Source: Methylocystis silviterrae
Lineage (GTDB): Bacteria; Pseudomonadota; Alphaproteobacteria; Rhizobiales; Beijerinckiaceae
Direction of reading: 5' to 3'
Assembly: GCF_013350005.1 (NCBI RefSeq)
Contig: NZ_JABVWW010000001.1
Location: 124,001-188,000 of the forward strand
DNA length: 64,000 bases
In this document: piece by piece, positions 1 to 64,000 of the stretch
How positions within the stretch are numbered: position 1 is the stretch's first letter
Layout: every line of letters begins with the position of its first letter
Notes under the pieces: model-generated
Told to the model about the DNA's origin: nothing
Databases searched by the model: none
The model's input: the letters and a program-made list of their open reading frames with translations, nothing else
Translations under genes and position numbers: made by a program

Positions 1-1
1 T

Positions 2-721
2 TTCTTCGGCATCGGCTTCGAGACGACGATGCCGTCGACGGCGTTGACCGTGCTGCAGGCGGAGCGCGAAGGGATCAAGAATTTTTCGATCTTCTGCAAT
101 CACATCACCATCGTTCCAACGATCAAAGCGATTCTCGACAGCCCGGATCTACGCCTCGACGGATTTCTGGGACCGGGCCATGTGTCCATGGTGATCGGCG
201 ATGCGCCCTATGAATTTATCGCGCGTTACTACAAGAAGCCGATGGTGATCGCGGGATTCGAGCCTCTCGACATTTTGCAGTCGATCTGGATGTTGCTGAG
301 GCAAATCGACGAGGGACGCTGCGAGATCGAAAATCAATATGCGCGCGTCGCGCCAGCAGGGGGCAACGCCGTTGCGCTGCAGGCGGTTGCGCAGGTCTAT
401 GAACTGCGCGAATTCTTCGAATGGCGCGGGCTCGGCTCCATTGATCACTCGGGGGTCAAAGTGCGCGACGCCTATGCGGGCTTTGACGCCGAGCGGAAAT
501 ACGCAGTGCCCAATGCAAGGATCGCCGATCCCAAGGCATGCCAGTGCGGCGAAGTCCTCAAGGGCGTCATCAAGCCCTGGCAATGCAAGGTTTTTGGCCG
601 CGCCTGCACGCCGGAGACGCCGCTCGGCGCGCTGATGGTGTCCTCCGAGGGCGCTTGCGCCGCCTATTACCAATATGGCGGCATAAAGCGGGACCGCGAC
701 GACGAGGCGAGCGCCGCATGA
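2..721 (+). CDS. hypD: Hydrogenase maturation protein HypD, C-terminal part (5' end outside window)
   Basis: HypD is the iron-sulfur scaffold on which HypC and HypE assemble the Fe(CN)2CO group of [NiFe]-hydrogenases in the cytoplasm. The reading frame is open from base 2 and starts mid-protein with the family segment FFGIGFETT, so the gene begins upstream. Visible HypD features include a Cys-containing FCNHITIVPT stretch, GPGHVS, GFEPLDILQ, and the C-terminal Cys cluster (CQCGEVLKG, WQCKVFGRACTP) that carries the 4Fe-4S cluster. About 239 residues are present of a family length near 370-380. The TGA stop overlaps the ATG of hypE (ATGA), which indicates translational coupling in one operon. 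Confidence 0.96.
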   Translation, partial: FFGIGFETTMPSTALTVLQAEREGIKNFSIFCNHITIVPTIKAILDSPDLRLDGFLGPGHVSMVIGDAPYEFIARYYKKPMVIAGFEPLDILQSIWMLLRQIDEGRCEIENQYARVAPAGGNAVALQAVAQVYELREFFEWRGLGSIDHSGVKVRDAYAGFDAERKYAVPNARIADPKACQCGEVLKGVIKPWQCKVFGRACTPETPLGALMVSSEGACAAYYQYGGIKRDRDDEASAA

Positions 722-1785
722 ACATGGTCTCCTTCCCGCCCCGGCGTTCGCGCGGCAAGGTGCATGTGCCGACCGTCACGCTTGCGCATGGCGGCGGCGG
801 CAAGGCGATGAAGGATTTGATCGACGACGTCTTTGTCGCGGCGTTCGACAATCCACTGCTGGCGTCGCTCGACGATTCTGCGCGGATGGATCTCTTGGAC
901 CTCGCCCAATATGGCGACCGGCTGGCCTTCACGACGGATTCGTTCGTCGTCGACCCGTTGGTCTTCCCCGGCGGCGACATCGGCAGGCTTGCGGTCTGCG
1001 GCACAGTTAACGATCTCGCCGTTGGCGGCGCGCTTCCGCTCTATCTCTCTTGCGCAGTCATTATCGAAGAAGGCGTTTCCGTCGATTTTCTCCGCCAAAT
1101 TGCCAAGTCTATGGCGGCGACGGCGCAGGAGGCCGGGGTGAAGATCGTCACCGGCGACACCAAGGTCGTGAACAAGGGCGCCTGCGACCAGATGTTCATC
1201 ACCACGACCGGCGTTGGCGTCGTCGCCGCAGGCGTCGAGCTTGGCGCACATCGCGCGAGACTGGGCGACGCGGTGCTCGTCAACGGGTTACTCGGCGATC
1301 ATGGCGCGGCAATTCTTGGCGCGCGCGGCGATATGGCGTTGCAGTCGCCGATCGAGAGCGATTGCGCGCCGCTGCAGGGTCTTATCGCAAGCCTGCTCAA
1401 TGCGGCGCCGAATATCCGATTCATGCGCGATCCGACGCGCGGCGGCGTGGCGACTGTGCTCAATGAAATCGCCGAAGCCGCACAGGTCGCCATCGAAATT
1501 GACGAGGCCGTTACGCCGCTGCGCGATGAGGTTCGTGGCTTTTGTGAAATTCTCGGCCTCGATCCGCTCTATCTCGCCAATGAAGGCAAGATTGTCGCAA
1601 TTATCCCGCCCGACGAGGCCGAACAGGCGCTCGAGGCCATGCGTGCGCATCCGCTGGGCCGACAGGCGGCCATCATCGGCAGTGTCGTCGCGGGCGAGCC
1701 GGGTCGCGTCACCATGCGCACGATTTTCGGTGGCCGGCGCATCGTCGACATGCTGGTCGGCGAGCAACTACCGCGCATCTGCTAA
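718..1785 (+). CDS. hypE: Hydrogenase maturation protein HypE (carbamoyl dehydratase)
   Basis: HypE dehydrates the carbamoyl group that HypF places on its C-terminal cysteine, forming the thiocyanate that becomes the cyanide ligands of the hydrogenase iron. The 355-residue protein has the PurM-like N-terminal signature (TLAHGGGGKAM), DPLVFPGGDIG, the GDTKVV loop, and ends in the diagnostic PRIC with a terminal cysteine. The start was chosen at 718 because that ATG overlaps the hypD stop; an in-frame ATG two codons later is possible. An upstream extension of the frame to 538 is only readthrough antisense to nothing and overlaps hypD. No hypF is in the window. Confidence 0.97.
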   Translation: MNMVSFPPRRSRGKVHVPTVTLAHGGGGKAMKDLIDDVFVAAFDNPLLASLDDSARMDLLDLAQYGDRLAFTTDSFVVDPLVFPGGDIGRLAVCGTVNDLAVGGALPLYLSCAVIIEEGVSVDFLRQIAKSMAATAQEAGVKIVTGDTKVVNKGACDQMFITTTGVGVVAAGVELGAHRARLGDAVLVNGLLGDHGAAILGARGDMALQSPIESDCAPLQGLIASLLNAAPNIRFMRDPTRGGVATVLNEIAEAAQVAIEIDEAVTPLRDEVRGFCEILGLDPLYLANEGKIVAIIPPDEAEQALEAMRAHPLGRQAAIIGSVVAGEPGRVTMRTIFGGRRIVDMLVGEQLPRIC

Positions 1786-1795
1786 AGGAGCCGAG

Positions 1796-2134
1796 GTGCA
1801 CGAACTCTCGATCGTTTGCAGCATCGTCGAATTGGCGTCGCAGGCCGCGGAAGGGCGTCGCGTGCGCCGGGTGACGCTCGAGATCGGCACATTGTCGGGC
1901 GTCGAGCCGCAGGCCGTCGCCTTCTGTTTTCCTGAAGTCGCCCGAGGCACGCCGGTTGAAGACGCGACGCTGGACATCCGCGAAGTCGACGCCGAGGCGC
2001 GCTGCGACGTCTGCGGCGCGGAATTTCCCACGCCCGACATGCTCTCGGCGTGTCCATGCGGCTCTCGTCAATTTCAGCGCCTGCGCGGCGAAGAGCTGAA
2101 CATCAAGAGCATCGAAGTCGAAGAGGCTGCATAA
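1796..2134 (+). CDS. hypA: Hydrogenase maturation nickel metallochaperone HypA
   Basis: HypA delivers nickel to the hydrogenase large subunit together with HypB. The start is a GTG (GTG CAC GAA CTC) preceded by AAAGGAG at about 1784-1790, which gives the invariant MHELSI N-terminus whose His2 binds nickel. The C-terminal half has the structural zinc site as CDVCG and, farther on, CPCGS. It has 112 residues, the normal family length. The gene lies 10 bp after hypE, and its TAA stop shares one base with the ATG of hypB. Placing hypA and hypB after hypDE differs from the more familiar hypAB-first order. Confidence 0.96.
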   Translation: MHELSIVCSIVELASQAAEGRRVRRVTLEIGTLSGVEPQAVAFCFPEVARGTPVEDATLDIREVDAEARCDVCGAEFPTPDMLSACPCGSRQFQRLRGEELNIKSIEVEEAA

Positions 2135-3075
2135 TGTGCACGAGCTGTGGCTGCCAAGGGCAGGGGACTACGACGACCAATCTGCAGACCGGCGCGCGCG
2201 CGGAGATCGCGGCGCTGCCCGAGCATGATTCGTTCGGCGATGGCCATTCGCATGGGGACCATGGCCACGGTCATCTTCATGGCGAACATCAACATGCTCA
2301 TGATCATCATCACGGGCGCGAGCATGGCCATGCGCATGGGCATGATCACAGCCACGCGCATTCGCACGATCACGGCGATCACGATCACGCTCACGAGGAT
2401 TCCCACCGGCGCCTCGAATTGGAGACGCGCATTCTCGCGAAGAACGACGCGATCGCCGCCAAATGTCGCGCCTGGCTCGCGGGTCGCGAAATTGTGGCGC
2501 TCAATCTCGTCAGCTCGCCCGGCGCGGGAAAGACGACGCTGCTCGAGCGCGCCATCGCCGACCTCTCAGGCGAACTGCCGCTGTTCGTCATCGAGGGCGA
2601 TCAGGCGACGTCGAATGACGGCGAACGCATTCGCGCGGCGGGCGCGCCGGTGGTTCAGGTCAACACCGGCACCGGATGCCATCTCGATGCGGAAATGATC
2701 GCGCGCGCGCTTTCCGAACTCAAGCCGAGCGTCGCTTCGCTCGTCTTCATCGAAAACGTCGGCAATCTCGTCTGTCCGGCGCTTTTCGATCTCGGCGAAC
2801 ACGCCAAGGCGGTCATCTTCTCGACGACGGAAGGCGAAGACAAGCCGCTCAAATATCCGCATATGTTCAGCGCCGCGAAGCTCGTCATCTTCAACAAGAT
2901 TGATCTTCTGCCGCATCTAGATTTTTCGATGGAGCGGGCGCGGGAGAATATTCTCCGCGTCAATCCGGGTGCTGAAATCATTGAAGTCTCGACGAAGACC
3001 GGCGCGGGCATGCAGACGCTTTATGACTGGGTTCGTGCACAACGTAAGGCTGCCGGACAGTTGGACGTCATCTGA
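2134..3075 (+). CDS. hypB: Hydrogenase nickel-incorporation GTPase HypB, His-rich
   Basis: HypB is a SIMIBI GTPase that drives nickel insertion into the hydrogenase large subunit. The 313-residue protein opens with the high-affinity nickel motif MCTSCGC, followed by a long His-rich stretch (roughly residues 35-90, bases 2233-2400) of HGH/HDH type, and then the GTPase core with P-loop SSPGAGKTTLLE, EGDQATSNDGERI, GTGCHLD, ENVGNLVCPA and NKIDLLPH. The His-rich segment is of the kind known from rhizobial HypB proteins that store nickel. The start overlaps the hypA stop. It is the last hyp gene before a convergent unrelated gene. Confidence 0.97.
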   Translation: MCTSCGCQGQGTTTTNLQTGARAEIAALPEHDSFGDGHSHGDHGHGHLHGEHQHAHDHHHGREHGHAHGHDHSHAHSHDHGDHDHAHEDSHRRLELETRILAKNDAIAAKCRAWLAGREIVALNLVSSPGAGKTTLLERAIADLSGELPLFVIEGDQATSNDGERIRAAGAPVVQVNTGTGCHLDAEMIARALSELKPSVASLVFIENVGNLVCPALFDLGEHAKAVIFSTTEGEDKPLKYPHMFSAAKLVIFNKIDLLPHLDFSMERARENILRVNPGAEIIEVSTKTGAGMQTLYDWVRAQRKAAGQLDVI

Positions 3076-3096
3076 CGCTCGACGCGAGAAAAACGT

Positions 3097-3912
3097 CTAC
3101 TTCGGTCGCGGAATTGCCAGCCCTGCCTTCTTCAGAACTTTACGCTTATAAATAGTATAGGTATCATCATTTCTAAGACTATGTGGTGATTGTTCCATTA
3201 CGTTGACTGTGGATTCTCTTTGCGTCCTCAAGCCTAGAAAGCTCACTGCAAAGAAAGGGCTATCTGGGCTTCTGTCGCCTTGATTACATCCCGCGGCAGA
3301 ATTACTTTTTCTCCAATCCTGCGGGCGATATACATCAACATCGACGATATGATCCATTCTGTCGAACTCCGGCGAACGAAGCAAAGAAAACGATCGTACA
3401 GGCAGTTCGGCGTCTATCACAATTCTTATTCGAAAAATGAAGTACGTAATAGCGCATCTCTCGGTCGTCGAAGGTAATTCTTTTGCTCGATCATATGTTT
3501 CTATATCTTTGAAGACGCAATATTTGGTATCTTCTCCGATGGCGATGTACGCCAAATCCTTCGAATTCGCCGCGTCTTTGACTGAGACGACGTTGTTCTT
3601 GAGGGTGAACTTGATGTCCGCAAATTTGGTCGCGTGCGACGAAGTTCCCGGCGGCCCGGAAAATCGGTTGAGAATCTGGTAATCCGAACTGCACTCGTAG
3701 GAGCCGGGGGCATCGCCTCTGTAGTTTTCCGCCGCTTCAGCCGGAGCGGCGCTTGCGACAAGCATTGCGGAAAAAACAAGCGCGCCGAGGATCCGCCGCG
3801 CGGCCGCCACGAAACATGAATTGCGCGAACCCGTGTCCGCCACGTCGGAGAAGAAAAAAAATCTCAAGACAAAAACCTTCCCGCAATTGGCCGCTAAACG
3901 GGGCAGGCTCAC
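3097..3912 (-). CDS. Uncharacterised exported protein, AT-richer than neighbours
   Basis: Family not recognised. The open frame gives 271 residues from a GTG at 3912, without a convincing ribosome binding site. A hydrophobic segment (about residues 40-60, RILGALVFSAMLVASAAPAEA) followed by Ala-X-Ala looks like a Sec signal peptide, so the true start may lie nearer to it; a GTG in front of AAARRILG is one candidate. The mature part contains Y-E-C, VVSVKDAANSK and KYCVFKD, with several cysteines that could form disulfides. Bases 3120-3650 are visibly AT-richer than flanking DNA, which suggests transfer. It is convergent with hypB and unrelated to it. The small exported protein at 22625-22984 has a vaguely similar layout (see findings). 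Confidence 0.6.
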   Translation of the reverse strand: MSLPRLAANCGKVFVLRFFFFSDVADTGSRNSCFVAAARRILGALVFSAMLVASAAPAEAAENYRGDAPGSYECSSDYQILNRFSGPPGTSSHATKFADIKFTLKNNVVSVKDAANSKDLAYIAIGEDTKYCVFKDIETYDRAKELPSTTERCAITYFIFRIRIVIDAELPVRSFSLLRSPEFDRMDHIVDVDVYRPQDWRKSNSAAGCNQGDRSPDSPFFAVSFLGLRTQRESTVNVMEQSPHSLRNDDTYTIYKRKVLKKAGLAIPRPK

Positions 3913-4014
3913 ATCCGCCGGTCAGCAGCGTAGCAAATTTTGCTTCGGATGCAATGAAGCGGCGCTCGCCTCATTGAGGATGGGAAGCCTTGGACACTGG
4001 TAAAGGAGTTCTTC

Positions 4015-4896
4015 CTAAATCGCTGCTTCCTTGACGTCGACGCTGACATCCAAATCTTGATCGCCGGCGCCGATAATCACCCCGTCGATCGGCGAAACAT
4101 CCGCATAGTCGCGTCCGATGGCGATGGCGATATGGTCGTTCCCAACGACGATCGCGTTCGTCGGATCAAGGTCGAAGAAGCCAAATTCCGGCCCGCACCA
4201 GACAGACACCCACGCATGGGTTGAATCGGCGCCTTCCAGCCGCGCCTGGCCTGGCGCCGCGAAAGTTCGAAGATAGCCGCTGACATAGGACGCCGCCAGG
4301 CCAAGCCCGCGTAAAGCCGCGATCATGATATGCGCGAAATCCTGGCAGACGCCGCGACGGCGTTCGAACGCCTGGGCGATCGGCGTCGCGATATGCGTCG
4401 CATCCGGATCGTAGGCGAAGTCGGCGTGGATGCGCTGCGTTAGTTCGATTGCGCCTTCGAGAATGGGTCGACCCGGCGAAAAGCTTTTGCGCGCATAATG
4501 CGTCGCTGCGTCGAACAGCGGCGCAAAGCGGCTTGCATAAATGTAATGGGCGGGAGAGGAGGCTGCGAGCGAGTCGGACGCGTAAGCGGCGTTCCTCACG
4601 ATTTCCCATGCCGGCGTCAGCGCCGGCGCAGGCGGGGGCGCCCGTTCGACCGCGACGCGCGCAGCAAGGGCGATTTGCAGTCTCGTATGAGGCTTGAGAA
4701 TGCGCGCTTCGCAGATCCGGTTGCCGTGAAAGTCGATTCTTTCATGGAGGATTTCGGCTGATGGCGACAGCTCAATTCGGTGGGACAGCACGGTTTGGCC
4801 GCGATCGTTTCGCGGGATCAGGCGCATGGCGCAGCGCGCCGAGGCGACCGGCGCGTCATATTTGTAGATCGTGCGATGGGCGATATCGTAAATCAC
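4015..4896 (-). CDS. Transglutaminase-like cysteine protease-fold protein
   Basis: A 293-residue member of the bacterial transglutaminase-like family: an N-terminal beta-rich domain ([17 protein letters not shown]), then a transglutaminase core. The catalytic triad is visible as Cys in RRGVCQDFAH (about residue 160), His in STHAWVSVW (about 208) and Asp in FFDLDPTN (about 224). Members act as amidases or peptidases, or possibly acyltransferases; the substrate here is unknown. No signal peptide is seen, so a cytoplasmic site is likely. It is the last gene of a three-gene minus-strand operon, and its ATG overlaps the end of the ATP-grasp gene by 4 bases. Confidence 0.9.
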   Translation of the reverse strand: MIYDIAHRTIYKYDAPVASARCAMRLIPRNDRGQTVLSHRIELSPSAEILHERIDFHGNRICEARILKPHTRLQIALAARVAVERAPPPAPALTPAWEIVRNAAYASDSLAASSPAHYIYASRFAPLFDAATHYARKSFSPGRPILEGAIELTQRIHADFAYDPDATHIATPIAQAFERRRGVCQDFAHIMIAALRGLGLAASYVSGYLRTFAAPGQARLEGADSTHAWVSVWCGPEFGFFDLDPTNAIVVGNDHIAIAIGRDYADVSPIDGVIIGAGDQDLDVSVDVKEAAI

Positions 4897-7406
4897 GCGA
4901 TCCGTGACGGCTGAGAGTTTGCTGCGCCATCGGCGTCATGCGTGAAATAGCGTTCGGCGATTTTGTCGGCGAGAGACATCAGGCGCTGCTCAAACGCAAA
5001 AATGGTCGCGGCGTCCAGGCGGCGCGCATCCTCCGACTCGAGCTCGGCGCGCAGCTTGACGGAGAGTCGCCGCGGCGGCTCCATGACTCCATCGTCGCGC
5101 AGATTCGGCAGCGCCGCGAGATGTTCGTCGATACGCATCGCCTGGAAGAGGACGGATCGCGGATTGAACGGGTCGAGCATGGCCATGTCGAGGACGGGCG
5201 CCAGAGCGGCTCCGGCGATGTAGCGTGAGCGATAGGTGATCTGCGAATCGAGCAGATCGAGCAAAGCGTCCAACGTCTCGACCGTCGCGTCGTCGCCGGC
5301 GAACTGTCGGGCAAATCGGCAGGTCCCGATGGCGCGTTCGATTCTGCGCCCGAGATCGATAAAACTCCAGCCGGCGACGCGGTTGAAATTTTCGTCGATC
5401 AGTCCGGACAAAGCCGCCAGCGTATGGAGCGAACGCTCCACGATCTCCAGCGCTTCGGGCTCCGTGATGGGGCGGGCGCCCGCGTCCGTCAGACGCGTCT
5501 CGATGCGCCCGATGAGTTGCCAGACATCTTGGGACAAACGCTCGCGCACGATCGAGGCTGCGCGTCTTGCATAGCGCATGACAGAGAGCGCTGAACCGTA
5601 ATTGTCGGCGCCTGCGGCCGCCACCCATGCGATCTGCGTCGGGTCCATGTCCGGCATGTCTTCGGGCGCGGCGCCCCAGGCGATCAGCAGTCGCGCAAGC
5701 CGTTCGATCGATTGGCGCCCTTGAAGATCGATGTGCTGGAGTTCGCCCAGCCGCGCCCCGAGCGACCGCACGACGCGCAATGTCGCTTCGGCGCGCTCGA
5801 GATAGCGTCCCATCCAGAAAAGATTATCGGCGGCGCGGCTCGGCAGATTGCCGAGCGCGCGCACGATCGGCGGATCCTCGTCGGAAGGCAAGAGCGTCGA
5901 CCATTCGATCGGACGGCTCGTCAACACCCAGACGTCGCTCGATTGCGCGCCGGCGTCCATCGACACGGCGCGCGCGTCGAGCCGGTTGGAGATGCGACAG
6001 AAGCCGCCGGGCATCACCGTCCAACCGTCAGCCGTCGCGGCGGCGAACACGCGCAAGGCGAAAGGTCTCGGCGTCAGTCTACCGTCGGCCCAGGCTGGCG
6101 TCGTGGAGAGATTGACAGGTTCCTGAGCGACATAGTCGACGCCGCGCTGATTTATAGCGTCGATCAGCCGCGCGCGCTCCTCGCTGGAGAGCGCATGACC
6201 GAGCGCCTCACGACGTTCGCCAAATCCCGGGAGCCTGTCGCTGAACGCTCCGCTGATCGCGTAGTCGCTCAATGCCTGGACAACTTGATCGCGTTCGCTT
6301 TCGCGTCCACACCACCACGTCGCGACATTGGGAAGTTTGAGGCTCTCGCCGAGCAGGCGTTGCGACAGCTCCGGCAGGAAACTCATCAGCGCGCGCGATT
6401 CGATGAGACCGGCGCCGGGCATGTTCGCGACGACAACGGCGCCGCGACGGATGGCCTCGAACATCCCGGCGACGCCCAGACGCGACGCGGCGTTCTGCTC
6501 CAGCGGGTCGCACCAGTCAGCGTCGACGCGACGCCAAATCGCATCGGCGCGCTTCAAGCCGGCGATGGTGCGCACATGCAGCTTGCCATCGCTCATGACG
6601 AGATCTTCGCCTTCGACCAGCGTAAGGCCGAGATAGCGGGCGAGATTCACCTGTTCGGAATAGGTCTCGCTCCAAGGGCCAGGCGTCAGCAGGCAGATGC
6701 GCGGATCAACGCGTTGCGCCGCGCCGGAAATGCTCGCACGGAATTCTCGGAAAAACGGCGCGAGGCGCTCGACGTTCATGTCTCGATAGAGACTCGGCAG
6801 CGCGCGCGACAGGATCATCCGATTTTCTAAGGCGTAACCAGCTCCCGAAGGCGCCTGCGCGCGATCGCCGAGCACCCGCCAGGCGCCATCGGGCCCGCGC
6901 CCGATATCGGCGGCGTAAAAGCGCAGCCAACGTCCGCCGGGCGGCGCGACTCCGCACATCGGTCGTATGAAGTCCGGCGATCCCGTGATGGCCGCGGCCG
7001 GCAGGGCGCCCTCAGCGACAAGCCGCGCCTCGCCGTAAACGTCATGCAGGATCTGATCGAGAAGTTCGGCGCGCTGTGCGACGCCAGTCGCAATATCGCG
7101 CCATTCTGATTCCGGGATCAGAAGCGGCAAACGCCCTAACGGCCAACTGCGCTCCTTGGTTTCTCCGTGAACCCGGTAGGAAATCCCCATGTCGTCGATG
7201 CGGCGGCCGGCCGCGGCGAAGCGTTGCTCGAGGCCGGTATCGCCGAATGCGGCAAGCGATTCGAGGAACTGGAGCCAGTGCGCACGCGGCCGTCCATCGG
7301 GGTCGAGAAGCTCATCCGGCGCGTCGCGCATCGGCGCATATTGAGCGATCCAGGCGGCAACGCACTGCGACGCCTTGTCCGTTTCAATGGGGCGCTCAGC
7401 GGACAA
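4893..7406 (-). CDS. Circularly permuted ATP-grasp / alpha-E domain fusion protein
   Basis: The 837-residue protein joins a circularly permuted ATP-grasp domain (roughly residues 60-480; segments such as [32 protein letters not shown] and [10 protein letters not shown]) to a C-terminal alpha-E helical domain (from about 520, starting [15 protein letters not shown]). In many bacteria these are two adjacent genes; here they are fused. ATP-grasp enzymes ligate a carboxylate to an amine through an acyl-phosphate, so peptide or amide bond formation is expected, but the substrate is unknown. The gene overlaps both neighbours in the operon (11 bases upstream, 4 downstream), which suggests fixed stoichiometry. 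Confidence 0.92.
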
Positions 7407-10400
7407 TGCTCCTCCGAAGATCCAGCGTCAGCGGAAACTCTTGGCCCGGCTCCTCGCGCGGCGGATCGACAGGCCCGGGCGTGTGCCCATGATCCTGAAA
7501 TCGCGCCAAGCGCCGCGCTTCGGCTTCGTTACTGTTGACGGGGAAGGCGTCGTAATTGCGGCCCCCGGGGTGCGTCGCGTGATACACGCAGCCGCCCAGT
7601 GAACGCCTGCTCCAGCAGTCGATGACGTCGAAGGTCAGTGGCGCATGGACCGGCAGCGTCGGATGCAGGCCCGACGGCGGTTGCCAGGCCTTGAAGCGCA
7701 CGCCCGCCACCGCCTCGCCGGGGACTCCGGTGCTGGTCATCGGCACGCGGCGTCCGTTGCAGGCGATGATGTGTCGGCCCGGAACGAGACCCTTCGCTTT
7801 GACCTGCAGGCGTTCGAGCGACGAATCGACATAGCGCACCGTACTGCCATTCGCGCCTTCCTCGCCCATCACATGCCAGGGCTCAAGCGCGCCGCGGATT
7901 TCCAAATGAACGCCGCCGTGCTCGACGCTTCCGGCGAGCGGGAAGCGGAATTCCCGCTGCGCCTCGAACCATTCCGCTTCGAAGCCGTAGCCGGCGCGGC
8001 GCAGATCATCGACAACGCCGAGGAAGTCCTGCCAGACGAAATGCGGCAGCATGAATTTGTCGTGCAGCGCCGTTCCCCAGCGCACCAGGTCTCCGTGCTG
8101 CGGCTCCCGCCAGAACCAAGCGACGAGCGCGCGAAGCAACAATTGCTGCGCGAGACTCATTCGCGCGTCGGGAGGCATTTCGAACGCGCGGAATTCGACG
8201 AGCCCGAGACGCCCGGTCGGTCCGTCGGGCGAATAGAGCTTGTCGATACAGATTTCGGCGCGATGGGTGTTGCCGCCGACATCGACCAGCAGATTGCGGA
8301 ACAACCGATCGACGAGCCACGGCGGCACATAGCCTTCGCCAGGAGACGGCACCTGCGCCAGTGCGATTTCCAGCTCATAAAGAGAATCGTGCCGCGCCTC
8401 GTCAACGCGCGGCGACTGGCTGGTGGGACCGATGAACAGTCCGGAGAACAGATAGGATAGCGAGGGATGCCGCTGCCAATAAAGCACAAGGCTCTTCAAC
8501 AGGTCTGGCCGGCGCAGGAAGGGCGAGTCGGCTGGCGTTTTGCCCCCAAGCACGACATGATTGCCGCCGCCCGAGCCGATCTGCCGTCCGTCGATCATGA
8601 ATTTGGCGGTCGTCAACCGCGCCCGCCGCGCGTCCTCATAGAGCGCGGTCGTCGTTTCGACGGCCTCCCGCCATGTGGCGGCCGGGTGAATATTGACCTC
8701 GATGACGCCAGGATCAGGCGTCACCTTGATCACTTCGAGGCGCGGATCGTCGGGCGGCGGATAGCCTTCGATGTAGAGCGGCAGCCCGGTCGCTTTGGCG
8801 CTCTCTTCCACCGCCTCGAGCAGTTCGAGATAATCCTCGAGCGTTTCAACCGGCGGCATGAACACGCAGAGATTGCCGTCGCGCGGTTCGATGGTGAAGG
8901 CAGTGCGCACGGCCCCTTCGACAATGGACTGTTCGTGCACGTCCTGGCGCGCGTGACCGCCGGACGTCGCCCCGCCGCCTTGAATGCGGCGAAAATGTCC
9001 GGGTTCCGGCAGCGGCTCGCGAGGCGCGAAGGGATCCTGCGGATAGATGAACGGATATTCGCCTTCGGGGAGCTTGGGCAAGGATGCAACCGGGAGCCGC
9101 AGTCCAATAGGCGAATCGCCCGGCGCCAAGAACAGCTTTCCTCGACGCAGCGTCCACTTCTCCGAGGTCCAGCGCGACTGGGACTCGGCGCGCGCGTTCC
9201 AGCGCTGAATCGGCAGGACGAAACCCGTCGGCTTGCTCAGGCCGCGCTCGAACACCCGCATCATGCGCGAGCGTTCCTCCGCATCGTCGATCTTGGGATC
9301 AGAGGGATCGACATTGATCGGGAGGACGCTCTCCTTGACCATCCAATGCGCGGGATCTTCATAGGCCGGCAAAGCATGTTCGGCGCCCACCCCGAGACGC
9401 TCGGCCAGATCCTGCACAAAGACTTCCGCTGCTGCCGTGGTCGCGCCTTTCGGCTCGGCGATATCGGCGATCAGTTGCGGCTGCGACCAAATCGGCTTGC
9501 CGTCCCGGCGCCAGTAAAGCCCGAAGGCCCAGCGCGGCAGGCTTTCGCCCGGATACCATTTGCCCTGGCCGTAATGCAGAAACCCGTTTGGCGCAAAGCG
9601 CTCGCGCAGCCGGCGTATAAGGTCGTCGGCTCGGGCGCGCTTGGTGGGGCCGGTCGCCGCCGTGTTCCACTCGGGGGACTCGAAGTCGTCGATCGAAACG
9701 AATGTCGGCTCGCCGCCCATGGTGAGGCGAACGTCAAGCGCCTCAAGATCGGCGTCGACCTTCTCACCTAGCTCATCGAGCCGGCGCCATGCGTCGTCCG
9801 AAAAAGGCGCTGTGATGCGTGGCGCCTCATTGATGCGGTCGACGCGCATCTCGAAACCGAATTCGACCTGGGCGGGCTCTACGAGGCCCGACAGAGGCGC
9901 GGCGGAGCGATAGTGCGGCGCGCTGCATAGCGGCAGATGACCTTCGCCACAGAACAGTCCCGACGTCGCGTCGAGACCGATCCAACCAGCGCCGGGCAGA
10001 AAAACTTCCGCCCAAGCGTGCAGATCTGTGAAGTCGTGATCAGTTCCCTTCGGGCCTTCAATCGGATCGACATCGGCCTTTAACTGGATGAGGTAGCCGG
10101 AGACGAAACGCGCCGCGAGACCGAGCTTGCGCAAGATCTGCACGAGAAGCCAAGCGGAATCGCGGCACGAACCCGATCCCAGCGCGAGAGTCTCTTCCGG
10201 CGCCTGCACGCCAGGCTCCATCCGGATGACGTAGCAAATATCGCGGTGCAGCCGCGCGTTGAGTTCGACGAGAAAATCAATTGTCCGCGTCTTTTGCCGC
10301 GGAAGGCTTCGGACAAAGCCTTCCGTCAATGACCCCACGTCCTCGGGTTCCAGATAGGCGGCGAGTTCAATTTTCTGTTCGTCCGGATAAGCGAACGAAA

Positions 10401-10704
10401 ATTCTTCGGCATAAGGCTCGATGAAGAAATCGAATGGATTATAGACGGCGAGATCCGCCAGCAGGTCGACCTCAATCTTGAATTCGCTCGCGCTATCGGG
10501 GAACACCAGACGCGCCAGCCAATTGCCGTGGGGGTCCTGCTGCCAGTTTATGAAATTTTCCGAAGGCGCGATCTTGAGCGAGTAGCTCAAGATTTTCGTG
10601 CGGCAATGCGGAGCCGGGCGCAGACGGACGATCTGCGGACCGAGCGCGACCGGGCGGTCATATTTGTAGTGGGTGATATGGTGAAGCGCGATCTGGATCG
10701 ACAC
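7396..10704 (-). CDS. Transglutaminase-like / DUF2126 fusion protein
   Basis: A 1102-residue protein with an N-terminal transglutaminase-like module (Cys in [10 protein letters not shown] about residue 180, His in LHAWAEVF, Asp in GLDATSGLF) followed by the very long DUF2126 region (from about residue 320 to the end). DUF2126 sequences are reported to contain an amidoligase-like core related to COOH-NH2 ligases; I recall this from comparative genomics and cannot test it here. Segments such as [19 protein letters not shown] and GGNHVVLGG are typical. It is the promoter-proximal gene of the minus-strand operon and is divergent from the metallopeptidase at 11000. Length is normal for the family. 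Confidence 0.93.
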
Positions 10705-10942
10705 GTTAATCAGCGTCTCATTTCAGCGCCATTCGCTCACGAATTGGCGCAGGGCCACTGCCGGGAGTTTAGCGGGGCCGCGCCGCGCAGTGTCAATCTG
10801 AAGAGCCGCCAAAATGGCGGCTTTGTCCGAAATTGCGGCAATAAGCCTAGCGGGTGAATACGGGCTGCGCATTCAACTGGCGCCGGTATAGGATGCTCCG
10901 GAAGACCGAGGCTCCCGAGCGACCACCGCTCTGTCTCGACCA

Positions 10943-10967
10943 GGAACATTCCGCCTGCAGCGCAGTT
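10943..10967 (+). promoter_or_regulatory. Candidate EcfG (general stress sigma) promoter
   Basis: GGAAC at 10943-10947, then 17 bases, then GTT at 10965-10967, resembles the alphaproteobacterial EcfG consensus GGAAC-N16/17-CGTT, except for A instead of C before GTT. It lies about 33 bases upstream of the metallopeptidase ATG at 11000. A short motif like this can occur by chance. Confidence 0.35.
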
Positions 10968-10999
10968 AAGGCGGCAAGCGCGCTCCCGAAAGATCCTCC

Positions 11000-12082
11000 A
11001 TGAAAGCCTTTCGATGCCAAGTTTGCCGCCAGAGCATACTTTTCGAGAACACCAAATGCGAAAGTTGCGGGCACACGCTCGGCTATTTGCCGGCGCATGG
11101 CGCGATGACCGCAGTCGAACCTGCCGGTGACGGATGGCGCGCGTTCGCTGACGGAACCCGCGAATATCGCTTCTGCAAGAACTGGGAGCTGCACGGATGT
11201 AATTGGATGGTCGAGAAGGGCGGCCCTTCGGAGTATTGTGTTGCCTGCCAGCACAATCGAACCGTGCCTGACTTGTCGGACGACAAGCGCCACGCCGCGT
11301 GGCAGAAAATCGAAGCCGCCAAACGACGGCTCTTTTACAGCCTGATCAGACTGAATCTTCCTGCGCCCACGGCGTCCGAGAACGACGGCGAGCCGCTCGT
11401 CTTTGATTTTTTGGCGGAGGAGCCATCGAAGCGGCCGGTGCTAACGGGCCATAGCTCGGGGCTGATCACGATCGCCCTGAAGGAAGCGGACGATCCGGTC
11501 CGGGAAAAAATGCGCGACGATATGGGTGAGCCCTATCGTACGTTGCTCGGGCATTTCAGGCATGAGATCGGCCACTATTATTGGGATCGCATCGTGCCGC
11601 ACTCCGAACATCTTAGGCCGTTTCGTGAGCTCTTTGGGGACGAGCGGGTAGACTATGCCGCCGCCCTAAAGAGACATTACGACGAGGGGCCTCCAGCCGA
11701 CTGGCGACAGAAGCACATAAGCGCATACGCCTCTTGTCACGCGTGGGAAGATTTTGCGGAAACCTTCGCGCATTATCTCCATATCGTCGACACGCTCGAA
11801 ACGGGTCGCAGCACGGGGCTCGTCGTGCGGCGGGATGACGGTTCTCCGGCGCGGGTCGATTTTGATCCCTACGGCTATCCCGACATAAATGAGATGGTCG
11901 ACAGTTGGCTGGACATTTCGTTTGCGTTGAACAACATCAACCGATCGATGGGGCAGCCAGATATCTATCCCTTCGTGATTTCGCCGGTCGTGAAAGAGAA
12001 ACTGGGCTTTGTCCAAAACCTTCTCATGGATCACGCACAGCGGCACGCCGCCGTCGCCGCGCCGCGCGCCGCGTGCTGCTAA
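11000..12082 (+). CDS. Putative zinc-binding metallopeptidase with N-terminal zinc ribbon
   Basis: A 360-residue protein with an N-terminal zinc-ribbon region (CQVCR and CESCG within the first 25 residues, then further Cys pairs near 55-80, FCKNWELHGCNWM and YCVACQHN) and a metallopeptidase core with HEIGHYYWD, an HExxH zinc site, at about residue 190. A second acidic/His segment (CHAWEDFAETFAHYLH) could supply the third ligand. This matches the putative zinc-binding peptidase family that often accompanies transglutaminase/ATP-grasp/alpha-E clusters. No signal peptide is seen. It is divergent from that operon with about 295 bases between. The substrate is unknown. Confidence 0.88.
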   Translation: MKAFRCQVCRQSILFENTKCESCGHTLGYLPAHGAMTAVEPAGDGWRAFADGTREYRFCKNWELHGCNWMVEKGGPSEYCVACQHNRTVPDLSDDKRHAAWQKIEAAKRRLFYSLIRLNLPAPTASENDGEPLVFDFLAEEPSKRPVLTGHSSGLITIALKEADDPVREKMRDDMGEPYRTLLGHFRHEIGHYYWDRIVPHSEHLRPFRELFGDERVDYAAALKRHYDEGPPADWRQKHISAYASCHAWEDFAETFAHYLHIVDTLETGRSTGLVVRRDDGSPARVDFDPYGYPDINEMVDSWLDISFALNNINRSMGQPDIYPFVISPVVKEKLGFVQNLLMDHAQRHAAVAAPRAACC

Positions 12083-12291
12083 TCCATCCATTTGCGATAC
12101 CAGGCCAGCTTGCAGGCGAACGCTCTTGATCTGCGCCGAAGCGGCAAGCATCCCAAAACGAAAGACCGGTTTGACGATGCGCCGCGCCGCTGCGATCAAA
12201 GGCGCAGGATGTGAGCATCGAGGCGCGCCTGTGCGTTCAGGCGCGGACGCGCGCCCCCGTTGCGGCGCCCGACGAGCCTTTGGAGAATCGA

Positions 12292-13424
12292 ATGATCGTT
12301 TCGTCAGCTTCGGATTATCGAAAGGTCGCGCAGCGCAAGCTGCCGCGCTTCCTCTTTGATTATATCGACGGCGGGGCGAACGCTGAAGACACGCTGCAGG
12401 CCAATGTCGCTGATTTGAGAGCCGTGAATCTCAGACAGCGCGTGCTGAAGAACGTTTCCGACCTCAGTCTCGCGACGGAGTGGTTCGGTCAGCCTTCTGA
12501 GCTTCCCGTGATCCTGGCGCCTGTCGGGCTGAGCGGGATGTTTGCCCGTCGAGGCGAGGTGCAGGCGGCCAAAGCTGCGGCGAAGAAGGGCGTTCCTTAC
12601 GTGCTATCGACGCTCTCGGTCTGTTCGCTCGAGGAAGTTACGTCGCAATGCAGCGCAGGAACCATCTGGTTCCAGCTCTACGTGCTCAAAGACCGTGGAT
12701 TCATGCAGTCGATGTTGGAGCGCGCCCAACGCGCAGGCATAGAAAAACTTGTGTTTACGGTAGACTTGCCCGTGCATGGATCGCGCTACCGCGACGCCCA
12801 TTCCGGGCTGTCAGGACCCTACGCCATGCAGCGGCGAATACTGCAGGCGATAACAAAACCCGCTTGGGCCTTTGACGTCGGGATCCGCGGACGACCGCAC
12901 GATCTCGGCAATATCTCAGATTATCTCGGCAAGACGACCGGACTGCAGGATTACATCGGCTGGCTTGGAAAAAACATTGACCCGTCGATCAGCTGGTCGG
13001 ACCTGGAATGGATCCGCGATTTCTGGAAAGGGCCTTTGATCGTCAAAGCGTATTGGATCCCGAGGACGCGCGGGACGCCGTGCGCTTCGGAGCGAACGGG
13101 ATCATTGTTTCCAATCACGGGGGAAGGCAGCTCGATGGGGCGCTGTCGACAGTCAAAGCCTTGCCCCCAATCGCCGACGCCGTCGGAAGCGATCTTGAAG
13201 TGTTTGTCGATTCAGGCGTTCGATCGGGACTGGACGTGGTCCGCATGCTGGCGCTCGGCGCAAAGGGCGTCCTGCTCGGCCGAGCGGCCGCCTATGCGCT
13301 GGCCGCGGCCGGACAGGCGGGCGTCGAGAATATGCTTGAGATCTTCGCCAAGGAAATGCGTGTGGCGATGACGTTGACGGGCGTCACTTCGGTTGCGCAG
13401 ATCGATCGGCGGATTCTCGCTTGA
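12292..13424 (+). pseudogene. lldD: FMN-dependent L-lactate dehydrogenase, interrupted by a frameshift
   Basis: The N-terminal frame (12292 to about 13048) encodes [46 protein letters not shown] and [10 protein letters not shown], all typical of LldD, which oxidises L-lactate to pyruvate and passes electrons to quinone. The rest ([41 protein letters not shown]) continues in another frame up to 13424. The two parts join without missing residues if one G is restored at about 13048, where AAAGCGTA should read AAAGGCGTA. The repaired product would be 377 residues, the full family length. Both halves are well conserved, so this is either a recent mutation or an assembly error. The ATG at 12292 has GGAG about 6 bases upstream. 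Confidence 0.9.
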
Positions 13425-13525
13425 TAGCAGGCGCGCATGGCCGTTCGCGCTCGATTGACGTTCTTGTGCGGCATCGACGTTACGTTTCGTGACCGCGCCG
13501 ACTAAACAGCGCCAGCTCCTCGGCC

Positions 13526-14293
13526 TCACGCAAACAGATCGACCCGACCGTCGCCAAGCCGGTAAATTCCGCTCACGATTTTGAAGCGCTTTTCATTGAA
13601 AGCGGCGCTCAGCAAAGGCGTTGCGGTCTTCAGCGTCTCAACGCCGAGCCGGGCGTTTTCCATCGTCGCGTTTTCTAACTGATCGCCTGGACGGCCAGCG
13701 ACTGCTTTGACGGCCGGGGTCAGAGCAGCGACGAGCGAGGGAAGGTGGCCAGGCAAAGTCGTATGGTCCTGGATTGAGGAAATTGCGGATTTAACAGCGC
13801 CGCAGGCTTCGTGACAGAGCACCAGAATGAGAGGCGTCTTTAGGACCTCCACCGCGTATTCCATGCTCGCAATATTGTCCGGGTTGGCGAAGTTGCCGGC
13901 GACGCGAACGACGAAGAGATCTCCGCGCGAACTGTCAAACGCGTATTCCGGCGCGATCCGCGAATCCGCGCAGCTGAGAATCGCGGCGTAAGGATTTTGT
14001 CCGCCGACGAGCGCCTCGCGTTCCGCGACGAAGTCGTGCCGTTTTGCGATGCCTTTCTGATATCGTCTATTGCCCTCCATCAGGCGCGCCAACGCCTCGT
14101 CCGGAGTCATCACGTTCTCAGGCTTGGGCGGCGCACTACTCTGCTTGGTTTGGTTTGACTGGGATTTGACGCCTTGCGCGCGCGCGCTTGCGGCGACCGT
14201 CAGCGCCCCCGCCGTGGCGGCGCCGAAGACAAAGGCTCTGCGGCGCATTTTGCTGCCATGAACGATATCGGCAAAGCCACACGCCTGACACAT
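13526..14293 (-). CDS. Beta-class carbonic anhydrase with export signal
   Basis: It interconverts CO2 and bicarbonate. Zinc ligands and the catalytic Asp/Arg dyad are visible as SCADSR and LCHEACGA. The start at 14293 is set by GGAGG seven bases upstream and gives 255 residues; an upstream TTG in the same frame lacks support. Residues 1-15 are MCQACGFADIVHGSK, followed by MRRRAFVFGAATAGAL and an ARA cleavage site, which looks like a twin-arginine signal, so the enzyme is probably periplasmic. The CxxC in front of the Tat motif is unusual. It is divergently arranged with nepR. A gamma-class relative is encoded at 59847. Confidence 0.88.
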   Translation of the reverse strand: MCQACGFADIVHGSKMRRRAFVFGAATAGALTVAASARAQGVKSQSNQTKQSSAPPKPENVMTPDEALARLMEGNRRYQKGIAKRHDFVAEREALVGGQNPYAAILSCADSRIAPEYAFDSSRGDLFVVRVAGNFANPDNIASMEYAVEVLKTPLILVLCHEACGAVKSAISSIQDHTTLPGHLPSLVAALTPAVKAVAGRPGDQLENATMENARLGVETLKTATPLLSAAFNEKRFKIVSGIYRLGDGRVDLFA

Positions 14294-14622
14294 ACGCGAT
14301 CCTCCGAGAGAGAAAACAAGCGCTCTGCGCTGGTCGCGCAAAGATAGCGCCAAAACGATCGATATTGAAAGCGCCTACTCGAGCTCAGCTTTTTGACCAG
14401 CGGTCAAAATTCGCTTTGCCTTCAATGCTGACAAGGGCGCCATGCGAACGGCTGCCGCTGCCGAAGACCGATGGCGGGCCGATTGAGCAGGATGTGGTGT
14501 GTCTAATTTACCATAAAATTTACAAATCGCCTGTTGCAGGCACGCCGGGGAGCGTCGCTCACATTGTGGCCGCAACCTAAGTCGACGCTCTCACGTCCGC
14601 TGTGGACGAGTGGAGGCGTAAC
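14294..14622. other. Intergenic region between carbonic anhydrase and nepR genes
   Basis: This gap of about 330 bases contains no supported gene. It holds a perfect inverted repeat at 14391-14409 (separate entry) and an AT-rich stretch near 14505-14530 that could hold promoters for either divergent gene. Confidence 0.6.
14391..14409. promoter_or_regulatory. Perfect inverted repeat, possible operator
   Basis: TTTTGACC-AGC-GGTCAAAA has 8-base arms and a 3-base centre. The TTGACC/GGTCAA form is common for TetR-family operators, and TTGACC could also serve as a -35 element. It lies about 98 bases upstream of the carbonic anhydrase start and 214 bases upstream of nepR. No regulator gene is adjacent. 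Confidence 0.45.
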
Positions 14623-14859
14623 ATGCGTCGGTCCCCTATGCATGGCCAAAAGGTCGGCGATGAAATCGGCAAATTGCTACGGCAAACGTACGACGACGTT
14701 CTTCGAGAGCCGCTTCCCGATCGGTTCCGCGATCTGTTGGAGGGGCTGGAAATGGACAGCGCTTGTCCGCGAATGGAATGCGGGGAAAGGCCGTTCTTTT
14801 TAGCGGAAGCGCGAGCGCGCGAAGACAGCGACGCCGCTGATGCGCTCACGGAGCGCTGA
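14623..14859 (+). CDS. nepR: NepR-family anti-sigma factor (general stress response)
   Basis: NepR sequesters the ECF sigma factor EcfG until phosphorylated PhyR binds it (partner switching). The 78-residue product has the family core at about residues 10-40: IGKLLRQTYDDVL, then EPLPDRFRDLLEGLE, matching the two helices of NepR. The ATG at 14623 was chosen because TGGAGG ends six bases upstream; an in-frame ATG at 14602 lacks this. NepR is usually next to phyR and/or ecfG. Neither is here, so this is either an orphan paralogue or a split locus. The C-terminal tail (residues 45-78) is variable in the family. Confidence 0.88.
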   Translation: MRRSPMHGQKVGDEIGKLLRQTYDDVLREPLPDRFRDLLEGLEMDSACPRMECGERPFFLAEARAREDSDAADALTER

Positions 14860-14957
14860 CATTCTTGGCGCCTAGTGTCCTGGGCTCGGGTCATGTCAGC
14901 AGATCGCGTCGCCGTCATGCTAACTGAGTCTCTTCGCCGAAGCTACGGGAGGACAAC

Positions 14958-15242
14958 ATGTCGGTAAGAATTTTGATTGCCGGTATATGCGTCGCTGGCG
15001 TTTTGATTTCGGCTGCTGCTTTCGCTCAAACAACGCCAGCTGGCCCGGATTGCGCCGCCCAGGCAACGGAAAAGAAGCTGCATGGCGCAGCGCTGAAAAG
15101 TTTCATGAGAAAGTGCGACAGAGACGCCGTTGCAAGCGCCTGCGATGCCGCTGCTGCTGAAAAGAAGCTGGCAGGCGCAGCTCGGACGAGCTTCACGAAG
15201 AAGTGTGTCAGGGACGCTGCGGCGAAGCCGAGCGTCTATTGA
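14958..15242 (+). CDS. Exported PsiF-repeat protein
   Basis: A 94-residue protein with a clear signal peptide (MSVRILIAGICVAGVLISAAAFAQ) and two tandem PsiF-type repeats, each with a Cys pair: CAAQATEKKLHGAALKSFMRKC and, next, CDAAAAEKKLAGAARTSFTK ending in KC. PsiF was named in E. coli as phosphate-starvation inducible; the molecular function is unknown. GGGAGGA at about 14949-14955 precedes the ATG. It is probably periplasmic. The repeats also resemble copies seen in many rhizobial small proteins. No pho box was identified upstream. Confidence 0.85.
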   Translation: MSVRILIAGICVAGVLISAAAFAQTTPAGPDCAAQATEKKLHGAALKSFMRKCDRDAVASACDAAAAEKKLAGAARTSFTKKCVRDAAAKPSVY

Positions 15243-15284
15243 ATGCGTCTAGATTCTGCTGTTTTTCGCGCAAGTGATGGGGGC

Positions 15285-15986
15285 TCAGCCATCAGCAAGG
15301 GTGAAGCGATGAATGAGCCCCCCGATGACGGCGCCGACGAGCGGCGCGACCCAGAACAGCCAAAGTTGTTCAAGCGCCCACCCGCCGACGAAGAGCGCTT
15401 GGCTTGTCGAACGCGCAGGGTTCACGGAAGCGTTGGTGATGGGGATGTCGACCAGATGGATCAGCGCCAGCGCCAATCCGATGGCGATGGGCGCGAAGCC
15501 GACCGGCGCGCGGCCTTCGGTCGTTCCCAGAATGACAAGCAGGAAAAAGGCCGTCAGCACGATTTCAGCAAGAAGGCCAGACTGCCACGTGTAGCCGTTT
15601 GGCGAATGTTCGTCATAGCCATTAGCGGCAAAGCCGCTCGCGACCGAAAAATCGATGTTGCCCTGCGCGATCTTGAGCAGCACGAAAGCCGCAAATGTCG
15701 CGCCGAGAAGCTGCGCCACCCAAAACGGTCCGACCTCCTTCCAGGAGAAGCGGCCGGCCGTCGCGACGCCGAGCGTCACCGCTGGATTGAAATGGCCGCC
15801 GGATATGGGGCCGAAAGCGTAAGCGCCCGTCAGCACCGTGAGCCCGAAGGCTAGCGCCACGCCCAGGAAGCCAATGCCGAGCTGCGGAAAGCTGGCGGAA
15901 ATCACCGCGCTGCCGCAGCCGCCGAATACGAGCCAAAAAGACCCAAGAAATTCAGCCAGAAGCTTGCGTGGAAGAGAATGCCGCAT
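15285..15986 (-). CDS. aqpZ: Aquaporin Z
   Basis: A six-helix inner-membrane water channel of 233 residues. Both half-helix motifs are intact (GGHFNPAVT and SVNPARSTS), with the selectivity-filter Arg following the second NPA. The N-terminus [22 protein letters not shown] matches AqpZ of Gram-negative bacteria. The start at 15986 has GGAGATGGAG upstream; the longer open frame to 16229 is not supported, since it would run into the next gene. It follows the egt genes on the same strand after a gap of about 176 bases and may be a separate unit. Confidence 0.95.
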
Positions 15987-16162
15987 TTGAGTTCTCCATC
16001 TCCGCTGAACCAATGAATCTGTGAATAAAGCAAAATCTAGCGCAAAGCCTTGGTCTGTCGAGGGCCGAGATGCCGTGGCGTTGCCAAGCGGGGACTGCGC
16101 CGTCCTCCGAGATCCGAGTGGGAAAGGGCAGAAAGCTGCGCAAAAACTGATTTGTCGAAGAC

Positions 16163-17131
16163 CTATCCGGGAACGGGACGCGGGACGCCGACATGTCCTA
16201 ACGGACATTCGAGCGCGGCGCGGTCCCATCCGCCGGCGTCGGCGGCCGCCTCATATGTGCTCTGCAAAAAGCGAAGTAGCGTCGCATCTGGATGCTCGGC
16301 TTTTCGCACGATGTCATAGGGCAGGATGAATTCCTTGAGATCCTGGCTAAAAAATGCGCCGTCCGGTGCAACCGTCGCGCGATCGAATCCAGGCGGCGCG
16401 GGATAGGCGTAGGAATAGAAAGCGGGGAAATCGATCGAGCCGCCGCCAGGCCAGAAGCCGGCGCTGCTCACCTCATGCGAGTAAGCTTCGCGCACAACGG
16501 CGTCTGCAAGATTTGGAACGCCACCCGGATGGCGCGGCGCACGGCGACCGGAAAACCTCGTCACCGCCAAGTCAAAACTGCCCCAGAAAAAATGCACAGG
16601 GCTGACCTTGCCAACGAAGGCCGTGCGAAAGATTTTGAATACACGGTCGGCTTGTACAAGCAGTCTCCAAAAGCAGTTTGCATAAGCAGGATCGTAGTCA
16701 GCATGAATCCGGTCCTTAGTGAAGGGAAGCGCATCAGGCATCTCGTTGGGATGCTCATTGATATGGACAAAAATGTCCAACTCCTCGAGCGTGCTGAAAA
16801 GATCCGCGTAACAGTCGGCGACTGTCCGAGGTCGGAGCTGCAATTGGCGTTCTCCGCCATCGCTCGTCGTTATACGCAGCGCATGGTCTATGAAGTCGAA
16901 ATCGATTTGGAAGGCTCTTGCGCCATATGCGATGGGCGACGTGGTGAGGCCTCGCGTCGTCACATACAGCGCAACGTGCCAGGAATGGTTTTGCCAGGGA
17001 GCAAGCGATAATCGAATCTTGCCGACGATCTGAGTCCAAAGATGCAGAGTCGTATAGGTCTCTCGCCAAGCGAAATAAGGCAATGCTGGCCACGCGTCTC
17101 GCTCAGCTTCGCTCACCTTCGTGGCAGTCAT
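16163..17131 (-). CDS. DUF5996 family protein
   Basis: A 322-residue protein matching DUF5996: an N-terminal [19 protein letters not shown], a central LHINEHPNE-like segment ([14 protein letters not shown]), [18 protein letters not shown], then a C-terminal SAGFWPGG. No enzymatic function is established. No signal peptide or membrane segment is seen, so it is probably cytoplasmic. The ATG has GAGGA upstream. It follows egtD with only 16 bases between, on the same strand, so it is likely cotranscribed with the ergothioneine genes; whether it has a role there is unknown. Confidence 0.85.
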
Positions 17132-17147
17132 TCAGCTGGTCCTCCGC

Positions 17148-18110
17148 TCAAGACGCGACCAGTTCATGTACGCTGAACAGATTTAGCTCATCGTTCCACA
17201 CGCGCAGAGGCGTCCACCCCGCCGACTGCGCGATCAGATGGAACTCCTCGATCGTGTATTTGTACGCGCTCTCGGTGTGAATCGTCTCCGCTTCCCGGAA
17301 GCGAATGTTTCTTCCCGCCACCCAGACGTCCTGATCCTTCAAACTGACGAGATGCATTTCAATGCGTCCTTCGAAGGGCTCGTAGGTCGCCGCATGGCGA
17401 AAAGCTTGAAGATCGAACGTCGCATCGAGCTCACGATTGATGCGCGCCAGAAGATTCAGATTGAATGCGGCGGTGACGCCATTTGCGTCATCGTAGGCTG
17501 CAACAAGCTGGCGAACGTCCTTTTTCAGATCGACGCCGATGACCAGCTTTCCGTGCGGCGAAAGCGTCTCTCGCATCGCTCGTAGCAACTGCGTCGCCTC
17601 CGCAGGGACGAAATTGCCGATCGTCGATCCAGGGAAAAATCCCAGTTTAGGCCGTTCCGCCAGCTCGAGAGGAAGCTCGATCGGATGCGAAAAATCAGCC
17701 AATAGCAGCTGAATGTTGAGTCCAGAAAATCGCGCCGTCAGCCGCTCTCGAGCATTTGTAAGAGCGCTCTCCGAGATGTCGATCGGCACATAGGCGTGTA
17801 GACGCCGCATGTGTTCGAGCAGGATTTCAGTCTTGATGCTCGAACCAGAGCCAAACTCGACGAGAACCGTCTCACCGAGCGCTCCCTCGAGTATCTGCAT
17901 CGCATTGGCTGTGAGAATCCCAACCTCAACTCTCGTGGGATAGTACTCAGGCTGGCGCGTAATGTCTTCGAAGAGCGCGCTGCCTTTAGCGTCATAAAAG
18001 AAGCGACAGGGAAGAGTCTTCTTTGGCCGGGACAGGCCCTCGAGCACGCTAACGGCGAAGTCGTCCGCTTGCCGCACGAGCGGCGCTGAGCGTTCCGTCG
18101 CCTCTGACAT
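17148..18110 (-). CDS. egtD: L-histidine N(alpha)-methyltransferase EgtD (ergothioneine)
   Basis: EgtD trimethylates histidine to hercynine with three S-adenosylmethionine, the first step of ergothioneine synthesis. The 320-residue protein has the SAM site EFGSGSSIKTEILL, PIDISESAL, GFFPGSTIGNF and the C-terminal histidine-pocket region FREAETIHTESAYKYT. The start at 18110 (MSEATERS) overlaps the egtB stop by one base (TGATG), showing translational coupling. The longer open frame to 18152 would lie within egtB and is rejected. The product is cytoplasmic. Confidence 0.95.
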   Translation of the reverse strand: MSEATERSAPLVRQADDFAVSVLEGLSRPKKTLPCRFFYDAKGSALFEDITRQPEYYPTRVEVGILTANAMQILEGALGETVLVEFGSGSSIKTEILLEHMRRLHAYVPIDISESALTNARERLTARFSGLNIQLLLADFSHPIELPLELAERPKLGFFPGSTIGNFVPAEATQLLRAMRETLSPHGKLVIGVDLKKDVRQLVAAYDDANGVTAAFNLNLLARINRELDATFDLQAFRHAATYEPFEGRIEMHLVSLKDQDVWVAGRNIRFREAETIHTESAYKYTIEEFHLIAQSAGWTPLRVWNDELNLFSVHELVAS

Positions 18111-19408
18111 CAGGCAATCTCCGAAGCGAGGCGTAGTCCCAGAAATTGCCAACGCTGATGCGGATAAAAGAAGTTGCGATAGCTCGGGCGGACGTGATTT
18201 TGCGGGGTCACGCAGGAGCCGCCGCGCAACACATGCTGACCAACCATGAACTTGCCGTTGTATTCTCCCAGCGCTCCTTCAGGGGCGCGATAGCCCGGAT
18301 AAGGCAGATAGGCGCTCTGGGTCCATTCCCAGACGTCGCCGAACATCTGACGAGGCGATCCATTTGGTTCGGTTTCGGCGGGGCGCGGATGCAATGCAGC
18401 TGTTCCAAGAAAATTTCCCTGCTTGGGCGCTGTGGCCGCCGCGACCTCCCATTCGAATTCGGTCGGCAATCGCTTGCCAGACCAGCGCGCAAAAGCGTCG
18501 GCTTCGTAGTAGCTCACATGCGCAACCGGCGCATCGAGGCTTAGCGGCTGTAGTCCTTCGAGCGACATTTCAAACCACTCTCCGTCACGAGACTCCCAAT
18601 AGAGTGGAGCATGCCAGTTTTCGCGACCGACCGCGGCCCAGCCGTCGGACAGCCACAGGGTCGCCGCCTCGTAGCCGCCGTCGGCGACAAACTCCAACCA
18701 TTCCCTGTTTGTGACCAGGCGGTCCGCAAGCCGGAACGGGCGGAGGAGCACATCATGGCGGGGCCCCTCATTGTCCCAAGCGAAATCTTTGCCCTCGTGG
18801 CCGATCTGGTAGACGCCGCCGGCAAAATCAATCCAGCGTTGCGGTTCGCATGGCGCCGGAATGGCGCGCGGGTGGGTCGGGCGGTAGGCTGGCCTGAGGG
18901 GATTTGCGGCGAAAAGGGAGAGGATGTCTGTGAGCATCAACTCCTGATGTTGCTGCTCGTGATGAATTCCGACCTCAAGCGTATGGATCAAGGCTGGCGG
19001 CGCGTCGGTTTGCACAGCAAGCAGTTGCGCCAACGCCAGGTCGACATGCTGCCGATAGGCGAGGACTCGATCGAGCGACGGCCTGGTGAGAAGTCCGCGC
19101 TTCGGCCTCGGCTGCCGGGGGCCCTGGTGCTCATAGTAGGAGTTGAAGCAATAGTTGAACGCCTCGTCGAACAGCGGATAGCCAGTCAGATAGGGCGTCA
19201 AGACAAAGGTTTCGAAAAACCAGCTTGTATGAGCGAGATGCCATTTGGTCGGACTGGCGTCTTCCATCGCTTGGACGACCATGTCTTCGGCGCTGAGTGG
19301 AGCTGCAAGTTCGATGGAAAGTCTGCGGGTTTCGAAAAGACGATCGCTCAAGGCGCTGAGGGCGCTCGCCGAAAGCTGCGTAGCGAGGATCGAGGCTAAT
19401 CCGCCCAT
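18110..19408 (-). CDS. egtB: Ergothioneine sulfoxide synthase EgtB
   Basis: EgtB is a non-haem iron enzyme that joins hercynine to a thiol (gamma-glutamylcysteine or cysteine) with O2. The 432-residue protein has an N-terminal DinB-like domain with the iron ligands in WHLAHTSWFFE and HHEQQHQEL, and a C-terminal formylglycine-generating-enzyme-like domain (RLPTEFEWEVAA, GDVWEWT, VLRGGSC). Three in-frame ATGs lie at 19429, 19411 and 19408; the last was chosen for its spacing from GGAGAG. No egtA, egtC or egtE is in the window, so a cysteine-using or otherwise shortened pathway, or genes elsewhere, must be assumed. Confidence 0.94.
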   Translation of the reverse strand: MGGLASILATQLSASALSALSDRLFETRRLSIELAAPLSAEDMVVQAMEDASPTKWHLAHTSWFFETFVLTPYLTGYPLFDEAFNYCFNSYYEHQGPRQPRPKRGLLTRPSLDRVLAYRQHVDLALAQLLAVQTDAPPALIHTLEVGIHHEQQHQELMLTDILSLFAANPLRPAYRPTHPRAIPAPCEPQRWIDFAGGVYQIGHEGKDFAWDNEGPRHDVLLRPFRLADRLVTNREWLEFVADGGYEAATLWLSDGWAAVGRENWHAPLYWESRDGEWFEMSLEGLQPLSLDAPVAHVSYYEADAFARWSGKRLPTEFEWEVAAATAPKQGNFLGTAALHPRPAETEPNGSPRQMFGDVWEWTQSAYLPYPGYRAPEGALGEYNGKFMVGQHVLRGGSCVTPQNHVRPSYRNFFYPHQRWQFLGLRLASEIA

Positions 19409-19516
19409 CAACATCTCTCCAAGAAGCAAGCCGAACCCGAACTGCGACGCCGGACAAGATGAGCATATAGGGCGAGGCGATCCATCTAAGATCCGTGTAA
19501 GGACGGATCTCGCTGA

Positions 19517-20233
19517 TCAGTCATCGAGTTCAGCATAGTGACGAAATATACCTTGCTCATTGAATTTCACCCGGCGATCGCTATCGAGGTAGGCGCGAAT
19601 GCGCGGGCGTTGCGCGACCATCATACGAAGAGCGGACACGCGCGGCGACTCGGCCAGGATGGCTTTTGTTGTCTTGGGAAACGCATAGAGCAAGCCTTCG
19701 ACGGCCTGGAACAGGGAGATATCTGCATAGCTTAAGGTATCGCCGACGAGATGCGAGTCGCCGTCGGGATTGCGTGCGAGAATCGTTTCGAACCAATCAA
19801 GATATTTTTGTATCCGTTCCTCACGGAACCACTTCGCTCTGCGTAAGGCCTCGGGTTTCTGCTCCTCGTAGTACAAATCGCCGCCCAACGGGTGATGCGT
19901 GTCGTGAGCCTCGCCGACCAAATCAGCGATCGTCAATTGAATTTGCTGAACCCAAAGCCTGCGCGCCGCATCTCTCGGAGCGAGATCGTGACGATCGCCG
20001 AGATAAAGCAATATTGCGGCGGTCTGTCCGACGAGCACATGTCCGTCTTTCAAGAACGGCGGTGCGAACGAAGGGTGGGCGAGGTCGGTCCGTTCGAGTA
20101 AGGCTATAAGCGTCGCCTCGGCGTTTGGCTCACGCGCCATATCGATATAGTTGGCGCCGGCTTCTTCCAGCGCGAGTCTGGCGAACTCTCCACGCCCCTG
20201 AATGCCGGGCCAATAATAGAGCTCATAGGACAT
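19517..20233 (-). CDS. Glutathione S-transferase family protein
   Basis: A 238-residue protein with an N-terminal thioredoxin-like domain (ELYYWPGIQGRGEFARLALEEAG, with PPFLKDGHVLVGQTAAIL containing the cis-Pro and the GQTAAI glutathione-binding turn) and an all-helical C-terminal domain (HLVGDTLSYADISLFQ). The WPGIQGRGE start resembles sigma-like GSTs. The substrate is unknown; it is cytoplasmic. It lies on the same strand as the egt genes about 108 bases upstream of egtB, so cotranscription is possible, linking two thiol functions. Confidence 0.88.
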   Translation of the reverse strand: MSYELYYWPGIQGRGEFARLALEEAGANYIDMAREPNAEATLIALLERTDLAHPSFAPPFLKDGHVLVGQTAAILLYLGDRHDLAPRDAARRLWVQQIQLTIADLVGEAHDTHHPLGGDLYYEEQKPEALRRAKWFREERIQKYLDWFETILARNPDGDSHLVGDTLSYADISLFQAVEGLLYAFPKTTKAILAESPRVSALRMMVAQRPRIRAYLDSDRRVKFNEQGIFRHYAELDD

Positions 20234-20470
20234 GAGGGGGCCTGCAGTTTCGGCGACGCTGGAACGCTCCTGCGCTGGAGGCCGTCTCGAACGTCAATCG
20301 TTTGATGGCCAATAATGTTGCAACATATTCCTTGGGCCGCACACATCAAGTAGCGCCGATCTTTGAGGCGCATGGAAGGCCGGCGCAGTCGCGCGGCAGC
20401 TCTTTCCATCGTCGCGTGCGCAGTTACAAGCGGCCCATTGCATGACGAATTCTGCGCCACGTAAAAGACC

Positions 20471-20993
20471 TTAAAGATTCGCAATGTTCCATCGCGAACG
20501 GGCGGCTTCCAAATCCGCGGGCGCATCAATATCGATAAAGGCGCCTTCGTCGAAGACGTGCGCCTGCTTCTGAGAATTCTCGCTGTTCTGGAGCAATTGC
20601 TTGGCGCCCGGCGACCCAGAGAGCGCCGCCAGCGAAGGGAAGAATCGTCGGGGCCACAAGACGGGGTTGCGCTGCTTGCCCTCGGATGTCGTTGGATAGG
20701 TGATCAACGCTCCCCGGCTTTCCATAAAGACGGTCATCAAGTCCTTGATCAGATCTGATGTCAAAAAGGGCAGATCGCCCGGGACGACAAACGCCCCTTG
20801 TGTTTGCTGGCCGAGCGCCATTATGCCGACCGCGATCGACGACCCCATGCCGCTTTCCCAGTTCAAATTGCGTGCAAATCGAAGCGGCCACCCTGCGGAT
20901 GAGCGGCTTCCCGCCAAGGTCGGAAAGAAGTTTGTTGTTCTCCCCAAATCGCTTTGAGGCGCCAGCAGCCAAGAGCACAGCTGCAATATTCAC
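20471..20993 (-). pseudogene. MobA/MocA-like nucleotidyltransferase with internal deletion and frame change
   Basis: The N-terminus (frame starting 20993) has the NTP-transferase signature LLAAGASKRFGENNKLL and GGKPLIRRVAAS. At about 20872-20882 the homology jumps to another frame, which continues to 20471 with NLNWESGMGSSIAVG, FVVPGDLPFLT, RNPVLWPRRF and IDIDAPADLEAARS. Family members have roughly 35-40 residues between these two parts (the strand holding IVVTGH), and these are missing here. So the gene carries an internal deletion whose length is not a multiple of three. Intact relatives attach CMP or GMP to molybdopterin for molybdenum hydroxylases. Its ATG overlaps the xdhC stop. Confidence 0.8.
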
Positions 20994-22006
20994 CCTTGCC
21001 TCGTTTCGCGCGCGACCTGCACAATCTCCGCGAGAATGGAGACGGCGATCTCAGCTGGTCCCTTCGCGCCAATCGGCAGTCCGACCGGGGCGCTGATGCG
21101 CGCGAGTTCCGCATCGTTGAAGCCTGCGGCGGCGAGACGTTGCAGGCGCTTGGCGTGTGTCCGCGTCGAGCCCAGGGCGCCAATATACAGGCAGTGCGAG
21201 CGCAGCGCCTCGGTGAGCGCTTCATCGTCAATGGCGGCGGCGTGGGTCAGAGTGACCACTGCGGTCCTAGGGTCGAGCCCCAAGGATTTCAGCGAGATTT
21301 CAGGCCAGTCGGTGAGACTTTTGAAATCGCCGAGGCGGTCGACGCTCGCAAAAGCGGCGCGCGGATCGACGACGACGACGTCGTAACCAATGCGGTTCGC
21401 CAAATCAGCAAGCACCTGGCCGACATGCGTCGCGCCAACGATGACGACGCGAACTGGCGGGGTGAGCGCGTGCAAGAAGACCGGAGCATCTCCAAGAGAG
21501 AGAAGCTGGCTCTCACACGAAACGAGGCATTGGGCGATCTCGGCCGGCATCGGCGCCCCGGCGTCGAATAGGCGCCGCTCGCCGGTCGCAAGCGTCGTGA
21601 GCACTGCAAGCGACGTCCGCGCGCGGCGCGCTGAAAATACTCTGTCGAGAAAAGCTGAATCTCGCTCACGCCGCAGAGGCTCGACATAGATGCTGATCGC
21701 GCCGCCGCAGGGCAGGACGGCCTTCCACGCCAGTTCCTCTCCGACTCCGAACTCTAGCAGCTTCGGTCTGTCGCGCGCCAGAACGTCCGCCGCTTCGGTA
21801 ATCACGTCCACTTCGACGCAACCGCCGGAGACAGAGCCCTCGAATTGTCCGCCTGGACCGATGGCCATTTGGCCGCCGATCGGTACGGGCGACGAACCCC
21901 AGGTGGAGACGACGGTCGCCAGCGCCGCCTGTCCGAATTCCTCCAGCCATCTGCGGGCGCTGGTGAGAGCGTCTCTCGGCCGTCCGGGGTCTGGGACGTA
22001 ATTCAT
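20990..22006 (-). CDS. XdhC/CoxI family molybdenum-enzyme maturation protein
   Basis: A 338-residue protein with the N-terminal XdhC_CoxI segment (ATVVSTWGSSPVPIGGQMAI, GSVSGGCVEVDV with the conserved Cys) and the C-terminal Rossmann domain (VVIVGATHVGQVLADLA, VDPRAAFA, LYIGALGSTRTHAKR). Such proteins bind molybdenum cofactor and help sulfurate and insert it into xanthine dehydrogenase-type enzymes. The frame is intact although both neighbours in the operon are broken. The ATG at 22006 directly follows a TAA that ends the remnant of a molybdenum-hydroxylase large subunit. Confidence 0.92.
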   Translation of the reverse strand: MNYVPDPGRPRDALTSARRWLEEFGQAALATVVSTWGSSPVPIGGQMAIGPGGQFEGSVSGGCVEVDVITEAADVLARDRPKLLEFGVGEELAWKAVLPCGGAISIYVEPLRRERDSAFLDRVFSARRARTSLAVLTTLATGERRLFDAGAPMPAEIAQCLVSCESQLLSLGDAPVFLHALTPPVRVVIVGATHVGQVLADLANRIGYDVVVVDPRAAFASVDRLGDFKSLTDWPEISLKSLGLDPRTAVVTLTHAAAIDDEALTEALRSHCLYIGALGSTRTHAKRLQRLAAAGFNDAELARISAPVGLPIGAKGPAEIAVSILAEIVQVARETRQG

Positions 22007-22480
22007 TTACGCCGCGTGGTTGCTCGTGGGCTGCCTCAGCTCGAGCAGCTTATCGATGGTGATCGGTAGATCGCGGACGCGCACGCCGGTTCAAAGCGGA
22101 CGTATTGGCGATCGCATCATGCTCCATGGCCACCAATCGTCCATCGTTCTCGGCTCCCAGTGTTAGCGTCTGGAGTGTTTGCGGACGATAGCCAAGCGTG
22201 AACATCTACTGGCGCGCAGCGTGACCCTGACAGATCGCTTGAGGCCAATGGCGGCGAGCGCCGCCATGAATAGCTGATAATTTGGCCTAAGACCGACTCC
22301 GAAGGCGCCGCCGACATAGGGAGACAAGACCCGCACTTTGTCCTTGGCCAGGCCGAACACGCTACACAAATATTCGTCGCAATTGGGCGCGCCCTGCGTT
22401 TTATCGTAGACCGTGAGGCGGGCGTCGTTCTCCCAAACCGCCGTGCTCGCAAAAGTTTCCATCGGGTTGTGATTGAGAAT
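22007..22480 (-). pseudogene. Remnant of xanthine/aldehyde dehydrogenase molybdopterin-binding subunit
   Basis: Three collinear pieces of the XDH-type large subunit are visible on the minus strand: HNPMETFASTAVWEN and TVYDKTQGAPN through YVGGAFGVGLRPNYQLF and LKRSVRVTL (about 22480-22215); then, in another frame, MFTLGYRPQTLQTL and RLVAMEHDAIANTSAL (about 22200-22095); then a C-terminal-like VRVRDLPITIDKLLEL ending at TAA 22007-22009. The N-terminal part and several hundred residues between the second and third pieces are missing, and at least one frameshift is present. This is a deletion-ridden pseudogene. Confidence 0.85.
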
Positions 22481-22624
22481 ATGCTTCCAGGCTCACGTCG
22501 CGCGTGACTTGGCGCGAGGAGGCCGTGGTGAGGAGCACGATGCCGAACGGGTTCTTGCGACGCCGTCCGGCGCTCGATCGCGTCGATATCTTGGAGGAGT
22601 GTTCGAGGCCCCGAAATCCTGGGT

Positions 22625-22984
22625 CTATTTCTGTTCGACACACGCGCCGTTGATCGAGACCGTCATCTCATGGGAGGCGGCGTTCACGGCATATAATTCC
22701 ACTGCGCCGGTGGAACGGTTGATGTTGCCTCCCTGATTCTTCTTATTTTTAAAGACGTAAAAGGCGTCATTCTTTCGAATGAGGGAAAAATTGCCGTCGA
22801 GGGCGCTGACGTTGCTCAGCTTCACCGCGGCGCCTCTTATCTCGATGGAAAATGGCGCGGACTGGCTTGAGTCGCTCTGTTGAGCCGAGACCTCGCATTG
22901 ATATGTCACCGGCGCATCTTCAGCGAAGGCCCAACCCGAGCAGAACAAAGATATGATCGTCGCAACGGATAGTCGTGATTTCAT
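22625..22984 (-). CDS. Small uncharacterised exported protein
   Basis: Family not recognised. The 119-residue product begins with a clear signal peptide (MKSRLSVATIISLFCSGWAFAED) and has a mature part of about 97 residues with two cysteines (YQCEVSA and NGACVEQK) at its ends, which could form a disulfide. The central pattern FSIEIRGAAVKLSNVS, then FSLIRKNDAFYVFKNKKN, suggests a beta-sandwich or barrel. The start at 22984 has AAGGA nine bases upstream; the open frame extending to 23290 has no such support. It is probably periplasmic. Confidence 0.7.
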   Translation of the reverse strand: MKSRLSVATIISLFCSGWAFAEDAPVTYQCEVSAQQSDSSQSAPFSIEIRGAAVKLSNVSALDGNFSLIRKNDAFYVFKNKKNQGGNINRSTGAVELYAVNAASHEMTVSINGACVEQK

Positions 22985-23034
22985 TTCGCATGTCCTTTTC
23001 TTTGGAAGTGTCGCCCTGCGCGCGCCGATGGGCG

Positions 23035-23268
23035 TCAACCGATGTCGCTGGCAGGCGGCGCCGTTGTCGCGAGATCGGCGCCAACCCAATCTTTGAGAAC
23101 GCATTTCGGATTCAGTTCGTCCATTTGGTGCGCGTCTTTGAACGGGTCTCTCGCGCCGGGGTTTCGTCGCGGGATCACCTGTTTGGACGCGAAAACAATT
23201 TTCCCACGCCGAGATCGGCCGCCAGGTTGAGAGGCTGCGAGGCGTTCTTGCGATTCGGCTAGGGCCAA
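23035..23268 (-). CDS. Possible small ORF of unknown function
   Basis: A 77-codon frame between the small exported protein and the tRNA gene. Its third positions are fairly GC-rich, as in real genes here, but no family was recognised (it ends KCVLKDWVGADLATTAPPAS) and no ribosome binding site is obvious. It could be a gene fragment beside the tRNA or a chance frame. Otherwise 22985-23338 holds no supported gene. Confidence 0.25.
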   Translation of the reverse strand: MALAESQERLAASQPGGRSRRGKIVFASKQVIPRRNPGARDPFKDAHQMDELNPKCVLKDWVGADLATTAPPASDIG

Positions 23269-23338
23269 GTCCCGGATTGTCGAGAACCATTTCGTTGGTT
23301 CTTCGAAAAAGCCACGTTAAAACAGCGAACTAGGATAG

Positions 23339-23414
<76 letters not shown>

Positions 23415-23686
23415 GTTCTATTCGGACGCCTCTTGGGGGAGGCCGGACGGCTTGACGTCGTCGCGCGCTGTATAGTTCAGCCGCGCGTCGCCTGCAAGCC
23501 CGCTCAAAGGGGAGGGGCCGCCGATCCGCCGTGGCCGGACTATCGACGGGTCTGGCGATGAAGCGTCTGCGCCGGCCTCCAGACCACAGACGGTCGCCAG
23601 GGAGCCGTCATCGGCTGCAGGATGCGCGGTCGTTCGAGGGCAGATCGTCAGTGACGCGAATGCGCGCTCATGTGAAGACAGAGATC

Positions 23687-24061
23687 TCAGCGCTTCTCTG
23701 CGAGAAAGGAATTCACGGTTTCGAGGAATTTCGCCACGGAAATCGGTTTCGACAAATAGGCTTCGCAGCCGCCCTGCAGGATTTTTTCCTCGTCGCCCTT
23801 CATCGCAAAGGCGGTGATCGCGATGACGGGAATGGCGCGCAGATCATCGTCCTCCTTGAGCATGCGGGTGACCTCCAGGCCGCTGATCTCTGGCAGCTGG
23901 ATATCCATCAGGATCAGATCCGGCTGATGGCTGCGCGCGAGGGATATCGCCTCGAAGCCGCTCTTTGTTTGCAGCGTCGCATGGCCGTTGGCTTCCAAGA
24001 GATCATTAAAGAGCTTCATATTGAGCTCGTTATCCTCGACGATGAGGATGGTCTTGGTCAT
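23687..24061 (-). CDS. divK: Cell-cycle response regulator DivK
   Basis: A 124-residue stand-alone receiver domain, almost colinear with Caulobacter Div[21 protein letters not shown] (acidic pocket), phospho-acceptor Asp in [17 protein letters not shown], the Thr/Ser switch in [14 protein letters not shown] and Lys in YLSKPISV. DivK relays PleC/DivJ signals to CckA-CtrA and so controls asymmetric division. The ATG has GAAGGG just upstream. In many relatives pleD follows divK; here it does not, and the gene stands alone next to tRNA-Ala. No CtrA box (TTAA-N7-TTAA) was found upstream. Confidence 0.94.
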
Positions 24062-24299
24062 TTCCCTTCGGCCCGTGTTTCGTCGTGCGATCGATCGATT
24101 CCACCTAGCATAGGCGGATTAATGAAAAGCGCCAGAAATCCGCGCATTTCTAATGGTTTTGCGATCGGGCCATGCTTGCGGGCGCTTCGAGGCTCCTCTA
24201 AACGGTTCGGACCATAGGGCGCAGCCCGGAGCAGGGTTCAAGCTCCGCTTAGGCGAATAGCTGCAGGTTCAGCAGCGCTCTCGCTCGCGTTGGAGGCGC

Positions 24300-24333
24300 G
24301 AGTCCATGACGCTTCTGAGTCCATGACGCTTCT
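24300..24333. repeat. 17-bp tandem duplication at the glcD start
   Basis: GAGTCCATGACGCTTCT occurs twice head to tail (24300-24316 and 24317-24333). Each copy carries an ATG. The first ATG (24306) is correctly spaced from GGAGG (24292-24296) but is out of frame; the second (24323) is in frame with glcD. Confidence 0.95.
24306..24326 (+). other. Six-codon mini-ORF overlapping the glcD start
   Basis: ATG ACG CTT CTG AGT CCA TGA begins nine bases after GGAGG and stops at a TGA that overlaps the glcD ATG (ATGA). This arrangement would couple glcD translation to the mini-ORF. It was created by the 17-bp duplication. Confidence 0.6.
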
Positions 24334-25816
24334 CATGCCGAAGCCCGAGCCGGCGATAATGTCGCGGCGCAATGAACTCATTGCGCGACTCGGGGCCATA
24401 CTGCCTCGCGAAAGCCTGATCGTCGACGAGGTCGCGCGTCGCGCTTATGAATGCGACGCGTTCACCATGTATCGGGCGCTCCCGCTCGTCGTCACGCTGC
24501 CGGAGAGCGTTGAACAGGTGCGCGCGATCATGGCGCTCGCCGCCGAAATGAACGTCAAGGTCGTGCCCCGCGGCGCCGGCACGTCGCTGTCTGGCGGTTC
24601 GATGCCGCTCGAGGACGGCATTCTTCTCGGCATGTCCAAGTTCAATCGAATTCTCGAAATCGACTATGAGAACCGCTGCGCGCGCGTCCAGCCTGGCGTT
24701 CAAAATCTCGCGATCTCCAAGGCCGTTGAAGCGCAGGGCTTCTATTATGCGCCGGATCCGTCGTCGCAGATCGCCTGTTCGATCGGCGGCAATGTCGCCG
24801 AGAACGCCGGCGGCGTTCACTGCCTGAAATATGGCCTGACGACCAACAACATCCTCGGGCTCGACGTCGTGCTGATGGGGGGCGACCTGATCAGGCTCGG
24901 CGGCAAGCATCTCGACAGCGAGGGATATGACCTCATCGGCCTGATGACCGGCTCCGAGGGATTGCTCGGCGTCGTCACGGAGGTGACCGTGCGGCTGCTG
25001 CAAAGGCCGCCTGTTGCGCGGGGGCTGCTGCTCGGCTTTGCGAGCGTGGCGGCGGGGGCGCGCTGTGTCAGCGCGATCATCGCGCGCGGCGTCATCCCCG
25101 CTGGCCTCGAAATGATGGACAAGGCGACGATTCATGCGGTCGAGCGCTTTCAGCCCTGCGGCTATCCGCTTGACGCGCAAGCGCTCGTCATCGTCGAGCT
25201 CGATGGGACACAGGCCGAGGTCGATCATCTCGTTGGCGTCGTGCAGGATATCGCGCGCGAGGAAGGCGCAACCACGATACGGGCTTCCACAAGCGAGGCC
25301 GAGCGCCTGCAGTTCTGGGCAGGACGCAAGAACGCCTTTCCGGCGGTGAGCTGCATCGCGCCCGACTATCTTTGCATGGACGGCACCATCCCGCGGGCGC
25401 GGCTGCCGGAAGCGCTCGCCGGCATGGATCGGCTCGCCAAAGAGCAGGGGCTGAGCGTCGCCAATGTCTTTCACGCCGGCGACGGCAATCTCCACCCGCT
25501 CATTCTCTATGACGCGTCAAAAGAGGGCGACGTCGAACGCGCGGAAAAGCTCGGTTTCGACATCTTGCGCCTGTGCGTCTCGCTTGGCGGCGTTCTCACT
25601 GGCGAACATGGCGTTGGCGTCGAGAAGCGTGACCTCATGGGCGAGATGTTCACCGAGGTGGATCTCGCCCAGCAGATGCGGCTGAAATGCGCTTTTGACC
25701 CGGAGGGCCGGCTCAATCCGGGCAAGGTGTTTCCGACGCTGCATCGTTGCGCTGAACTCGGGATGATGCGTGTCTCGGGCGGTAAAATGCCTTTTCCCCA
25801 CCTGCCGAGATTTTAG
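24323..25816 (+). CDS. glcD: Glycolate oxidase FAD-linked subunit GlcD
   Basis: GlcD is the FAD-binding catalytic subunit of membrane-associated glycolate dehydrogenase, which oxidises glycolate (from phosphoglycolate) to glyoxylate. The 497-residue protein has the PCMH-type FAD site (VPRGAGTSLSGGSMPLEDG, PDPSSQIACSIGGNVAENAGG) and the C-terminal substrate/metal region HAGDGNLHP and GGVLTGEHGVGVEKR. The start at 24323 is the in-frame ATG within a 17-bp duplication; the ATG at 24335 is an alternative. It is first in glcDEF. No glcC-type regulator is adjacent. Confidence 0.95.
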   Translation: MTLLMPKPEPAIMSRRNELIARLGAILPRESLIVDEVARRAYECDAFTMYRALPLVVTLPESVEQVRAIMALAAEMNVKVVPRGAGTSLSGGSMPLEDGILLGMSKFNRILEIDYENRCARVQPGVQNLAISKAVEAQGFYYAPDPSSQIACSIGGNVAENAGGVHCLKYGLTTNNILGLDVVLMGGDLIRLGGKHLDSEGYDLIGLMTGSEGLLGVVTEVTVRLLQRPPVARGLLLGFASVAAGARCVSAIIARGVIPAGLEMMDKATIHAVERFQPCGYPLDAQALVIVELDGTQAEVDHLVGVVQDIAREEGATTIRASTSEAERLQFWAGRKNAFPAVSCIAPDYLCMDGTIPRARLPEALAGMDRLAKEQGLSVANVFHAGDGNLHPLILYDASKEGDVERAEKLGFDILRLCVSLGGVLTGEHGVGVEKRDLMGEMFTEVDLAQQMRLKCAFDPEGRLNPGKVFPTLHRCAELGMMRVSGGKMPFPHLPRF

Positions 25817-25818
25817 CG

Positions 25819-27036
25819 ATGCAATCCGCTTGCGCGACGCTCGAAATCCGCGACGAAGCGGACGCGGTCGACGCCATTTGCGCGGCGAAAGCGAAAGGCG
25901 ACTGCTGCGCGATCGTCGGCGGCGGCTCCAAGTCGGGGCTCGGCCGCTACGCGCCGCAAGCGCAGGCGCTCTCCACAGTGGCGCTGACAGGCGTGACGCT
26001 CTATGAGCCCAATGAACTCGTGCTCTCGGCGCGCGCCGGCGTTCCTCTGAGCGAGATCGAAGCGCTGCTGGACCAGCACGGGCAACAGCTCGCCTTCGAG
26101 CCAATGGACTATGGACTGCTCTTTCGCGCAGAAGCGGGCGGCGCCACGATCGGCGGCGCCATCGCGGTGAACGCCGCCGGGCCGCGGCGGATCAAGGCGG
26201 GCGCGGCGCGCGATCATCTGCTCGGGTTCCGCTGCGTCACCGGTCGCGGCGAGCAGGTGAAATCCGGCGGCCGCGTCATGAAGAACGTCACCGGCTACGA
26301 TCTCTCCAAGCTTGTCTGCGGCTCCTACGGCACGCTGGCGCTCCTCACCGAGCTGACGCTCAAGGTGCTTCCAAAGCCGCAGACAGAATGCACGCTGTTG
26401 GCGATCGGCGCCCATGAGGCGGAGAGCCTCGCGCTGCTGCGCCGCGCCACCGCGACGCCCTGTGAGCCTTCAGCGCTCGCAATGCTGCCGGCCGGCGCCG
26501 CGCCCTTGGCGCTGAACGCCAATGCGGCCGCCATACGGCTGGAAGGTCCGGCGATTTCCGTAACGGCGCGCCGCGATGATCTCGTCGGGCGACTGGCGCG
26601 CGGCGGGCTCCGATTTGAGACGCTCGACGAATACGACTCGAAGACACTGTGGCGGGGTTTGCGCGACGCTGCGCCCGTCGCCGCCAAGGTCGGCCAAGTC
26701 TGGCGTATGTCCGTCGCGCCGAGCGAAGGTTTCGCGGTTGTCGAGCGCATCCGCCGCGCGGGCGCGCCGATGCTTGCGCATTTCTACGACTGGGCCGGCG
26801 GACTGATCTGGCTGTGCCTCGAGACCGCGCCTGACGCGTATGCCGCCGTCGTGCGCAGCGCGGTGGACGCCAGCGGCGGCCATGCGACGCTGATCCGTGC
26901 GAGCGAAGAGGTTCGCGCGACGGTCGACGTCTTCCATCCGCAACCGGCGGCGCTCACGGCGCTGACGCGCCGCGTCAAGAACAGCTTCGATCCAGCGCAT
27001 ATTTTGGAGCGCGGCCGCATGCGCGCGGAGTTTTAA
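25819..27036 (+). CDS. glcE: Glycolate oxidase subunit GlcE
   Basis: The second FAD-binding (PCMH fold) subunit of glycolate dehydrogenase. The 405-residue protein shows IVGGGSKSGLGR, GATIGGAIAVNAAGPRRI, SGGRVMKNVTGYDLSKLVCGSYGTL and the C-terminal RVKNSFDPAHILERGRM, all typical of GlcE. It starts two bases after the glcD stop and ends six bases before glcF, which fits one operon. The product is cytoplasmic or peripheral to the inner membrane. Confidence 0.95.
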   Translation: MQSACATLEIRDEADAVDAICAAKAKGDCCAIVGGGSKSGLGRYAPQAQALSTVALTGVTLYEPNELVLSARAGVPLSEIEALLDQHGQQLAFEPMDYGLLFRAEAGGATIGGAIAVNAAGPRRIKAGAARDHLLGFRCVTGRGEQVKSGGRVMKNVTGYDLSKLVCGSYGTLALLTELTLKVLPKPQTECTLLAIGAHEAESLALLRRATATPCEPSALAMLPAGAAPLALNANAAAIRLEGPAISVTARRDDLVGRLARGGLRFETLDEYDSKTLWRGLRDAAPVAAKVGQVWRMSVAPSEGFAVVERIRRAGAPMLAHFYDWAGGLIWLCLETAPDAYAAVVRSAVDASGGHATLIRASEEVRATVDVFHPQPAALTALTRRVKNSFDPAHILERGRMRAEF

Positions 27037-27042
27037 GAGACG

Positions 27043-28341
27043 ATGCAGACGTTCTTCTCGCTGCAGGCGCTCGCCGATCCCGAAATGGCGGAAACGGAGA
27101 AGATTCTGCGCGCGTGCGTGCACTGCGGATTCTGCTCGGCGACATGTCCGACCTATCTTCTCACCGGCGACGAGCTCGACGGGCCGCGGGGCCGCATCTA
27201 TCTCATCAAGGAGATGTTCGAGAAGGAACGGCCGGCTGACGCGCGCACGGCGCTTCATATCGATCGTTGTCTGTCATGCCTCTCCTGCATGACGACATGT
27301 CCTTCGGGCGTGCATTTCATGCATCTCGTCGATCACGCCCGGGCGCATATCGAAAAAACATATGCACGACCCTTCATGGAGCGCGCCATGCGCGCGGCGC
27401 TCGCTTTCGTCTTGCCTCGTCCTTCTCTCGCGCGACCGCTGTTTCGCGTCGCAGCGGCGATCCGCCCCTTGGCGCGCTTCCTGCCGCGCCGACTCGCTGC
27501 GCCGTTCGCGCTGGCGCCGTCCAGCCTTCCGCCTGTTTCCAGCGTCGATGCGCCGCAGGTCTTCGCCGCGCAAGGCGCGCGCAAGATGCGCGTTGCTCTA
27601 CTCAATGGCTGCGTTCAGACGGTCATCGACACGTCGATCAATGCGGCGACGATACGGCTGCTCACGCGCCACGGCGTCGAGGTCGTCGTCGCGAAGGGCG
27701 CCGGCTGCTGTGGGGCGCTGCCGCATCATCTGGGAAAGATGGACGACTCGCTACGCTATGCGCGCGCGAACATCGACGCCTGGACGCGCGAAATCGACTC
27801 AGGCGGACTGGATCATGTGGTCATCAACGCTTCGGGCTGCGGCACGAGCGTGAAGGACTATGGCCATATGTTCCGCAACGATCCGACTCTCGCGGACAGG
27901 GCTGCGTGCATCTCGGCGATGACCAGAGACGTGACGGAGCTGATGACTGAGATTGGCTTTGCGCCGTCGGTCGACGCGCCGAAACTTCGAGTGGCCTACC
28001 ACTCCGCCTGCTCTCTGCAGCATGGGCAGAAAATATCGCAAGAGCCGGTCGCGCTGTTGACCGCCGCTGGCTTTAATGTCGTCTCCGTTCCCGAGGGTCA
28101 CATCTGCTGCGGCTCGGCGGGAACCTATAATGTGCTGCAGCCGAAGCTGGCCGGTGCGTTGCGGTCGCGAAAGGTCGCAAATATCGAGAGCGTCGCGCCG
28201 GACATTGTCGCTGCGGGCAACATCGGCTGCATCGTGCAGATCAGGTCGGGTACGCCCGTCCCAGTCGTCCACACAGTGGAATTGCTCGACTGGGCGAGCG
28301 GAGGGCCAAACCCCTACAGCGCTAAAGAAAACCTGATATGA
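27043..28341 (+). CDS. glcF: Glycolate oxidase iron-sulfur subunit GlcF
   Basis: The electron-transfer subunit that passes electrons from GlcDE toward the quinone pool. The 432-residue protein has two 4Fe-4S ferredoxin motifs (CVHCGFCSATCP about residue 26 and CLSCLSCMTTCP about residue 77) and two CCG-type domains (GAGCCGALPHHLGK and HICCGSAGTYNVLQP) of the heterodisulfide-reductase kind. This length is normal for GlcF. It follows glcE closely. In a one-carbon metabolising organism the complex would salvage glycolate; that is inference. Confidence 0.95.
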   Translation: MQTFFSLQALADPEMAETEKILRACVHCGFCSATCPTYLLTGDELDGPRGRIYLIKEMFEKERPADARTALHIDRCLSCLSCMTTCPSGVHFMHLVDHARAHIEKTYARPFMERAMRAALAFVLPRPSLARPLFRVAAAIRPLARFLPRRLAAPFALAPSSLPPVSSVDAPQVFAAQGARKMRVALLNGCVQTVIDTSINAATIRLLTRHGVEVVVAKGAGCCGALPHHLGKMDDSLRYARANIDAWTREIDSGGLDHVVINASGCGTSVKDYGHMFRNDPTLADRAACISAMTRDVTELMTEIGFAPSVDAPKLRVAYHSACSLQHGQKISQEPVALLTAAGFNVVSVPEGHICCGSAGTYNVLQPKLAGALRSRKVANIESVAPDIVAAGNIGCIVQIRSGTPVPVVHTVELLDWASGGPNPYSAKENLI

Positions 28342-28363
28342 TTCGTGGCAGAGGAAGATCGCG

Positions 28364-28690
28364 ATGCCACTGCTGGATACCTTGCTTGCCAAACGCGCGG
28401 AAGTTCTGAATGCCGCGAGTCGGCACGGCGCCTCGAATGTCCGGCTTTTCGGATCGGTCGCTCGAAGGTCGGAAACGCCCTCGAGCGATGTGGATATTTT
28501 GATCGATCTGGCGCGAGACCGCAGCTTCTCCGATTTCCTTGCGCTCGCCGAGGAGTTGGAAGAGCTGATCGGTCGAAAGGTCGACCTCGTCACCTCGCGG
28601 GGCCTCAGTCCGTATTTAAAACCGTTCGTCGAAAAGGAATTGCTCTGGCTCGAAGCTGACGGCGGCTGTTTGCAAAACGAGCACTACTGA
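28364..28690 (+). CDS. MNT-type minimal nucleotidyltransferase (MntA-like antitoxin), orphan
   Basis: A 108-residue protein with the minimal nucleotidyltransferase signature: VRLFGSVARRSETPSSDVDILIDL (GSxxR followed by DxD) and KVDLVTSRGL. Such proteins usually pair with a HEPN-domain (DUF86) toxin encoded immediately downstream and adenylylate it. Here no HEPN gene follows: 13 bases after the stop a 107-bp structured repeat begins. The last residues (CLQNEHY) go slightly beyond the usual end of the family and resemble the beginning of a HEPN partner, so a deletion or repeat insertion may have removed the toxin. It has GAGGA before the ATG, 22 bases after glcF. Confidence 0.82.
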   Translation: MPLLDTLLAKRAEVLNAASRHGASNVRLFGSVARRSETPSSDVDILIDLARDRSFSDFLALAEELEELIGRKVDLVTSRGLSPYLKPFVEKELLWLEADGGCLQNEHY

Positions 28691-28703
28691 CGGGATTGCC
28701 TGT

Positions 28704-28810
28704 GTCATTCCCGACGCGCGCGAAGCGAGCGATCGGGAATCCAGAGCCAGGTCAAAACTCATGGATTGATTCTGGATTCCCGGTCGGACCTTCGGTCCGC
28801 CGGGAATGAC
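28704..28810. repeat. 107-bp structured dispersed repeat, family A, copy 1
   Basis: Bounded by perfect 10-base inverted ends GTCATTCCCG/CGGGAATGAC. Contains an inner stem CGGACC-TTC-GGTCCG and ATCCAGAG...TTCTGGAT. The second copy at 36323-36429 has the same length and the same stems with compensated base changes. It lies between the MNT gene and the 3' end of trpS, so it may also act in termination. Confidence 0.93.
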
Positions 28811-28851
28811 ACGTCATGTGAACCGACCTAGCGGATCCGTGTAACTCGGGA

Positions 28852-29886
28852 CTAACGCAAAAACCCCACGATATCCTTCACCGCATTCATATTCTCACGG
28901 GCGATGGCGCGGGCGCGTTCCGCCCCGTCGCGCAGCACGCCGTCGACATAGCTCTCATCCTCACGAATGCGGCGCATTTTGTCGGTGATCGGCGCGAGCT
29001 TGGCGACGGCGAGATCGACAAGCGCGCTCTTGAAGGTCGAGAAATTGGCGCCGCCGAATTCGCCGAGCACTTCGGCCTTGCTGCGGCCCGAAAGCGCCGC
29101 GAAGATGCCGACGAGATTATAGGCCTCGGGGCGCCCTTCGAGGCCCTTTTCCTCGGAAGGCAGCGCGTCGGGGTCGGTCTTCGCCTTCTTCACCTTCTGC
29201 GCGATCTGATCGGCGTCATCCGACAAATTGATGCGCGAATAATCCGAAGCGTCCGACTTCGACATTTTCTTCGTGCCGTCGCGCAGGCTCATCACCCGCG
29301 TCGCGGGGCCGGAGATCAGCGGCTCGGGCAGGGGAAAGAAGGCCTCCCCAAAGCCGTTGCGCGCGATCGATTCCGAGAAGTCGTTGTTGAACTTCTGCGC
29401 GATATCGCGCGCGAGTTCGAGATGCTGCTTCTGGTCGTCGCCGACCGGCACATGCGTCGCGCGATAGATCAAAATGTCCGCGGCCATCAGCACCGGATAG
29501 TCGAGCAGGCCCATGGAGGCGTTCTCGCGATCCTTGCCGGCCTTGTCCTTGAACTGCGTCATGCGGTTGAGCCAGCCGATGCGCGCGACGCAATTCAGAA
29601 CCCAGGCGAGTTCGGCGTGCTCCGGCACCTGGCTCTGATTGAAGACGATGTTCTCCTTGGGGTCGATGCCGCAGGCGATGAAGGCGGCGGCGATCTCGCG
29701 CGTATTCGCCTTCAGCGCGATCGGGTCCTGCGGCACCGTGATCGCATGCAGGTCGACGACGCAATACATGCAGTCGAAGTTCTTCTGCAGCTCGACGAAT
29801 TTGACGATCGCGCCGAGATAGTTGCCGAGATGCAGATTGCCGGTGGACTGCACGCCCGAGAAGACGCGCTGAGGAAATGTGGACAT
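28852..29886 (-). CDS. trpS: Tryptophan-tRNA ligase
   Basis: Class I aminoacyl-tRNA synthetase charging tRNA-Trp. The 344-residue protein has the HIGH-type motif as TGNLHLGN, the KMSKS motif intact ([12 protein letters not shown]), SGVQSTG, and [14 protein letters not shown] in the tryptophan pocket. The ATG at 29886 (MSTFPQRV) was chosen; a TTG four codons upstream is the only longer option. It is on the same strand as hslU but 73 bases downstream of it. Confidence 0.97.
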
Positions 29887-29959
29887 GTGATTGGCCAAGG
29901 GTTTTGGGTTTGGCCGGTCTTATGGCGAGAAGCGCGCGCAGGCGCAAGTGCCGTGCATT

Positions 29960-31264
29960 TTACAAAATAAACCGGCTCAAATCGCGGTTCTTCGCCAGAT
30001 CGCCGATATGCTCCTCGACATAGGCGCCGTCGATCACGATACGGTCGCCCGCGCGGTCGGACGCCGAGAAACTGATGTCGTCGAGCACGCGCTCCATGAC
30101 CGTCTGCAGGCGCCGCGCGCCAATATTCTCGACTGAGGTGTTCACCTGAACGGCAACCTTGGCGATCGCGTCGACGGCGGACGGCGCAAATTCGAGCGTC
30201 AGGCCCTCCGTGCCCAGCAGCGCGGAATATTGCTTCGTCAGACAGGCCTCGGTTTCGGTCAGAATGCGGCGGAAATCGTCTTCATTGAGCGAGGCGAGTT
30301 CGACACGAATTGGCAGGCGCCCCTGAAGTTCCGGCAGCAGGTCTGAGGGCTTCGCCACATGGAAGGCGCCGGAGGCGATGAACAGCACATGGTCGGTCTT
30401 CACCGTTCCATGTTTCGTCGCGACCGTCGTGCCTTCGATGAGCGGCAGAAGATCACGCTGCACGCCTTCGCGCGAGACGTCGGCGCCGCCGCGGCCTTCG
30501 CGCGCGCAGATCTTGTCCATCTCGTCGATGAAGACGATGCCGTTGTTCTCGACCTCGTGGATCGCCTCGCGGACGCTCGCTTCCTGATCGATCAGCTTGT
30601 CGCTCTCTTCGGCGATCAGAGGTCCCTGCGCCTCTTTGACCGAGAGTTTGCGCGGCTTGCCGCGCTGCATCGCCTTGCCGAAAATATCGCCGAGCGAGAA
30701 GGCGGAGACGCTCGCGCCGGGCATGTTCGGCAGTTCGAACATCGGCATCGAGGAGCCCGACTGCGTCAGCTCGACTTCGATTTCCTTGTCGTCGAGTTCG
30801 CCCGCGCGCAGGCGGCGCCGAAACGTTTCACGCGTGCCAGGTGACGCGGCGGGCCCCACCAGCGCATCGAGCGTGCGCTCTTCGGCCGCTTGCTGCGCGC
30901 GCGCCTGCACGTCCTTGCGGCGGCGCTCCTTGACCATCACGATGGCGACCTCGATCAGATCGCGCACAATCTGTTCGACGTCGCGGCCGACATAGCCGAC
31001 CTCGGTGAATTTCGTCGCTTCGACTTTGATGAAGGGCGCATTGGCGAGACGCGCGAGACGGCGGGCGATCTCGGTCTTGCCGCAGCCTGTCGGTCCGATC
31101 ATCAGGATGTTCTTGGGCAGCACCTCTTCGCGCATCTGGCCTTCGAGCTGCAGCCGCCGCCAGCGGTTGCGCAGCGCGATCGCCACGGCGCGCTTGGCGT
31201 CGCTTTGCCCAACGATATAGCGATCAAGTTCGGAAACGATCTCGCGCGGCGAGAAGTCGGCCAT
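29960..31264 (-). CDS. hslU: HslUV protease ATPase subunit HslU (ClpY)
   Basis: The AAA+ unfoldase that feeds substrates to the HslV peptidase. The 434-residue protein has Walker [16 protein letters not shown], Walker [13 protein letters not shown], the pore-loop region [13 protein letters not shown], the intermediate I domain (about residues 110-230), and the C-terminal DLSRFIL that inserts into HslV. The start at 31264 (MADFSPRE) has AAGGA upstream; the frame extending to 31345 lies in the intergenic region. It follows hslV on the same strand with 96 bases between. Confidence 0.97.
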
Positions 31265-31360
31265 GGTGAGTTCCTTCGGAACGGCAGTAGGCAGGGCAGT
31301 AAGCAGTAGACAATCGGCTGTGGGATATTCGTCATTGCCGACCAACGATTGCCGACCGCC

Positions 31361-31924
31361 TTAGATCTTCTCCACCACCACATTCTGGTTGGTATAGACG
31401 CAAATCTCGGAGGCGATCACCATTGCGCGGCGGGCGATGGCTTCGGCGTCGAGGGATGAATCGAGCAGGGCGCGCCCGGCGGCGAGCGCGTAGTTTCCGC
31501 CCGAACCAATGGCGGCCACCGCGCCTTCGCCCGTGCCTTCCGGCTCAAGCACGTCGCCGGAGCCGGTGAGCACGAGGCCGACGCTCTTGTCGGCGACGAG
31601 CATCATCGCCTCGAGGCGCCGCAGATAGCGGTCCATACGCCAGTCCTTGGCGAGTTCGACGCAAGCGCGCATCAATTGTCCGGGATATTGCTCCAGCTTC
31701 GATTCAAGCCGTTCGAAGAGCGTGAAGGCGTCGGCGGTCGCGCCGGCGAAACCAGCGATCACGTCGCCCTTGCCCAGACGGCGCACTTTCTTGGCGTTGC
31801 CCTTCATGATCGTCTGGCCGAGGCTGACCTGGCCGTCGCCGGCGATCACCGTTTCTCCGGCTTTCTTGACGAGGATGATTGTCGTCGCATGCATGGCCGC
31901 AAAGCGGTGTTGTTCGCTATCCAT
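31361..31924 (-). CDS. hslV: HslUV protease proteolytic subunit HslV (ClpQ)
   Basis: Threonine peptidase of the HslUV heat-shock protease. The 187-residue protein contains [10 protein letters not shown], in which a Thr after removal of a short propeptide is the nucleophile, with [13 protein letters not shown] and [14 protein letters not shown] typical of HslV. The ATG at 31924 gives an 11-residue leader; an internal ATG at 31894 is an alternative start. It is the first gene of the hslVU pair. A possible heat-shock promoter lies at 31954-31983. Confidence 0.96.
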
Positions 31925-31953
31925 TCGCCGTATCCAGCCTGAGATGTCCAGCC

Positions 31954-31983
31954 GATGTAAGGTTTGGCGGCGATTTGAGCAAG
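31954..31983 (-). promoter_or_regulatory. Possible RpoH-type promoter of hslVU
   Basis: On the minus strand CTTGCT (31983-31978) is followed after 16 bases by CTTACATC (31961-31954), which resembles the alphaproteobacterial heat-shock pattern CTTGAA/CYTATNT, about 30 bases before the hslV start. The -35 match is imperfect. Confidence 0.35.
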
Positions 31984-32046
31984 GGCGGAGCGGCGGCAGG
32001 GCAGCCGCGCTCTTCGCTAGTCGGGCTCGGATTTAAAACGCCAGAC

Positions 32047-32733
32047 TCACTCGCGCGGCGCGCCGGCGAGCGGCGCAGGAAAATCCAGGACCTCGCGCGT
32101 ATAGGTCTCATGCACCTCGGAGAGAGGACGTTGATCGCGCGCATAGACCACGGCGGTGTGCTCGAAGAGGTCGTGCGGAATGGAGAGCGCGCCGCTGGCC
32201 TTTTCAGGCGAGGCCGTCGGGACGGCCGAAAGCTCCCAGCCTTCGGGCAAGGGCGACCAGCGCATCTTCATGTCGATGGTGCGACGGAACGGCTGCAGCG
32301 GCGCGATGGCCTTGCCGAAGGGCGTTTCCGTCATCTCCAGCGCGCGGTTCATTTCATCGGAAAGGCGCCCAGGCACATACCAATTGTCAGCCTCCGAGAG
32401 CACGTGATCGCCGCAGGCGAGCTGCACGCGCCGATATTTCACCGGCTCCTCGTCGCTGACGTCGAGCCGCCGGCGGGTCTCCGCGCTCGGCTGCTGCTCG
32501 ATCCCAGCAACGCGGCGAGCGACGATCTTGGGCTCCGCGGACATCTTGTGATCGGCGCACCATTTCTCGAGCGTCGCCGTCGCGCTGCGGCTTGCGAGCA
32601 GGGAGGCATTGAGCGTTTCCATGAGCGCCAGCGCTTCAACGCGCGACACGAAGCCGTCCCGCCAAGGCTCGCCGGCGGCCGGAATGGACATCAAAGGCGC
32701 CGCGAGGAGCGCCAAACCGAGCCTAAGTCGCAT
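32047..32733 (-). CDS. Exported protein with UbiC (chorismate lyase)/UTRA-like features
   Basis: A 228-residue protein with a signal peptide (MRLRLGLALLAAPLMSIPAAGEP). The mature part follows the pattern of the chorismate-lyase/UTRA fold: RRVQLACGDHVLSEADNWYVP, then TETPFGKAI, and near the end VYARDQRPLSEVHETYTREVLDF. Chorismate lyase (UbiC) is cytoplasmic, so an exported member is unexpected and catalysis is not claimed. AGGAG precedes the ATG at 32733. The frame extending to 32934 is not supported. Divergent from hisB. Confidence 0.6.
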   Translation of the reverse strand: MRLRLGLALLAAPLMSIPAAGEPWRDGFVSRVEALALMETLNASLLASRSATATLEKWCADHKMSAEPKIVARRVAGIEQQPSAETRRRLDVSDEEPVKYRRVQLACGDHVLSEADNWYVPGRLSDEMNRALEMTETPFGKAIAPLQPFRRTIDMKMRWSPLPEGWELSAVPTASPEKASGALSIPHDLFEHTAVVYARDQRPLSEVHETYTREVLDFPAPLAGAPRE

Positions 32734-33104
32734 GTTTTCAAGTCTCCTGGCGCCCGCGCGGCGATTCTCGCCACGACTTCGCTGCGGTGCCGGCCGCCAC
32801 CGGCCAAAGTCGCCGCCGCTGAGGCATTTAGCGTCTTCTTGATGCGTTGTCGCGAAGCTACAAGCGCCTGCCGGCGTCGGAGATATTGCCGTGGTCGCGC
32901 TTAACCAGGGAATCGACGCGAACAGACGGACCATTCTTTGTTTTGTGTCCGATCTGCCGACAAGCGGCGTTCGTTGGCGCGCATCTCGCTTCTCTTTGAC
33001 GCCCGAGCGGTTCGGGTGGCGAATCCAGGGCGGAGTTGCTACAAGCTGGCCGCTTGCGGCCGGAGTCGCCGGAAACGCCGGTAGGGCCCAAGAAAAGGCT
33101 GGAA
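32734..33104. other. Intergenic region upstream of hisB
   Basis: About 370 bases between divergent genes. No convincing ORF, RNA or leader attenuator with a run of His codons was seen. It must contain the promoter of the histidine operon. Confidence 0.5.
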
Positions 33105-33701
33105 ATGCGCAGCGCGACGATCGAGCGCAACACCAAGGAAACCAAAATCACGGTCACCGTCGACCTCGACGGTGACGGCCGCTCGGATATATCGACCGGC
33201 GTGGGATTTTTCGATCATATGCTCGACCAGATCGCTCGTCATGCGCCGCTGGATCTTGCCGTGCGCGCTGAGGGCGATCTGCACATCGACGGTCATCACA
33301 CGGTCGAGGACGTCGGCATCGCCATCGGCCAGGCGGTGGATCGCGCGCTTGGAGACCGCAAGGGCATTTCCCGCTACGGCGACGCGCATGTGCCGCTCGA
33401 CGAGGCCCTGACCCGTGTCGTCGTGGACGTTTCGGGGCGGCCCTTTCTTGTTTACGAGGTCGCATTTCCGGCGCAGCGGATCGGCGGCTTCGATACCGAG
33501 CTGATGCGCGAATTTTTCCAGGCCTTTGCGGTTCACGCCCAGGTCGGGCTGCACATCGAATGCCTGCGCGGCGTCAACAGCCACCATATCGCCGAAAGCG
33601 CCTTCAAGGGCTTCGCGCGCGCCTTCGGCAAGGCGGTGGCGATCGATCCGCGCCGCACGCAGGGGGAAGCGCCTTCCACCAAGGGAACGCTCACCGCCTG
33701 A
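33105..33701 (+). CDS. hisB: Imidazoleglycerol-phosphate dehydratase HisB
   Basis: Catalyses the sixth step of histidine synthesis. The 198-residue monofunctional protein has the manganese-binding repeats [12 protein letters not shown] and [11 protein letters not shown], and later [11 protein letters not shown] and [13 protein letters not shown]. The start at 33105 (MRSATIERN) matches the family; the frame opening at 33036 would add 23 residues of poor similarity. It is first in the operon hisB-DUF2628-hisH-hisA-hisF-hisE-coaA. Confidence 0.97.
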
Positions 33702-33733
33702 GAGAGGCGAGTGACGCCGAGAGGGGAAGGCCG

Positions 33734-34132
33734 ATGGCGATATTCACTGTTCATTTTCCGCGAATGGCGTCGGGCCAGCTTCCCGCGCCGGAAAAGATCG
33801 TCTTCCTGCGCGACGGGTTTTCCTGGCCGGCCTTTATTTTTGGTCCGTTCTGGCTGGCCTGGCGCAGAGCTTGGCTCGTCGCGGGGCTGTGGACGCTTCT
33901 TCTCGTCGCCTTGGCGCTCATCGCCTGGCAGCTGCGGGTATCGCGCGACGCGATGTCCTGGCTGACGCTCGGGCTCGCTGTTTGGCTCGGTTTCGAGGGG
34001 GAACGGCTTGTCGGCTGGAATTTGGCGCGTCGCGGCTATGTCGAGCAGGATCTCGTCATTGGCGATGACCTCGACGAGGCGGAGGCGACCTATTTCCACC
34101 GCCATCGCCCTTCTGGGGAGCCCGCTCCTTGA
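33734..34132 (+). CDS. DUF2628 membrane protein
   Basis: A 132-residue protein of the DUF2628 family: N-terminal [39 protein letters not shown], then two or three hydrophobic helices (about residues 38-60 and 70-95) and a soluble tail. The function is unknown. This gene regularly sits between hisB and hisH in Hyphomicrobiales, which supports both the call and the phylogeny. It has GGGGAAGG before the ATG. Its TGA overlaps the TTG start of hisH. Confidence 0.88.
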
Positions 34133-34779
34133 CGACCGCGATCATCGACTATGGGTCGGGCAATCTGCATTCCGCCTTGAAAGCCTTTGAGCGCGCCGCC
34201 CGCGAGTCACAGGCGCAAGACGACATTCGCGTCACCAGCGATCCTGACGTCGTGCGCGCCGCCGAGCGCGTCGTTCTGCCGGGCGTCGGCGCTTTCGCCG
34301 ATTGTCGCCGCGGCCTGATGGCGATCGAGGGTCTTTACGCCGCCCTGCAGGAGGCGGTTATCGACCGTGGCCGGCCGTTCTTAGGGATTTGCGTCGGGAT
34401 GCAGCTCATGGGCGCGCGCGGCCTTGAACATGGCGAAACGCCGGGCCTCGGCTGGATTCCGGGAGACGTCGCGGCGATCGAGCCTGCGGATCCTTCGCTG
34501 AAAATCCCGCATATGGGTTGGAATACGCTGACGCTGAGCCGGGAACATCCGCTCTTTGCCGGCGTGCCGACGGGAGAGCGTGGATTGCACGCCTATTTCG
34601 TGCACTCGTTCCAGCTGACGCCGGCGTCGTCAGAACATGTTCTCGCGACAACCGACTATGGCGCGCCGCTCACCGCGGCTGTGGCGCGCGACAATCTCGT
34701 CGGCGTGCAGTTCCATCCCGAAAAAAGCCAGAGGCTGGGCCTAGCGTTGATCGGCAATTTCCTGAGGTGGCGTCCGTGA
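34129..34779 (+). CDS. hisH: Imidazole glycerol phosphate synthase glutaminase subunit HisH
   Basis: A class I glutamine amidotransferase giving ammonia to HisF. The 216-residue protein has [12 protein letters not shown], the nucleophile elbow [12 protein letters not shown] with the catalytic Cys, and the His/Glu pair in [10 protein letters not shown]. The start is TTG, which overlaps the DUF2628 stop (TTGA), so translation is coupled. The TGA stop overlaps the GTG start of hisA. Confidence 0.97.
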
Positions 34780-35522
34780 TTCTGTTTCCCGCAATCGATT
34801 TGAAGGAAGGGCAATGCGTGCGCCTCGCCCAGGGCGATATGGACCGCGCGACCGTGTTCAATGACGACCCTGCGGAGCAGGCGCGCGCCTTCCAGCGGGT
34901 CGGGTTCGAATATCTGCATGTCGTCGATCTCGACGGCGCTTTCGCCGGCGCGCCGCGCAACGCCCAGGCGGTCGAATCCATTCTCGCCGCGCTGACGATT
35001 CCCGTGCAGCTCGGCGGCGGCATTCGCGACATGCGCACGCTGTCGCGCTGGTTGGAAAAAGGCGTTGCGCGCGTCATCATCGGCACGGCGGCTGTCAAGG
35101 ACCCGTCTTTCGTGCGTGAGGCGGCGCGCCTTCACCCGGGCCGCGTTGCCGTAGGGGTCGACGCCAAGAACGGTTTTGTCGCCGTCGACGGCTGGTCGCG
35201 CGCGACACGCATGTCGGCGCTCGATCTCGGCAAGAGCTTCGAAGACGCGGGGGTGAGCGCCATCATCTACACCGACATCTCGCGCGACGGCGTTTTGACC
35301 GGCCTCAATATCGAGGCGACCCTGGCGCTCGCCGACGCCTTGACGATTCCCGTCATCGCCTCGGGCGGCCTCGCGTCGCTCGCCGACGTGGAGCGGCTGC
35401 TGCAGCCCGATTGCCGCAAGCTTGCCGGCGCCATCACCGGACGGGCGCTCTACGACGGGCGGCTCGATCCGGCGCAGGCGTTGGCGATGATCCGCGCGCG
35501 TGCGGCGACCGAGAACGCGTGA
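34776..35522 (+). CDS. hisA: Phosphoribosylformimino-5-aminoimidazole carboxamide ribotide isomerase HisA
   Basis: Isomerises ProFAR to PRFAR. The 248-residue (beta-alpha)8 barrel begins [20 protein letters not shown], with the catalytic Asp in AIDLK and a second in [15 protein letters not shown], and phosphate sites LGGGIRDM and ASGGLAS. The start is GTG, overlapping the hisH stop (GTGA). The stop overlaps the hisF ATG (TGATG). Confidence 0.97.
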
Positions 35523-36301
35523 TGCTGAAAGCGCGCGTCATTCCCTGCCTGGACGTGAAAGGAGGACGCGTCGTCAAGGGCGTCAATTTCGTCGATCTGC
35601 GCGACGCCGGCGATCCGGTCGAATGCGCCATCGCCTATGACGCCGCCGGCGCCGACGAGCTCTGCTTTCTCGACATCACCGCAAGCCATGAAGACCGCGG
35701 CATTCTGCTCGACGTCGTGCAGCGCACGGCGGAAGCCTGCTTCATGCCGCTGACTGTGGGCGGCGGCGTGCGCACGCTGGACGACATCCGTAATCTGCTG
35801 CTCGCCGGCGCCGACAAAGTCTCGATCAATTCCGCCGCCGTGGCCAATCCCGGCTTCGTTCGCGAAGCGTCGGAAAAATTTGGCGCGCAATGCATCGTCG
35901 TGGCCATTGACGCCAAGCGCGCAGCCGAGGAACGTTGGGAAATCTTCACCCATGGCGGGCGCCGCGCAACGGGGATCGACGCAGTGCAATATGCGCGCGA
36001 CGTCAGCGAACTCGGCGCAGGCGAAATCCTGCTGACCTCCATGGATCGCGACGGCACGAAGAGCGGCTTCGACATCGCGCTGACGCGGGCCGTCGCCGAC
36101 GCGGTGCAGGTGCCGGTCATCGCCTCGGGCGGCGTTGGGACGCTCGACCATCTCGTCGCCGGCGTCAAGGAAGGCCATGCGAGCGCCGTGCTCGCCGCTT
36201 CGATCTTCCATTTCGGCGAATATTCGATCCCGCAGGCGAAGCTGCATATGGCGGCGGCGGGGCTGCCGATGCGCCTCGACGGCTTGGAGGCGATGGGATG
36301 A
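35522..36301 (+). CDS. hisF: Imidazole glycerol phosphate synthase cyclase subunit HisF
   Basis: Makes imidazoleglycerol phosphate and AICAR from PRFAR with ammonia from HisH. The 259-residue barrel has [18 protein letters not shown] (catalytic Asp), [34 protein letters not shown] (second catalytic Asp) and ASGGVGTL. It is coupled to hisA by TGATG. After hisF the operon is interrupted by a 223-base stretch filled with repeats before hisE. Confidence 0.97.
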
Positions 36302-36322
36302 TGGCTGTTGAACGGCTCGGAT

Positions 36323-36429
36323 GTCATTCCCGACGCGCGCAACGCGCGCGATCGGGAATCCAGAGCAAGACCAGCATTCTTGAATTGGCTCTGGATTCCC
36401 GGTCAGGCCTTCGGCCTGCCGGGAATGAC
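36323..36429. repeat. 107-bp structured dispersed repeat, family A, copy 2
   Basis: Same outer inverted ends (GTCATTCCCG/CGGGAATGAC) as at 28704. The inner stem is CAGGCC-TTC-GGCCTG in place of CGGACC-TTC-GGTCCG, so both sides changed together. The stem ATCCAGAGC/GCTCTGGAT is also kept. It lies between hisF and hisE inside the operon, so it is transcribed. Confidence 0.93.
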
Positions 36430-36479
36430 ACGGCGCAAGCGATCGGCGCTTGCGGGTTCAATATCGAGCGCCGAGCCTG

Positions 36480-36519
36480 CTCCCTCTCCCGCGAAGCGGG
36501 GGAGGGTTGGGGAGGGGGG
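36480..36519. repeat. Family B palindromic repeat upstream of hisE
   Basis: CTCCCTCTCCCGC-GAA-GCGGGGGAGGG forms a strong hairpin ending in GGTTGGGGAGGGG. The G-rich right arm ends six bases before the hisE ATG and so supplies the ribosome binding site. Confidence 0.85.
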
Positions 36520-36524
36520 CTGTC

Positions 36525-36848
36525 ATGAGTTTCACGCTCGACGATCTCGCGGCGCTCATCAAATCACGCCGCGAGGACGACGCCTCGACCTCCTATACGA
36601 AGACCTTGCTCGACGCGGGAATGCCGCGCATCGCCAAGAAATTCGGCGAAGAGGCGGTCGAAACCGTCATTGCGGCGATGGAGGGCGACCGAAGCGCGCT
36701 CGTCAATGAAGCCGCGGACACGTTCTATCATCTTCTGGTCATGCTCGAAGCGCGGGACATTTCGCTCGACGACGTGTTGCGCGAACTGGAGCGGCGCACG
36801 AAACAATCCGGGCTGGCCGAGAAAGCCGCGCGCGGAGCAAAGGAATGA
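36525..36848 (+). CDS. hisE: Phosphoribosyl-ATP diphosphatase HisE
   Basis: Hydrolyses PR-ATP to PR-AMP, the second histidine step. The 107-residue all-alpha protein has [29 protein letters not shown] (the EExxE-type metal site) and [16 protein letters not shown]. The only purine-rich sequence before the ATG at 36525 is the right arm of a palindromic repeat. The TGA overlaps the ATG of coaA. Confidence 0.96.
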
Positions 36849-37807
36849 CGGTGGCGGAGCTCGTCCCCAACAACGAGGCTCTTTCCCCCTACCGGCATTT
36901 TACGCGCGCCGAATGGGCGTCGCTGCGCGCCGATACGCCGCTGACGCTGACGCTCGATGATCTCGTCCGGCTAAAATCGCTCAACGATCCGATCTCGCTC
37001 GAAGAAGTCATCGAGATCTATCTGCCGCTGTCGCGCCTGCTGGCTCTTTACGTTGCGGCGACGCAAGGCCTCTTCAAGGCGACGCAACGCTTTCTCGGCG
37101 CCGAGGACGGCAAGGTTCCTTACATTATCGGCGTCGCGGGCTCCGTCGCCGTGGGCAAATCCACGACGGCGCGCGTGCTGCGCGCGCTGTTGTCGCGCTG
37201 GCCGAACACGCCGAAAGTGGAGCTCATCACCACCGACGGATTTCTTTTGCCCAACAGAATCCTTGAAGCCGAAAGGTTGATGGACAAGAAGGGCTTTCCG
37301 GAAAGCTACGACAACAAATCGCTGCTGCGATTCCTCTCCGATGTGAAGGCGGGACGGCGCAACGTCTGCGCGCCGGTCTATTCGCATATGACCTATGACG
37401 TCGTCGAGGGCGAAGCGAGCTGCGTCGACCGGCCCGACATTCTCATCGTCGAAGGCGTCAACGTTCTGCTTGCGCCGCGCATGCGCGACGGCCGCGAAAT
37501 TCCCTTCGTCTCCGACTTCTTCGATTTCTCGGTCTATCTCGACGCGCCTGAAGACGTGCTGGAGCGATGGTATGTGGAGCGCTTTCGCCGGCTTCAGCAG
37601 ACGGCGTTCCGCGATCCGGAATCCTACTTCCGCGTCTATGCCGATCTCGACGCAGAGGAGACGACGCGCGTCGCAAAAGACATATGGACGCGCATCAACC
37701 TCGAGAATCTGCGCCAGAACATCGCGCCCACGCGCCCGCGCGCGAGTTTGATCCTCACCAAGGACGCCGATCACAGGATCGAGGAAGTGGCGCTTCGGAA
37801 GTTGTAA
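36845..37807 (+). CDS. coaA: Type I pantothenate kinase CoaA
   Basis: Phosphorylates pantothenate, the first step of coenzyme A synthesis. The 320-residue protein has the P-loop [36 protein letters not shown] and EGVNVLL, typical of CoaA. It overlaps hisE by four bases (ATGA), an arrangement also found in related Hyphomicrobiales, so it is cotranscribed with the histidine genes. Confidence 0.97.
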
Positions 37808-37870
37808 GCTTGGGTTCATCGGCATTGCGGAGTTCGCTCTGCCGCTGGGGCGCGGCAAAGAGGTGAGCGC

Positions 37871-39520
37871 ATGCTGGCGGGTTTGCAAATCCTCGTCTTT
37901 CTTCTCGCGGTGGTGGCGGCCGTCGCCTTCGTCGCCTCGCGCCTCGGCCTCGCTTCGCCCATTCTGCTCGTCGCGGCGGGCGTGGCGATCGCGATGGCGC
38001 CGGGTGTGCCGCCGCTGGTGCTCGAGCCCGAATTCATCTTGCTCCTCGTCCTGCCGCCGGTGATCTACATTTCGGCGATCGCCATGAGCTGGCGGGAATT
38101 CCAGTTCAATCTGCAGCCGATCCTTGTGCTTGCGATCGGCTGCGTCGTCTTCACGACCATCGCCGTTTCGGCGGCGACGAACTGGTTGCTCGGCTGGCCC
38201 TGGGCGGTCGGCTTCGTCCTCGGCGCGATCGTCTCGCCGCCTGACGTCCTCGCGCCGCTCGCCATCGCGCGCCGCATGCGGCTGCCCCGGCGCATCCGCG
38301 TCATTCTGGAGGGAGAAGGTCTCGCCAATGACGCGACGGCCCTGGTTCTCTATCGTTTCGCGGTGGCGGCGGTCAGCGTCGGCTCTTTTTCGCTGGCGCA
38401 GGCGGGCGAAACCTTCACGATCATCATCGTTTCGGAGATTGTATGGGGCGTCGGCGTCGGCTGGACGATGTTGCGGCTGCGCCGCTTCATGCGCGATCCG
38501 CGCATCGAAATCACGCTGTCGCTGATCACGCCGTTCCTCGCCTATTGGCCGCCAGAACATCTTGGCGGCTCGGGCGTCATCGCGACCGTGGCGACGGGCC
38601 TCTATATCAGCTGGAACGGCCCCCGGCTGATCAGCGCCGCGACGCGTCTGCAGGGCGTGTTCTTCTGGGACTTCTTCATCTATCTGATCGAAGGCCTCGT
38701 CTTTCTCTTCACCGGCCTGCAGGCGCAGGCGCTTTTCGCACGCATCCAGAACCACTCGCTTTACGATCTGGCGGCGTCGGCGGCGCTCGTTTCGCTCGTC
38801 GTGATCGTGGCGCGCTTCATCTGGATTTTTCCGCACGCCTATCTGCCGCGATGGCTCATCCCGCGCGCGCGGCGCCAGCCGGCGCCGCCGTGGCAAGGGC
38901 TCTTCATCATTTCCTTCACCGGCGTGCGCGGGATCGTCTCGCTCGCCACCGCGCTGGCGATCCCGATCACGACGGCGCGCGGCGAGCCCTTTCCCTATCG
39001 CGACTCCATTTTCTTCCTCGCCTTCTGCGTCGTGATGGTCACGCTCGTCTTCCAGGGCGCGATGTTGCCCTGGGTTATTCGCAAGCTCGGGGTCTCCAAA
39101 GCCGGGATGGAGGAGCGTCTGCTCGACCGCGCCGAGGAAATTCAGGCGCGCCGCTCCGCCGTAGAGGCTTCCACCGCCAGATTGGCGGCGTTAGTCGCCG
39201 AGCAGGACGTGCCGGAAGAAGCGACGCTGTCGTTTCAAGCGCAACAGGATTATTTCCTGTCGCGCATCCGCATGAAGTGCGACATCGAGGAAGAGCGCCG
39301 CGCGCTGACCGAGCTGCATGATGAGATTGAATTGGAGCTGATCGCCGCGGAGCGCGACGCGATCAACGGCATGCTGCGCGAGGGAAAACTCACCGACGAA
39401 GCGCGCCGCCGCATCGAACGCGAACTCGATCTGCGCGAAGCGGATGTGCTGAACCGCCGGAAAGAGCGGCTGGGGCAGGGCGACGCGCCGCGTCAAGAAC
39501 GCGGCGCTCGGGAAATGTGA
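37871..39520 (+). CDS. CPA1-family sodium(potassium)/proton antiporter
   Basis: A 549-residue inner-membrane protein with about 12 hydrophobic segments in the first 410 residues and the exchanger signatures GAIVSPPDVLAPLAIARRM and LEGEGLANDATALVLYRFA (the ND-type ion-binding site), and FTGVRGIVSLATALAIP. The C-terminal 130 residues are a charged, probably coiled-coil cytoplasmic tail. Exports Na+ or K+ in exchange for H+. It starts 63 bases after coaA. The tail is followed by family B repeats and the convergent clpB gene. Confidence 0.93.
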   Translation: MLAGLQILVFLLAVVAAVAFVASRLGLASPILLVAAGVAIAMAPGVPPLVLEPEFILLLVLPPVIYISAIAMSWREFQFNLQPILVLAIGCVVFTTIAVSAATNWLLGWPWAVGFVLGAIVSPPDVLAPLAIARRMRLPRRIRVILEGEGLANDATALVLYRFAVAAVSVGSFSLAQAGETFTIIIVSEIVWGVGVGWTMLRLRRFMRDPRIEITLSLITPFLAYWPPEHLGGSGVIATVATGLYISWNGPRLISAATRLQGVFFWDFFIYLIEGLVFLFTGLQAQALFARIQNHSLYDLAASAALVSLVVIVARFIWIFPHAYLPRWLIPRARRQPAPPWQGLFIISFTGVRGIVSLATALAIPITTARGEPFPYRDSIFFLAFCVVMVTLVFQGAMLPWVIRKLGVSKAGMEERLLDRAEEIQARRSAVEASTARLAALVAEQDVPEEATLSFQAQQDYFLSRIRMKCDIEEERRALTELHDEIELELIAAERDAINGMLREGKLTDEARRRIERELDLREADVLNRRKERLGQGDAPRQERGAREM

Positions 39521-39525
39521 AGAGC

Positions 39526-39707
39526 CCCCTCCCTGTCCCTCCCCCGCTTCGCGGGAGAGGGGACGCTAACGACCGGCGTTGGCGATCAGGACAAAAGAGG
39601 GCGCGCTCTCCTCCCTCTCCCGTCCGAAGTCGGCTGTTGCCGACTTCAGCGTCGATGCGCAAACCGGGAGCACCCGGTTTGCGAAGCGGGGGAGGGTTGG
39701 GGAAGGG
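39526..39707. repeat. Family B palindromic repeats between antiporter gene and clpB
   Basis: Two opposed units (39526-39563 and 39611-39707) with CTCCCTCTCCCG/GCGGGGGAGGG arms. The second contains two extra hairpins, GAAGTCGGC-TGTT-GCCGACTTC and CAAACCGGG-AGCA-CCCGGTTTG. The whole interval between the convergent stops is repeat DNA, so these hairpins may serve as bidirectional terminators. Confidence 0.85.
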
Positions 39708-42332
39708 TTAGGCGTTCCCCACCGTGCGCAGCAGCGGCGGCGCGGCATGACGATGCGCCGACTTGCCGTCGATGACGAGGCCCGAGGCGTCGGCCGAAAC
39801 TTCGACGCTCGCGCTGTCGATGATCTCGCCGGCAAGCAGCCGCTCGGCAAGCGTGTCCTGCAACTCCTTCTGCATGACGCGCTTCAAGGGCCGCGCGCCA
39901 TAGGTCGGGTCGTAGCCCTTCGCCGCCAGCCAGTCGCGCGCCTTGGCGTCAAGATGCAGTGTGATCTTGCGATCTTCGAGGAGCTTCTGCAGCCGCTTGA
40001 CCTGGATGTCGACGATCGCGCCCATATCCTCGCGCCGCAGGCGGTTGAACAGGATGATCTCGTCGACTCGGTTCAGGAACTCCGGCCTGAAATGCGCCCG
40101 CACGACCTGCATGACTTCGCTGTGCACGGCGGAGGAATCCTCGCCCTCCTTCTGCATGACGAGGAATTCCGAGCCGAGATTCGACGTCATGATGATCAGC
40201 GTGTTCTTGAAATCGACCGTGCGGCCTTGGCCGTCGGTCAGGCGGCCGTCGTCGAGCACCTGCAGAAGCACGTTGAAGACGTCCGGGTGCGCCTTTTCGA
40301 TCTCGTCGAAAAGCACGACCTGATACGGCCTGCGGCGGACGGCTTCGGTCAAAGCGCCGCCTTCCTCATAGCCGACATAGCCGGGGGGCGCGCCGATGAG
40401 CCGCGCGACCGAATGCTTTTCCATGTATTCGGACATGTCGAGCCGCACCATCGCCGTCTCGTCGTCGAAGAGAAACGCCGCGAGCGCCTTCGTCAGCTCC
40501 GTCTTGCCGACGCCGGTGGGGCCAAGGAAGATGAAGCTGCCGATCGGGCGGTTCGGGTCCTGCAGTCCGGCGCGCGCGCGGCGCACCGCGGTCGACACGG
40601 CGACAACCGCGTCATGCTGCCCGACGACCCGCTTTGCGAGCTCGTCCTCCATGTGCAGTAACTTCTCGCGTTCGCCCTCGAGCATTTTGTCGACAGGCAC
40701 GCCGGTCCAGCGCGAGACGACCTGCGCCACGTCATTGGCGGTGACCTCCTCGTCGACGAGCGTGTCGGATTCGCCTTCCGTCTCGCCCAGTTTCCTTTCG
40801 AGGTCGGGGATCACGCCATAGGTGAGTTCGCCGGCGCGCTGATATTCGCCGCGCCGCTGCGCCTGCGCCAGCTCGTTGCGCGCCGCTTCAAGCTGCTCCT
40901 TGAGCTTCTGCGCCGCGCCGAGCTTGTCCTTCTCGGCTCGCCAGCGCGCGGTGAGCGCCCCTGATTTCTCTTCGAGGTCGGCAAGCTCGCCTTCGAGCTT
41001 CGCCAGGCGATCCTTTGACGCCGCGTCCGTTTCTTTCTTGAGCGCTTCCTGTTCGATCTTCAGCTGGATGATGCGCCGGTCGAGTTCGTCGAGCTCCTCG
41101 GGCTTCGAGTCGATCTGCATGCGCAGGCGCGAGGACGCCTCGTCGATGAGGTCGATCGCCTTGTCCGGCAGGAAGCGGTCGGAGATGTAGCGGTTCGACA
41201 AAGTCGCCGCGGCGACGATCGCGCTATCGGTGATGCGCACGCCGTGATGGAGTTCGTATTTCTCCTTCAGGCCGCGCAGGATCGAGATCGTATCCTCGAC
41301 GGTCGGCTCGTCGACGAAGACCGGCTGGAAGCGCCGGGCGAGCGCCGCGTCCTTCTCGACATGTTTGCGGTATTCGTCGAGCGTCGTCGCGCCGACGCAA
41401 TGCAATTCGCCGCGGGCGAGCGCGGGTTTCAGCAGATTGGAGGCGTCCATCGCCCCATCCGACTTGCCGGCGCCAACGAGCGTGTGCATTTCGTCGATGA
41501 ACAGGATGACATTGCCTTCGGCGGCGGTGACTTCGTTCAGCACCGCCTTCAGCCGCTCCTCGAATTCGCCGCGATATTTCGCGCCGGCGATCAGCGCGCC
41601 CATATCGAGCGCGAGCAGCTTCTTATCCTCAAGCGATTCCGGCACGTCGCCATTGACGATGCGCAAAGCGAGACCCTCGACGATCGCGGTCTTGCCGACG
41701 CCGGGTTCGCCAATCAGCACCGGATTGTTCTTGGTGCGGCGCGATAGCACCTGAATAGCGCGGCGGATCTCCTCGTCGCGGCCGATCACCGGATCGAGCT
41801 TGCCTTCGCGCGCCGCCTCGGTGAGGTCGCGGGCGTATTTCTTGAGCGCGTCGTAGGCATTTTCGGCGGAAGCCGAATCCGCCGTGCGGCCCTTGCGCAA
41901 ATCTTCGATCGCGGCGTTCAGCGTCTGCGGCGTCACGCCGGCGGCGGCAAGAATTTTCGCGGCCTCGGAGTCCTTCTCCATCGCCAGCGCCAGGAGCAGC
42001 CGCTCGACGGTGACGTAAGAATCGCCCGCCTTCTGGGCGATCTTCTCGGCGTTGTCGAAGAGGCGCGCGGTCGCGGGCGCAAGATAGAGCTGGCCGGCGC
42101 CGGCCCCCATCACTTTGGGCAGTTTGGCGAGCGCGGCCTCGGTTTTCGCCAGCGCCTCGCGCGAGCGGCCGCCGGCGCGGTCGATCAGCCCGGCGGACAG
42201 GCCCTGATCGTCATCGAGCAGGACTTTCAGGATGTGCTCGGGCGTAAACTGCTGGTGGCCTTCGCGCGTCGCCATCGACTGCGCCGACTGCACGAATCCG
42301 CGCGCGCGTTCGGTGTATTTCTCAAAGTTCAT
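39708..42332 (-). CDS. clpB: ATP-dependent chaperone ClpB
   Basis: A disaggregase working with DnaK. The 874-residue protein has an N-terminal Clp domain (about 1-150), first AAA+ module ([29 protein letters not shown]), a coiled-coil middle domain (about 400-530), and a second AAA+ module ([35 protein letters not shown]). It lacks the IGL/F loop for ClpP binding, as expected for ClpB. The ATG at 42332 has AGAGGGG upstream. A weak CTTGAA at 42407-42402 may belong to a heat-shock promoter, but no matching -10 was seen. Confidence 0.97.
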
Positions 42333-42517
42333 TTATAGCCCCTCTGACCATGAGGCGGCCCTTTGTTTTAAGCGGCGCGCCTCGCGTCCAAAATTTTCTC
42401 GTTCAAGGCCCCTTGCGGCTGCCCTCGTGGTCGATATGGGAAGGGCTGCACGGTGTTAAAGGGGGTGCGGCGCGAAAGCGCGGACTCGACCGCGCCGGGC
42501 GCATCGGAATACCTCGG

Positions 42518-42943
42518 CTAATCGCTTTGGCGATGTAAGCGCGCAGCCGGCCAGAGCGCGCGCCATCCGCCATAGAGCGAGAGCGCCACAAGCGACAGCA
42601 TCATCGCATAGACCGAGCCCGAGGCGATGAGACCGGCGATGGGACTGCCATACATCGCATAGATGTTGGACGGCCGCTGCTCGGCGGCAGGGCTCAAATG
42701 CGCGAACCAGAGCGCCACGGCGCCGAGAACGCCGATGACCGCCCAGAACGCTGCGCCGATCTTGCCGCGGAAATAGAAATACAGCGCGGCGCCTGTGAGC
42801 GCGTATTTCACCGAAAGAAAGGCGGCGGCGATCGACCATGCCCCTGGTTGCGAGAAATCGTCGCGTGACAGGTGGTCGAGATCATGCGCGGCGGAAAACG
42901 CCACTGCGGCTAGAACGAGGACCGTGAGCGTCTTGTCCGGCAT
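42518..42943 (-). CDS. Small integral membrane protein, unknown function
   Basis: No family recognised. The 141-residue protein has four predicted hydrophobic segments (about residues 5-20, 33-58, 62-82 and 98-127) and a conserved-looking AHDLDHLSRDDFSQPG stretch after the first, a His/Asp-rich loop that would face one side of the membrane. The frame is consistent with local codon use. It stands alone between clpB and the MOSC gene. 42333-42517 contains no gene. Confidence 0.65.
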   Translation of the reverse strand: MPDKTLTVLVLAAVAFSAAHDLDHLSRDDFSQPGAWSIAAAFLSVKYALTGAALYFYFRGKIGAAFWAVIGVLGAVALWFAHLSPAAEQRPSNIYAMYGSPIAGLIASGSVYAMMLSLVALSLYGGWRALWPAARLHRQSD

Positions 42944-43038
42944 GGCTGGCTCTCCTTGCGAACGGCCGAGTCTATTTTCCTGACGGTCGGGCGGGTGTAG
43001 GCAATCCGCCTCGACTTGTCACCGAAACAGGGACGTCC

Positions 43039-43797
43039 ATGCGACTCGCCTCTCTCTATCGCTATCCCGTCAAAGGCCTCTCGCCCGAGCCGCTGGACGC
43101 CGCCGATCTGAAGACTGGCGACTATTTTCCGGGAGATCGACTGTTTGCGCTGGAAAACGGCCCTTCAGGCTTCGATCCCGCGGCGCCCGAGCATCAGCCC
43201 AAGATCAAATTTCTGATGCTGATGAGGAACGGCGCGCTCGCGGGTCTTGCGACGCGCTACGATGAGGCGACGGGCGTATTGACGATCGCCAGGGCAGGGC
43301 GCGAGGTCGCGCGAGGCGATTTGCGGTCGCCCGAAGGGCGTCAGCCCATCGAGGCCTTCCTGACCGGCTTTCTTGGGCCCGAAATCCGTGGCCCCGTGCG
43401 GCTTCTGGCTGCGCCCGACGGTTTTCGCTTCACGGATTCAAAGTCGGGATTTGTCTCACTGGTCAATTTGGCGAGCGTTGCGGCGATTGCCCAGGCGCAA
43501 GGGGCCGCGCTCGATCCGCTGCGGTTTCGCGCCAATCTCTACGTCGAAGACATGGGCGCATGGGCCGAAGCGGCGCTCCCGGGGCGAACCCTGTCGATCG
43601 GCGGCGCGCGGCTCGAGGTGCTCAAAATGACCGATCGCTGCGCGGCCACAGGCGTCGAGCCGGGCACAGGGCGACGCGACATGGATATCGTTCAAACGCT
43701 GCGCCAGAACTTCGGCCACATTGATTGCGGCGTTTACGCGCGGGTGATCGAGGGTGGCCGGATCAAGGCCGGCGACGCGATCAGCATCCTCGCCTGA
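43039..43797 (+). CDS. MOSC domain-containing protein
   Basis: A 252-residue protein with the MOSC N-terminal beta-barrel (LASLYRYPVKGLSPE, PGDRLFALE) and a C-terminal MOSC domain (RFRANLYVEDMGAWAE, LEVLKMTDRCAATGVEPGTGRRDMD), including the conserved Cys in DRCAAT that coordinates molybdenum in mARC/YcbX-type enzymes. It may be a molybdenum-cofactor-dependent reductase of N-hydroxylated compounds; the substrate is unknown. It is convergent with the DUF4167 gene. Confidence 0.9.
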   Translation: MRLASLYRYPVKGLSPEPLDAADLKTGDYFPGDRLFALENGPSGFDPAAPEHQPKIKFLMLMRNGALAGLATRYDEATGVLTIARAGREVARGDLRSPEGRQPIEAFLTGFLGPEIRGPVRLLAAPDGFRFTDSKSGFVSLVNLASVAAIAQAQGAALDPLRFRANLYVEDMGAWAEAALPGRTLSIGGARLEVLKMTDRCAATGVEPGTGRRDMDIVQTLRQNFGHIDCGVYARVIEGGRIKAGDAISILA

Positions 43798-43801
43798 AGC
43801 T

Positions 43802-44701
43802 CTAGAACCGATCTGGCTCGAGCGGAAGTTCGCCCACCTGCGGCGCGTCATCGTCCCGTGCGCCGCCGGCGACGTCATCCATCGGCGGGCGCGGGCGCCG
43901 GCGCCGGCGTGAGCTCAGATGATAATTGACTCCGCCCTCGTGTTCACGCGGCGCATTTTCGCGCTCGAGAACGGGTTCCGCTCCGGCGCTCTCGCTGGGA
44001 GCAGCGGCGCGCGCCACTGGCGCGGTGATGAATGAGGGAAGCGCCGTCCCTGGTTCGCTCTCGGCCGCGCTGGCCTCGGGGCGCGGCTGGAAGCGTCGGT
44101 CGCGGCCGCGCTCATATCCCTGGTGACGCGGACGGTCGCCGCCCTCGGCGTTGCGGTCTCGGTTGAACTGCGGTCGTTCGTGCCGCTGCGGGCGTTCCGG
44201 ACGCTCCGCGCGCTCGCCGGCCCGCATCTCGCCGATCGGGCGCTCCTCAAAGGGCTGGGGCTGGGGCTGCGGCTGCGAAAAATGCGGCTGCGGCTGCGGT
44301 TGCGGCGCGAAGGGCGGCGGCGGCTGGAAGGCCGGCGGCGGCAGCCGTTCGGCAAGCGGCGCGAAACGGTCCGGAAGCGGGGCGAAATCGTCGTCGTCCT
44401 CGGAGGTGTCGATTTCCGCTTCCACCTGCGGGCGCCCATAGCCGTTGACTTGCTGCTGTTGCTGCGCGGCGGCGATCAGCCGGAAATAGTGCTCAGCGTG
44501 CTGCAGCAGGCTCTCGGCCATGATCGTGTCGCCGGAGGACTGCGCGTCGCGCGCGAGCTGAAGATATTTTTCGGCGACATGCTGAGCCGTGCCGCGGATC
44601 TTCACGTCGGGGCCATTCGATTCATAGGACCGTGTAAGCGGATTGGGCCCTTTGCGGTTGTTGCTCCGACCGCGCATTCTCTTGTTTTGCCCTGGTCTCA
44701 T
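43802..44701 (-). CDS. DUF4167 protein with Gln/Pro-rich low-complexity region
   Basis: A 299-residue protein whose first about 80 residues are the DUF4167 domain (QNKRMRGRSNNRKGPNPLTRSYESNGPDVKIRG and AQHVAEKYLQLARDAQ), with a basic RNA-binding-like N-terminus. The rest is low complexity: Gln runs, a Pro/Gln/Phe-rich stretch, and Arg/Glu/Pro repeats. The ATG at 44701 follows GGGGAG; a TTG one codon earlier is possible. In relatives it lies directly downstream of prmC; here a gap of about 490 bases separates them. It has been linked to ribosomes or RNA only by sequence character. Confidence 0.88.
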   Translation of the reverse strand: MRPGQNKRMRGRSNNRKGPNPLTRSYESNGPDVKIRGTAQHVAEKYLQLARDAQSSGDTIMAESLLQHAEHYFRLIAAAQQQQQVNGYGRPQVEAEIDTSEDDDDFAPLPDRFAPLAERLPPPAFQPPPPFAPQPQPQPHFSQPQPQPQPFEERPIGEMRAGERAERPERPQRHERPQFNRDRNAEGGDRPRHQGYERGRDRRFQPRPEASAAESEPGTALPSFITAPVARAAAPSESAGAEPVLERENAPREHEGGVNYHLSSRRRRRPRPPMDDVAGGARDDDAPQVGELPLEPDRF

Positions 44702-45194
44702 CAAACTCCCCGAAATCTTGCTGCGCTCGGCCCCGCCTGCGCGGCGTTCCCAACAACGTCGCCGCTAAATTCCTTCGCCCGGCGCATGCGCCAACGGACA
44801 GGCGACAGCAATCCGTTTTCGGACCTCAAGCTTCGATAATGCTGTGCGCGAGTCGATTTTCCTCAAGTCGGCCGCAATCGGCGGCCCCACGTCGCTCTGC
44901 GCCAATTCCCCTCAGCGCAACTGCTTGATGCCCAACGCGACTGCATGCCTGCCTGCCGGATCGCAACGCTCCCGACAATCGAAGTGGTCTTCACTCCGGC
45001 GCTTTCATGTCGATTTCGACGTTGCTCCTGGCCGGTCGTTTCGGGCTTCCGTTCGCGACGGAGCCAAAGCGTTCGAGTTCTCTCTCGAAGTCGGCGATCG
45101 GCTGGACCTGGAATGACTATAGTGGAGGGGGTGGCCGCCAACAAGGCCGAGCGCGGCGAGACGGGCCAAAAAAGCGGTTACTGTCGCCAATATG
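44702..45194. other. Gene-free stretch between prmC and the DUF4167 gene
   Basis: About 490 bases. Short frames on both strands (for example 44863-45144) have no family resemblance, biased composition or ribosome binding site. I see no RNA gene or repeat; it may hold the promoter of the DUF4167 gene. Confidence 0.5.
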
Positions 45195-46094
45195 TCACGG
45201 CCTTGACGGGTAAAGCCGCGCCGCGACAACCCTCTCGTGGCCCCCGATGTCGCGCGCCACACGCTCGATTTTGAAGCCCTGGGCCTCCAACAGCGCCGCG
45301 ACGCTTGCAGCTTGATCGAAGCCGACCTCGAAGACGACGACCGTGTCCTCGTCAATGAACCGCGGCAGGTCGCCGATGATCTCCCGATACCGCGCGAGCC
45401 CGTCGGAGCCGCCGTCGAGCGCCAGCGCCGGATCATGGAGCCGCACCTCGGGATCGAGCCCTGCGATGTCCCCGGTGCGCACATATGGGGGATTGGACAC
45501 GATGAGGTCGAAACGCGCCTGAAACGCCTCCGCCCAGCGGCCGCGCACAACCGCGGCGCGATCTGACAGGCCGCAACGGGCGAGATTTGCGGCGGTGGCC
45601 GCGCAGGCGTCCTCCGAGAGATCGACGGCGACGGCGCGCGCGGCCGGAAGCTCGCTAAGAAGCGCGCAGGCGATAGCGCCCGAGCCGGCGCCGAGATCGA
45701 GAATCGAGAGCGGCGCGTCGCGCCGTTCCGCAACGAAGCGCAACGCCGTCTCGACCAGCGTTTCGGTGTCGGGCCGCGGATCGAGCACTGACGGCGCGAC
45801 GGCGAGGTCGAGCGTCCAGAATCCGCGCTCTCCAAGAATGCGTGACACCGGCTCACGGGCGGCCCGTCGCGCCGCGTAGCGGGAGAGGGCGCTCGCCTCC
45901 TCCTCAGAAAGCGGCGCGCGCGGCGTCATGGCGAGTTCGAGCCGCGTCAGCCCTGTGGCGGCGCGCAGCAGAGCGCGCGCGTCCTCCTGCGCGTCATCGA
46001 CCCCCCGCGCGCCGAGATAGTCCGCAACTGTCGCGATCGCCTGGGCGCGCGTCAGCGGATCGCTCGTTGCGGCCTTCTTCGCGCTCAGACTCAT
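45195..46094 (-). CDS. prmC: Peptide chain release factor N5-glutamine methyltransferase PrmC
   Basis: Methylates the Gln of the GGQ motif of release factors. The 299-residue protein has an N-terminal helical domain, the SAM motif ILDLGAGSGAIACALL and the substrate motif IVSNPPYVRTGDI. The ATG at 46094 lies two bases after the htpG stop on the same strand. In Hyphomicrobiales prmC usually follows prfA; prfA is absent here. Confidence 0.95.
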   Translation of the reverse strand: MSLSAKKAATSDPLTRAQAIATVADYLGARGVDDAQEDARALLRAATGLTRLELAMTPRAPLSEEEASALSRYAARRAAREPVSRILGERGFWTLDLAVAPSVLDPRPDTETLVETALRFVAERRDAPLSILDLGAGSGAIACALLSELPAARAVAVDLSEDACAATAANLARCGLSDRAAVVRGRWAEAFQARFDLIVSNPPYVRTGDIAGLDPEVRLHDPALALDGGSDGLARYREIIGDLPRFIDEDTVVVFEVGFDQAASVAALLEAQGFKIERVARDIGGHERVVAARLYPSRP

Positions 46095-46096
46095 CT

Positions 46097-48007
46097 CTAC
46101 CCCCGGCTGGCGAGAAGCGCCGTCAGCCTTTTTGCGAAAGCCGCCGCGTCGATGGGATGCTCGCCGTCGGCGACGCGGGCGAGATCGAGCAGGAGGAGCT
46201 GGTCGTCGCGCGCCGCTTCACGCCCCTTTGCGCGCAAGGCCGTCGCCAGCGCGACGATCGCTTCATGCCTCGGGTTGATCTCCAAAACCGGCTTTCCGAA
46301 GGCCGCCTGTTGTCCATGTTCGGCCAGAAGGCGGGACAATTGGCGATCCAAGCCGCTGTCCGGAGCGACGAGACAGACGGCGCTGTCGGTCAGCCGCGTC
46401 GAGGCGCGCACGTCGTCGACATATTCGGCAAGCGTCTCCTTGAGGGCTGCAAGCAGGTCGGCGACGTCGGCCAGCGCCGTCGCCTCCGTCTTGGCTTCGT
46501 CGACGAGCGCGATCGAATCGATGTCGGCCTGACCCTGCGTGACGGATTTGAACGGCTTGCCCTCGTAGCCAAGCGCGCTCGTCACCCAGAAGGCGTCGAC
46601 GGCGTCGTCGAGAAGCAGCACTTCGACGCCTCTCGCCCGGAAGCCTTCAAGCTGCGGGCTGGCGCGCAGCCGCTTCATGTCGTCGCCGACAAGATAATAA
46701 ATCGCGGTCTGATTTTCCCTCAGATCGGCGACGTAATCCTTGAGCGTGCGGGTGTGTTCCTCGGACGTCGTCGAGGCGAACCGCGCAATTTCGAACAGAG
46801 CGTCGCGGCGGCTGGGGTCTTCATGCAGCCCTTCCTTGAGCACGGAGCCGAAATTCTTCCACACGTCCGCGAATTTTTCCGGCTCGGCGTCGGCGAGCTT
46901 CTTGAGTTCCTGCAAAATGCGCGTTGCGATGGCCTTGCCGATCGCGCCGGCGACAGGGCTTTTCTGCACCATCTCGCGCGAGACATTGAGCGGAATGTCG
47001 GCGCTGTCGACGACGATGCGCATGAACCGCAGCCAGGCGGGCAGCAGCTCCATGTCGCGCGAAATCAGCACGCGGCGCACATATAGCTTGGATTTGCTCT
47101 TTCGCGCCGGGTCGAAGAGATCGAAGGGCCGCGTCCCAGGAACAAAGGCGAGCACCGTATATTCGGTGCGTCCTTCGGCGCGCCAATGGGCGATCAGTGC
47201 GGGCTCATCGAGCTGCCCGGACAATTGCCGGTAGAAGTCGACATATTGCTCATGTGTGATTTCGGACTTGGGCTTCGTCCACAGGGCGACGCCTTCGGCG
47301 ATCCGCCGGGGCTCTTCGCCCGGCGCCGCGATGAGATCAATCGGCGCGGCGATCGCGCCCGAGTGCTCGCGCACGACGCTTTCAACCCGCCAGCCGTCGA
47401 GAAATTCATCGCTGTCGGCGTTGAGATGCAGGGTGACGCGGGCGCCGACGGCGGGCGCCGCTTCGAGCGGCAGAGCGGTGATCTGATAGGAGCCCTTGCC
47501 GTCTGAACTCCACAGCCAGGCCTGATCCTGGCCGGCGCGCCGCGTCGCGACCTCGACGCGGTCGGCGACCATGAAGGCGGAATAGAAGCCGACGCCGAAC
47601 TGGCCGATGAAGCCGGCGTCCTTTTCCTTCCCGAGTTTGTCGAGAAAGGCGCGCGTTCCCGAATTGGCGATGGTGCCGAGGGCGCTGATCAGCTCCTCGC
47701 GCGACATGCCGACGCCGTTGTCGGCGATCGTCAGCGTGCGCTTCTCCTTATCGAGTGAGATCGTGACGAGCGGCGCGGCGGCTTGCGCGGCGAGTTTTTC
47801 GTCGGAAAGCGCCTCGTAACGCAGCTTTTCGCAGGCGTCGGCGGCGTTCGAGACGAGTTCGCGCAAAAAGACGTCGCGCTCCGAATAGACGGAGTGCGTC
47901 ATCAGCTCGAGCAGCCTCGCGACGTCGGCCTCAAAACCGAAATCGGCGGCGGTTTGCGGATCGGCGGCGGGAGCCGCGGCGGCGACGGATGCGGCGTCGT
48001 CGGTCAT
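46097..48007 (-). CDS. htpG: Molecular chaperone HtpG (Hsp90)
   Basis: A 636-residue Hsp90 homologue. The N-terminal GHKL ATP-binding domain has the motifs LRELVSNAADACEKLRYEAL, LTIADNGVGMSREE and GQFGVGFYSAFMV; middle and dimerisation domains follow (LYVRRVLISRDMELLP, IPLNVSREMVQ). An Ala-rich N-terminal extension of about 20 residues precedes the conserved part. The start at 48007 is set by GGAGAG six bases upstream; the frame running to 48286 is non-coding upstream DNA. Likely heat-induced. Confidence 0.97.
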   Translation of the reverse strand: MTDDAASVAAAAPAADPQTAADFGFEADVARLLELMTHSVYSERDVFLRELVSNAADACEKLRYEALSDEKLAAQAAAPLVTISLDKEKRTLTIADNGVGMSREELISALGTIANSGTRAFLDKLGKEKDAGFIGQFGVGFYSAFMVADRVEVATRRAGQDQAWLWSSDGKGSYQITALPLEAAPAVGARVTLHLNADSDEFLDGWRVESVVREHSGAIAAPIDLIAAPGEEPRRIAEGVALWTKPKSEITHEQYVDFYRQLSGQLDEPALIAHWRAEGRTEYTVLAFVPGTRPFDLFDPARKSKSKLYVRRVLISRDMELLPAWLRFMRIVVDSADIPLNVSREMVQKSPVAGAIGKAIATRILQELKKLADAEPEKFADVWKNFGSVLKEGLHEDPSRRDALFEIARFASTTSEEHTRTLKDYVADLRENQTAIYYLVGDDMKRLRASPQLEGFRARGVEVLLLDDAVDAFWVTSALGYEGKPFKSVTQGQADIDSIALVDEAKTEATALADVADLLAALKETLAEYVDDVRASTRLTDSAVCLVAPDSGLDRQLSRLLAEHGQQAAFGKPVLEINPRHEAIVALATALRAKGREAARDDQLLLLDLARVADGEHPIDAAAFAKRLTALLASRG

Positions 48008-48474
48008 GTTCTCTCCGATGAAAAGAAAAAGAGAATGCACGTCGCAATCGACGCGACGGCGGCTCTTGAGTTCGTCATTGTTGCGGAATTTGCAAGAGCC
48101 TCGGCGGCGGGGCGCGGCCGCTAAAGGCGGATATGGCGGCCCGCTAGAGCTAGACGAGCCGGCGCGGGAGCGAAACTCCCGGCCGGCCCGACCATCGCCA
48201 CGACCTCTATATCTCGGAACCACACGCTTCGGGGGGCTGGGGGGCTGACGAAACCGAAAACGCGTGGCCCCGAGCTGTCGAGGCAATGAACTTCATTTTG
48301 GGCGGCGCGTTTGGCTGGCAAGGGGCGCCAAGTCGGCGAAAGTATGATTCTTCCCAGCCAAATCTTATCAGAGAGCAAGGACGCGAAGATTCTCGTCATA
48401 AACCAGTCATTAAGTCTTGCCCGGCGCATCCGTGCAGGCCAACATGGTTAAGAGAGATCGAGGAGAGCGGACGC
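48008..48474. other. Gene-free stretch between htpG and the DUF2794 gene
   Basis: About 467 bases between divergent genes. Open frames here are extensions of the two genes. A G-run near 48231-48245 is seen; no RNA, repeat or clear promoter was recognised. Confidence 0.5.
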
Positions 48475-48882
48475 ATGGCGGAGTCGGAGACGACGGAGCC
48501 CAGTCGGGTTCGACCCGCGCTCGTCGTCGTGAACGGCGCTTCGCTGGACGCGGCGCAGGGAGCTCGGGGAGACAAGCGCGTGGCGGTCTCGTTCAGCCGC
48601 CCAGAACTCAACGTCATCTTCAAACTTTATGGAGCGAAAGTCGCGCAGGGGGAATGGCGCGACTATGCGATCGACTTCACGCCGGCGAAGGCCGTGTTCT
48701 CCATTTTTCGGCGCGCGAGCGAGGCGCCGCTGTATCGAATCGAAAAGGATCCTGCGCTTTCGCGTCGACAAGGCGCCTATGCCGTGATCGCCGCGACAGG
48801 GCTCGTGCTTCGGCGCGGCCATGATCTTTCGAGGGTGGTGCGGGTTTTGGACCGCGCGCTGAGGCTCGTCGGCGCCGAATAG
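48475..48882 (+). CDS. DUF2794 family protein
   Basis: A 135-residue cytoplasmic protein matching DUF2794, conserved in alphaproteobacteria: VSFSRPELNVIFKLYGAKVAQGEWRDYAIDF, AVFSIFRRASEAPLYRIEK and RQGAYAVIAATGLVLRRGHDL. The function is unknown. The ATG at 48475 has GGAGAG nine bases upstream; the longer open frame is not conserved. Convergent with the oxidoreductase gene. Confidence 0.88.
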   Translation: MAESETTEPSRVRPALVVVNGASLDAAQGARGDKRVAVSFSRPELNVIFKLYGAKVAQGEWRDYAIDFTPAKAVFSIFRRASEAPLYRIEKDPALSRRQGAYAVIAATGLVLRRGHDLSRVVRVLDRALRLVGAE

Positions 48883-48917
48883 GCGGACAAGCATCTCACA
48901 AAGGCGTCCTCGCAAGA

Positions 48918-50162
48918 TCAGAATCGATCGGCCCGATAGGGCGCGGGATCGATGAAGGGCTGTTCGCCCGTCATCATATCGGCGAGCAGCCGGCCGGAGA
49001 CCGGCCCAAGCGTCAGCCCATGATGCGCATGGCCGAAATCGAACCATAGGCCGCGATGACGCGGCGCCGGACCGACGATCGGCAGCATGTCCGGGAGGCA
49101 GGGCCGCGCGCCGCGCCAGGGTTCCGGGTCGAGCCGTTCGGCGAGCGGAAACAATCGGCGCGCCGTCGGTTCGCAAACCTCGATCTGCACGGGGGTCGGC
49201 GGCGCGTCGCGGCGGGCGAATTCGGCCCCGCTCGTCAGCCTGACGCCGCGGCGCATCGGCGCCAGGAGATAGCCGACGTCGGCGTCGAGGATCGGATGAT
49301 TGAGCTTTGCGCCGTCCTTCGCGGCGTAATGCATGTGGTAGCCGCGCTTCCAGCCGAGCGGAATGCGATAGCCGAGCGGCCCATAAACAAAATCCGACCA
49401 GGGGCCGAGCGCCACAACCGCGGCGCCGGCGACGAGCGGCCCGTTCGCCGTCTCGACGCGCCAGCGCCCATCCGGCTCTTGCGAAAGGCTGCGCGCGTCT
49501 CCGGAAAGAAATTGGCCGCCGCGTGAGACAAACAGATCGGCGTAGGCTTTCGAGAGCGCGGCGGGATCGATGATCGCGGCGGTGTCACGGTAATGGATAC
49601 CGCCCATGATCGGGGCGAGATCGGGCTCCAGCGAAGCGACTGCGGCGGCGTCGAGCGTATCAATATGTAAGCCATAGGCGCGCAGCCGTTCGGCGTCGGC
49701 GAGGCCGGCGGCGAGAGTCTCCCCGCTGCGATGCAGCTTGATCCAGCCGGTCCTGCGCAACAGCTCGCCGGCGCCTGCCTGCTGGATCAGCGCCTCATGC
49801 TCGCTCAGGCTGTGTTCGATCAGCGGGCGCCGCGCTTCGATATTCCGCCGCACCCGCTCCGGCGCGCTCTCGCGCCAATAGCGCAGGAGCCATGGCCCCA
49901 CCGCCGGCAGCGCCGAGACGTGGTAATGCGCTTCAGGGAGAAGGTTCAGCGCATATTTGATGAGCTTCGCCGGGTCGCGCGGGAAGAGATAAGGGATGAG
50001 CGACGAACGTTCGATCAGTCCGGCGTTGCCGAAGCTCGTCTCCTGACCCACGGCGCCGGCGCGATCGATGAGCACGACGTCGTGGCCGCGCGCCTGCAGA
50101 TGCAGCGCGGCGCTCACTCCGACAATGCCGGCGCCAAGAACGACGACGTCCGTCGATTGCAT
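48918..50162 (-). CDS. FAD-dependent D-amino-acid dehydrogenase-like oxidoreductase
   Basis: A 414-residue DAO-family flavoprotein similar to DadA: N-terminal dinucleotide-binding VVVLGAGIVGVSAALHLQARGH, TSFGNAGLI, a central GRW segment, and C-terminal WRGARPCLPDMLPIVGP with HHGLTLGPVSG. It probably oxidises D-amino acids or related imino compounds with electrons going to the respiratory chain; substrate not determinable. The ATG at 50162 is preceded by GGGAGG at good spacing, against the GTG four codons upstream. Confidence 0.85.
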   Translation of the reverse strand: MQSTDVVVLGAGIVGVSAALHLQARGHDVVLIDRAGAVGQETSFGNAGLIERSSLIPYLFPRDPAKLIKYALNLLPEAHYHVSALPAVGPWLLRYWRESAPERVRRNIEARRPLIEHSLSEHEALIQQAGAGELLRRTGWIKLHRSGETLAAGLADAERLRAYGLHIDTLDAAAVASLEPDLAPIMGGIHYRDTAAIIDPAALSKAYADLFVSRGGQFLSGDARSLSQEPDGRWRVETANGPLVAGAAVVALGPWSDFVYGPLGYRIPLGWKRGYHMHYAAKDGAKLNHPILDADVGYLLAPMRRGVRLTSGAEFARRDAPPTPVQIEVCEPTARRLFPLAERLDPEPWRGARPCLPDMLPIVGPAPRHRGLWFDFGHAHHGLTLGPVSGRLLADMMTGEQPFIDPAPYRADRF

Positions 50163-50254
50163 GAATCCTCCCACCTGATCAGCCCATATATGGACTTTGA
50201 TGCAACGCGCATGCTAGGCGCCTCTCTCTTCCTCAAATTTTCAAGGCGCGCCGG

Positions 50255-51562
50255 ATGATCCCCCGCTATTCCAGACCCGAGATGACCGTGATTTGGGAGC
50301 CGCAGACGCGGTTTCGCATCTGGTTCGAGATCGAGGCCTACGCCTGCGACGCGCTCGCCGAGATCGGCGTCATCCCGCGGGAGAGCGCCAAGGCGATCTG
50401 GGACAAAGCGGATTTCGTCACCTTCGACGTCGCGCGAATCGACGAGATCGAACGGGTGACGAAGCATGACGTGATCGCCTTTTTGACTCATCTCGCCGAA
50501 TTCATCGGTGCCGAGTCGCGCTTTGTGCATCAGGGCATGACGTCTTCCGACGTGCTCGACACCTGTCTTGCCGTGCAACTGTCGCGCGCCGCGGATCTGC
50601 TGATCGCCGACGTCGATGCGCTGCTGTCCGCGCTCAAGACGCGCGCCTATGAGCATAAATATACGCCGACGATCGGCCGCTCGCACGGCATTCACGCCGA
50701 GCCGACGACCTTCGGGCTGAAACTGGCGCAGGCTTACGCCGAATTCACCCGCGCGCGCGAACGGCTCGTCGAAGCGCGCAGGGAAATTTCGACCTGCGCG
50801 ATTTCGGGCGCCGTCGGCACTTTCGCCAATATTGATCCGCGCGTCGAAGACTATGTGGCGCATAAGATGGGACTGACCGTCGAACCGATTTCGACGCAGG
50901 TCATTCCGCGCGACCGGCATGCGGCGTATTTTGCGACGCTCGCCGTCGTGGCGTCTTCCGTCGAACGGCTGGCGATCGAAATCCGCCATCTTCAGCGCAC
51001 CGAAGTGCTCGAGGCGGAGGAATATTTTTCGGCCGGCCAGAAGGGCTCTTCGGCCATGCCGCATAAGCGTAATCCCGTGCTGACCGAGAATCTGACCGGC
51101 CTCGCGCGGCTGGTGCGCGGCATGGCGATCCCCGCGATGGAAAACGTCGCGCTCTGGCACGAGCGCGATATTTCGCATTCGTCCGTCGAGCGCATGATCG
51201 GGCCTGACGCGACGGTCACTCTGGACTTCGCGCTGGCGCGCTTGACGAGCGTCATCGACAATCTCGTCGTCTATCCAGAGAATATGCGCAAGAACTTAGA
51301 GAAGCTGGGGGGACTCATTCATTCGCAGCGCGTGCTTCTGGCGCTGACGCAAAAAGGCGTCTCGCGCGAAGACGCCTACGCCATGGTGCAGCGTAACGCC
51401 ATGCCGGTTTGGCGCGGCGAGGGGGATTTCCGCACGCTGCTCGGACAGGACAAGGACGTGAGTGGGAAGCTGTCGGCGGCGGAATTGGACGCGCTGTTCG
51501 ACCTCTCGTACCACTTCAAGCATGTGGATACGATTTTCGCGCGCGTGTTTGGGGAGGCATAG
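50255..51562 (+). CDS. purB: Adenylosuccinate lyase PurB
   Basis: Acts twice in purine synthesis (SAICAR to AICAR; adenylosuccinate to AMP), releasing fumarate. The 435-residue protein has GMTSSDVLDTC, TIGRSHGIHAEPTTFG (catalytic His) and the lyase signature GSSAMPHKRNPVLTEN with the catalytic Ser. Its 3' end overlaps the convergent DUF2721 gene by 47 bases. purH lies 11 kb away, so the purine genes are dispersed. Confidence 0.97.
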   Translation: MIPRYSRPEMTVIWEPQTRFRIWFEIEAYACDALAEIGVIPRESAKAIWDKADFVTFDVARIDEIERVTKHDVIAFLTHLAEFIGAESRFVHQGMTSSDVLDTCLAVQLSRAADLLIADVDALLSALKTRAYEHKYTPTIGRSHGIHAEPTTFGLKLAQAYAEFTRARERLVEARREISTCAISGAVGTFANIDPRVEDYVAHKMGLTVEPISTQVIPRDRHAAYFATLAVVASSVERLAIEIRHLQRTEVLEAEEYFSAGQKGSSAMPHKRNPVLTENLTGLARLVRGMAIPAMENVALWHERDISHSSVERMIGPDATVTLDFALARLTSVIDNLVVYPENMRKNLEKLGGLIHSQRVLLALTQKGVSREDAYAMVQRNAMPVWRGEGDFRTLLGQDKDVSGKLSAAELDALFDLSYHFKHVDTIFARVFGEA

Positions 51563-51992
51563 CGCCGCCGCTAATCTCAAAATATGCAAGCTGCAATTCT
51601 CTCGCGAAGGCGACCAGCGCGGCGGTGAAGAGCGCCATCGCCAGGGCGAACAGCAACCCCGCGCCATACTCATGGCGCACATGAAGGTAGGCCGCCGTGA
51701 AGCTGACGATGACGAGAACGCACGTCACGATGCAACTCGCCACGCCCCAGTACATGGCGTAATGCATCAGCGTGCCGCGCTTTCTGAGGATTGGCAGTTC
51801 AGCTTGCAGATGGGCGTATTCCGCGCTGCTGCGGTCGGTCTGGGCGATCATTCTCGATCGATCGACAATGCGCTCCAGTCTTGAGACGAGGACGGCCAAG
51901 AGCTGCGCCTCGGCTGCGAGCAGAAAGGCGGGGCCGGTGACCTGCGAGATCACATTGGAAAGCTGTTCGATCGAAGGCGTGTTGATGAGCAT
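51516..51992 (-). CDS. DUF2721 membrane protein
   Basis: A 158-residue protein of the DUF2721 type: SNVISQVTGPAFLLAAEAQLLAVLVSRLERIVDRSR, then two hydrophobic helices (about residues 75-100 and 105-130). The function is unknown. The start at 51992 (MLINTPSIEQL) fits the family; the frame extending to 52088 does not. The last 16 codons overlap the 3' end of purB on the other strand. Confidence 0.82.
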   Translation of the reverse strand: MLINTPSIEQLSNVISQVTGPAFLLAAEAQLLAVLVSRLERIVDRSRMIAQTDRSSAEYAHLQAELPILRKRGTLMHYAMYWGVASCIVTCVLVIVSFTAAYLHVRHEYGAGLLFALAMALFTAALVAFARELQLAYFEISGGAMPPQTRARKSYPHA

Positions 51993-52199
51993 GAGGGGTC
52001 TCGGAGCATGAGGTCTCGCACGAGGATACAGCGCAATTCCGATGAGGCGCGCTCGCCAGTCAAGCGTTACCGTGACGGCCAGCGCCATTGGCGCCAGTCA
52101 CGATAATGAGCCGCCCCGGCGCAAGGACCAGATCGCGAAGGGCGTGTAGGGACGATGGCCGCCCTTCCAATAGGGAGCGCAAAGCCTTAAAGAGCGGGC

Positions 52200-53315
52200 A
52201 TGATCTGGCTTATCTTCGCCTTGCTGACCGGCGCCGCGGTGATGGCGGTGCTGGCGCCGCTCGCCATGCGGAATGGGGCGCAGGATGAAAGCGCCGCCGA
52301 CGTCGCCTTTTTCGAGGAGCAGATCGCCGAAATCGAGCGCGAGCGCGAGGAAGGACGCCTCGACGCGGCGGACGCGGGAGCCGCGAAGACCGAGGCGGCG
52401 CGCCGGCTGTTGCGGGCCGAAGCGGCGCCAAAGCCCAAGGTCGCGGCCTCGCGCAAACTCGCGCTCGCCGCGGCGCTCGCGGCTATCGTGGTCATACCCG
52501 CCGTCGCGCTGATGCTTTATGCGCGGCTCGGCCATTCCGACATGCCGGATATGCCGCTGACAGCGCGGCTCGACTCCGCGCCGGACCGCAATGACCTCTC
52601 CGGCGCCGTCGCGCGCATCGAACAGCATTTGCGCGAGCATCCCGAAGACGGCCGCGGCTTCGAAGTCATCGCGCCATATCTGCTGCGCACGGGGCGCGGC
52701 GAAGACGCCGTCCACGCCTATTCGGAAGCGCTGCGACTTTTAGGCGCAACCGCGGCGCGACTTGCGGCGCTCGGAGAAGCACGCGTCGTCGTCGCTCAAG
52801 GCGTGGTGACGCCGCAAGCCAAGAAGGATTTCGAGGCGGCGCTCGCGCTCGACGCGGCGGCGCCCGAGGCGCAGTATTATCTTGGACTCGCCGCGGCGCA
52901 GGCCGGCGAGAAGGACAAGGCGATCGCAATCTTTTCCAAGATGGCTGCTGACGCGCCGGCCGACGCCGCTTATCTGAAGGCTGTCAACGCCCAGCTCGCC
53001 AATCTGCGCGGCGAGGCGAACCCGCCGGTCGTCGCGCGCGGGCCGTCGAGCGAGCAGGGCAAAGCGATCGCGGCGATGCCCGCCGATCAGCGTCAGGAGA
53101 TGATCCGCGGCATGGTGGACCGTCTTGCCTCGCGGCTCGAATCCAAGGGCGACGACGTCGAGGGATGGCTAAAGCTCATTCGCGCCTATAGCGTCCTCGC
53201 CGAGACCGAAAAGGCCAAAAAGGCCGTGACCGAGGCCCGCAAGGCGCTCGCCAGCAAGCAAGATGATGTCGCCCGCATCGAGGCGCTGGCGAAGGAGCTG
53301 AATATCGGAGGCTAG
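52200..53315 (+). CDS. ccmI: Cytochrome c maturation protein CcmI
   Basis: CcmI holds the apocytochrome C-terminus for the haem ligation complex. The 371-residue protein has an N-terminal membrane helix (MIWLIFALLTGAAVMAVLAP), a Glu/Arg-rich leucine-zipper-like loop (FFEEQIAEIEREREEGRLD), a second helix (about 82-100) and a periplasmic TPR region (from about 125). It opens ccmI-ccmE-ccmF-ccmH in the standard alphaproteobacterial order. ccmABCD and ccmG are not in the window. Confidence 0.93.
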   Translation: MIWLIFALLTGAAVMAVLAPLAMRNGAQDESAADVAFFEEQIAEIEREREEGRLDAADAGAAKTEAARRLLRAEAAPKPKVAASRKLALAAALAAIVVIPAVALMLYARLGHSDMPDMPLTARLDSAPDRNDLSGAVARIEQHLREHPEDGRGFEVIAPYLLRTGRGEDAVHAYSEALRLLGATAARLAALGEARVVVAQGVVTPQAKKDFEAALALDAAAPEAQYYLGLAAAQAGEKDKAIAIFSKMAADAPADAAYLKAVNAQLANLRGEANPPVVARGPSSEQGKAIAAMPADQRQEMIRGMVDRLASRLESKGDDVEGWLKLIRAYSVLAETEKAKKAVTEARKALASKQDDVARIEALAKELNIGG

Positions 53316-53372
53316 ACGTTTCGCCTCTTCGCGAGAGCGGCCATACGTGGCCGCATGGGAGCGTTCTGAATA

Positions 53373-53810
53373 ATGACGCGTAAGGGAAAGCGGCTGACGC
53401 TGATTGCCGGAGCGATGGCGATTCTTGGCCTCGCGGCCGGGCTGATGCTGTTCGCGCTGCGCGACAATATCGTATTCTTCTACACGCCGTCGGAGCTTGC
53501 GAAGAAGCAAACGGCCTCCGGCGCGCGGCTGCGCATCGGCGGGCTGGTGAAGGAAGGCACGGTCGTCAAGAATGGCCAAGATGTGCGCTTCACCGTCACC
53601 GACAAGACGAGCGATCTCGCGGTGTCCTACACAGGCCTGCTGCCGGATCTCTTCCGCGAAGGGCAGGGCGTCGTCGTCGACGGCGTGCTGCAGCCTGACG
53701 GCGCCTTTCGGGCCGACAGCGTGCTGGCCAAGCACGACGAACGCTACATGCCGCGCGACGTCGCCGACGCCTTGAAGAAGCAGGGCGTCTGGCAGGGAGA
53801 GACGAAGTGA
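53373..53810 (+). CDS. ccmE: Haem chaperone CcmE
   Basis: A periplasmic membrane-anchored OB-fold protein that carries haem covalently to CcmF/H. The 145-residue protein has an N-terminal anchor ([20 protein letters not shown]), [23 protein letters not shown], and the haem-binding His in [10 protein letters not shown] with the conserved Tyr. It has normal length. It is separated from ccmF by 136 bases that are almost entirely family B repeat. Confidence 0.96.
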
Positions 53811-53825
53811 GCGTGCGCGGTCATC

Positions 53826-53937
53826 TTCCCTCTCCCGCCTGCGGGAGAGGGTGGCCCCGCGAAGCGGGGTCGGGTGAGGGCCCTCATCCGTCACGCCTTC
53901 GGCGCGACACTTTCTCCCGCAAGCGGGAGAAGGTGGA
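53826..53937. repeat. Family B palindromic repeat between ccmE and ccmF
   Basis: Contains CCCTCTCCCGC-CT-GCGGGAGAGGG, CCCCGC-GAA-GCGGGG, the separator GGGTGAGGGCCCTCATCC, and CTTTCTCCCGC-AA-GCGGGAGAAGG. The last arm lies just before the ccmF ATG at 53947. It is within the operon and therefore transcribed. Confidence 0.88.
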
Positions 53938-53946
53938 GACAGCAGC

Positions 53947-55914
53947 ATGATCGTTGAAACCGGACATTACGCGCTTGTCCTCGCGCTCGCCCTTGCGCTG
54001 GCGCAATTCGCCATTCCCTTCATCGGCGCGCGCTTGAACGACGCCGCGTTGATGCGCGTCGCGCGCCCCGCGGCGATCACGCAATTCCTGTTCATCGCGC
54101 TCTCCTACGGCGCGCTGACCTACGCCCATGTTGTTTCCGACTTCTCGCTCGTCAACGTCATCGAGAACTCCCATTCGCTGAAGCCCTTCATCTATAAAAT
54201 CTCGGGCGTGTGGGGGAACCACGAAGGCTCGATGCTCTTGTGGGTGCTCGTTCTCTCGCTGTGCGGCGCGCTGATCGCAATTTTCTCGACGTCCATGACC
54301 GACAGGCTGCGCGCCGACGCGCTCGCCGTGCAGGGTCTGCTCGGCGCGGCCTTTCTCCTTTTCATTCTGCTCACCTCAAATCCTTTCGCCCGCGTCGCGC
54401 CGGCGCCGTGGGAGGGCCGCGATCTCAATCCGATCCTGCAGGACCCCGGCCTCGCGATCCATCCGCCGCTGCTCTATCTGGGCTATGTCGGCTTTTCGAT
54501 CGTGTTCTCTTTCGCCGCAGCCGCGCTTATTGGCGGACGCATCGACGCTGGCTGGGCGCGCGTCATTCGCCCATGGACTCTCTTCGCCTGGATCGCGCTG
54601 ACGCTCGGCATCGCGATGGGGTCGTACTGGGCCTATTACACGCTCGGCTGGGGCGGCTTCTGGTTCTGGGACCCGGTCGAGAACGCCTCGCTGATGCCCT
54701 GGATCGCCGGCACTGCGCTCGTGCACAGCGCAGCTGTGATGGAAAAGCGCGAGGCGCTGAAGGTCTGGACGATCTTTCTCGCGATCCTTGCCTTCTCGCT
54801 GTCTCTGCTCGGCACGTTCCTGGTGCGCTCTGGCGTGCTGACGTCCGTTCATGCGTTCGCGAGCGATCCCGACCGCGGCGTGTTCATTCTCGCCATTCTC
54901 GTGTTCTTTATCGGCGGCGCGCTTGCGCTGTTCGCGCTGCGGGCCGGCGCGCTGCCGGTCGGCGGTCTGTTTTCGCCGATCTCGCGGGAAGGCGCGCTCG
55001 TCCTCAACAATCTGCTGCTTTCGGCGTGCTGCGCCACTGTCGTCGTCGGCACGCTCTATCCGCTGGCGCTCGAAGCGATCACCGGCGAGAAGATTTCCGT
55101 CGGCGCGCCGTTCTTCAACACCGTACTGATCCCGATCGCGCTGCCGCTCGCCCTGCTGATGCCGATCGGCCAGATGCTGTCCTGGAAGCGCGGCGATCTC
55201 GCCGCCGCTTTGCAGCGGCTGCGGATCGCCTTCATCGTCGGCGTCGCCGCGACGGCGGCGTTCGGCGCCTGGTACGGAACGCCCTTCCTCTCGATCGTCA
55301 CCGCCGGCATCGCGATCTATCTCGTCGTCGGCACCTTGAGCGATCTTGCGCTGCGCGTGCGGGGGAATTCCGGACGCGCGAGCCTGAAGCGGCTCGCCGG
55401 ACTGCCGCTATCGGCCTTTGGCACGTCGATCGCCCACGCCGGCATGGGGCTGACGCTGCTTGGCCTCGCCGCCACCGGCTGGGGCGTTGAAACCATCGTG
55501 GCGATGAAGCCCTTGAGCTATTACGACGTCGGTCCCTATCAGATCGGCATCGACTCCGTGTCGCCGCGCCAGGGGCCGAACTATTCGGAAGTCTATGCGG
55601 TGATGGCGGTGCGCAAGGATGGCGCGACGCTCGCGACGATCGAACCGGCCAAGCGCTTCTATCAGGCGCGGCGCATGGCGCGCTCGGAGGCCGGAATCGT
55701 CACGCTCGGGCTCGGGCAGGTCTATGCGGCGATCGGCGACTCCCATGAGGACGGAACGATCGACGCGCGGCTGTACTGGAAGCCGCTGGTGACGCTGATC
55801 TGGATCGGCGCGCTCGTCATGGCCTTCGGCGGCGCGCTGTCGCTCGCCGACCGGCGTCTGCGCATCGGCGTCGCCCGCCGCGCCGCCGCGCCAGCCCTGG
55901 AGCCGGCGGAATGA
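53947..55914 (+). CDS. ccmF: Haem lyase CcmF
   Basis: The integral membrane core of the haem ligation complex. The 655-residue protein has about 13-15 hydrophobic segments and the WWD-family signature [18 protein letters not shown], with conserved His residues in [20 protein letters not shown] and [11 protein letters not shown]. Length is normal. Its TGA overlaps the ATG of ccmH (ATGA), so translation of ccmH is coupled. Confidence 0.96.
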
Positions 55915-56594
55915 GCCGACTTTCAGCGAATGACGTAGGTTCGCGCGCCCCTCTCCCATCGGGAGAGGGTGGTCGCCGGAGGCGACCGGGTGAGGGGTAT
56001 CCTATTCGCAAAATTTCGCGGCCGATCGCACGAACCGTACAGGGTTTTGAAGAGCAGGGCGTAACCCCTCACCCGACCCGGCTTCGCCGGGCCCCCCTCT
56101 CCCTCCGGGAGAGGGGGCGCGCCCCCATTTTGTTTATTGCGCTCTTCCTCTTGCCGCTCGCCGCCCACGCCGTCACGCCCGGCGAAAGGCTTGCCGATCC
56201 GGCGCTTGAAGCGCGGGCGCGGGCGATCACCACCGAGCTGCGCTGCCTCGTCTGTCAGAACCAGTCGATCGACGATTCCGACGCCTCGCTCGCCAAGGAT
56301 TTGCGCGTGCTCGTGCGCGAGAAGCTCAAGGAAGGCATGAGCGATGCGCAGGTGCGCGAGTTCGTCCATTCCCGCTATGGCGATTTCGTGCTGCTGCGCC
56401 CGCCGGTGAAGCCCGGCACGCTGCTGCTCTGGGCCGCGCCGCTGATCGCGCTGCTCGCCGGCGCCGCCGCCGTCTGGATGGCGGCCAGGCGACGGGCGGG
56501 CCTCGCCGCCGCGCCCGCCAAGGCGCTCAGCGAAGAAGAGCGCGCACGACTGAAAACTCTGGGCGTCTCTGACTTGGAAAGGCTCAAGAGCTAA
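55911..56594 (+). CDS. ccmH: Cytochrome c maturation thiol protein CcmH, N-terminus interrupted by in-frame repeat
   Basis: CcmH reduces apocytochrome cysteines before haem attachment. The conserved part starts [22 protein letters not shown] (signal peptide), then [16 protein letters not shown] with the CxxC active site, and a C-terminal membrane helix ([20 protein letters not shown]). Between the coupled start (ATG at 55911, residues MSRL) and the signal peptide lie 68 extra residues encoded mostly by family B repeat DNA without any stop. Either the repeat is translated, producing an atypical N-terminus, or translation begins at an in-frame TTG at 56130, with the repeat arm GGGAGAGGGGG as ribosome binding site. 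Confidence 0.9.
55948..56117. repeat. Family B composite repeat inside the 5' end of ccmH
   Basis: Two inverted units: CCCCTCTCCC-ATC-GGGAGAGGGTGG followed by GGTCGCC-GGA-GGCGACC and GGGTGAGGGG (to about 55998); then, opposed, CCCCTCACCC, CCCGGC-TTC-GCCGGG and CCCCTCTCCC-TCC-GGGAGAGGGG (56063-56117). The stretch between them is unrelated to ccmH. The reading frame stays open throughout. Confidence 0.9.
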
Positions 56595-56687
56595 ACCCCA
56601 AGAGCTAAACCCCTATCCAACGCGCGCCCGCTGGACTATAGGGGCGGGACAGTTCCCGCCGCCCCGGCGCCTCTCAAGGAGCGGATC

Positions 56688-56939
56688 ATGGCCCAGCATT
56701 CCACGCCCCATTTCCACAATCAGCCCGGCGTCGCGCAGATCAGGATCGGGGCCAAGGAATTCATGTGCATCGGGGCGCTGCCGCCCTTCGATCACCCCCA
56801 TGTCTATATCGACATGGGCGCGTCGAACGAGGCCGTCTGCCCCTATTGCTCGACGCATTACGTCTACGACCCGGCCCTGCGCGGCGGCGCCGACCCGGCC
56901 GAATGCGTCTATCGCGTCTCCGAAGACGCCGCCGCCTGA
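56688..56939 (+). CDS. Small zinc-finger protein (NDUFS6/zf-CHCC type)
   Basis: An 83-residue protein with a CHCC-type zinc site: Cys in MCIGALPPFDHP, His in DHPHVYIDMG, and CPYC in EAVCPYCSTHYVYD. This matches the zinc-finger family related to the NDUFS6 subunit of complex I, common as stand-alone genes in alphaproteobacteria. AAGGAGCGG precedes the ATG. It lies just before the FAD monooxygenase with 10 bases between. Confidence 0.88.
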   Translation: MAQHSTPHFHNQPGVAQIRIGAKEFMCIGALPPFDHPHVYIDMGASNEAVCPYCSTHYVYDPALRGGADPAECVYRVSEDAAA

Positions 56940-56949
56940 CATTACGCGG

Positions 56950-58134
56950 GTGAACGCGCCGATCGTCATCGCCGGCGCAGGCATTGGCGGCCTCGCCGCG
57001 GCCCTGTCGCTGGCGCTCGCCGGCAAGCGCACGCTGGTGCTCGAGCGCGCTGCTCGGATCGACGAGGTCGGCGCGGGATTGCAGATCGCGCCGAACGCGG
57101 GGCGCATCCTCGCCAAGCTCGGGCTCGAGCCCGCCCTCGCCGCCGTCGCTCTGGAGCCCGAGGCCATCAATATCCGCCGCGGGCGGGACGGCGCCATTCT
57201 GGCGCGCCTAGACCTTTCCGCCGCGAGGACCCGCTGGGGCGCGCCGTTCCGGCTTTTCCACCGCGCCGATTTGCAGGGCGCGCTGCTGCAGGCGGCGCTG
57301 GACAATCCGCAGACTCATGTCCGCGCCGGCGCCCGCGTCGGCGATTTCGAGGCGACGGCCAGAGGCGTTCGCCTTCGCGTGCACACCCAGGACGGCGTCG
57401 AGGAAATCGAGGCGGCGGGGTTAGTGGGCGCCGACGGCGTGCGGTCGAGCGTGCGCGCCCATCTCGTCCCGTCCGAGCGCGACGCGCCCGCCTATTCCGG
57501 CTGCGTCGCTTGGCGCGCGACGCTGCCCGCCGACAGCGTTCCGGCGGCGCTGCGCGCGCGCGCGTCCAATCTCTGGCTGCTGCCGGGCGCCCATGTCGTG
57601 CATTATCCGCTGCGCGACGCGTCAGTGATCAACGCCGTCGTCATCATCGAAGAGCCGCCGGAGGCGGAGGACGCCGCTTCAAGCCTGTCGCTTGAGGGCG
57701 CCGCGCTCGCGCGCCGACTCGCGCCGCGTAAAATTGCGGCAGAACTGCGCGACTTGATCGAAGCTGGCGCCTCCTGGCGCCACTGGCCTTTGTTCACGCG
57801 GCCGGCGCTGGAACACTGGACGCAGGGACCGGTGACGCTCCTTGGCGACGCCGCGCATCCGATGGTCCCGTTTCTCGCGCAAGGCGCCGCGCAGGCGATC
57901 GAAGACGCTGACGCCTTGGGCGAAGCCTTCATGCGATTGGGCGCGACGGTGGAACCCGCCTTCGCCGCCTATGAGGGCGCAAGGCTTCCCCGCGCTGACC
58001 GGGTCGTGAGCGCCTCGCGTCGTCAGGGCGGATATTTCCATATGAGCGGGCTGCCGGCCGCGGCCCGCAATCTTGCGATTCGGGCGCTCGGCGGAGGCGG
58101 CATGCTGGCGCGCAACGCCTGGCTTTATCGTTAG
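56950..58134 (+). CDS. FAD-dependent monooxygenase (UbiH/salicylate hydroxylase-like)
   Basis: A 394-residue group A flavin monooxygenase: IVIAGAGIGGLAAALSLALAG (FAD), GLQIAPNAGRIL, AAGLVGADGVRSSVR (DG motif) and LLGDAAHPMVPFLAQGAAQAIEDA (GD motif). The start is GTG at 56950, ten bases after the preceding stop; no ATG fits. The substrate (aromatic or quinone precursor) cannot be told. Its 3' end overlaps the convergent TMEM175 gene by four bases. Confidence 0.9.
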   Translation: MNAPIVIAGAGIGGLAAALSLALAGKRTLVLERAARIDEVGAGLQIAPNAGRILAKLGLEPALAAVALEPEAINIRRGRDGAILARLDLSAARTRWGAPFRLFHRADLQGALLQAALDNPQTHVRAGARVGDFEATARGVRLRVHTQDGVEEIEAAGLVGADGVRSSVRAHLVPSERDAPAYSGCVAWRATLPADSVPAALRARASNLWLLPGAHVVHYPLRDASVINAVVIIEEPPEAEDAASSLSLEGAALARRLAPRKIAAELRDLIEAGASWRHWPLFTRPALEHWTQGPVTLLGDAAHPMVPFLAQGAAQAIEDADALGEAFMRLGATVEPAFAAYEGARLPRADRVVSASRRQGGYFHMSGLPAAARNLAIRALGGGGMLARNAWLYR

Positions 58135-58742
58135 CGTTCGGCTTCGCTTCGTCGCTTATCGGTGAGGACCCGCTCAATTCTCGGATCGGGCGCAAGCCAC
58201 ATCAGCGCCACCAGCACGTAAATCGCGAGCGAGAGTCGCGGATCGATGAACGTCAGCCCGATCGCGAGAAGATAAAACAGGACCGAGATCTTGCCTTTGA
58301 CGTCAACGCCCAGCGCGCGCGCGAGCGTCGACTCAGGCCCATGCGTCTTCAGAAGCATTCGGCTGAGGATGGAATAAGCGATGGCCGGCGCCAGCAGCGC
58401 TGCGCCATAGACCGCGACGGTCGCTCCAGCAAAATGGTTCTCCGCCATCCAGGCGCTGGCGAAGGGAATGAGAGACAGCCAGAACAGCAAATGGACGTTG
58501 GCCCACAGCACCCGGCCTGTCACATGCGAGGACGCCTGCAGCAGGTGATGGTGATTGTTCCAGTAGATGGCGATATAGGCGAAGCTCAAAACATAGCTGA
58601 AAAAGACCGGGGCGAGTTGCGCGAGCGCCGTAAAGCTCGCCTCATGCGGCGGCTTCAGTTCGAGCACCATGATCGTGATGATGATCGCAATGACGCCGTC
58701 GCTGAAGGCTTCAAGCCGCTGCTTCTCCAAAATCCGCTCCAA
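58131..58742 (-). CDS. TMEM175/DUF1211-family potassium channel-like membrane protein
   Basis: A 203-residue protein with six hydrophobic segments. The signature FSDGVIAIIITIMVLEL (FSDG motif at the start of helix 1) is diagnostic of TMEM175-type channels, and WNNHHHLL follows in helix 3. Bacterial members conduct K+ as tetramers. The ATG at 58742 is the first of the frame. Followed upstream by a long gene-free stretch. Confidence 0.9.
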   Translation of the reverse strand: MERILEKQRLEAFSDGVIAIIITIMVLELKPPHEASFTALAQLAPVFFSYVLSFAYIAIYWNNHHHLLQASSHVTGRVLWANVHLLFWLSLIPFASAWMAENHFAGATVAVYGAALLAPAIAYSILSRMLLKTHGPESTLARALGVDVKGKISVLFYLLAIGLTFIDPRLSLAIYVLVALMWLAPDPRIERVLTDKRRSEAER

Positions 58743-59214
58743 GGCCGATTGTTCTTTCCGACGCTATACGCAATCGCGCGGGAATGCGCTCGCCCGCTTC
58801 CTGCTCGCCAACTGGGCGTCAGCCGGTCTCGCAACGGTCCCATTCCTCGGCCCTCGCGTAAACCTCTGTGACGAATTTGCGCTTCCACGAAGGTGCGCCG
58901 TCACACTCGCTAAAAAAATTTTCGCTCTGAACGCGCGCGTTAACCTCCGCCACGGGCATAGGTTAACCAGCGGTCCTTGCAGTTTAAGCCGGCGCAGGTC
59001 GCTGGTGGCGGAGCCGAGGCGTTGCTGCGAAAAAAATCGTGCTATTCCTGCAACTTGCGTGATCAAATCAAATTTTACGCGTTTTGACAGCACAAAATTA
59101 TACTTACCGACGACGCAGGAAAATCTGAACGCATTCGCGTAAAATGCGGCTGAAATACTTTCATCGACGGCAAAACAACAAAACTAACCTCGCCTCATGT
59201 CACGGAGGCGGGTT
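58743..59214. other. AT-richer intergenic region with inverted repeat
   Basis: About 470 bases upstream of both the TMEM175 and BTLCP genes. It is clearly AT-richer after 58905. It contains GTTAACC (58939-58945) and GGTTAAC (58961-58967), an inverted pair 15 bases apart. No gene was recognised. Confidence 0.5.
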
Positions 59215-59838
59215 ATGTTGGGCATCGTTAGCAAGGCGGTTGTGGCTCTCGGGATGGCGGGCGCGGCGCTTATCGCCGTCAATGCAAAAAGTTTCGCTGG
59301 ACCCGAAACCGCGAGTTTCGCCACGCTCGGCCCGGAAACGAGCGTCCCCTACGGCTGGGTGGACTTCTGCCAGCGCTACCGGGGCGAATGCCAGAACGAG
59401 GAAACTGCGCCGCAGGACGTCGAACTCACCGCAGCCGTCTATCGCAAGATCGCGCGCATCAACGCCTGGGTGAATGAAAATATCGCCCCGATCGCCGACG
59501 TCGATCACTGGAGCGCGGTCGATCAGTGGGATTATCCCAGCGACGGCAAAGGCGACTGTGAGGATTTCGCGCTTCTAAAGCGCCGCATGCTGATCGAGGA
59601 AGGCTTTCCCCGGCAGGCGCTGCTGCTCACCGTGGTGAAGGAGAAGAACGGCGACGGCCATTCGGTCCTGACCGTCAAGACCAACCGCGGTGAATTCGTG
59701 CTCGACAATCTTTCCAACGAGATGCGGCCCTGGACGCGCGTTCCCTATCGCTTCGTCAAGCGGCAGTCGCAGCAAAATCAGAACGCCTGGGTGGCGATTA
59801 GCCCGGCGACCAGCGCCCCGCTGTATGTGTCGCGGTAA
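59215..59838 (+). CDS. Bacterial transglutaminase-like cysteine peptidase (BTLCP, LapG-like)
   Basis: A 207-residue exported protein. The signal peptide is MLGIVSKAVVALGMAGAALIAVNAKSFA; the mature domain has the BTLCP triad: Cys in GKGDCEDFALLKRR, His in GDGHSVLTVKT and Asp in FVLDNLSNE. Relatives such as LapG cleave surface adhesins under c-di-GMP control; no lapD or adhesin gene is adjacent, so the role is open. The ATG at 59215 was chosen for GGAGG six bases upstream, over the ATG at 59197. Confidence 0.9.
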   Translation: MLGIVSKAVVALGMAGAALIAVNAKSFAGPETASFATLGPETSVPYGWVDFCQRYRGECQNEETAPQDVELTAAVYRKIARINAWVNENIAPIADVDHWSAVDQWDYPSDGKGDCEDFALLKRRMLIEEGFPRQALLLTVVKEKNGDGHSVLTVKTNRGEFVLDNLSNEMRPWTRVPYRFVKRQSQQNQNAWVAISPATSAPLYVSR

Positions 59839-59846
59839 GGTCTAGC

Positions 59847-60377
59847 TCAGCCGATTAGCGTCAGCCCGCTCGCGTAGCGTTGACCGTTCTCCACATAATG
59901 TTTCGCCGAGTCGAGATGGCGGTCGCGCGCCGCTTCGTCGAGCGTGCGGATCGCCTTGGCGGGGGAGCCGACGATCAGCGAATAGTCGGGAAATTCCTTG
60001 CCCTCGGTGACCAGCGCATTGGCGCCGACGAGACAGTTCGCGCCGATCTTGGCGCCGTTGAGGATTGTCGCGCCCATGCCGATCAACGTCGCTTCGCCGA
60101 TGATGCAGCTATGCAGAATGACGCCATGGCCGATCGTGCAGTCCGGCCCGATCACGAGCGGAAAGCCCATGTCGGTGTGGAGAATGCTGTTTTCCTGGAT
60201 ATTGGTGCGGGCGCCGACCGTGATCCACTCATTATCGCCGCGCAGCACGCAGCCAAACCAGACATTGGCGTCCTCCTCCAGCGCGACGCGGCCGATGATT
60301 TGCGCGCCTGGAGCCACGAAGAACCGGCCGGGGGCCGGCAGGCGCGGCGCGATTCCGTCGATCGTGTACAGCGGCAT
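59847..60377 (-). CDS. Gamma-carbonic anhydrase family protein
   Basis: A 176-residue left-handed beta-helix protein made of hexapeptide repeats (VALEEDANVWFGCVLRGD, TIGHGVILHSCIIGEATLIGMGATILNGAKIG). The three zinc-ligand histidines of gamma-carbonic anhydrases are in place: NSILHTD, TIGHG and ILHSC. Activity is not proven for many of these proteins. Cytoplasmic. It converges with the BTLCP gene. Confidence 0.92.
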   Translation of the reverse strand: MPLYTIDGIAPRLPAPGRFFVAPGAQIIGRVALEEDANVWFGCVLRGDNEWITVGARTNIQENSILHTDMGFPLVIGPDCTIGHGVILHSCIIGEATLIGMGATILNGAKIGANCLVGANALVTEGKEFPDYSLIVGSPAKAIRTLDEAARDRHLDSAKHYVENGQRYASGLTLIG

Positions 60378-60589
60378 GGGCGAAGCCTCCTAAAAAAGAG
60401 GCGCGACATTGGCATTTCCACCCTTTCGCATGCAATGGCGTAGCGCCGAAGCTGGCGCGATCTCATTCGGAAGTCACGGAAATATGGACTATAAGCGGAC
60501 GGCGGGGTTTGATATTGGCGGCTGGTGCGCCGCCGGTGGGGATCTATCGCGCGAGAGCCGCTGTCGGAGGACGCCCACTGAGCGCCATC

Positions 60590-62308
60590 ATGTTGCGGGA
60601 TCGGGTTCGGCTGGCCAGCGTTTCGGCGGCGCGGGCGGCGGGGGCCTTCGCGCGAGGCGCCGCCGCGCCCTATCACCTCATGAAGTCGATGGCGATCGCG
60701 CCGCCGGAACGGCTGCGCATCGCGCCTCCCGACATCAGAACCACCGATTCGACCGTCGCCGACCAGATTTACGCCGGCTATTTCTCCTTCGACGGCAAAA
60801 CCGTACAGGCGCGCGGCGTATCGCCGTTTCTGGTCGCCGCGCCTTCCGAATGCTGGCGGCGCTCCCTTGCAGGCTTCTCCTGGCTGCGGCATTTGCAGGC
60901 CTCGGACAACAGGGTGGCGCTGGCCACTGCGCAGGAGCTTGTCGCGGATTTTCTTTCGCTTCCGAAAATTCCGGCTGACGATCCGGCGATGGAGCCTGCC
61001 GTCGTCGCGCGGCGCCTCCTCTCATTTCTATCGCAGTCGCCGACGCTGCTCGACGGCGCCGACGCCGATTTTTATGACGCGTTCATGCTGGCGCTCGCGC
61101 GCAACGCCCGGCTGTTGTGGCGGGCGCTGGCCGGCGATGGCGCGCGCGGCGCCGATCGCGCCTTCTGCGCCATTGCGCTTGCCGAATTCGCCGTTTGCGC
61201 GGACACCGGCCGCAAAATCGCCCCGCATGTGTCGCGCGCGCTCAGCGCGGAGCTCGACCGCCAGATCCTCATCGACGGCGGCCATGTCAGTCGCAATCCG
61301 CAGGTCGCGGTCGACCTGCTGCTCGACCTGTTGCCGCTGCGGCAGGTGATTGCGGCCCGCGGCCTGCAAACGCCGTCCGCCGTCCTGCGCGCCATCGACC
61401 GGATGATGCCGATGCTGCGGATGCTGCAGCATGGCGACGGATCGCTGGCGCTGTTCAACGGCATGGGCGCGACGGCGCTGGACCGGCTGGCGAGCGCGCT
61501 CGCCCATGAGGACACGCGCGGCGCGCCGCCCGTCAACGCTCCATACGCCGGTTATCAGCGCATGGAGGCCGGCGACGCGCTCGTCATCGTCGACGCCGGC
61601 GGACCGCCGCCTTTCGAATTTTCCCTATGCGCGCACGCCGGCTGCCTGTCTTTCGAATATTCGCTTGGAACCGAGCGGGTCGTCGTCAATTGCGGCGCTC
61701 CCTCGGCGCCGCATCTGGACGCCCGTGAGCTGGCGCGCGCCACCGCCGCGCATTCGACGCTCGTCCTCGGCGACCGCTCCAGCGCCCGCATCGCGCCGCA
61801 GAACGCGCCGCGCCGGCGCGCCGGGCGCGTTCTCGCCGGCCCGCGCAACACCGAGGTCGAGCGCCGCCGTCTCGACGGCGAGACGACTCTCCTTTTGTCG
61901 CATGACGGCTATGCGCGCGATTTCGGCCTTGTCCATCAGCGCGAACTGACCCTTCCGGCCGATGGCGCCGCGCTCCTGGGCGTCGATCGGCTCGTCGCTG
62001 CGGAGCGCGGCGGAAGTCATGCGCAAGCGAGCGATTTCGCCCTGCGCTTTCACATTCATCCGCGCGTGCGCATCGCGCCGAACGCCGACGGCGCAATCGA
62101 GCTCACGCTCGCCGATGGCGAAATCCTCATCTTTGAAGCGCAAGACCTGACGCCCGAAATCGAAGACAGTATTTTTTTCGCCGCGCCCGGCGGCGCGCGC
62201 AAATGCGCCCAAATCATTGTGCGAGGGGCGGCGGCTCCTGGGGCCGAGATCACTTGGAGCTTCCGGCGGCGCGCCGGCGAGCAGGTTCCTCCCGGCGGCA
62301 AGGTATGA
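60590..62308 (+). CDS. Heparinase II/III family protein
   Basis: A protein of about 572 residues with an N-terminal helical (alpha/alpha) toroid ([55 protein letters not shown]) and a C-terminal beta-sandwich ([50 protein letters not shown]). This layout matches heparinase II/III-like polysaccharide lyases that precede purH in many Hyphomicrobiales. No signal peptide is obvious. The start is uncertain: ATG at 60590 is the first conserved one, but GGAGG is 19 bases away, and the frame is open from 60509. It ends 28 bases before purH. Confidence 0.88.
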
Positions 62309-62336
62309 TAAGCGCGGCGCGAGTAAGGAGTATGCA

Positions 62337-63929
62337 ATGCCCGTCGATTTGCGCCGTGTGGCGCGCGCGCTGATTTCCGTTTCCGACAAAACCGGCCTTG
62401 TCGAGTTTGCGCGCGTTCTGGCGACGCATGGCGTGGAGCTTGTTTCCACCGGCGGCACGCGCAAGGCGCTCGCTGAGGCGGGTCTCGCGGTTCGCGACGT
62501 GGCCGATCTCACGCAGTTTCCGGAGATGATGGACGGAAGGCTGAAGACTCTGCATCCCAAGGTGCACGGCGGCCTTCTGGCGATCCGCGAGAATCCCGAA
62601 CATGAAGCAGCGATGCTCGCGCATGACATCCGCCCGATCGATCTGCTCGTCGTCAATCTCTACCCCTTTGAATCGGCGCTTGCGAAAGGCGCGCCGTTCG
62701 AAGAATGCATCGAAAATATTGACATCGGCGGGCCGGCGATGATCCGCGCCGCGTCGAAGAATCACGACGACGTCGCCGTCGTCGTCGATTCCGATGATTA
62801 CGCGATGCTCGTCGACGAGCTTGCGGCGACGAAGGGCGCAACGCGGCTCGCGACGCGTCGGCGGCTCGCGCAGAAGGCGTTCGCGCGCACCGCCGCCTAT
62901 GACGCCGCGATCTCCAATTGGCTCGCGCAGCAGCTCGGCGAAGCCTCGCCGCCGCTACGCGCCTTCGGCGGACGACTCGCCGAGCCGATGCGCTACGGCG
63001 AAAACCCGCATCAATCCGCGGGCTTCTATCTCACCGGCGAGAAGCGGCCGGGCGTCGCCACGGCGCGCCAGATTCAGGGCAAGCAGCTCTCGTACAACAA
63101 CGTCAATGATACCGACGCAGCCTTCGAATGCGTGGCGGAATTCGATCCGGCGCGGACCGCGGCCGTCGTCATCGTCAAACACGCCAATCCTTGCGGCGTC
63201 GCTGAAGGTGCGACTCTTGTCGAAGCCTACGCCAAGGCGTTGCGCTGCGATCCAATGTCCGCCTTCGGCGGCATCGTCGCGCTCAATCGCAAGCTCGACG
63301 CCGACGCGGCGCGCGAGATCGTTAAGATTTTCACCGAGGTGATCATTGCGCCAGACGCCGACGAAGAGTCGATTTCGATCATCGGCGCCAAGAAGAATCT
63401 GCGCCTGCTGTTGACCGGCGGCGTTCCAGATGCGCGCGCGGCCGGCTTGACCTATCGCTCGGTTTCGGGCGGCTTTCTTGCGCAATCGCGCGACAGCGCC
63501 GTCGTCGATGAGATGAACCTGCAGGTTGTGACGAAGCGCCAGCCGACGGCCGAGGAACTCGCGGATCTCAAATTCGCTTTCCGCGTCGTGAAGCACGTCA
63601 AGTCGAACGCTATCGTCTACGCGAAGGGAGCCGCCACGGTGGGAATCGGCGCCGGGCAAATGTCGCGCGTCGACTCATCGCGCATCGCCGCGCATAAGGC
63701 GCAAGAGGCCGCGCGCGCGGCAGGCTTGACGGACAGTCTCGCGAAAGGCGCCGTCGTCGCTTCCGACGCTTTCTTTCCATTTGCGGACGGACTACTGGCG
63801 GCGGCTGAGGCAGGCGTGACGGCCGTCATCCAGCCCGGCGGCTCTATGAATGATAAGGACGTCATCGCCGCGGCGGACGCGCAGGGTCTCGCCATGGTTT
63901 TCACCGGCGTGCGCCACTTCCGACACTAG
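62337..63929 (+). CDS. purH: Bifunctional AICAR formyltransferase / IMP cyclohydrolase PurH
   Basis: Performs the last two steps of IMP synthesis. The 530-residue protein has the N-terminal cyclohydrolase (MGS-like) domain ([42 protein letters not shown]) and the C-terminal formyltransferase ([30 protein letters not shown]). The ATG at 62337 has AAGGAG six bases upstream. Likely cotranscribed with the heparinase-like gene. Confidence 0.97.
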
Positions 63930-63986
63930 CAATGCGCCGGGCGATCCAGCTAGAGTGGTCGCTTGACGCGAAACGGAGTTCAAAAA

Positions 63987-64000
63987 ATGCGTAAGTCTTT
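63987..64000 (+). CDS. Start of a further gene, truncated by the window end
   Basis: ATG CGT AAG TCT TT follows CGGAG with eight or nine bases of spacing. Only MRKS is visible; a signal peptide start is possible but the product cannot be named. Confidence 0.5.

Follow-up and report, generated by a model that had tools for sequence, protein, structure and literature searches.

A gene set that joins an ATP-grasp domain, an alpha-E domain, transglutaminase (TG) folds and a zinc peptidase raises the question of which of its enzymes makes an amide bond, and for what physiological role. Such a set lies in the window, i.e., the whole 64,000-nucleotide stretch of Methylocystis silviterrae DNA that was analysed, and its features are collected in Table 1.

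Table 1. Positions of the genes, domains and sites of the amide-bond gene set in the window.
Feature	Position	Strand	Evidence
Stand-alone TG-fold protein, 293 aa	4015..4896	-	PF08379 + PF01841; predicted catalytic Cys184-His227-Asp244
Fused circularly permuted ATP-grasp + alpha-E protein, 837 aa	4893..7406	-	PF14403/PF04174 + PF04168
alpha-E domain, aa 521-821; ER motifs E537-R538 and E690-R691 intact	4944..5846	-	PF04168
ATP-grasp domain, aa 94-472, predicted catalytic residues lost	5991..7127	-	domain search + residue alignment
Codons 180-182, Gly-Asp-Arg; Glu-Asp-Asn in 3n6x and system I (inferred Mg-binding site)	6861..6869	-	alignment
TG-DUF2126 fusion, 1102 aa	7396..10704	-	PF08379 + PF01841 + PF09899
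DUF2126 domain, aa 277-1097, putative amidoligase	7414..9876	-	PF09899, 1338 bits, profile 2-826 of 826
TG core of DUF2126 protein, aa 136-246, Cys180-His229-Asp245	9967..10299	-	alignment
Divergent intergenic region between TG-DUF2126 gene and zinc peptidase gene	10705..10999	.	
Zinc ribbon + Peptidase_Mx metallopeptidase	11000..12082	+	PF10005 + PF15887 (350 bits); HExxH at aa 188-192

All four genes were confirmed by a Pfam search of their proteins, in which every domain call was far above the Pfam cut-offs, and NCBIfam gave zero matches for all four. The operon consists of the three minus-strand genes (TG-DUF2126, fused ATP-grasp/alpha-E and TG), which overlap, as the preliminary description had stated, the overlaps being 4 and 11 bases long, and the fusion of ATP-grasp and alpha-E in one 837-residue frame was also confirmed. 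The start codon of the fused protein is TTG and the next in-frame ATG comes only at codon 26, so its true start is uncertain. Since the zinc peptidase gene starts 295 bases off on the opposite strand, it lies outside the operon; its place in the set, claimed earlier, is upheld by its domains and by its recurrence beside the operon set in other loci. Loci from Methylocystis to Paracoccus and Hyphomonadaceae share the order DUF2126-fused-TG, which is also seen in other classes of the phylum; the arrangement is therefore not due to chance. Moreover, the fused protein is found near DUF2126 in 19 of 20 DUF2126 stretches (chosen from 60 genomes). The claim of a compact island stands insofar as a conserved gene set is present here, but a second set with ATP-grasp, alpha-E and TG, in which the ATP-grasp is unfused, is located on contig C33 of the same genome. 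The second set is called system I below, and the type found in the window system II.

The active sites of the cleaving or transferring enzymes are well kept. Both TG-fold proteins announced in the preliminary description have intact triads, window frames included: C184, H227 and D244 occur in 79/79 aligned stand-alone proteins, and the triad of the TG core in the DUF2126 protein in 69/69. H188, E189 and H192 of the peptidase, again with the window frame counted, occur in 22/22 aligned proteins.

For the ATP-grasp, which had been taken as the ATP-dependent ligase, the result was different. The fold itself is present: the AlphaFold model of the fused protein (pLDDT 85.9; PF14403 match of 451 bits) aligns with 3n6x at Z 43.2 and rmsd 3.4, with 29% identity over the 442 aligned residues, and with glutathione synthetases at Z about 22-26, that is to say, it is a circularly permuted, glutathione-synthetase-like ATP-grasp. 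The ER motifs of the alpha-E domain are invariant in 45/45 aligned proteins, and structural matches to the alpha-E region (aa 520-833, VIA) were mostly helical-membrane proteins and chimeras, with Z about 7-10.5, a range common for helix bundles. When the residues for catalysis were aligned, which the preliminary description had named as a refuting test, most of them were missing and the ligase claim was not supported. The window protein has G180 and R182 at the inferred Mg-binding Glu and Asn positions. Glu stands at the first position in 2/80 system II proteins, both from the near-identical loci L059 and L060, whereas it is found in 34/34 system I proteins; Asn at the partner position is found in 0/80 and 34/34, respectively; and in the G-loop, Lys is kept in 10/80, G374 in 8/80 and G375 in 20/80 of system II, each being present in 34/34 of system I. 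E161, N163, K368, G374, G375, D428 and N459 (3n6x numbers) occur all seven in 34/34 system I proteins, whereas none of the 80 system II proteins has at least three of them (mean 0.5). This count, in which near-identical proteins were kept, left out frames below 300 bits (fused L171, fragment L089 and the edge-cut system I pieces L183 and L184), and the length step removed a single system II frame out of 81. Removal at 93% identity leaves 66 system II and 24 system I proteins. In a tree, the two kinds of ATP-grasp split on one branch with support 1.0. Passages of PMC2845819 describe a Glu of such kind as an Mg ligand in glutathione synthetase, and its motif suggests that the E161 position is equivalent. 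Judged from the alignment, the fused protein appears to keep the glutathione-synthetase-like fold without the residues for ATP use.

Since the obvious ATP-grasp "ligase" is without these residues, attention shifts to another enzyme of the set. The 1102-aa protein had been counted as a TG only, which is right for its TG part, but the DUF2126 half, named "putative amidoligase" by Pfam, had been left out of that count: a full-length PF09899 domain is fused to the TG in the window protein, and its residues E332, E669, H716, R815, E817, E837 and R839 are invariant in 69/69 aligned proteins. AlphaFold gave only a poor model here (pLDDT 63.6), the DUF2126 part of which matches glutamine synthetases weakly, with Z 7.8 (255 aligned) and 7.2 (248 aligned) and rmsd 4.6 in both. 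The profile search of the PDB with the 1102-aa protein returned two TG chains and a single row at chance level, and Foldseek on its model gave TG structures and unrelated low-probability rows. In hhalign, DUF2126 and glutamine synthetase showed no relation (probability about 1%; 22/30 glutamine synthetase loci had passed the motif filter), and a profile-level kinship of the two was dropped on that result. DUF2126 is the likelier, putative, ATP-dependent ligase in the window, and the evidence that its fold is glutamine-synthetase-like is weak.

The link between the two systems was followed in 199 sampled genomes of the phylum, in which alpha-E is present in 115 and DUF2126 in 60. All of these 60 also have a system-I-type alpha-E, as assigned by score and frame length, in counts that take no account of shared ancestry, and in 30/60 the DUF2126 set is found no more than 15 kb from the system I set. 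From this gene content, the system I and DUF2126 modules look like one machine.

The four genes fall within an already predicted amidoligase system that is widespread in bacteria. A system of CP-ATP-grasp, glutamine-synthetase-like ligase, alpha-E and TG was reportedly predicted by Iyer, Abhiman, Burroughs and Aravind in 2009. Compared with that system, the ATP-grasp here is fused and without catalytic residues, a zinc Peptidase_Mx is added and no Anbu was found. The likeness, as passages of the citing papers PMC3597751, PMC5666114 and PMC6376114 convey it, consists in domain families and gene linkage. The Anbu operon is described in parts of PMC6376114 and PMC5666114 with ATP-grasp, alpha-E, TG and Anbu; system I on C33 has the first three, whereas the window operon has DUF2126 and the fused, residue-poor ATP-grasp. 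No Anbu match was found in the genome: the single PF00227 match (C11:155367-155891) has an HslV-like score and is probably HslV. Among the solved structures, 3n6x (Methylobacillus flagellatus Mfla_0391, "putative glutathionylspermidine synthase") shares the ATP-grasp fold with the window protein; unlike the latter, it keeps the Glu/Asn and the Gly-rich loop, consists of the ATP-grasp only and groups with system I by its residues. In Burkholderia cenocepacia, passages of PMC5491218 place DUF404/407, DUF403, a TG and a large TG protein together (I35_5080-83) in a cluster that NtrC and sigma-54 both target; DUF404/407 and DUF403 appear there as separate, i.e., unfused, proteins, and DUF2126 would be part of the large protein.

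Nitrogen control of these genes has been reported elsewhere too: passages of PMC8050072 report it for PP_2685 and PP_2688 of P. putida, and those of PMC13207237 mention an RpoN site before a CP_ATPgrasp_1 gene of Bradyrhizobium. By analogy, we infer that it may operate in Methylocystis itself. The upstream regions were scanned with the sigma-54 consensus TGGCACG-N4-TTGCW. Sites scoring at least 10/12 precede system I in 12/21 loci versus 73/4200 random stretches. For system II, two loci without an anchor being left out, 0/50 DUF2126 upstream regions reached at least 10/12 and 4/50 reached 9, near the random 291/4200, and the intergenic region of the window has no -24/-12-like site of at least 9/12. 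Since the DUF2126 upstream scores are at background, sigma-54 control of the window operon was dropped.

The reading that we prefer, and regard as slightly more probable than its contrary, is that the window holds the second module of a two-module amide-bond system, with DUF2126 as the likely ligase, the fused ATP-grasp as its partner and a role in nitrogen stress. Against it speak the negative hhalign result, the poor model of the 1102-aa protein, the background sigma-54 scores of system II and the co-occurrence counts with shared ancestry still in them, and further observations: fused-TG pairs occur at loci L064, L085, L092 and L094, where no DUF2126 was seen; by simple motifs, the system I TG varies more (Cys motif 22/27, HAW 25/27); and 74 sites of the fused protein are conserved at 94% or more. 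The last, together with the D167 position (one Mg-site acid), which is acidic in 80/80 system II proteins (D 60, E 20), makes it conceivable that the fused protein has a nucleotide site of an unusual kind or catalyses a different reaction. It could then be an active, ATP-dependent peptide ligase in which other residues have taken over, alpha-E being accessory, as is also favoured by its clear glutathione-synthetase-like fold and by the Yersinia Anbu-operon ATP-grasp, which passages of PMC6376114 report to free phosphate from ATP and whose gene context suggests the system I type; the near-absence of Glu, Asn, Lys and G374 given above makes this unlikely.

Joining of peptides to polyamines, to be undone by TG and peptidases so that nitrogen is stored or released, is about as improbable. 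Glutathionylspermidine and trypanothione synthetases and E. coli YgiC/YjfC, the latter described as peptidylpolyamine synthetases in parts of PMC12568646, are structural neighbours with Z about 20-22, but they are outscored by the glutathione synthetases and match the very domain that is without an ATP site here. Likewise, the polyamine transport genes potA and potD drop together with the TG cluster when B. cenocepacia is mutated in ntrC, but I35_5229, another spermidine/putrescine transport gene, has the opposite sign, according to the same passages of PMC5491218; no polyamine gene linked to the set was noticed in passing. Protein tagging seems less probable still; in this reading, proteins would receive a small peptide or an amino acid by ligation, and TG or peptidases would take it off. 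Passages of PMC6376114 list tagging among the proposals for the Anbu operon and a peptide-synthesis proposal is recounted in those of PMC5666114, whereas the one HslV-like gene is the sole PF00227 match here and the suggested search for a co-occurring small peptide gene gave none conserved across families in the 6-kb flanks (six-frame segments of at least 25 aa; of 57 loci chosen, 56 had segments and 14 supplied the queries; families grouped by hits). Families of small median length that span two locus groups were only pieces of larger frames, namely the zinc-peptidase gene region (both strands) and the gene downstream in Paracoccus. The tag may be encoded elsewhere, genus-limited or made without the ribosome. 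Small segments confined to Methylocystaceae or to Paracoccus do exist; they may hold a genus-limited peptide gene, the relatives being too close to judge them.

In the preferred two-module reading, DUF2126 would use ATP to link a carboxylate with an amine, the TG domain fused to it would transfer or cleave the acyl product, and the stand-alone TG would have similar chemistry. The fused protein, which keeps its fold and alpha-E motifs without the ATP/Mg residues, would therefore most likely serve as a partner that binds substrate or regulates. The ATP-grasp with retained residues is the system I copy on C33, and the zinc peptidase may trim or free the products or their protein carriers. Since expression of system I would be tied to nitrogen limitation through sigma-54/NtrC, the physiological role would probably be nitrogen-stress remodelling of amide-linked peptides or amines. 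A bolder form, to which we give somewhat less than an even chance, merges systems I and II into a single composite machine. In it, an active ATP-grasp/alpha-E pair would work beside a fused, catalytically silenced or repurposed twin, which would have arisen once and spread with DUF2126 through proteobacteria. The twin would be dedicated to a second ligase, of glutamine-synthetase type, for which it would bind substrate or act allosterically, and steps by TG and zinc peptidase would close the whole into an amide-bond cycle for nitrogen stress.

The family is common, and no published reaction was found for the alpha-E/ATP-grasp/TG set, nor any established substrate in the literature on these families, as the preliminary description had held. 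The ATP-competent members, the pairing of DUF2126 with system I and nitrogen limitation as the test condition would give a short list of experiments.

The genes lie where the preliminary description had put them, that is, three operon genes encoding a transglutaminase (TG)-DUF2126 protein of 1102 aa, the ATP-grasp/alpha-E fusion of 837 aa and a TG, together with a divergent zinc peptidase, all with strong Pfam matches. The operon genes overlap by 4 and 11 bases, and the peptidase is located on the opposite strand, 295 bases off. Among the closest named loci, the fused protein matches those of M. suflitae and M. rosea at 97–98%. Downstream of the operon is a 271-aa protein for which no Pfam match was found, and whose only relative among the named loci is in L037. 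A gene broken across two frames, which by eye resembles an FMN-dependent lactate dehydrogenase, matches with both parts a single open frame in 6/6 relatives examined; the split stems from an error in sequencing or from a break of recent date.

Coordinates of the operon fusion, its neighbours and related features of the genome
Feature	Location	Strand	Remark
271-aa protein	window 3097-3912	-	
ATP-grasp/alpha-E fusion	window 4893-7406	-	
Split gene	window 12211-13424	+	
Carbonic anhydrase	window 13526-14353	-	PF00484; apparent export signal judged by eye alone
HslV-like proteasome-family gene	window 31367-31891	-	only PF00227 match of the genome
System I: unfused ATP-grasp, alpha-E and TG	L100:8707-12117		contig C33
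Sigma-54-like site of system I	L100:8727-8742		directly upstream of the likely ATP-grasp gene start

A search of the genome for alpha-E gave a second copy on another contig, belonging to an unfused set that is here called system I, the window operon being system II. The predicted model of the fused protein (pLDDT 85.9) matches 3n6x, the structure of Methylobacillus flagellatus Mfla_0391, at Z 43.2 and glutathione synthetases at Z about 22–26. For residue comparison, the 3n6x sequence was aligned with 80 proteins of system II (the window one among them) and 34 of system I. Two queries, the window protein and the ATP-grasp of C33, served for typing, and the better score decided. The positions checked were E161, N163, K368, G374, G375, D428 and N459 in 3n6x numbering. 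Glutathione synthetase binds Mg through four acidic ligands, among them a Glu of such kind (PMC2845819). By a motif reading made without superposition, position 161 would be this Mg-ligand Glu, and N163 and the G-loop would be ATP/Mg residues.

In every one of the 34 proteins of system I the seven positions read ENKGGDN. Among system II proteins, none keeps more than two (mean 0.5 of seven); Glu stands at position 161 in only 2/80, both from near-identical loci, and Arg occupies position 163 in 78/80. Judged from this alignment, the fused ATP-grasp is without its catalytic residues, and its role as the ATP-dependent ligase of the preliminary description is not supported. The two systems part at one branch of the tree with support 1.0 (66/66 system II against 25 others, redundancy removed). 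The domain does not show simple decay: in system II, conservation of at least 94% extends to 74 sites (175 in system I), and neither ER motif of alpha-E varies (45/45). The fused ATP-grasp is read as a repurposed or non-catalytic twin.

DUF2126, labelled by Pfam as a "putative amidoligase", keeps E332, E669, H716, R815, E817, E837 and R839 in 69/69 aligned proteins, and the motifs that hold them look similar to glutamine synthetase. The model of this protein is poor (pLDDT 63.6), two glutamine synthetases matching residues 298–923 at Z 7.8 and 7.2, a range counted as common, and profile comparison of DUF2126 with glutamine synthetase found no relation. In sum, a ligase role for DUF2126 is likely, though still putative. 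The TG triads are invariant in both window TG proteins; by simple motifs, the system I TG has the Cys in 22/27 and the His in 25/27. At L064, L085, L092 and L094, the fused protein and TG occur with DUF2126 absent from the stretch, and the best explanation leaves these loci unaccounted for.

A phylum-wide sample of 199 genomes, for which at least 90% completeness was requested, gave DUF2126 in 60 and alpha-E in 115. Each of the 60 DUF2126 genomes has an alpha-E whose score and frame length, rather than its residues, place it in system I (Fisher p 6e-19, uncorrected for ancestry), and in 30 of them it lies within 15 kb of DUF2126. Among 20 DUF2126 stretches chosen from these genomes, 19 have the fused protein nearby and 10 contain a system I ATP-grasp, which in two of the 10 is cut by the edge of the stretch. 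These results suggest that systems I and II are one machine. In Methylocystis the two modules lie apart, both in this genome and in genus members with both, on the same listed contig or different ones. They adjoin in other families and classes (L168, L170–L172, L174, L176, L184, L185 and L187), and at L185 DUF2126 is present without the fused protein.

In other bacteria, the proteasome-like partner of system I is Anbu (PMC5666114 and PMC6376114). Anbu was not found in this genome, the sole PF00227 match being HslV-like. Of the 37 genomes of the genus, this one counted, 15 have a longer frame with a further PF00227 match of lower score, which is taken to be Anbu.

A promoter scan covered 250 bases upstream of 21 system I loci, hand-chosen from 46 system-I-type rows. 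A sigma-54-like site of at least 10/12 was found at 12/21 loci versus 73/4200 random stretches; as 9 of the 12 sites are identical in sequence, they are not independent. L165 has a perfect site farther upstream. No site of at least 10/12 was found upstream of DUF2126 (0/50). In published data, PP_2685 (proteasome beta-like) and PP_2688 (ATP-grasp) of P. putida rise by log2 4.4 and 4.0 on nitrate versus ammonium (PMC8050072), and PP2685–2687 are raised by nitrogen limitation (PMC3325844). NtrC and sigma-54 are listed as sharing the B. cenocepacia cluster I35_5080-83 as a target (PMC5491218), an RpoN site is listed for a Bradyrhizobium CP_ATPgrasp_1 gene (PMC13207237), and urea genes are tied to these domains in marine metagenomes (PMC3597751).

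The zinc peptidase (PF15887) is a recurring optional partner. It occurs in 34/199 genomes, 24 of which have DUF2126 (Fisher p 9e-8, uncorrected for ancestry; G231 and G242 contain fragments only), and lies within 10 kb of DUF2126 in 9 of these 24. Two further genomes, which lack DUF2126, have it at distances of 0.3 and 2.4 kb from the alpha-E of system I. At the named loci, part of Methylocystis has it upstream in divergent orientation, and L073, L075 and L079 have it downstream in convergent orientation.

Iyer et al. 2009, which the Anbu papers cite (PMC5666114, PMC6376114), is the published source for these families and their linkage. In PMC6376114, Anbu had no peptidase activity on the substrates tried, the operon proteins formed no stable complex among them, and a Yersinia ATP-grasp released phosphate. 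Among the matches listed for the DUF2126, alpha-E, circularly permuted ATP-grasp and Anbu literature, neither a published reaction nor the residue losses were found, Iyer et al. 2009 standing outside this comparison. The system is real and conserved. To what is in print, the present analysis adds a different likely ligase, the tie to system I and nitrogen, and the recurrence of the zinc peptidase.
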